33,729 bases of DNA, taken from NCBI GenBank assembly GCA_958430865.1, contig CAUDNR010004278.1, forward strand, positions 121,564 through 155,292, written 5' to 3'. The notes beneath the pieces were generated by a model that saw only the letters and a program-made list of their open reading frames with translations, did not search any database and had not been told where the DNA came from. Position numbers and translations under genes: made by a program. Each line of letters opens with the position of its first letter. Within the stretch, counting starts at the first letter, position 1. Origin of the DNA: Entrophospora sp. SA101. Its lineage: Eukaryota > Glomeromycota > Glomeromycetes > Entrophosporales > Entrophosporaceae. Below are positions 1 through 33,729 of this stretch, in pieces.

Positions 1-275
1 GTTGAAGAATAACTCTCTTCCTAACTCTTCTCTTGACCATATCTCTCGATATAATCAAAATAACCTTAATATAACGATTGTCAAAATGGTTGTAAACGCG
101 ACCAGTTTAAGATATACGATCGAGAGAAAACATGAGCGATGTATGAAAAAATCAAACAAATTTATTTAATAAAACAAAATTTACAACTTAAAAAATTTTT
201 TTTTGCATGTAATAAAATTCCATTATTAACTATTAACAATCTAATTATATAGATCTTGACCGATAAAACCCGCCT
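1..275. repeat. Dispersed repeat, left copy (inverted mate at 22811-23063)
   Basis: The sequence starting GTTGAAGAATAACTCTCTTC and ending near ACCCGCC recurs in reverse complement at 22811-23063 with scattered differences, including a roughly 11-bp indel near 70. In the other copy an open frame runs through it on the minus strand, so it may be a piece of a decayed mobile element, but no domain is recognisable. Past it, the motif TAGATCTYGAC...ACCCGCC recurs at about 252, 341 and 419. Confidence 0.7.
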
Positions 276-526
276 GTATAGTTATTGAATAATTGATAAT
301 AATAAAACGTTAATTAAATATATTTTACAAACAGCTTCGTAGATCTCGACTTTATGACTTACTTTGATCAAACCCGCCTACAATAATAAACGTTCATTTT
401 GGAAACTTGATTTGCCAATAGATCTTGACTTTAACACTTACCCGCCTCTATAATTATTTGAATAATTGATAAAGCGAAATCGAGTGGACTTATCCGAGGG
501 TTGAAAAGACCAACAACAACGATGAT
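276..526. other. Non-coding, short AGATCT..CCCGCC repeats
   Basis: AT-rich sequence with no open frame of note. It holds two further copies of the AGATCTYGACTTTA...ACCCGCC motif. Nothing else is supported. Confidence 0.5.
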
Positions 527-775
527 AAGAAATCCCCACGCAAAGCATTAAAATCTAAACATCTGGATTTTGAGAAACAATTCATGAGTTCCAAAGCAAG
601 AGAAAGACTACAAGTCACATCAGTGAGTCGAGTAAAAAAAGAAGAAGTGCAGACCTTGACCCACAGGAAGAATCAAGCACATCAAGAGCAACGAAACTGA
701 TACATACAATGAACGAAGTTGTCAGCAATAATAAAGGTTATACGAATGCAATAGAAAATTCGTACGACATTGAAA
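527..775 (+). pseudogene. Decayed coding fragment, family unknown
   Basis: From 527 a lysine/serine-rich frame reads KKSPRKALKSKHLDFEKQF and continues to a stop at 698-700. Past an A-run near 635 the adjacent frame takes over with SADLDPQEESSTSRATKL and an asparagine-rich tail to about 775. The two frames together look like one protein broken by a frameshift in the homopolymer. The codon choice looks coding, but there is no start, no splice sites I can defend and no recognisable domain. It may be a fragment of a transposon-encoded protein. Low confidence. Confidence 0.3.
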
Positions 776-1341
776 TAATGATGATAATAATGAGAATGAA
801 ACAGTTGTAAATGACGACGGTGATGAGAGTTGTGACGCTGAATAATTTTTATTATTCTTTGTATTTTTTTTTTTTTCGCAATAAAAATTACATAGATCAA
901 ATTTTTTTTTCAAAAAAAATAAAAAAAAAATTTTTTCTGAAATTACCACTCAACGAAAGCAAAAAATTAAGTTTAAAAAACAAAGATTTTTCGGTTTCAA
1001 TTGCAATTGCAACGCATTGCTTTGCAATTCAATTCAACGCAACTCAATTTCAATGCAATTGCAACCTGCCTGATTTATAAAACAAACCATTTGCCGTACG
1101 ACACAATTTTTTGCTAAATATGGTGAAAACGTTGATCGCGCCAAAAACCGAAAAGACCAGGCGCGGCTAGACGCAAAAGGAGACAATCGGCGAGAAAACT
1201 GCACGGAAGTCGCACGACTTGCGAGTTTTGGAAGGAGATCGTGACACGGCAAATGTTAAATCTTTTTTTGTTAAATAAAGAAAATTTTTTTACATATCAA
1301 TATAAATATATAATAATAACAAGATTAAGTTAAACGTCGCA

Positions 1342-1463
1342 ATGAGTGAGAAGCGGCACGTGCACGAATTTATCGTAAGTATTTTAATATTATATATAAT
1401 AAACAAAGCAATAATAATAAAACAAAAACGACGGATTGTTTTTCTTCGCAGCAGGAGGAGTAG
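1342..1463 (+). CDS. Tiny spliced ORF (14 aa), hypothetical
   Basis: ATG at 1342 opens 11 codons (MSEKRHVHEFI) ending at 1374. A consensus donor GTAAGTATTTT follows, and an acceptor TTCTTCGCAG ends at 1451. The second exon at 1452-1463 adds QEE and TAG. The splice signals are much better than chance and the exons are GC-richer than their surroundings. The same structure occurs in the right arm (33526 down to 33405), but the arms are near-identical, so that is not independent evidence. It may be a micro-peptide, a leader exon of a longer transcript, or the 5' remnant of a larger gene. No domain is recognised. Confidence 0.35.
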
Positions 1464-4219
1464 TAAACGCCAATTAACTAAATATTAATATTAAATTGCT
1501 TGTTAAAACTTTTTTTTTTTTTTTAAAAAAAATTACAAATGTAGAAAAGATTGATTTGTTCCACATAATAAATTTTACCGCCTTATCAAATTTTGCAACC
1601 CTTCACTTCAGTATTAACTTTTTCCAATATTTTATATTCTTCTAATGCTGCTTTAGAGACCTTTAATTGAGCATGGTCAAAACCGAGAATATGCAAGTTT
1701 TTTAATGACTAATTGTAACGAATATTCGTTATTCAGCAAATATGTTCACATCAACATTCAATAACGCGGTTGGGCTTGTTTTTATATATGGCGCTTCACT
1801 AATTACACTGTCAATGGAGGGGATGGTCTTAATGAAGCACGCAAATAAAAAAAATGGATGAAATATTTTTTTTTTAATTAGTTATTTTTGTTTTTTTTTT
1901 TTTTTTTTTAAACGAAAAAATATTATGAATTTGATCAATCAATTAACACTCCTTCATTTTATATTCATTTATTACTCGAATTTAGAAGGCATTTAATTCT
2001 ATTTTAAGAAATTTATTTTTATAAATTAATTAAAATGTTAAACCATAAGTTTATCTATCATTATATAAAACAAAGGGACGGAAGGGATGTAATTCATAGC
2101 CAGATTAAGCTTTTCTTTCATAGAACTTTCATCTTTTTAAAAAAAAATTTTGGCAACGCTTATCTTTAACTATATATATTAAGAATATTGGCGAAATACT
2201 TTGCAGGGCGAGGAATTATTTCGTTGCATTTGACGAAATGTGACGAAATTGACGTTGACCAATTATACAACCAAATTTTCATAACCAGTGATCAAAGGTA
2301 TGGCCAAATATTGAATTTTATATATAACAGTATAGTGGTGTCACCAAAAAAATGATTACCTTTTATCTTATCATCATGATAAAAAAAAAAATGAGAATAA
2401 TCACCATGGTAAATATCCAACATTACACTACATAATGAATTGTTATATAAAATACCATGTATAAAATCATTAAAACCCTAGGTTCTCAAAAAATGTACTT
2501 ATGGCATATTCGTCGATTTTGTTTGAACCTCAAAATTCAGTACGGCATGATCATAACGTTATGAATACCTTATAATCCATTAGTTTTGAGGTAGTGCCGT
2601 TGATTTGACGGGCTATTGAATAATAAAATAGTTTTTTTTTTTTTGTAGAGTAAATAAATTTTTTTAGGGTTAATCTGACCAGTTACGCATACACAATAAG
2701 ATATACATGTAAGCTCATTAAGTCGGATGCAACAATCAATTGCTTAAAATAAAAAAATGACCGACCTATCGAGTTTAAATGTGTGTAGGGTTTGAAAGAA
2801 GGCCAAAAAATAAATCGGCTGTATGGTAATTACGTACTACCAGCAATTTTCCCATCTCTATCCTTGTCTGAAGTTGATGCATGATGTTAATATATTGGCT
2901 GAATGTTCGCACTATATAAAACAATCAATATATGTATAGGAATCAATCAGCAAGTATCACAAATATCTGAATTGATTGGCTAAATTAATTTCGTCGATTT
3001 CTTCAAAAGATCCTTGGCGATAAATATAAATTTCGTCATGTACAATTTCGTCAACCATTCTTAATTAATTAATTTATACACAACACAATCATTTGAAATT
3101 TCCTTTTTTTCGAAAAATTCCTTTTTTTAAACAAATTCTACAACCTTTTTAAAGTTAATACGTCACATTAAATTAAATTCATCATATTCTTTCGTTAATT
3201 AATGAAAACTTTTAAACTAGACAAAAAATCCCGTGATTTTGATGAAAACTTTGAGCTTAGTAAAAAACTTCAAAATTCCGTTGAATCATGAATTAAGCAA
3301 GTCCATTTAAAATATCTTGAATATATATACACGGCGAGACTGCGTTAAAAAGCATATTAATATACTAACACTTAAATCATTTAAAAGTTGACAATAATAA
3401 TGCCCGTTCCAATCCTTCTTTAGCACGTAATAATAAAAGTAAGTTACATCATTTTCCAAACTCGAGTATTTAAAGTTACAGATAGTGATGTTAGCCGGCT
3501 TAGCCGGCTAAAAAAATTTTTCTTGACGTTCATTTTACGTCTGGGATTTTAGTGCAGAATTCAATGGCATAGACATTTAGTTGAGATGGATCCACTTAGA
3601 ATGACAAAAAAAACATACATTTACTCAAAATACAAAATACAAAATGTATATCGTAGCAGGATAAAAGTCATATTTTAATTCGAATTATTATTATTCGTTC
3701 TATTCGAATTATTCGTTTTTTTATTCGTTTATTCGAATAAAACTTTCAATATAATTCGAATACTCAAATTCATAATGAAAAAAAACAAATAATTTGAACC
3801 ATTAAATGCGAGATATTATAATAACAATAGTAAATAATAATAATAATAATAATAACGTTAGTAGTAGTAATAATAATACCGGCAAGCTTAGTATTAGTAC
3901 CAACGATTTATTTGATCAAGACATTTGCTAAGCGATTTATTTGGCTAAGCCATTCATTCGTCACATTATTACACTTAATCGCGTGGGGTGCGAATAACAA
4001 TTCCCTAAATATTAATATAAAGTATTAAATGACGTTTATTATTATAAGAAATTAAATAAGAAATATAAGGGATAAATAAATAAAGATATTAATATAAATA
4101 GAAATAAAAAGATTCGATTCGGAATTAGGGTATTTCGACCAACAAATCAGCTTTAAATCCTAATTCCAATAACAACTGCATGCAATTTGAAAGCAAAAAT
4201 TCGCTTTCATTTTTTTTTT
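1464..4219. other. Upstream region of the plus micro-exon gene; repeats, no gene seen
   Basis: No ORF in this 2.7 kb looks coding. It contains poly-T runs near 1510 and 1890. A hairpin-type repeat built on TTTCGTC/GACGAAA spans about 2215-3060. A GC palindromic pair TAGCCGGCTTAGCCGGCTA lies at 3492-3510, TTCGAA-rich sequence at 3675-3770, and a (TAA)n tract at about 3835-3880. All are duplicated in the right arm. Confidence 0.6.
2215..3060. repeat. MITE-like element with GACGAAA/TTTCGTC inverted ends
   Basis: Left end carries CATTTGACGAAATGTGACGA and GACGTTGACCAATTA. Right end carries CGTCGATTTC, AATTTCGTCATGTACAATT and TTTCGTCAACCATTC, so the ends are inverted repeats of the same GACGAAA-type words. 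The interior has no ORF. The same words recur in the hairpin at 23143-23432. This fits a non-autonomous element family, though no clean target duplication was found. Confidence 0.45.
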
Positions 4220-4227
4220 TATAAATA
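4220..4227 (+). promoter_or_regulatory. Candidate TATA box of the plus micro-exon gene
   Basis: TATAAATA lies about 70 bp upstream of the ATG at 4297, just after a poly-T tract, a plausible core-promoter arrangement. The identical motif serves the minus copy at 30645-30652. Position and sequence are the only evidence. Confidence 0.45.
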
Positions 4228-4296
4228 CTCTTACAGTAATCCTATATAATTTGAAAATCAAGAAAAACTTGACAAAAATTATCTGAATAAATCAAA

Positions 4297-5821
4297 ATGA
4301 AATTCAATATTTCTCTTCTCTTTTTGATTATCTTTGCTGTCATGGCTTTAGCAAGCCCAACTCATAACAATAATTTGGTGAAGAGATGTACTTCATTTAT
4401 TATTATATTTACTATTACAATAATATCATTATATTTGTATAATTGTTTTTGAAAAATTACTAACTATTGGGTTTCATTTGATTTTAAATAATAAATAGCC
4501 GTGTAAGTATTTTTGTACTATTTATTATAGTCAATATCATTATTTTTGAATAAATATTAATTATTGATTTTCATTTTATTTTAAATAATAAATAGTGTAA
4601 GTATTCTCATCATTTCACCATTAATATCATTGTTTTTGAAAACATATTAACTGTTGGCTTTCATTTTATTTTAAATAATAAATATAGAACGTAAGTATTC
4701 TCATCATTTCACTATTGTTACAGTCAATATCATTGTTTTTCTGAAAATATTAACTATTGGTTTTTGTTTTATCTTAAATAATAAATATAGTGTGTAAGTA
4801 TTCTCATCATTATTATTACTACAGTTGATATCATTGTTTTTCTGAAAATATTAACTGTTGATTTTCATTTTATCTTAAATAATAAATATAGGATGTAAGT
4901 ATTCACATCATTTCACTATTAATATCATTTTTTTTTTTGAAAAAATATTAACTGTTGATTTTTGTTTTATTTTAAATAATAAATATAGACTGTAAGTATT
5001 TTCATCATTTCACTATTATTACAGTCAATATCATTGTTTATTAACTGTTGATTTTTGTTTTATCTTAAATAATAAATAGCTGGTAAATATTCTCATCATT
5101 TCACTATTATTACAGTCAATATCATTGTTTATTAACTGTTGATTTTCATTTTATTTTAAATAATAAATAGTGTAATGGTAGTGTGAGTATTTTCATCATT
5201 ATTATTACAGCCAATATCATTGTTTTTTGAAAATATTAACTGTTGATTTTTGTTTTATCTTAATATTAACTGTTGATTTTTGCTTTAGCTTAAATAATAA
5301 ATATAGAGTGCAAGTATTCTCATCATTATTATTACATCCAATATTATTCTTGAAAAATATTAACTGTTGATTTTCATTTATTTTAAATATAAATAAAAGG
5401 TAAGTATTTTTATTATTTACTACCATTACCATTGTTATTGTAAACATATTAACTGTTGATTGATTTTCATTTTATTTTAAATAATAAATAGGCAAGTATT
5501 TTTATTGTTTTACTATTATTACAGCCAACTTTATTCTTGAAAAATATTAACTGTTTGATTTCAATTTATTTTAAATAATAAATAGGCAAGTATTCTCATC
5601 ACTTAACATTATTACAGTCAATTGTTTTGTAATCATATTAACTGTTGATTTTATTTTAAATAGAAAAATAGAGTAAATAGGCTGTAGGCTCTTTGATAAC
5701 TTCATTTATCTCTTTAACTTTTTTTACTTTCATCTTATATTTATCTTTATTTTTATTGTTGGTTATAATTTTTATGTTGCTTAAGATTCATGCAAATTAT
5801 AATGTTTATATTATAACATAG
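4297..5821 (+). CDS. Secreted peptide precursor built from micro-exons, short paralog
   Basis: Exon 1 (4297-4387) encodes a 30-residue leader: basic-light start, hydrophobic core LLFLIIFAVMALA, a signal-peptidase-like ALAS, then NNNLVKR ending in a Kex2-type Lys-Arg, plus one extra base. Micro-exons follow: CCGT 4499-4502, T 4596, AAC 4688-4690, TGT 4791-4793, GAT 4892-4894, ACT 4989-4991, CTG 5080-5082, a 12-nt exon 5171-5182 (Cys-Asn-Gly-Ser), and AGT 5307-5309. Zero-length AG|GT or AG|GC positions come at 5399/5400, 5491/5492 and 5585/5586, and a last exon starts at 5681. With all exons included, the residues after Lys-Arg are S V N C D T L, CNGS, S, then a hydrophobic tail open to TAG 5819-5821. 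If the 1-nt exon is skipped, the frame ends at TAG 5685-5687. Introns are 88-124 nt. The tail may be 3' UTR. Family not recognised; no transcript evidence. Confidence 0.72.
4388..5680 (+). repeat. Tandem array of ~90-100-bp intron units (13 introns)
   Basis: Each unit runs GTAAGTATTCTCATCATT, then TTACAGTCAATATCATTG, then a branch-point-like ATTAACTGTTGATTTTC, then a TTTTATTTTAAATAATAA stretch ending in TAG. The next few bases are the micro-exon, and GTAAGT restarts the unit. Most donors are GTAAGT, with GTAAAT at 5083, GTGAGT at 5183 and GCAAGT at 5310, 5492 and 5586. The intron ending at 5306 contains a partly duplicated branch-point segment. As DNA this is a minisatellite-like repeat in which only the short exon slots vary. 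Confidence 0.9.
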
Positions 5822-7372
5822 GAAGTGAATAAATAAAATAGTTTATACACAATAAGTGTTTATTATAATTTGAAAAGATTTATGTGTTAATTTAATGAAA
5901 ATTAATAAGTTACATCCAGTGTGTGAAATTGAGTGCGGGCGCGCATGTTGCATTAAAGGTAGCCAATAATAGCAGGATTTGAGCATAGTAGTCACGTGGG
6001 ACATTGCAGATCAAGTGTCATTCAATATAAACGTTACACGAATAAAATTATTATTGTCCACTTCAATAAAAAAATCTCCATCTTTCATATAGCAAGCGAT
6101 TTTCAACCATAATAAATTTTTTAGAGCCAGACTGGGGCTTTTAAAAACAGTTAAAAGAAAAGACTAGCTTAAATATTGGTTATTCTACACCAGGTTGAAA
6201 GCGTTTCTTTTCTTCACACTTATTTTAAGTTATTGCTCAACTAGTATGCAGACTAAAGCAAATTCAGTAGCAACAGTTGTGCCAAAGTGTTCACTGCAAA
6301 GTCGCTTATAACTACTTGTAAGGTTGTGTTAGAAAAATTTTGCTTTTAATTATTAGGGACTGATTTATAAGGTTATTAATTTATTTAGAATTTTAAAATT
6401 ACATGGTCAAAATTTCAAAATAACTAGATGAATGCTTTATGACAGTGACTTCGTCACTGGTGTTACTTGTTATTTATTGTTTTAAAGTCTCTATTCAAAT
6501 AAAGGTTACTATTTGAAGAAAAATTTCTGGCCTTTGGCAAAGTTGAATGGTTTTAATATTGTTATTTAATCACCAATAAAATAATTGAATCACAGAAAAT
6601 ATCTCAGACAACAGAAACAAATATTCTAATGTAAAAGACCTTTAATTCTCAGATTAAATTCAAACAAAAGAATTTAAATTATTGGATCACTTTAGAAATA
6701 ACTTGAAAATAATTATACACAGAAAGTTCAAGTAATACATTTAATTAGGATAAATTAAGAATAATAAATAATATTGTCCTTATCTTTGTCCTTGTTGTTA
6801 ACTTGAATATTGTATTTTCGTAATGATAATAAATCTATCACTAACAATGAATCCATACCAAATTCCATGCATAATCATTTTTTCTCTTATTTTATATTTG
6901 TCCATTTTTTTATTTCTTTTCTTTTCTTTGTGAGGTGATATTTAATGAATTTATTTAGTAGTTTTGGGAACGCACCTGACTTGAGTATGGAATAACAGCT
7001 AAGGAAGGCACCCACTAAGAAACGTGATCAGTAATGTAAAATCTAAAAAAGATATTGTTTAGTACAAGAAATTGTTTAATGATAGTGAAAGATAGTTTTG
7101 AGAGTAAAAACATTCCAGAAATTGTTGTTATGATTTAATGATACTAATAGAGAATTATTAATTTTTTTAAACGAAGAAAGCAATTTTTTGCTTACAGTGA
7201 ACTAAAAAAATTTTTCTCAAATAATTATTTTTTTAAAAGAAAACAATTTTTTGCTTCCAGTGAAAAGTGATTGATTTTTGCAATAATTAATAATTAATAG
7301 ATTTTCCTCAAATAATAATGTATAATTAAAAAATGTAGTTAATTTTAATTTTTTGAAAAATTGGCTGAAAGA
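5822..7372. other. 3' end of the micro-exon gene, then non-coding
   Basis: AATAAATAAAATAG at about 5829 could hold a polyadenylation signal. Sequence up to about 5970 is homologous to 23680-23860 (minus copy), but with many indels and substitutions, unlike the near-identical 5' arms. From 5970 to 7372 I see no gene. GCAATTTTTTGCTT and CAATTTTTTGCTTCCAGTGA repeats start near 7180. Confidence 0.55.
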
Positions 7373-7498
7373 TTATAAAAAAAACTCTTCTAACTCTTCA
7401 CCTTTTCCTTTTGCTTCACCTGATACAATTTTATATTTTTCAGTAAATTTTTCTTTATAGTTATTAGCAATAATAATACCAGTTAACTGACTAGGCAT
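7373..7498 (-). CDS. Small ORF, 41 aa, hypothetical
   Basis: Read on the minus strand from ATG at 7498 it encodes MPSQLTGIIIANNYKEKF and continues, lysine- and glutamate-rich, to TAA at 7373-7375. Its codon usage is less A/T-extreme than the flanks and there is no low-complexity artefact. No intron signals or domain are obvious. It may be the fragment of a larger decayed gene. Confidence 0.25.
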   Translation of the reverse strand: MPSQLTGIIIANNYKEKFTEKYKIVSGEAKGKGEELEEFFL

Positions 7499-8038
7499 TT
7501 TTATTTTTTATTTTTTAAAAAAAAAAAATATTTTATTATTGTTTTATTTTACCTAACTTATGAGCTTGCGTATTTTTTAAAAAATAGAAACCAGTGTAAG
7601 CCATTTGTTAATGTAAATAAAGAATAAATTAAGAAAATAAATTTAATTCTTTTTATTAGTAATAAATATCTTTCCCACTTGCGTAACGAAAAAAAATTTA
7701 TTTGCCTTAGTGCTGTTGTACGTGAAAATGAAAATATGTGAAATTCGAAGAATTGTTAATTTCCCGCTTGCGTAACAATAATTTTTTTAAACAAAAATTT
7801 TTGCCTTCAGCGAATGAAAAAAAAAACAACTGATTTTTTGTTTTTTACCTTCAGAGAAATGAAAAACAGATTGATTTTTTGCAACCTGCATGCTATAATT
7901 AAAATATTTCTCAGATAATAACGTATAGTTAAAAAAAATATTGGCAGGAGAATTTTTATAGTTGATTAATTTTTTACATAAAGTGAAAATAAATAAATAA
8001 AGTGAACCTTTACATATTTGATCTACAAATACATTTTT
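7499..8038. other. Non-coding; diverged TTTTTGCCTTCAG repeats
   Basis: Several imperfect copies of a segment containing AATTTTTTGCTTNCAGTGAA, GATTGATTTTTTGCAA and CTCANATAATAANGTATA occur from about 7180 to 7940. No open frame looks real. Confidence 0.45.
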
Positions 8039-8667
8039 CTACAACAAAACGATTACTTTTTGTTTTCAATTCAACACCCAAATTTTACAAAAAATTCCTT
8101 CCCAAAAAAATATTTTAGTTCTAAACAGAATTCATTAATTTCGAATCCAATTCTGAATCCAATTCAATTCCAAATCCAATTCTGAATCCTTAATCCATTA
8201 ATTCATTAATTCATTTAAAAATTGAGTCGCGTTTTTACCTGAAGATCTACTTTGTTGATACTTTATTAACATAAAAAATTACACAAATTTTGATATATGA
8301 GGCAAACGATAAACGTATTAACCCTTTTTATTGAAAAAATCGATAAATATGGAAGGTTACATGCATCAAAACTATTAGCTAGAAATTTATTGTTAAAAAA
8401 AATTTGTAATGTTCCTCGAAGACTTTTCATATATTGGACACAGAAAAATAATTGCGAGAAAATAATACCTTGATACCTGAACCGTATATAGGGGGATTTT
8501 TGTGTCGGGTGATTTTGATTGGAATGGAATTTTAGGTATAGCGTGCATCACGTTTTTTAAAAAATGATGATATCCCAAAGTTTTTGATATAGTAATAGTG
8601 TTATCTCAAAGTTTTTGATATGGTAATACGTAAAATTGGTACGCAAAAGTAATCAAAATTTTCGATC
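8039..8667. repeat. 0.63-kb direct repeat, copy 1
   Basis: From CTACAACAAAACGATT to ACGCAAAAGT..TTCGATC this is nearly identical to 9420-10047; a one-base indel and a few substitutions lie near the left end. Inside are tandem AATCCAATTCTGAATCC words and a GAGTCGCG segment. A 61-codon minus-strand frame occurs in both copies but looks accidental. The ends lack TG..CA and no 5-bp duplication is visible, so it is not a recognisable LTR. Confidence 0.9.
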
Positions 8668-9305
8668 AGAAGATATATTATTGAAGGATATAGAAATAAC
8701 CAATAATGATGGAAGTGTTAATTTTTCAGCTTTAATAGAATATTGTACTCAAAACAAAGCATACACTTCTAAAAATATGTTGCGAATCAAAGCAAATATC
8801 CAATTAACCAACCAAAATTCAAGTACAAATACAAATCCATCTACAATAAGTAGTTTAGTGTCACAAGCAGTTAGCAATCTCAATAGTAATGACAATCAAC
8901 CAAAATCACGTTTAATAAGATGGGGAATTAGAAAGAGATTAGACAATATAAATCAAATAACTCAAGATATTGGATTGAACCAACTAAATTTAAATAGTTC
9001 TGGTAAGAATATTTAATCTCATAAAATTTTCTCAAAAACATGTTACTAATTTTAAATTTAATGCAGAATCACCTTCTATACCAGCTATCACCATTGCAAA
9101 TATCTCATCAATATATCCAGCAATTAAAGGAGGATTTGCCTTTGCACTAATTAATTCTAAAATCCATCTTGTCCAATTTCTAGCATTATATTATCACTCA
9201 ACTACAGGAAATTATCATTCTTATGCAAAAGAACCAATAACATCAGGAAAATGGGTACAAATATTATGCGTATATAATACACAATTGCAGGGATTAAGCA
9301 TATAA
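8636..9305 (+). pseudogene. 5'-truncated two-exon gene, function unknown
   Basis: An open frame enters from inside repeat copy 1; there is no in-frame ATG near its upstream stop (8624-8626), and the first codon at 8636 is TTG. Coding character starts around 8660: FRSEDILLKDIEITNNDGS, SALIEYCTQNKAYTSKNM, then an Asn/Ser-rich linker. Exon 1 ends at 9002 with donor GTAAGAATAT; the acceptor TTTAATGCAG ends at 9066. Exon 2 (9067-9305) continues in frame with IPAITIANISSIYPAIKGG, FALINSKIHLVQFLALYYHS and ITSGKWVQILCVYNTQLQ to TAA 9303-9305. Exon 2 finishes inside a palindrome, so its C-terminus may be acquired. No family is recognised. The 5' end probably was lost when the repeat was placed here. 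Confidence 0.5.
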
Positions 9306-9418
9306 TATGCGTACAAATCGTGTATTTTTTTATGTATGCAAATTGTACATATGTTATATGCTTAATCCCTGCAATTGCGTATTATATATGCATAATATGT
9401 GTACCCATTTTCCTGATG
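9241..9418. repeat. Palindrome with ~70-bp arms
   Basis: Arm 9241-9309 (CATCAGGAAAATGGGTAC...) is matched in reverse complement by 9349-9418 (...GTACCCATTTTCCTGATG) with a handful of mismatches, around a 39-bp loop. Repeat copy 2 begins one base downstream. It could be a MITE or a snap-back created when the repeat duplicated. Confidence 0.85.
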
Positions 9419-9419
9419 A

Positions 9420-10047
9420 CTACAACAAAACGATTGCTTTTGTTTTCAATTCAACACCCAAATTTTACAAAAAATTCCTTCCCAAAAAAATATTTTAGTT
9501 CTAAACAGAATTCATTAATTTCGAATCCAATTCTGAATCCAATTCAATTCCAAATCCAATTCTGAATCCTTAATCCATTAATTCATTAATTCATTTAAAA
9601 ATTGAGTCGCGTTTTTACCTGAAGATCTACTTTGTTGATACTTTATTAACATAAAAAATTACACAAATTTTGATATATGAGGCAAACGATAAACGTATTA
9701 ACCCTTTTTATTGAAAAAATCGATAAATATGGAAGGTTACATGCATCAAAACTATTAGCTAGAAATTTATTGTTAAAAAAAATTTGTAATGTTCCTCGAA
9801 GACTTTTCATATATTGGACACAGAAAAATAATTGCGAGAAAATAATACCTTGATACCTGAACCGTATATAGGGGGATTTTTGTGTCGGGTGATTTTGATT
9901 GGAATGGAATTTTAGGTATAGCGTGCATCACGTTTTTTAAAAAATGATGATATCCCAAAGTTTTTGATATAGTAATAGTGTTATCTCAAAGTTTTTGATA
10001 TGGTAATACGTAAAATTGGTACGCAAAAGTAATCAAAATTTTCGATC
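9420..10047. repeat. 0.63-kb direct repeat, copy 2
   Basis: Direct near-identical copy of 8039-8667, starting immediately after the palindrome and ending at the same TTCGATC, after which the two loci diverge completely. Confidence 0.9.
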
Positions 10048-10102
10048 CAGTAATACACAAAGGTAGTACGTCAAAGCATAGACTATTTTTTTGACATGAA
10101 GA

Positions 10103-10388
10103 GGTGGTACCCGAAAGTACTAACTATGCGAGAAACTGTTCCAGGATCGAAAAACATAGCATACTTTTGGTAGTAACCCAAGGTAAAATTACAGAAAGAT
10201 ATATACACTTTGATGTACTACCAGTGGTAAACAAATTTTTGATTCGGTAGTACCCAAAAGCACCAACTATACATGAAAGGCTTCCAGAGACCCAAAACAT
10301 AGTATACTCGCGGTAGCACGTCAAGGTAAAATTACTATAGAAATATATATTATAAAATTATGCTTTGGGGTACTACCAAATGAGATAA
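10103..10388. repeat. Two diverged copies of a ~143-bp tandem unit
   Basis: GGTGGTACCCGAAAGTACTA at 10103 and GGTAGTACCCAAAAGCACCA at 10246 open two units. Both share CATAGYATACT, the AAGGTAAAATTAC box, and a closing GTACTACCA. Frames across them are accidental. Confidence 0.65.
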
Positions 10389-10392
10389 CAAT

Positions 10393-10560
10393 TTGGCACT
10401 ACATGCCTCATCCTCGATCGGTATTCGAATGCATCCCGCAAAACCAGATTACGAATACTATTTCGGCACTATGTGCCTCAACCCGGCATTCGAATGCAAC
10501 GTACAAAGCCAAAATACAGATTGCCAATTCGGCACTTCGTGCCTCATCCTCGCAATCGAA
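10393..10560. repeat. Three GGCAC-NNN-GTGCC palindromic repeats
   Basis: GGCACTACATGCCTCATCCT (10395), GGCACTATGTGCCTCAACCC (10465) and GGCACTTCGTGCCTCATCCT (10531) are spaced 66-70 bp. The last two are perfect 5-bp palindromes around a 3-bp loop, the first has one mismatch. They are markedly GC-rich for this window. Confidence 0.75.
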
Positions 10561-11138
10561 AAAGTTGGCAGTTCGTCTAGGAAATGTATTGTTTATAGCG
10601 ATATAAAAAATGTGTATTTTTTACGAATTGGTTTTTTGGCCAAGAAGTGGGGGGTAGAGGTTCTATTTATATGTTTTTGTAGTAATTTATTGGACTGCTA
10701 GTACGACGCAAATGCGGATACTTCCATAATCCCAGAATGGGTCCTCAGATGGGCTCAAATGAAAAAACAATCACGAATTCTTCAAGCCTAAAAGTATGAC
10801 GCAAATGCAAACTCGTCGTACCTCAAAGTACGACAAAAATACGAACCAATCGTACGATAAGTAGTTAACAGTCTACCATAAGTAGGTAACAAAAAAGTCC
10901 AGTACAAAAAGGACTGATTAACATCACTAGTATTTATGTTAATTTTTCTTTTTTTAGTTCTGAGCATTCAAAGTTCTGCTAGTGCAGATAAGATAGATAG
11001 ATGAAGAATGATTGGGAAGATGAAAGCATGGTGAAAAAATTATGAGCACATACTGTATATACTAAATACAATGAATGATTTATTTGATTAATTTTATTAG
11101 ATTTTATAAGTCAATATATGCTGTACATTTTGGGAGGC
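10561..11138. other. Non-coding; TACGACGCAAATGC repeats
   Basis: TACGACGCAAATGC (10702), TATGACGCAAATGC (10796) and TACGACAAAAATACG (10829) are short dispersed repeats, together with AGTAGTTAAC/AGTAGGTAAC. No gene is visible. Confidence 0.45.
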
Positions 11139-11275
11139 ATTCATTTTACTGATAGTTCATTTCACTGACAACTCGGGGTTATATTTAACCTACACATAAT
11201 CAAACAACTAATAAAATGCTAAAATGGTGCACTGCGAGTTGTTGGTAAAATGAACTGTTGGTAAAATGATTATTG
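11139..11275. mobile_element. MITE-like hairpin, ~137 bp
   Basis: Arm 11139-11175 (CATTCATTTTACTGATAGTT... ACAACTCG) pairs imperfectly with 11235-11275 (CGAGTTGTTGGTAAAATGAA ...). Each arm is itself made of two copies of CAGTGAAATGAAC/TTGGTAAAATGA-type words. There is no ORF inside and no clear target duplication. Confidence 0.55.
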
Positions 11276-11499
11276 GTAAAGTAATATGTGCCCATACATT
11301 TTTAGTAATAAAATTTTTTATCTAATTTTTTTTTTAATATTTTTATCATCCTTGATGTTTTTAATATCAATTCTTCCTGGATATGTTCTTTAATCTCTTT
11401 TATTTGTAATCGAAATTTGTTCCATTGATTTTCATAATATCTTCATTCTTTTTTTTGCCTCTTCTTCCAAATAAATATGATCTTTTTTGGTGTCCATGT

Positions 11500-12003
<504 letters not shown>

Positions 12004-13600
12004 AATTATTAATAACAATTTATAAATTATATTATCATGTGACAAAGTTTTAACGGAGCAGTATTATCATTGTGTTTTTAAATAATTCCTATACTACTAA
12101 TTAATCATTATCTATATATTATATAATGCAATAACTGATTTTACAATTACCTCAGGTTTATGACAGCAGCAGACATTTTAATTTTGTCGTTAATTTCACC
12201 GTATCAGATGTGATATCGGAAATTCGTGGCAAATAAAGCAAACAGCACTTCTTTTTGGCTTGGAAGATCTAGAAAAAGATAAATTTAAAAGGCATAAGTT
12301 AGTTAAAGTAATAAGCAGTATATTAAAAGTCTTAAATAAATAAACAAACAAGATATGTAATAAGAGAAGTTGGTCGGGAAATGTGGTAATTACAAGAAAA
12401 GAATATTCATCTGTTGTGTAAACAAGAGTAATAGCAAAAGTAAAAAATATAAAATATTCCCATAAATATGTATTATTCATACTCACAAATGAATAAATAA
12501 AATAAGCGAATGTAATGAATGGAAAATAATTTGTGTATTTTTATGCAATTTGTTCATTACCTTCATTTATTCTTCGTAACGCCTTCCTACACTCCAAAAC
12601 CTCCTTCCCCCATTTTCCCCTCTTCTCTCTCTAATTTTTTCCTTTCATTTGTGTGAAGTCTTTCAATTTCTTTCGCGTATTTTTTTTTTCACCACCTTTT
12701 TTACTTGTTTTATTTTTATTTTTTCCATAAGCAAAAGTCCGATTAATAATCCACAAATAAATTTCAGTGGTGAAAGTGAACATTTTTGTAAATGTCAAAA
12801 GTTCATGTTTATTTTATTGAAGTTTTGTTTTTTTTATAATATTCTTGAAGTTGAATGTTTAAATAAATTGATATTGAAGAAGTGTTGGGAGACTTTCTTA
12901 GAGTATTTGAACCCTGAAATCTTGACAACACTTCGTCTGGTTTTGCAGCAATATTGTCATACATATAAACTTTAGATCTCGTACACGTACGTACGTATGA
13001 GCTTAAATTTTTTAGTACATTGTACGAACATATCATGTGATTTTTGATAATTTTTATTGGTTGATATATATATGTTAAATTCGTCAAACCTTGTCACAGC
13101 GAACTATAATATAGGACTTACAAAATAATATTTTATTACCACAGAAAAATAATAATGTATATAATACTACTACATAGTAACAAGGATTTAAATAAGCATA
13201 TATAACATGATAATCAGTTTTTTCTGATAATGAAGTAGTATTACGGCCCCAATTACAACATCTGGTAATCCATTAATTATAGTAATAGGATTATCGGTTT
13301 AATAATAATATTATTATAGAATTTTACAAAGTAATATTTTGTCACCGCAGAAAATCATCGTTCCTGATACATCGTACATTCGTACGTACGTACATATGTA
13401 AAAATTCCTCTTACAGGTGTACGACCACAACGAAACTGTACGAACTCAATGGTACGTACGAAGATTCTTCTCGTACAGAGAAATTGCACAACCCTGTCAT
13501 AAATAGTATAAAAAAGTTGCAAAATCAAAAGATGGGATTTATTTTCTTTCCATCAATTTTATGTATTTATATTTTTTTTTTTTTGCTAAAAATTTTACAT
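12004..13600. other. Non-coding; CGTACG-rich patch
   Basis: No real gene is seen; open frames at 12196-12486 and 12649-12975 lack a credible ATG context or family likeness. ACGTACGTACGT-type words cluster at 12976-13000, 13379-13396 and 13430-13465. Confidence 0.5.
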
Positions 13601-13650
13601 GTTTATTATAAAAAGAAGAATCAATAAAAAATTATTATTATAAAAGTCAA

Positions 13651-15751
13651 TTATTCTTTTTTCAATTTATTTTTCACTAGATTGAATAAAAATTTAACAA
13701 AAATCAAATGAATTAATTTATAAATTGTGAAGATACTAATTACAAGAATAACTAATGCTATTGCAAATAAAGCAAGATAAATGTCTAAATAATTTCCTTT
13801 GATAAATCCCATTCTTGTGCTAGGTGAGATCCATTCATTTAAATATGTGCTATCAATCTCACCATTATTATTATCACTAGAATTATTATTGCTGATGTTA
13901 CTGATTAATTTTTCCTTTAATTCATTTGATTTAATCACATGTTCAATCAAATCAGCAGCTCTATGTTTTCTCTTACTATTAATTCTAGTCAAGGATTTCA
14001 TTCTTTCACTATTTATCTTAAATTTCTCTTCAGATAATAATCGTCGGATTTTTATTAAAATTTCTTTAACATTTAACTTTGTCTTGCTTAAAGTCAAAGA
14101 AACACCAGCCATATTTTCCAGTCTTTCAGCATTTCCATGTTGATCAAGAGCAATTGGCATCACCAACATAGGTTTACCATTATACATAGCTTCATGGCTA
14201 CTGCCTGCTCCAGCATGACTTAAAAACAGTTTACAATTCTCATGTGCCAAAATTGAGAATTGTGGTGCAAATGATAATATTTGAATATTTGGATGTTGGT
14301 TGTTGATTATATACATTGTATTGAGTTCTTTGCCATTTGATAAAGTTATGGTTTCAGGTATTTCTTCAACTCCTACAGTTGCTAATCCCCAGATCACACC
14401 ATCGATCACACCATTCTCTGTTGCTTCAATAAATGATTGTAATAATATTCCAATATTTTTTTTTGTAGTATATACAAATGTGCCAAGTGATATAAACATT
14501 GTACGTGGATGGTTATCTAGAAATGTTTTCACTTCTGGTGTTAATGGTGGATAATTATCTGACAATATAGGTCCAATTTCCTAGTACAAATAATTTAACT
14601 TAATTTTTTTTTTTGAAAATAAAATCAAAAGAAAATAATGAGTTTACCGTATAAACTGGTGATAATGGTGTTGGAAGATCAAATCCAAAAAATGTATCAG
14701 CCAAAAATAATTTGTTTTTAATTCTTGCATATGGATGACTTGTAGGGGAGATACCTAATTTGGCTCTTAATTCATTTAAATGTGAAATGGCAGAGCGAGT
14801 TGTCCAAACTACCTCGAACTTTGGAATTACAAAACATCTAAGTCTTTCTAAAAATGATTCATTTTCCAGATTTACTTTACAACCATACATTGGATCAGAT
14901 TTATACGGGATTCCATGAACTCCTATAATAATAAAAACAATTTTAACAGTGTTATTAATATTAATAATTATTTAATTATTTTTTTACTAACTTGATAACG
15001 AACTTCCCAAATTAACTGCGGGTTTCTTCAATTTCCAAGCCACATCTAAACACACTTCATTCTGTATCAAATCACACAAGAACAAATCTGGTTTCAACTC
15101 ATTGAACACTCTTTCGTAAACATAATAACTGTTTAAATAAAGACTATATGCATGTTCAAAATAACTGGGGAAAAAGCTCATTATAGAGGGTGGATCTTCA
15201 TACATTATTTTTTTCCAACCAGCAATATCTTTGAAATCAAATTTCGGTCCTGTAGAATAGTGTTTAATCTTTTCATATTTAGTATAATGATTATTTTCAG
15301 GAGAAATCAATGTAACCTAAAAAAAAAAAAGTGGATTGGTATAAATTTTTTTTTATGAAAAAACAGAATTAAAAAATTAATTTATTGCAAACATTATAAC
15401 CACGTTCAACTAAAATTTTAGATATTTCTAGCAATGGTGCTAAATGACTCAATCCTAAATTAATATATATTCTTTAATATAATAATAATCACCATAATAA
15501 TAATCATAATAATAATAATACAATGCACCTCCAATAAAAGATCCTACTATGATATTTTTAACTCTTGGATTGTCGCGTTCAACTTCCAATGGTTTGCTTA
15601 AATAATTCAATTCATTGGCGTTGATCAATAATGAATTTACAATTAAATAAATCAACAATAAATGCATTAAGGGATAATATTTTGATGATTTTATCATGAT
15701 TATTGATGAAATTAATTTATGAATTGAATGAAAAAAATTATTTTTCCCCAT
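13651..15751 (-). CDS. UDP-glycosyltransferase (UGT/GT1-like), membrane anchored
   Basis: Five exons on the minus strand: 15751-15529, 15454-15393, 15316-14992, 14922-14648, 14580-13651, joined by 67-76-nt GT-AG introns. They sum to 1815 nt, a 604-aa protein without frame breaks. A hydrophobic N-terminal segment (HLLLIYLIVNSLLINA) suggests ER targeting. Next come VGSFIGGLSHLAPLLEISKI and LVERGYNVTLISPENNH, the acceptor-side Rossmann start typical of UGTs. The C-terminal half holds MFISLGTF, NIQILSFAPQFSILAH, and the donor-sugar signature KLFLSHAGAGSSHEAMYNGK with MLVMPIALDQHGNAERL. A single membrane span (YLALFAIALVILVISIFTIY) and a lysine-rich end close the protein, as in ER-resident UGTs. 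By family it should move a sugar from a UDP-sugar to a lipophilic acceptor such as a sterol; the acceptor is not predictable here. A second Met at about residue 19 is an alternative start. Confidence 0.9.
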
Positions 15752-16114
15752 CAGTAAAAAATTTTAACAATTTAAATACAAAATAAACAAGTTTTACCCT
15801 ATTTTAATCGCTTAAATTAGATCTTCTTATTTTTGGTAAAGCATAGTTTCTAATAATATTACATAGTATGTATTTCTCTCAGTAACAATTATTAAAGGAG
15901 TAAAACAAATTCCAATTTTGGAATATTTGGAAAATCTTTATTTATAATGTTAAAATCTGTGTTGACAACAATCAAAAAAAATTATATTATTTATTTAATG
16001 GTAGAGTAACTACCAAAACAAACACCAATTATATAATCAATAATAAAAAAGCCAAATTATTTAAAGCTCGTACATTCTCTTTTTCATTTAAAATAGCTTC
16101 AGGGTGCTGAACTA
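15752..16114. other. UGT upstream region, non-coding
   Basis: AT-rich with no convincing ORF. It should contain the UGT promoter but no motif stands out. Confidence 0.4.
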
Positions 16115-16291
16115 GTAGATTCAAATGACAAGGTTATTGGTTGCGTTACTTGTAATAATTATGATAGTTATACAAATGAGATTTCAAATTTACAAAGGCA
16201 TTCCTGTGACAAGTCAAAAATTACTCCATTTTTGAGAAAAGAAATTCCAGCAAATGTTAAAGAATCAACAAAAAATTTGGACACGGGTTAA
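16115..16291 (+). pseudogene. BED-type zinc-finger fossil of a hAT-like transposase
   Basis: The frame from 16115 reads VDSNDKVIGCVTCNNYDSY, then ISNLQRHSCDKSKITPFL, to a TAA at 16289-16291. The spacing C-x2-C ... H-x3-C is that of the BED finger that opens many hAT transposases. No start codon or continuation with a DDE/RNase-H core follows. It is distinct from the intact hAT at 25176. Confidence 0.55.
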
Positions 16292-17367
16292 GGGATTTTG
16301 TGAAATTGGTTGGGGCTTGGACTCGATCATTATTATCTATATAGGATTCTAACAGGCAAGAAATTGATTTTGTTGCAATGAACAATAAACGTAAATGGTT
16401 GTTTGGATGGATGGGCAAATCTTTGGGCGCTGGAAAATCATTCATCATAAAACTTTGTGCTCGTGTATATAGATGCAAGCATTGGATTTCTAGTATATAA
16501 AATAATTTGCTATTGGCTTTATGTGATGTGGAATTTGACCTTCTTTTTTACCCAATCTTCAATATGATTGGCCGGCACTTCAATAAAAAACGCGCACGTT
16601 CTTTTTTGTCAAAAAAGATCTTGGTATTACCCAACACAGACCACGACTTACCAATTCGAGTTAAAGCAACATTCGCAGTTCATCGCAAAGGTGCACAAAT
16701 GAACCGAAGAACCACATAATTACCGCATGTGAAAATAGATATTTCTCAAATTAGAGTAGCATTTGATGTTATCCAATTAAGGTTGTGGGCGAAACCTCCA
16801 GGAATCAATAAACAGAATTTTTATAGGTTACACATTAATTGTTTATTAGAGTTTCGGCAGAGTTTCGCATTTGTGGATTTTGTCAATTGTCAGAGTTTTG
16901 ACAAAGTATATATACTAATTGTTCATTAGAGTTTCGACAGATTTTCGACAGTCACTAAGAGGTTTCGGCAAGCAACTTACTTCCAATGCTCATCATTGAA
17001 TAACTAAAGATTCATGTAATTACATTGATACAATGAGAAGATGACTAATTTGTAATTACAAACCAAAGTTCTTATTTAGAAGGTGTTTTCTCTTTCTAAA
17101 TTAAGGATAATAATCCAACTTGCAAAAGGCAAAGTAAGAATTTATTAACAGAAATAATAATAATAATAATTATTATTATTATTATCCTGCAGAAACCACA
17201 TGATTGTGGTCACCATTTCTTAAAAACATGAAATGTAGATGTTACACAGGAATAAAGTCACGACTTTTGGAGGTTTGATCAACATCATCAAAAGAAAAAT
17301 TATGAAAAAAAAATTTTTCAAGTATAAAAAAATAAATTCAAAATAATCAAGATAACAATTGGTAATA
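16292..17367. other. Intergenic, decayed repeats
   Basis: Open frames at 16507-16719 and 16729-16929 resemble no family I know. TTGTTYATTAGAGTTTCGRC occurs at about 16837 and 16918. A (TAA)n/(TTA)n palindrome lies at about 17155-17185. The last ~100 bp should include the NAC-alpha promoter and leader. Confidence 0.45.
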
Positions 17368-18437
17368 ATGTCAGATACTCCTATTAAAGCAGAAGAAAAA
17401 AATAATGATAATACAATAATTCAAGAAAGCGAAGAAAATGCTAATAAAGATAGTAAAATTGTAGAAGAGGAAAGTATAAAACAAGATGATAATGATAAAA
17501 AATCGGCAACCACCGCCACCATTACCACTAGTGGTGATACCGCTACTGCTAAAAAAAATGCAACAGTTGAAAGTGGGGAGGACTCAGATTTAGACGATGA
17601 TGATATGCCCGAGCTAGCAGAAGAACAAGGAGTATTACCACCTGATATTTCATCATTAAATTTTGAAAATATTCTTGGCGGCGGTGGCAGTGGTGGTTCT
17701 GCAAAAAATCAAACTCGTGGAGAAAAAAAAGCTCGAAAAGCAATGCAAAAGTTGGGATTGGTACCTGTTCCTGGTATCACTAGAGTTACAATCAAAAGAG
17801 CAAAAAATGTAAGATTGAAATTATCAATTAGTTAACATATGAATTATTATTTATTTATTTATTTATTGAATATTATCAATTAATATATTATTTAGATGCT
17901 TTTCGTTGTTTCTAATGCTGACGTTTACAAATCATCGAATTCTGATTGTTACATTGTATTTGGTGAAGCCAAGGCCGAAGACCTCAATTCTCAAGCTCAA
18001 GCAAATGCTGCGCAACAATTTCAAAATTCTGCTGAAACTACAACTGCTGCTGCTACTACATCTAAAGAAATTGCTAAAGTCGAAGAATCAATCGAAGAAG
18101 ATTCAACGGCTATTGATGAAACTAATGTAGAAGCTAAAGATATTGAATTGGTTATGCAACAGACTGTAAGTATAGAAATAAGGAGTAGTAAAGGGAGAAG
18201 AGGTTTAGGGATGAATTGTGAGGTTGGAAAAGTAAAACTTTATTTATTTATACATTTATTTTTTTTTTTTAGAATTGTTCTCGTGCTAGAGCTGTTAAAG
18301 CTCTAAAGAATAACAAAAACGATATTATTAATGCTATTATGGTAATGTGATAATATGTTATATTATAATATGGTAGATATATATTGCAATGTGAATTATT
18401 AATTTATTAATTTATTTTTTTATAGGCGTTACAATAA
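17368..18437 (+). CDS. EGD2: Nascent polypeptide-associated complex subunit alpha
   Basis: Four phase-0 exons: 17368-17808, 17896-18165, 18273-18341 and 18426-18437, total 792 nt, 263 aa. The start is ATG 17368 ([11 protein letters not shown]); the frame opens slightly earlier with TTG but ATG fits the usual acidic leader. After a long acidic N-terminus comes the NAC domain: [31 protein letters not shown], then across the intron [20 protein letters not shown] and [19 protein letters not shown]. The C-terminus is the UBA domain: [36 protein letters not shown]. With the beta subunit it forms the ribosome-bound heterodimer that shields emerging chains from mistargeting. The protein is longer than yeast Egd2 (174 aa) because of the N-terminal acidic extension and a Ser/Thr/Ala-rich linker before the UBA. 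The last exon is just 12 nt including the stop. Confidence 0.96.
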
Positions 18438-18636
18438 ATATATTATATTTCCTTCTCTATATATATGTGTATATATATATATATTGTTAATTAAATAATT
18501 TATAATTTTTATTTGCTATAATTTATTTATTTATAAATGTCATTATGATAGCATCACAACTTCCAATTATTGTGATTGTTATTAAAAACATTAAAGTAAA
18601 GATTATCCAAACTTTTTCACAATTTTTATTTTCCAA
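18438..18636. other. NAC-alpha 3' region
   Basis: Short intergenic stretch between convergent genes with a TATATATA microsatellite at about 18460-18485. Nothing else seen. Confidence 0.5.
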
Positions 18637-20215
18637 TTTACTCCATCAAAAAAACCTCAACCATAAACAATAATGGCATAACAACCAATAATGTGCCATT
18701 AGCCAATGCACCTAATAATGACATAACATCAGCAAAATAAGGTATCAATATTGCAATATAAACTTCCATGTCAGCAGTTACAACACGTAACAATGACCAA
18801 TAAATGAATTCTCATAGTTGACCCAATTTATTCTTGTTGATATTAAAATAATTTTCTAATTCCAATGAGGATGCTGTCTGATAAATTGGCAATGCAAATA
18901 TCACATGTAGTGTTATTGATATTATTATAATGTTTATTTAATATTCCATCAGGTAAATTTAAATAAATTGGTGATTTGACATTATTTCCATAAGTTAAAT
19001 AACCAAAAAATCCAATTATTAGATATATAACATTGTAATTGTAAACATTGAATATGAGATTACTTTGGCCAGTTTTGTGGTTTTTTTCATGCTAAATAAA
19101 TTAAAGGAGCAGAAAAGTGTTAATTAATTAATCAATTAATCACAAATGAATTGATTGAATATTTAATTACTTTGCTTTAACATAAGGATAAACTATATTC
19201 CCACCATAACTAAAACTGACAGTTTCAAGTGAAATTGGTAAATACCTTATGATGACTATATCATGTAGGTTCTCTTTGTTATCAGGATAATCAATAATTG
19301 GAATTATCGCCACAACCAAAATAACCAAAAGACTGAAATTTTTTTGGTTAGAAAAAAATTAGAAAAATTTTGAATTTTAAAAATTTATTAATAAAGTTCT
19401 TTAAAAACACACATACCTCAGTAATGCAACATCTTTCATGGTTTTTAATAGTATGTATGGAATACATATTATACCTGCCACTAAATTTCTCATTCCAAAA
19501 TCAAATTTAGAAAATAACATTTGCAAATTATCACCAATCAATATCAAATAAAGTATTGGTGTGCCAACACTTATAACTAGAGAAAAATTCAACCACCACC
19601 AATCCGACTCTACCAAATGCATCATATGCTAATTCAGACATTGGATTCTTATGATGGCTTCTATTATTATCAAACTCAGATGTTAAAAAAATCAAAATAC
19701 ATGAAATTAACTGGATATTATTATTACACAACAAAATAGTTACCCATTGTAGTATAAAAATTCAATGAATTTTATATTTGCATAGGTTGTCATTACAGCT
19801 GTTAAAATCAAAAACAAGATGGTAATCCATCCACCTTGTTGTATAGCATAGGGAATGCCCAAAGTTCCTGCTCCTGCACAATACATCTGTGATTATTTGG
19901 AAATTGAAAAATTGAAGTTAATAGTACTTATTCACTATTAATAGTAATGATAATAATTATAAAACTCACACACAACCAATAAATGCATTCCAATCAGATT
20001 CTTTCCCTCCTTCTTCCCTTCATTATTATTATCAATTTCATCAACAATCGAATAATCTTTTTCAAATAATTTAGAAAAATTAAAAATTAAATTAAATAAA
20101 ATATCTAATATCTATCATATTATAATATAAATTTATGCTAACTGTTTGGTATTGTTTCATAATTATAATTATTGTTACCTCCACTCAAAATGCTGCTTCT
20201 ATTATTACTCATCAT
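18637..20215 (-). pseudogene. Amino-acid transporter (AAAP/Aa_trans family), decayed
   Basis: Minus-strand exons are still traceable. Start at 20215 (MMSNNRSSILSGG), and DWNAFIGC near 19990. Exon 19886-19744 has MYCAGAGTLGIPYAIQQGGW, the AAAP first-helix signature. Exon 19674-19417 has PMSELAYDAFGRVG and VGTPILYLILIGDNLQ. Exon 19332-19171 has LPISLETVSFSYGGNIVYPY. The last block from 19091 has KLAKVISYSMFT, GYLTYGNNVKSPIYL, FALPIYQTASSLELENYF and a final membrane span. Frames break at least four times: near 20010, in the T-run at 19582-19588, near 19020 and near 18920, plus in-frame stops. AAAP proteins are H+-coupled amino-acid carriers with about 11 spans. So many breaks argue for a dead gene rather than sequencing error, although homopolymer errors could account for some. 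Confidence 0.8.
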
Positions 20216-20799
20216 TAAATTTTTTCCAAATAGAAACCATTTGATCTATTTTACATCCTATTTATAGAAAAAAAGATTGATAATAACAACACACGATTAC
20301 TTGGTATATATTTTTTTATCAATTTTAAAGACAGAGAAAATTTTTGCAGACACAAAGGAATTACAATCAATCAATAACAACAATGGCTCGTAGTACAAGC
20401 GGTGAAAGCCATAACACTAAATCTAATAAATGTAGATTTTTTTTTGCAAATAACACAGACTATAAAATTTAATTAAACAGATTCATTAGAATTTTCAAAA
20501 TCTATGATTTCTCTAGTAACTAACATATTGATATTAAAGCCCATATCCGATGGGGGTTTTAATAAACCAATCACTTTCATCAATAGTTTTTTTAGTAACT
20601 TTCTTGATTATGAAAAAGTATTTGAATTTATATTTTCAGCCAACAATTTTACTTGTTCATGCAAACCCTGAAAACACAAAAAGTGTCATGCAAAAATATA
20701 CCATGAAACTTAAAGCAAAAATAAAAATGTAACGCCCTGTGTGCCTCCAATGCAATCAAGTGTGTTGACGTAGATATTAATTAACAGTGGCATAGATGG
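20216..20799. other. Intergenic; possible orphan 5' exon
   Basis: ATG at 20383 opens MARSTSGESHNTKSNK with a good AACA-type context but runs out within 30 codons. A plus frame ending at 20732 (NPENTKSVMQKYTMKLKAK) looks mildly coding but unlinked. I do not recognise either. Confidence 0.3.
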
Positions 20800-21105
20800 T
20801 TTTGTTAGAAATCAGAAACATCGTAACTGGTCATTCATTTCCGCTGATATTTGATAACCGACCAATGAATTTGTTAGAAATCAGAAACATCATGACCAGT
20901 CATTCATTTCCGTTGATATTTGTTAACCGACCAATGAATTTGTTAGAAATCAGAAACATCATAACCGGTCATTCATTTCCGCTGATGTTTGATAACTGAC
21001 CAATGAATTTGTTGGAAATCAGAAACATGCATGACCAGTCATTCATTTCCGCTGATATTTGATAACTGACCAATGAATTTGTTAGGGAACAGAAACATCA
21101 TGACT
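20800..21105. repeat. 69-bp minisatellite, about 4.5 copies
   Basis: The unit runs from AATTTGTTAGAAATCAGAAA through CATTCATTTCCGCTGATATT to GACCAATG, with starts near 20800, 20869, 20938, 21007 and 21076. Since 69 is divisible by three, the plus frame 20796-20999 repeats a 23-residue block containing LLEIRNI..GHSFPLIFDNRP. The fourth copy gains a base (ACATGCATGACC), which breaks the frame. Whether it was ever translated is unclear. Confidence 0.85.
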
Positions 21106-21405
21106 AGAGCTTATGTATGAACTGGCTTAGTGTTCCATGTCACAATCAAAAAAGGAAACAAAATGGTCGTAAAGGCGGTTGCAATCACTTTTATATGATG
21201 CAAAGGTGGTAGCAACCATCATCAAAAGTTGCAGCCGGTATCCTTAATGCCTACGATGTTCTTCGTAACAAATCGGTACAATTGATTTATGTAATCGTTC
21301 GTATTGCAAAACACCACAGGCTGGGTTATGCATCTGCCACAATTCAATCCAATTCTCTATAAAATGTAGAAGTTAAGCCAAAAACTATTACTATTGAAAA
21401 AAAAA
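21106..21405. other. Intergenic, weak coding remnants
   Basis: Frames such as KVAAGILNAYDVLRNKS near 21225-21275 look coding-like but have no start, stop or family. Confidence 0.3.
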
Positions 21406-22723
21406 TTAAATAAATAAATGTTTACTGTAAGTGTGTAATGAAAAAACTCTTAATTTTGAAAAAGTTTCAGGAAAAACACTACGAAACTGCTCTCCAATTT
21501 CCTCTAACATATAAGAATTCCCAATTGGTAGTTTGCAACAACCATCCCATGTAGATCGAGGAATATCTTTATGTTTGTATCCTCCACTCATTTCCAAGTG
21601 GCCCACTTCTATCAATGTTTTTTTTTAATTTCACAAAAAATACTCCATCTGATTTTTGTTCATAAGAATCTTTACATTTTCTTCATTTTATGCAAGACTT
21701 TACACTGATGATAAAACCTCCTCTCCCCTTAAACAAAAGGGTCAATATACATCTATTGAAAACATCAAATATCACATCAAATAAAATTAAAAGCTACTTA
21801 CATGTGATAATATCAACAAGATTCTAAACTAACAAATATTTTTTTAAGCAAGGATGTATTAAGTAACCTCCATAATTTGCTTCTGATATATCTGGTTTTT
21901 GTAAAATAGAATCTTCCATAAAAACATATTTATGTCTACAGGCAGAAATTTTAGCAGATAATTAGACCAACATCAATATTTTCAAATGCAAAAATAGGCA
22001 AAACTTACAATAGTGATAAAATTTTTATGAAGAAAGTAGTGAATGGATCCTCAGGATAGGGTGTTGAGAAAGTTAACCTGATCTTTTCCAAATCATCTGA
22101 GAACTGGTCATTTCCTTTTGATTTAGGAATTTCTTCCAGAAAATAAATATTTGTATTTAATTTAAATTTTTTTATTTCAAAACCTAAAGATCCTAATGAT
22201 TTCTAATGTGAATAGTGTTATATATTATAATTTATGATATTTAGAAATGAAGCAAGAATAAAGCAAATAACAAAAGGAAAAAATATATTACTTTCAAAAG
22301 TTCAATAATGTGCTTTGGAAGACTTTTAAAACTTGGGCGTTTTGTAAAACTTTGAATTTCAGCATACTCTTCATCATTGCACCATTTTGGTTTCACTATC
22401 TTGAATCCACAATGAATGATATTCCAAACCTCTGATCTAAAAGTTCAAATGATTAAAATTATCACATTATCATCATCACCTACAATTTCCTTACGTTTCT
22501 TCAATGTTTTGGAACTTGATGTAGAATGATCAGGGATGCTTGTTTCATGACTTGATGATGTTGAAGTTTCAACATCATCAACCATACCCTCAGATTTATT
22601 TTCTCTCTCACCATCATTGTCATTTTTTTTCACCTCCTCACCTTTATCATCATTGTCATCTAGTTTTTGCTCTCCTTCTTTTTCATTTATATTCACTTCC
22701 TTTTCATTAGTATAATCTAACAT
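21406..22723 (-). CDS. Five-exon gene of unknown function, 282 aa
   Basis: Exons on the minus strand: 22723-22480, 22431-22292, 22202-22009, 21935-21868, 21608-21406, total 849 nt and one open frame. Intron ends are GTGATG..CAG (48 nt), GTAATA..TAG, GTAAGT..TAG and GTTACT..TAG. Exon 1 is a disordered, highly acidic/lysine leader followed by a Ser/Thr-rich stretch and KTLKKRKEIV, a possible nuclear-localisation patch. The rest looks globular: VWNIIHCGFKIVKPKWCNDE, KSLPKHIIELLK, FLEEIPKSKGNDQFSDDLEK, IRLTFSTPYPEDPFTTFFI, YVFMEDSILQKPDISEANYG, EVGHLEMSGGYKHKDIPRST, WDGCCKLPIGNSYMLEEIGE. Tryptophans and cysteines concentrate in the C-terminal half. I recognise no catalytic motif. The exon 1/2 junction is the least certain, and the last codons could belong to another intron. 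Confidence 0.6.
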
Positions 22724-22800
22724 GAGAGAACGTCCTATATAAGGAATGGATTTTCACAATTGATTTCAATTTTTTTTATACAGTTTAAAATACTTTTACA

Positions 22801-22810
22801 NNNNNNNNNN
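22801..22810. other. Assembly gap (10 N)
   Basis: Ten Ns of arbitrary length. Order, orientation and distance across this point rest on scaffolding, so the relation between the two micro-exon genes is not contiguous in sequence. Confidence 1.
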
Positions 22811-23063
22811 GGCGGGTTTGATCGGTCAAGATCTATATAATTAGATTGTTAATAGTTAATAATGGAATTTTATTACATGCAAAAAAATTTTTTTTCGAGT
22901 TGTAAATTTTATTTTATTAAATAAATTTGTTGGATTTCGTTCATGTTTTCTCTTGATCGTATATCTTAAATTGATCGCGTTTACAATCATTTGACATTCG
23001 TTATTTTGATTATATCGAGAGATATGGTCAAGAGAAGAGTTAGGAAGAGAGTTATTCTTCAAC
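22811..23063. repeat. Dispersed repeat, inverted copy of 1-275
   Basis: Starts GGCGGGTTTGATCGGTCAAG directly at the gap and ends GAGTTATTCTTCAAC, the reverse complement of the window start. A minus-strand frame (NNSLPNSSLDHISRYNQNN) is open in this copy. Confidence 0.8.
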
Positions 23064-23142
23064 CAAGTCAAAAACCAACCCTTTAAATACATTTTTGAGT
23101 AGTACAATTTAATTTGTTAGACTATTTCAAGGGTCTGATTCA

Positions 23143-23432
23143 TTTCGTCAACAATCATTTCGTCGACAGTCATTCCGTCGACACCCATTTCGTCGAAAGC
23201 TTGTTTCATCGAAAGTTCATTTCGTCACAAAAAAAACTTCATTAAACAAATTTCTCCTCGCACTTCCCACACACCCCGCTTTCCTCACCTAATTTCTTAA
23301 CTAACTTCACACTCTCCTCACATCTAACTCGTTTGGTCTCTGGCTCGAGGATGAAATAATTTTCGACGAAATGAACTTTCAATGAAACAAACTTTCGACG
23401 AAATGATTGTCGACGAAATAATTTTCGACGAA
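23143..23432. mobile_element. MITE-like hairpin of TTTCGTCGA words
   Basis: Left block 23143-23228 repeats CATTTCGTCGAC-type words; right block 23366-23432 carries their reverse complements (GACGAAATGATTGTCGACGA). The 140-bp centre is unique and GC-richer. The TTTCGTC words are shared with the ends of the element at 2215-3060 and its mirror in the right arm. Confidence 0.6.
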
Positions 23433-23719
23433 GTAAACGCGACCAAAAAAAACACAATATTTATTCACCAATTCCAAGTTATCATCCGATGAAGTATGAA
23501 AATAATCTTAATACAGTGTAATAAGCCACAGAATCTGCAAGCGGATCTTTTCAATTGAAGATAAATCTTTCTGTTAGAAACACATTATACAATTAGAATA
23601 ATAAATAAGAAGAAAAGAAGAAAGTATGTTTGTTAATAAATAAATATTTATTAATATAATTTTTTTTTGATATGTTGCGGCGAATTTTCTGCACAAACCC
23701 TGCTAATAGATTATTGGCT
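23433..23719. other. Non-coding
   Basis: AT-rich, no gene seen. (CGCA)n at 23733-23749 borders the homology with the 3' end of the plus micro-exon gene. Confidence 0.4.
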
Positions 23720-23859
23720 ACCTTTAATGTAGCACGCACGCACGCACAAACTGGATGTAACTTTATTAATCATTCCCATTTAAATTGACACACATAAATC
23801 TTTTCAAATTATAATAAACACTTATTATGTAATGAACTGTTTTACTTGCTATGTTATAA

Positions 23860-23998
23860 TATAAACATTATAGTTTGCATGAATCTTAACAACGTAAAAA
23901 TTATAACCAACAATAAAAAATAAAGATAAATATAAGATGAAGTAAAAAAAGTTAAAGAGATAAATGAAGTTATCAAAGAGCCGAAGAGCAAATACAGC
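23860..23998 (-). other. Terminal exon of the long micro-exon gene
   Basis: After the acceptor AGAGTAAATAG the exon starts GCTGTATTTGCTCTTCGGCT at 23998. Compared with the plus copy it has 10 extra bases near its start and several 1-base indels. With all upstream exons included it would be untranslated. Homology with the plus gene runs on to about 23690. Confidence 0.55.
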
Positions 23999-24485
23999 CT
24001 ATTTACTCTATTTTCTATTTAAAATAAAATGAAAATCAATCAACTGTTAATATTTTTTTCAAAAAAATTAACTGTAATAATGGTAAATGATGAGAATACT
24101 TGCCTATTTATTATTTAAAATAAAATGAAAATCAATCAACAGTTAATATGTTTACAAAAACAATGGTAATGGTAGTAAATAATAAAAATACTTACCTTTT
24201 ATTTATTATTTAAAATAAATGAAAATCAACAGTTAATATTTTTCAAGAATAATATTCCATGTAATAATAATGATGAGAATACTTACACTCTATATTTATT
24301 ATTTAAGCTAAAGCGAAAATCAACAGTTAATATTTTCAAAAAAACAATTATATTGACTGTAAAATGATGAAAATACTTACAGAGGAATTCTATATTTATT
24401 ATTTAAGATAAAACGAAAAATCAAAAGTTAAATATTTTCAAAAAACAATGATATTGGCTGTAATAATAATGATGAAAATACTCAC

Positions 24486-27400
24486 CTACACTATTTATTA
24501 TTTAAGATAAAACGAAAATCAACAGTTAATATTTTCAAAAAAACAATTATATTGACTGTAAAATGATGAAAATACTTACCGATGGAATTCTATATTTATT
24601 ATTTAAGATAAAACAAAAATCAACAGTTAATATTTTCAAAAAACAATGATATTGGCTGTAATAATAATGATGAAAATACTCACCCTACACTATTTATTAT
24701 TTAAGATAAATCGAAAATCAACAGTTAATATTTTCAAAAAAACAATGATATTGACTGTAACAATAGTGAAATGTTGAGAAAGAATATTTACAGTCTATAT
24801 TTATTATTTAAAATAAAATAAAAGCCAACAGTTAATATGTTTTCAAAAACAATGATATTGACTGTAATGATGAGAATACTTACCACCTGCCCATTATTTA
24901 AAATAAAATGAAAGCCGACAGTTAATATGTTTTCAAAAACAATGATATTGACTGTAGTAATAATAATGACGAAAATACTTACAGCCTATATTTATTATTT
25001 AAGATAAAACGAAAGCCAACAGTTAATATGTTTTCAAAAACAATGATATTGACTGTAATATAATGATGAAAATACTTACCATCTATTTATTATTTAAGAT
25101 AAAACGAAAATCAACAGTTAATAAATATGTTTTCAAAAACAATGATATCGACTGTAGTAATAATAATGATAGAATTAGTGATGGGCGGGTTTATAACAAC
25201 CTAGTTTATACCCTGTTATATACCTGTTATATACCATGTTATATACCATTACCACTTTTATAACACGTTTATACCATGGTTGTACAAAATAATAAAATTT
25301 TTTAAATGAGAAAATGAGGCCACAGCATTTTATTTGGAAACATTTCAAAAAGTCACAAGAAAGAAAAAATAACAAGCAGCATTATATAGCTTCTTGTAAT
25401 TATTGTCAACATGCTTTTGATGGACAACCTCTTCGCATGATTAAACATTTACTTTCTTGTAATAATGCACCAAATGAATTGAAAATATTGTTAAAAAATA
25501 AAACTAAAGATTTTGATAATGTTCATAGAAAAAATAAACAAAAAGTCATGGAAGGATTCATTGATAAATGTTCAATTAAAGAAAAAGAAGAACTAGACAA
25601 TTATTTATCTCTAGCAATTTTTGGTAGTGGTCTCCCCTTATCAATTGTAGAAAATCAGTATTTTATTAATTTTTGTAAAAAACTACGTCCTGCTTATGAA
25701 TTACCATCCAGAAAAACACTCACTATCAAATTGTTAAATGATAAATATAATGAAATTACTGAAAATAATAATAATCAAATTGAAAAATCGAAATATGTCT
25801 GTATAACAAGTGATGGCTGGACAAACAACCATAATGAATCAATTATTAATTTCATGGTTACTTTACCAAAACCACTATTTTGGAAGGCATTAGAAACCAA
25901 AGAATCATCACACACTGCTGAATATATCTCAGAAAAAATAGAAGAAGTAATTAGTGAAGTTGGCCAAGATAAAGTTGTTGCAGTTTTGACTGATAATGCA
26001 GCCAACATGAAAAAGGCTCATAAGATTCTTAATAATAAATTTAACAAAATTATTTTTATAGGTATTTGTTTTATAAATGTTTAAATTAACATGATTATTA
26101 GAATTACTAATTTTTAGTTAATTTCAGGTTACTTTGCACACGGAGTGAATCTTATTATTAAAAAAATTATAGATTTACCTTGGGCAAAAGAAATTATAGA
26201 TTCTGTCAAAGATATTGTTAAATTTTTTAAGAAACATCATATTGAAGGGTCATGTTTAAATAGAATCCAAATTGAAAAAATTGGTAAAAGAATACAATTG
26301 CAATTACCTGGTAATACACGTTGGGGCTCTCATTATTTCTGTTTAAATTCAATAATTGCAAGTAAAAAAGCTTTGCAAGTAACTATCATTTATATTACAT
26401 ATTTATGAAAGGCTATTTCATTCTAATGTTTTATTTAATAATTTGATTTAAATAAATTATATAGGTTGTTGTTTTTGAAAATGCTGTACAAAGAACAATC
26501 ACCTCAGAATTAATATCAAAATTAGTTGATACCAATTCATTTTGGCCAGCAACAGAACTTTTATGTTCTTTTTTAAAATTATTTGTTGATATGTTTAAAA
26601 TATTTGAAAGTGATAAACCAAATTTATCATCAGTATATAACGAGTATGTAAAGTGTAATTAATTTTATTATTTTATTTTATTATTTTTTGAAATATCATT
26701 ACTAAATATCAATTAAATAAATACAGATTTATTATTCTTGGGAATGGAATTTCAAAATCAACAATTCCTATCAAAGATGAGGTTTTGGATATATACAATC
26801 ATTATAATGAAAAATTATATCATCCAGCCATTGCTATTGCTTATTTTTTTGATCCTAGATATAAAGGCAAATATCTACCAGATAGAATTTCAAGTATCTC
26901 ATATATAGTTGAAGAGACAGTCAAACTTACTGATAAAACAAATATTGGAAAATTAACTAAAGAGATTATGGAATATCATGCCAAGTCTAGTCAGTTTAGT
27001 TCAAATTTTTTGTGGTTAAAAGAAGCAATTGAGGATCCAATCACTTGGTGGTCATCTCTAGAGAAAGATATTCCAATTTTAAGTCAGGTTGCAATAAAAT
27101 TAATGAAAATACCTGCTTCTTCTGCAGCATCAGAACGTAATTGGAGTGATTTTGGTTATATTCATAATATTAGAAGAAATAGACTCACAAATGAAAATGT
27201 ATTTAAACTCGTTTCAATATATTCCAACTTAAGATTATCTAATTCATATGAAAAAGGATTGAAAAATGATTCTGAATATCAAGCAGAGATCAATGACAAG
27301 AGTAAAAATGAAGATGGAGATGAAGAAATTGATGATTATTGGGATTTTGATTATAATGACTATGATTATAGTGAAAATTATGATGATGACAATGATTTTG

Positions 27401-30400
27401 ATGAATTTATTAATTTAGAAGATAGTGATAACATTCAAGAATTCTACAAAGATGTATAACATAAGTTTATTATACAATTAGCATTTCTTATTATAAATAA
27501 ATATTCAAACCAAAATTGTTATCTTATTGCATATTAATGGTATATACCAACGAATGGTATATACCATTTATACCCGGTATATACCATGGTATATACCACA
27601 ATCAATTTCTTGTGTAATTTTTTAGTAGGGGTATATACCATGGTATATACCGGGTATAAATATGGTATATACCACTCAAATCTTTTATAACATGTTATAT
27701 ACCATCCCTAGATAGAATACTTACGGCCTATATTTATTATTTAAGATAAAACAAAAATCAACAGTTAATATGTTTTCAAAAACAATGATATTGACTGTAA
27801 TAATAGTGAAATGATGAAGATACTTACATCCTATATTTATTATTTAAGATAAAACGAAAATCAACAGTTAATATGTTTCAAAAACAATGATATTAGTAGT
27901 GAAATGATAAAAACACCCACACACTATTTATTATTTAAGATAAAACGAAAATCAACAGTTAATATTAATATGTTTTCAAAAACAATAGTGAAATGATGAG
28001 AATACTTACATCCTATATTTATTATTTAAAATAAAATGAAAAATCAACAGTTAATATTTTCAGAAAACAATGATATTGACTGTAACAATAGTGAAATGAT
28101 GAGAATACTTACATACTATTTATTACATAAAATAAAACGAAAATAAACAGTTAATAAATATGTTTTAAAAACTATGATATTGACTGTAGTAATAATAATG
28201 ATGAGAATACTTACAGCCTATATTTATTATTTAAGATAAAACAAAAATCAACAGTTAATATGTTTTCAAAAACTATGATATTGACTGTAACAATAGTGAA
28301 AATGATGAAAATACTTACAGACTATTTATTACATAAAATAAAACGAAAAATCAACAGTTAATATTTTCAAAAAAACAATAATATTGACTATAATAATAGT
28401 GAATGATGAGAATACTTACAGGCTATTTATTACATAAAATAAAATGAAAATCAACAGTTAGTATGTTTTCAAAAACAATGACATTAGTAGTGAAATGATA
28501 AAAACACTCACACACTATTTATCATTTAAGATAAAACGAAAATCAACAGTTAATATGTTCTCAAAAAAACTATGATATTGACTGTAACGATAGTGAAATG
28601 ATGAGAATACTTACAGACTATTTATTACATAAAATAAAACGAAAAATCAACAGTTAATATTTTCAAAAAACTATAATATTGACTGTAACAATAGTGAATA
28701 CTTACGCTCTATATTTATTATTTAAGATAAAACGAAAATCAATAGTTAATATTTTCAGAAAAACAATGATATTGACTGTAATGATGAGAATACTTACAGA
28801 CTATTTATTACATAAAATAAAACGAAAAATCAACAGTTAATATTTTCAAAATACAATAATATTGACTGTAACAACAGTGAAATGATGAGAATACTTACGT
28901 TCTATATTTTATTGAAAATAAAACGAAAATCAATAGTTAATATTTTCAGAAAAACAATGATATTGACTGTAATATATAATGATGAAAATACTTACCAGCT
29001 ATTTATTATTTAAGATAAAACGAAAATCAACAGTTAATAAATATGTTTTCAAAAACAATGATATCGACTGTAGTAATAATAATGATGAGAATACTTACAG
29101 CCTATATTTATTATTTAAAATAAAACAAAAATCAACAGTTAATATGTTTTCAAAAACAATGATATTGACTGTAATAATAGTGAAATGATGAGAATACTTA
29201 CATGCTATTTATTACATAAAATAAAACAAAAATCAACAGTTAATAAACAATGATATCGACTGTAGTAATAATGATGATGAGAATACTTACCGCCTATATT
29301 TATTATTTAAAATAAAACGAAAATCAATAGTTAATATTTTCAGAAAAACAATGATATTGACTGTAATAATAGTGAAATGATGAAAATACTTACTTCCTAT
29401 ATTTATTATTTAAGATAAAACGAAAATCAACAGTTAATATGTTTTCAAAAACAATGATATTAATAGTGAAATGATGAGAATACTTACAATCTATTTATTA
29501 TTTAAGATAAAACGAAAATCAACAGTTAATATTTTCAGAAAAACAATGATATTGACTGTAATAATAGTGAAATGATGAGAATACTTACCAACTATTTATT
29601 ATTTAAGATAAAACGAAATCAACAGTTAATAAATATGTTTCAAAAACAATGATATCGACTGTAGTAATAATAATGACGAGAATACTTACATCCTATATTT
29701 ATTATTTAAGATAAATCGAAAATCAACAGTTAATATGTTTCAAAAACAATGATATTAGTAGTGAAATAATAAAAACACTCACACACTATTTATCATTTAA
29801 GATAAAACGAAAATCAACAGTTAATATTTTCAAAAAAACAATGATATTGACTGTAACAATAGTGAAATGATGAGAATACTTACTTCCTATATTTATTATT
29901 TAAAATAAAATGAAAATCAACAGTTAATATGTTTTCAAAAACAATTATATTAATAGTGAAATGATGAGAATACTTACAGCCTATATTTATTATTTAAGAT
30001 AAAATGAAAATCAACAGTTAATATTTTCAGAAAAACAATGATATCAACTGTAGTAATAATAATGATGAGAATACTTACACACTATATTTATTATTTAAGA
30101 TAAAACAAAAACCAATAGTTAATATTTTCAGAAAAACAATGATATTGACTGTAACAATAGTGAAATGATGAGAATACTTACGTTCTATATTTATTATTTA
30201 AAATAAAATGAAAGCCAACAGTTAATATGTTTTCAAAAACAATGATATTAATGGTGAAATGATGAGAATACTTACACTATTTATTATTTAAAATAAAATG
30301 AAAATCAATAATTAATATTTATTCAAAAATAATGATATTGACTATAATAAATAGTACAAAAATACTTACACGGCTATTTATTATTTAAAATCAAATGAAA

Positions 30401-30575
30401 CCCAATAGTTAGTAATTTTTCAAAAACAATTATACAAATATAATGATATTATTGTAATAGTAAATATAATAATAAATGAAGTACATCTCTTCACCAAATT
30501 ATTGTTATGAGTTGGGCTTGCTAAAGCCATGACAGCAAAGATAATCAAAAAGAGAAGAGAAATATTGAATTTCAT
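24486..30575 (-). CDS. Secreted peptide precursor from ~37 micro-exons, long paralog
   Basis: Exon 1 (30575-30485) is the same leader with terminal Lys-Arg. Then, by upper coordinate: CCGT 30373, T 30276, AAC 30184, TGT 30081, GCT 29980, GAA 29886, TGT 29785, GAT 29692, TTG 29591, ATT 29490, GAA 29396, GCG 29293, CAT 29204, GCT 29101, CTG 28998, AAC 28901, TCT 28800, AGC 28708, TCT 28617, TGT 28514, CCT 28422, TCT 28321, GCT 28217, TAT 28115, GAT 28012, TGT 27923, GAT 27830, GCC 27727, [hAT], ATG 25082, GCT 24985, GTG 24886, ACT 24794, TGTAGG 24689, a 10-mer 24589-24580, TGTAG 24490, a 9-mer 24389-24381, AGT 24289. The 30 consecutive triplets contain no stop and about 44% G+C in introns near 20%. 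CCGT plus T restores phase. With all exons used, a TAG forms at 24486-24488, ending a ~40-residue Cys-, Ser- and Ala-rich peptide; skipping the 10- and 5-nt exons together would extend it. Splicing not tested. Confidence 0.72.
25176..27710 (+). mobile_element. Complete hAT-family DNA transposon
   Basis: Flanked by a perfect 8-bp target duplication GATAGAAT (25168-25175 and 27711-27718), the size made by hAT transposases. Ends are imperfect inverted repeats: TAGTGATGG at the left and CCATCCCTA at the right. Subterminal GGTATATACC-type palindromes are dense: at least seven at 27537-27675, with diverged ATATACC copies at 25217-25250. It sits 14 nt inside intron 29 of the long micro-exon gene and leaves the donor intact. 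Without it that intron would be about 99 nt, like its neighbours. Transposase is opposite in sense to the host gene. Confidence 0.95.
25314..27459 (+). CDS. hAT transposase with BED zinc finger
   Basis: Four exons, 25314-26061, 26128-26378, 26465-26643 and 26727-27459, give 1911 nt and a 636-aa protein with no frame break. Donors are GTATTT, GTAACT, GTATGT; acceptors TTTCAG, TATATAG, TACAG. The N-terminal BED finger shows IASCNYCQHAFDGQPLRMIK and HLLSCN (C-x2-C, H-x4-C). The RNase-H-like core has CITSDGWTNNHNE with the first catalytic Asp and VVAVLTDNAANMKKAHK with the second. Next is IGYFAHGVNLIIKKI across intron 1, then LPGNTRWGSHYFCLNS. The C-terminal dimerisation region has WWSSLEKDIPILSQVAIKLM and IPASSAASERNWSDFGYIHN. 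A long Asp/Tyr-rich acidic tail closes it. All hallmarks are present, so it may be active or only recently silenced. Confidence 0.92.
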
Positions 30576-30644
30576 TTTGATTTATTCAGATAATTTTTGT
30601 CAAGTTTTTCTTGATTTTCAAATTATATAGGATTACTGTAAGAG

Positions 30645-30652
30645 TATTTATA
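30645..30652 (-). promoter_or_regulatory. Candidate TATA box of the minus micro-exon gene
   Basis: TATAAATA on the minus strand about 70 bp upstream of the ATG at 30575, identical in setting to 4220-4227. Confidence 0.45.
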
Positions 30653-33404
30653 AAAAAAAAAATGAAAGCGAATTTTTGCTTTCAAATTGCATGCAGTTGT
30701 TATTGGAATTAGGATTTAAAGCTGATTTGTTGGTCGAAATACCCTAATTCCGAATCGAATCTTTTTATTTCTATTTATATTAATATCTTTATTTATTTAT
30801 CCCTTATATTTCTTATTTAATTTCTTATAATAATAAACGTCATTTAATACTTTATATTAATATTTAGGGAATTGTTATTCGCACCCCACGCGATTAAGTG
30901 TAATAATGTGACGAATGAATGGCTTAGCCAAATAAATCGCTTAGCAAATGTCTTGATCAAATAAATCGTTGGTACTAATACTAAGCTTGCCGGTATTATT
31001 ATTACTACTACTAACGTTATTATTATTATTATTATTATTTACTATTGTTATTATAATATCTCGCATTTAATGGTTCAAATTATTTGTTTTTTTTCATTAT
31101 GAATTTGAGTATTCGAATTATATTGAAAGTTTTATTCGAATAAACGAATAAAAAAACGAATAATTCGAATAGAACGAATAATAATAATTCGAATTAAAAT
31201 ATGACTTTTATCCTGCTACGATATACATTTTGTATTTTGTATTTTGAGTAAATGTATGTTTTTTTTGTCATTCTAAGTGGATCCATCTCAACTAAATGTC
31301 TATGCCATTGAATTCTGCACTAAAATCCCAGACGTAAAATGAACGTCAAGAAAAATTTTTTTAGCCGGCTAAGCCGGCTAACATCACTATCTGTAACTTT
31401 AAATACTCGAGTTTGGAAAATGATGTAACTTACTTTTATTATTACGTGCTAAAGAAGGATTGGAACGGGCATTATTATTGTCAACTTTTAAATGATTTAA
31501 GTGTTAGTATATTAATATGCTTTTTAACGCAGTCTCGCCGTGTATATATATTCAAGATATTTTAAATGGACTTGCTTAATTCATGATTCAACGGAATTTT
31601 GAAGTTTTTTACTAAGCTCAAAGTTTTCATCAAAATCACGGGATTTTTTGTCTAGTTTAAAAGTTTTCATTAATTAACGAAAGAATATGATGAATTTAAT
31701 TTAATGTGACGTATTAACTTTAAAAAGGTTGTAGAATTTGTTTAAAAAAAGGAATTTTTCGAAAAAAAGGAAATTTCAAATGATTGTGTTGTGTATAAAT
31801 TAATTAATTAAGAATGGTTGACGAAATTGTACATGACGAAATTTATATTTATCGCCAAGGATCTTTTGAAGAAATCGACGAAATTAATTTAGCCAATCAA
31901 TTCAGATATTTGTGATACTTGCTGATTGATTCCTATACATATATTGATTGTTTTATATAGTGCGAACATTCAGCCAATATATTAACATCATGCATCAACT
32001 TCAGACAAGGATAGAGATGGGAAAATTGCTGGTAGTACGTAATTACCATACAGCCGATTTATTTTTTGGCCTTCTTTCAAACCCTACACACATTTAAACT
32101 CGATAGGTCGGTCATTTTTTTATTTTAAGCAATTGATTGTTGCATCCGACTTAATGAGCTTACATGTATATCTTATTGTGTATGCGTAACTGGTCAGATT
32201 AACCCTAAAAAAATTTATTTACTCTACAAAAAAAAAAAAACTATTTTATTATTCAATAGCCCGTCAAATCAACGGCACTACCTCAAAACTAATGGATTAT
32301 AAGGTATTCATAACGTTATGATCATGCCGTACTGAATTTTGAGGTTCAAACAAAATCGACGAATATGCCATAAGTACATTTTTTGAGAACCTAGGGTTTT
32401 AATGATTTTATACATGGTATTTTATATAACAATTCATTATGTAGTGTAATGTTGGATATTTACCATGGTGATTATTCTCATTTTTTTTTTTATCATGATG
32501 ATAAGATAAAAGGTAATCATTTTTTTGGTGACACCACTATACTGTTATATATAAAATTCAATATTTGGCCATACCTTTGATCACTGGTTATGAAAATTTG
32601 GTTGTATAATTGGTCAACGTCAATTTCGTCACATTTCGTCAAATGCAACGAAATAATTCCTCGCCCTGCAAAGTATTTCGCCAATATTCTTAATATATAT
32701 AGTTAAAGATAAGCGTTGCCAAAATTTTTTTTTAAAAAGATGAAAGTTCTATGAAAGAAAAGCTTAATCTGGCTATGAATTACATCCCTTCCGTCCCTTT
32801 GTTTTATATAATGATAGATAAACTTATGGTTTAACATTTTAATTAATTTATAAAAATAAATTTCTTAAAATAGAATTAAATGCCTTCTAAATTCGAGTAA
32901 TAAATGAATATAAAATGAAGGAGTGTTAATTGATTGTTCAAATTCATAATATTTTTTCGTTTAAAAAAAAAAAAAAACAAAAATAACTAATTAAAAAAAA
33001 ACCATTTCATCCATTTTTTTTATTTGCGTGCTTCATTAAGACCATCCCCTCCATTGACAGTGTAATTAGTGAAGCGCCATATATAAAAACAAGCCCAACC
33101 GCGTTATTGAATGTTGATGTGAACATATTTGCTGAATAACGAATATTCGTTACAATTAGTCATTAAAAAACTTGCATATTCTCGGTTTTGACCATGCTCA
33201 ATTAAAGGTCTCTAAAGCAGCATTAGAAGAATATAAAATATTGGAAAAAGTTAATACTGAAGTGAAGGGTTGCAAAATTTGATAAGGCGGTAAAATTTAT
33301 TATGTGGAACAAATCAATCTTTTCTACATTTGTAATTTTTTTTAAAAAAAAAAAAAAAGTTTTAACAAGCAATTTAATATTAATATTTAGTTAATTGGCG
33401 TTTA

Positions 33405-33526
33405 CTACTCCTCCTGCTGCGAAGAAAAACAATCCGTCGTTTTTGTTTTATTATTATTGCTTTGTTTATTATATATAATATTAAAATACTTACGATAAAT
33501 TCGTGCACGTGCCGCTTCTCACTCAT
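33405..33526 (-). CDS. Tiny spliced ORF (14 aa), right-arm copy
   Basis: Exons 33526-33494 and 33416-33405 reproduce the ORF at 1342-1463 with the same donor GTAAGTATTTT and acceptor TTCTTCGCAG. It adds no independent support because the arms are near-identical. Confidence 0.35.
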
Positions 33527-33729
33527 TGCGACGTTTAACTTAATCTTGTTATTATTATATATTTATATTGATATGTAAAAAAATTTTCTTTATTTAACAA
33601 AAAAAGATTTAACATTTGCCGTGTCACGATCTCCTTCCAAAACTCGCAAGTCGTGCGACTTCCGTGCAGTTTTCTCGCCGATTGTCTCCTTTTGCGTCTA
33701 GCCGCGCCTGGTCTTTTCGGTTTTTGGCG

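Follow-up and report, generated by a model that had tools for sequence, protein, structure and literature searches.

Tandem arrays of predicted one-codon exons in a gene family of the arbuscular mycorrhizal fungus Entrophospora sp. SA101

Can a gene be written one codon at a time, each codon an exon of its own, and what would such a gene encode? The question is raised by a stretch of 33,729 nucleotides of the Entrophospora sp. SA101 genome (hereafter the window), in which near-identical intron-like units flank slots of exactly three nucleotides. Dozens of loci in the genome share this structure, a leader followed by intron-like units carrying one slot each, and splicing would very probably build from them a small secreted peptide codon by codon. 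On the sequence evidence we judge this to be a real gene architecture of an arbuscular mycorrhizal fungus, with codon cassettes arrayed in tandem to encode peptides for release by Kex2. As far as searches of literature and databases show, no earlier description exists.

Two arrays in one window

The main array, gene 2, is read from the minus strand, starting at 30575 and ending near 24000, leader first and slots after (Table 1). The leader comprises an ATG, a signal-peptide-like stretch (judged by eye), a short propeptide ending in KR, a candidate Kex2-type site, and one additional nucleotide. Slots sit between ATAG acceptors and GTAAGTATT donors. Codons 1-13 read AAC TGT GCT GAA TGT GAT TTG ATT GAA GCG CAT GCT CTG, and codons 14-26 AAC TCT AGC TCT TGT CCT TCT GCT TAT GAT TGT GAT GCC. 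The earlier note had described 30 three-nucleotide slots in a row. Their length is confirmed, but the run is broken, 26 slots being separated from 4 others by a transposon absent from that note, and the array does not consist of one-codon slots throughout, since it starts with slots of 4 and 1 nt. The composition reported there (about 44% G+C, no AAA or TTT, no stop) holds over all 31 three-nucleotide slots of the gene, the 30 above plus AGT at 24287. In phase 0 the tail contains a TAG within TGTAG (24486-24490), which could be the real stop of gene 2. In the zero-length slots that follow, the donor directly abuts the acceptor, as in recursive splice sites.

The inserted element carries the domains PF05699 (6.3e-15) and DUF659 (2.4e-22), and is bordered by an 8-bp target duplication, GATAGAAT, at 25168-25175 and 27711-27718. 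The ends, judged by eye, are TIR-like (TAGTGATGGG / CCATCCCTA). The dimerisation domain, along with the 8-bp duplication, places the insert among hAT elements.

A second, shorter copy, gene 1, is found at 4297-5680 of the plus strand. The exons following KR translate as SVNCDTLCNGSS.

Table 1. Features of the window, with exons as predicted
Feature	Positions	Strand	Content
Leader exon, gene 1	4297..4387	+	identical to gene 2 leader
Small exons, gene 1	4499..5309	+	CCGT, T, AAC, TGT, GAT, ACT, CTG, TGTAATGGTAGT, AGT
Three zero-length slots, gene 1	5399..5586	+	donors start at 5400, 5492, 5586
Terminal exon candidate, gene 1	5672..5680	+	AGTAAATAG; would add SK and a stop; acceptor choice provisional
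Leader exon, gene 2	30485..30575	-	MKFNISLLFLIIFAVMALASPTHNNNLVKR, 91 nt, ends in phase 1
Exon 2, gene 2	30370..30373	-	CCGT, 4 nt; length 1 mod 3
Exon 3, gene 2	30276..30276	-	T, 1 nt; reading is in phase 0 from here on
26 consecutive one-codon exons, gene 2	27725..30184	-	introns between them 86-101 nt
hAT transposon, about 2.5 kb, in the gene 2 intron after codon 26	25176..27710	+	transposase pieces, DUF659 and hAT dimerisation domains
Four further one-codon exons past the transposon, gene 2	24792..25082	-	ATG GCT GTG ACT
3' tail exons, gene 2	24287..24689	-	TGTAGG, AATTCCATCG, TGTAG, AATTCCTCT, AGT (6, 10, 5, 9, 3 nt)
Two zero-length slots, gene 2	24103..24196	-	AAAAG/GTAAGT, ATAG/GCAAGT
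Terminal exon candidate, gene 2	23999..24007	-	AGTAAATAG; several AG acceptors possible

The family in the genome

A search of the genome with the leader gives 57 matches, of which 43 have E < 0.001. All of the 38 loci that were read have, after the leader, a series of intron-like units that mostly measure about 100 bp and, with few exceptions, carry a single three-letter slot each. Most leaders finish in phase 1, which leaves their last codon split after one nucleotide; where leader, exon 2 and exon 3 could all be called, the two tiny exons, of 1, 4 or 7 nt, complete that codon. The two exons measure 4+1, 4+4, 4+7 or 1+1 nt in every phase-0 locus in which both were called, exon 2 of L014-L016 being taken from a separate reading of the loci. 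Stop-free slots of 3 nt come next, with a near-constant acceptor and donor, and many members reach zero-length slots and a terminal region. In one subgroup, four of the five loci listed (L047, L050, L052 and L054) have a terminal exon that begins with TAA, and the fifth, L055, reads AAA TAA; the stop and the 3' end are settled in few members of the family. Departures from the scheme were also met. The 4- and 1-nt exons are absent from L022; exon 2 was not found in L027, and the joined slots are then out of phase, with a stop; the leader donor was not found by the script in L020, L022, L024 and L028. Some copies look dead: L046 has a stop in its leader, and in L044 and L056 the leader is off frame.

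Slot-pattern matches occur on contigs with a leader and, among the matches listed, on contigs without a leader match as well, e.g. C139, C167 and C487. Neither of the two slot patterns matched viral contigs, and the one pattern searched in a collection of genome contigs gave a single match, in Winogradskyella, taken as due to chance. No Rfam match was found in the whole window.

When 13 family proteins, predicted or found, served as queries of a profile search, only the protein records P0001 and P0002 emerged from 230 candidates. Intron 1 is translated through in P0001, as expected if the record stems from genomic DNA or from an unspliced transcript. In P0002 the leader is joined to 25 residues, intron 1 being absent, and the record reads as a spliced product would; alternatively, its source could be a retrocopy or a gene lacking introns. 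In the genome its matches, 57 in number, all end at or before residue 45 of 56. Its own gene was sought by TGG slots, and was not found: the 8 places identified all fall in family loci already read.

Slot lengths, phase and stops

Slots of 2, 3 and 4 nt lying between the consensus acceptors AAATAATAAATAG or AATAATAAATATAG and the donor GTAAGTATT were counted exactly throughout the genome. For the two acceptor types, 0+0 slots measure 2 nt, 219+208 (427) measure 3 nt, and 44+0 measure 4 nt. The reversed control pattern gave 0 matches each time, and chance is thus excluded as the source of the slots. Introns of 60-140 nt in the same arrays fall into the three residue classes modulo 3 as 100/133/171. 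As many as 364 of the 441 distinct slots measure 3 nt, and 392 are multiples of 3 (20 zero-length slots included). Many predicted symmetric micro-exons, preceded by a signal-peptide-like leader, thus give the family the make-up of micro-exon genes. The units have the sequence features of GT-AG introns, i.e. a GT donor, an AG acceptor and a branch-like A upstream; for a slot to be called, the scripts required both the AG acceptor and an upstream TTAA or CTAA motif. The donor is GTAAGTAT in 303 of the 364 distinct three-nucleotide units.

The earlier note took the lack of stops in gene 2 as a sign of coding. Within one gene this proves nothing, since only about 1.3 stops are expected among 31 slots at the family rate; significance comes from the family, where no stop occurs in 324 distinct phase-0 slots of 3 nt, against 13.5 expected from positional composition. 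Similarly, a minimum spanning tree of 321 units has no stop in 208 slot changes, against 11.1 expected; units are duplicated from one another, and neither these stop counts nor the slot counts are fully independent. Synonymous slot changes show no excess (5 observed, 6.8 expected), hence the amino acids in the slots are not visibly conserved.

Two loci plausibly follow a shifted phase. L057 sets phase 2 by a leader of 85 nt followed by a 4-nt slot; L058 does so by a 7-nt slot, provided that splicing uses the first AG as its first acceptor. Should the second AG be used, the first slot of L058 is 3 nt long, and sets a different phase, likewise open. TGA occurs three times among the 40 distinct slots of the two loci, yet no stop appears when they are translated in phase 2, and the peptides have the same D/P/C-rich style. 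Slot composition moves with phase. T occupies position 3 in 215/324 phase-0 and 4/40 phase-2 slots (Fisher 4e-12), position 1 in 85/324 and 25/40, respectively (Fisher 1.2e-5). The terminal region of L057 has no stop at its start in phase 2. The TGA slots of C65 and C200 had been considered as evidence against coding, and were dismissed in this role, because the loci fit the shifted phase, in which TGA is split.

Origin, function and relatives of the arrays

We infer that the slots are spliced, and the process may be envisaged as follows. Exons of 3 nt offer almost nothing to the spliceosome, so recognition would reside inside the introns, which would be removed one after another by intron definition, every splice placing the next donor at the end of the lengthening 5' exon. 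Base pairing of the donor GTAAGTAT with the 5' end of U1 snRNA could presumably extend over 8 nt. Cleavage by Kex2 would then set free a hypervariable peptide, in many cases with a high content of Cys, Pro, Asp or Trp, and in some members a STE13-like enzyme trimming X-P may also act. Evolution would proceed unit by unit, gain or loss of a whole unit adding or removing a single amino acid in frame. Gains of this kind are seen in L041, whose CGG units number three against two in L039, and in L042, where GCT GCT CTT CGT is repeated. The products are likely secreted signalling or effector peptides of the arbuscular mycorrhizal fungus. More tentatively, with chances slightly short of even, arrays may work as generators of diversity, in which unequal exchange between arrays inserts, deletes or swaps residues in frame; since one-codon cassettes are all symmetric, the frame would survive the skipping of any combination of them, and a single gene of 26 or more cassettes could yield very many peptides. 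If so, it would be the first gene family in which changes at the DNA level edit the mature product by single amino acids.

Arrays could instead be non-coding, a minisatellite of decayed intron copies within one large intron, the mRNA consisting of leader and terminal exon. Units are indeed tandem copies, slot amino acids show no purifying selection, and leader and terminal exon alone could, we reason, give a short reading frame. This explanation is nonetheless very improbable. Avoidance of stops, control of length at 3 nt, compensating lengths of exons 2 and 3, the phase-2 subfamily and P0002 speak against it, and support the proposal of the earlier note that the peptide is assembled codon by codon. 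Dead copies, moreover, are not expected to hold the nine donor positions at an entropy of 0-0.5 bits while slot positions 1 and 2, with 1.9 bits, vary the most among 43 columns, AG and GT/GC being demanded by the slot caller itself. A plain minisatellite was rejected by the phase and stop tests. No more credible is a regulatory series of introns, a splicing clock based on recursive splicing, in which slots are spliced, the peptide is incidental, and codons other than stops drift. The 20 distinct zero-length slots, which resemble sites of recursive splicing and lie mainly in the 3' tails of the arrays, and the lack of synonymous excess would suit such a device; the skewed composition of the arrays (Cys 47, Asp 32, Pro 30 and Glu 28 of 324), the X-P that directly follows KR in a number of members, and a stretch of the L042 peptide, EELAALRAALREKFLAE, that looks amphipathic would not.

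A further hypothesis bears on origin only, and leaves the peptide to be spliced together all the same: a continuous peptide gene may have been invaded between codons by one intron element. Invasive, multiplying spliceosomal introns, the introner-like elements, have been reported in fungi (PMC4457414). Here introns are far more alike than the slots between them, and 177 of 265 tree edges with near-identical flanks (<=6 edits) differ in slot. Against this, nearest intron neighbours share the slot in 33% of cases, compared with 6% in shuffles, some unit gains are tandem (CGG two or three times, GCTGCTCTTCGT repeated), and transposition hardly explains insertion exactly between every codon. Such an origin is unlikely. 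Introners scatter through unrelated genes, while the copies described here are in tandem and read in one gene family.

Assembly of a peptide from one-codon cassettes recalls the micro-exon genes of schistosomes, which also encode secreted proteins from tiny exons in dozens of genes. These were said in the earlier note to have exons of 6 nt and up, but are described as having exons of 3-81 bp, with introns up to 5 kbp, in 35 genes of S. mansoni (PMC10526429). The likeness is one of architecture. Schistosome genes mix exon sizes and have long introns, whereas in this fungal family nearly every internal exon is one codon and most introns, of about 90-100 nt, are near-copies of one another arranged in tandem. 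The exons of bicycle genes are small but larger than one codon, and bicycle proteins are longer. In aphids, a megacycle gene contains >100 microexons (PMC9168663); bicycle genes come from insects, the present family from a fungus. The smallest exons on record, a 1-nt exon spliced in Arabidopsis APC11 and likewise 3-nt exons (PMC4674806), are isolated in ordinary genes, and do not form rows of dozens.

Among fungal secreted products, SP7-like effectors have a conserved intron before their first repeat, and their repeats lie in ordinary exons. They are secreted by AM fungi, and are described as having a conserved intron early in the gene; one-codon exons were not found in that description, and identity was rejected on the differing architecture it reports (PMC11333574). 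KEX2-processed repeat proteins (KEPs) of fungi, known also from Rhizophagus irregularis, have a signal peptide and KEX2 sites, which in R. irregularis are followed by STE13 signatures, and the words intron and exon are absent from the main text of the paper describing them (PMC6339444). Signal peptide, KEX2 sites and secreted peptides are shared with the present family. In KEPs, however, a peptide motif is repeated between several KEX2 sites, while here a single KR ends the leader, and the mature parts (of gene 1, and of gene 2 before the transposon) are non-repetitive. In the absence of a repeated peptide, identity with KEPs was rejected.

If spliced as predicted, these genes would represent an extreme of exon size, with whole mature peptides written at one codon per exon. 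The spliceosome could then pass dozens of successive 3-nt exons with recognition signals that are nearly all intronic, and peptides would have a direct route to residue-by-residue evolution through gain and loss of units. Such genes would evade ordinary gene prediction, as suggested by the fact that protein searches with the family gave only P0001 and P0002, though for another protein of the same window, a UDP-glycosyltransferase, there is a matching record under the name Entrophospora sp. SA101. Some of the peptides that plant symbionts secrete may accordingly have gone unseen.

The two array genes of the window

The genome searched comprises 101 Mb in 2123 contigs, and the window corresponds to G000:C1772:121564-155292. 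Two genes of the window start with the same leader, a signal-peptide-like stretch (judged by eye) followed by a propeptide ending with KR, a Kex2-type site. In gene 2, which lies on the minus strand, the leader is followed by slots, i.e. putative tiny exons set between intron-like units. These read CCGT and T, after which a run of 26 codons extends from AAC at 30184 to GCC at 27725. The slots are bordered mostly by AAATAATAAATAG or AATAATAAATATAG acceptors and GTAAGTATT donors. A hAT element is inserted here, flanked by an 8-bp target duplication, GATAGAAT, its transposase being split by short introns; slots on the two sides of it were read separately. Past the transposon are found the codons ATG, GCT, GTG and ACT, a tail of slots of 6, 10, 5, 9 and 3 nt, two zero-length slots, and the terminal region. 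The 30 one-codon slots described in the earlier note as an unbroken row are thus 26, and 4 more beyond the transposon.

Features of the two window genes (window coordinates)
Feature	Position	Strand	Location	Content
Gene 1	4297-5680	+		leader same as gene 2
Gene 2 leader exon	30575-30485	-		encodes MKFNISLLFLIIFAVMALASPTHNNNLVKR plus one nucleotide
hAT transposon	25176-27710		intron after GCC of gene 2, just behind the donor	transposase domains, TIR-like ends

Gene 1 carries the slots CCGT T AAC TGT GAT ACT CTG TGTAATGGTAGT AGT, plus three zero-length slots, and its predicted mature peptide starts with SVNCDTLCNGSS. Setting aside the transposon-bearing intron, introns in the window arrays mostly measure 86-102 nt, and one is 124 nt. 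Tandem repeats also occur nearby: 15-bp stretches immediately downstream of gene 2 (23140-23432), and 4.3 copies of a 69-bp unit, divisible by three, with 90% match (20801-21101).

A UDP-glycosyltransferase gene of the window is 99% identical, over 73% of the query, to an Entrophospora sp. SA101 protein, the next named matches being from other arbuscular mycorrhizal fungi, Racocetra to Rhizophagus; judged from this one gene, the DNA probably comes from Entrophospora or a close relative. Three ordinary introns of the gene, delimited by eye and by comparison with the protein P0003, have the donors GTGCAT, GTTTGC and GTAAAC. Array donors are therefore not merely the local norm, though three introns make a small control.

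A family of arrays across the genome

A genome search with leader DNA gave 40 scored matches out of 63 candidates. P0002, an unnamed database protein with a leader of the same kind, hit 57 places at E <= 10, 43 of them at E < 0.001. Thirty-eight loci were read: the two window genes, 34 further leaders, of which 17 were read over no more than about 1.6 kb starting at the leader (L024 over 0.4 kb only) and 17 over a longer stretch, and two distant ones, L057 and L058. Nine fetched loci (L029-L031, L033-L038) were left out because they coincide with kept loci or are copies of them; L009 and L010 correspond to the two window genes, L017 and L032 have no leader recognized by script, and L040 ends behind the leader. 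Several of the 38 loci are identical pairs or triples, and each has 3 to 40 called units. Once identical contexts were removed, 441 distinct units remained, with slots of 3 nt (364), 4 nt (30), 0 nt (20), 1 nt (11) and other lengths (16). Some gap units were called by a looser second pass, which may favor plausible slots, but this leaves unaffected the exact genome-wide counts, which are independent of the slot callers and cover lengths of 2, 3 and 4 nt. Pairing either acceptor type with GTAAGTATT, these gave 0 and 0 matches for 2 nt, 219 and 208 for 3 nt, 44 and 0 for 4 nt (44 of 45 matches being ATAG plus 4 nt, the remaining one AAG plus 3 nt), and the reversed control pattern gave 0 at each length.

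Codon-slot units reside also on C139, C167 and C487, contigs of G000 without leader match, and may belong to additional subfamilies having different leaders, or to arrays that lack one. The family probably includes dead copies, as L044 and L056, in which a 90-nt leader is off frame with the usual exons behind, and L046, which has a stop in the leader. One array intron of L050 (882-1114 from the leader ATG) is enlarged by sequence with inverted repeats, possibly a MITE; in L043, two array parts are separated by about 4 kb without slots (roughly 0.7 to 4.6 kb past the leader ATG), probably an insertion.

Slots as probable codons

That three-nt slots are free of stop codons, as the earlier note had maintained for gene 2, holds for the phase-0 arrays of the family: none of the 324 distinct phase-0 three-nt slots is a stop, vs 13.5 expected from the slots' own positional base composition, longer slots being excluded from the count. 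Because units are related, the test was rerun on a minimum spanning tree built from flanking introns only, and 0 stops were found in 208 slot changes vs 11.1 expected. Leaders measuring 91, 94 or 85 nt finish with the first nucleotide of a codon. The split codon is completed, since exons 2 and 3 supply the needed length (4+1, 4+4, 4+7 or 1+1 nt) in every phase-0 locus in which both were called; for L014-L016, exon 2 was taken from a separate read-out. The exceptions are L022, without called exons 2 and 3, L027, in which exon 2 was not found, and L044 and L056 with their off-frame leaders; the script did not find the leader donor in L020, L022, L024 and L028.

L057 (contig C65) and L058 (contig C200) form a second subfamily with TGA among the slots. 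We considered TGA slots as an argument against coding and rejected it, as in phase 2 each TGA is split between two codons. The 85-nt leader of the subfamily ends in phase 1. L057 has a first slot of 4 nt, which sets the 3-nt slots in phase 2, and the split codon C|GG gives KKR; in L058 the first slot is 7 nt long if the first AG is taken as acceptor (again phase 2), and 3 nt long if the second is. Read in phase 2, both loci have no stop and yield peptides in which Asp, Pro and Cys are again abundant. Stops appear in one of the two remaining offsets (1 in L057, 3 in L058); the other is open, with a different composition. T occupies slot position 3 in 215/324 slots of the main family (Fisher p 4e-12 vs subfamily), and position 1 in 25/40 of the subfamily (p 1.2e-5 vs main family). 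This shift is regarded as the strongest single coding test.

Tails and stops of most family members are tentative. TAG is in phase in the gene 2 tail. Among five printed loci of the L047-L055 subgroup, the terminal exon opens with TAA right at the acceptor in four, with AAA TAA in one. The terminal region of L057, read in phase 2, has no initial stop codon.

Predicted splicing and secretion, and evolution of the units

Donor positions have a column entropy of 0-0.5 bits; among 43 columns, variability is highest at the first two slot positions (1.9 bits). The donor is GTAAGTAT in 303 of the 364 three-nt units, and could base-pair over eight nucleotides with U1 snRNA at its 5' end. Such pairing would compensate for the absent exon sequence, and introns would be recognized by intron definition and taken out one by one. 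In the gene model predicted from sequence, codons would be spliced singly. Zero-length slots, in which the acceptor abuts the donor directly, resemble recursive splice sites and would vanish from the mRNA without trace. TGT (Cys) slots have GTGAGT or GTGGGT donors, not GTAAGT, in 32/45 units among the top 30 combinations. Once the peptide is secreted, Kex2 would cut behind KR. There, several members carry X-P (IP, VP, DP, SP, GP), a pattern similar to the STE13 signatures that PMC6339444 reports for KEPs of Rhizophagus.

A protein search with the predicted gene 1 product retrieved P0001 and P0002; a profile search with the family found no further proteins. P0001 is the leader with intron 1 read through. 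P0002, a 56-aa protein from a 1024-base jgi contig, has the leader directly followed by RLPTVWCWDEQWAQWYDCRDPYVSE and nothing of intron 1 in between, as a spliced transcript from a related gene would give, although this is a single protein record. An origin of P0002 from an intronless copy is possible. None of its 57 genome places extends past residue 45; the longest matches continue beyond the leader at 56-61% identity, and this stretch is intron 1 where the DNA was read (e.g. L047).

CGG units are three in L041 vs two in L039, and GCT GCT CTT CGT is repeated in L042; such changes add or remove entire units, and with them entire residues. After a Cys-rich part, the L042 array (slots about 1940 to 3820 from the leader ATG) reads TKEELAALRAALREKFLAE, resembling an amphipathic helix, in which the second AALR seems to stem from duplication of four units. 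Where introns are most alike, units have the same codon in 33% of cases vs 6% in shuffles, so codon and intron travel together. On tree edges between near-identical units, the codon differs in 177/265 cases (two thirds), and synonymous changes are not in excess (5 vs 6.8 expected among 208 slot changes). Either homogenization and the demands of splicing keep introns alike as codons diversify, or the amino acids are little constrained.

Full-text searches of the open-access literature turned up no gene described as having rows of one-codon exons. The nearest known kinds are schistosome micro-exon genes, with exons of 3-81 bp (PMC10526429), aphid bicycle genes (PMC9168663), and isolated 1- and 3-nt exons (PMC4674806). 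The chemistry would be that of ordinary splicing, and "extreme micro-exon gene" may serve as an alternative label. We call the architecture new in kind because exon, intron and codon make a single tandem cassette.
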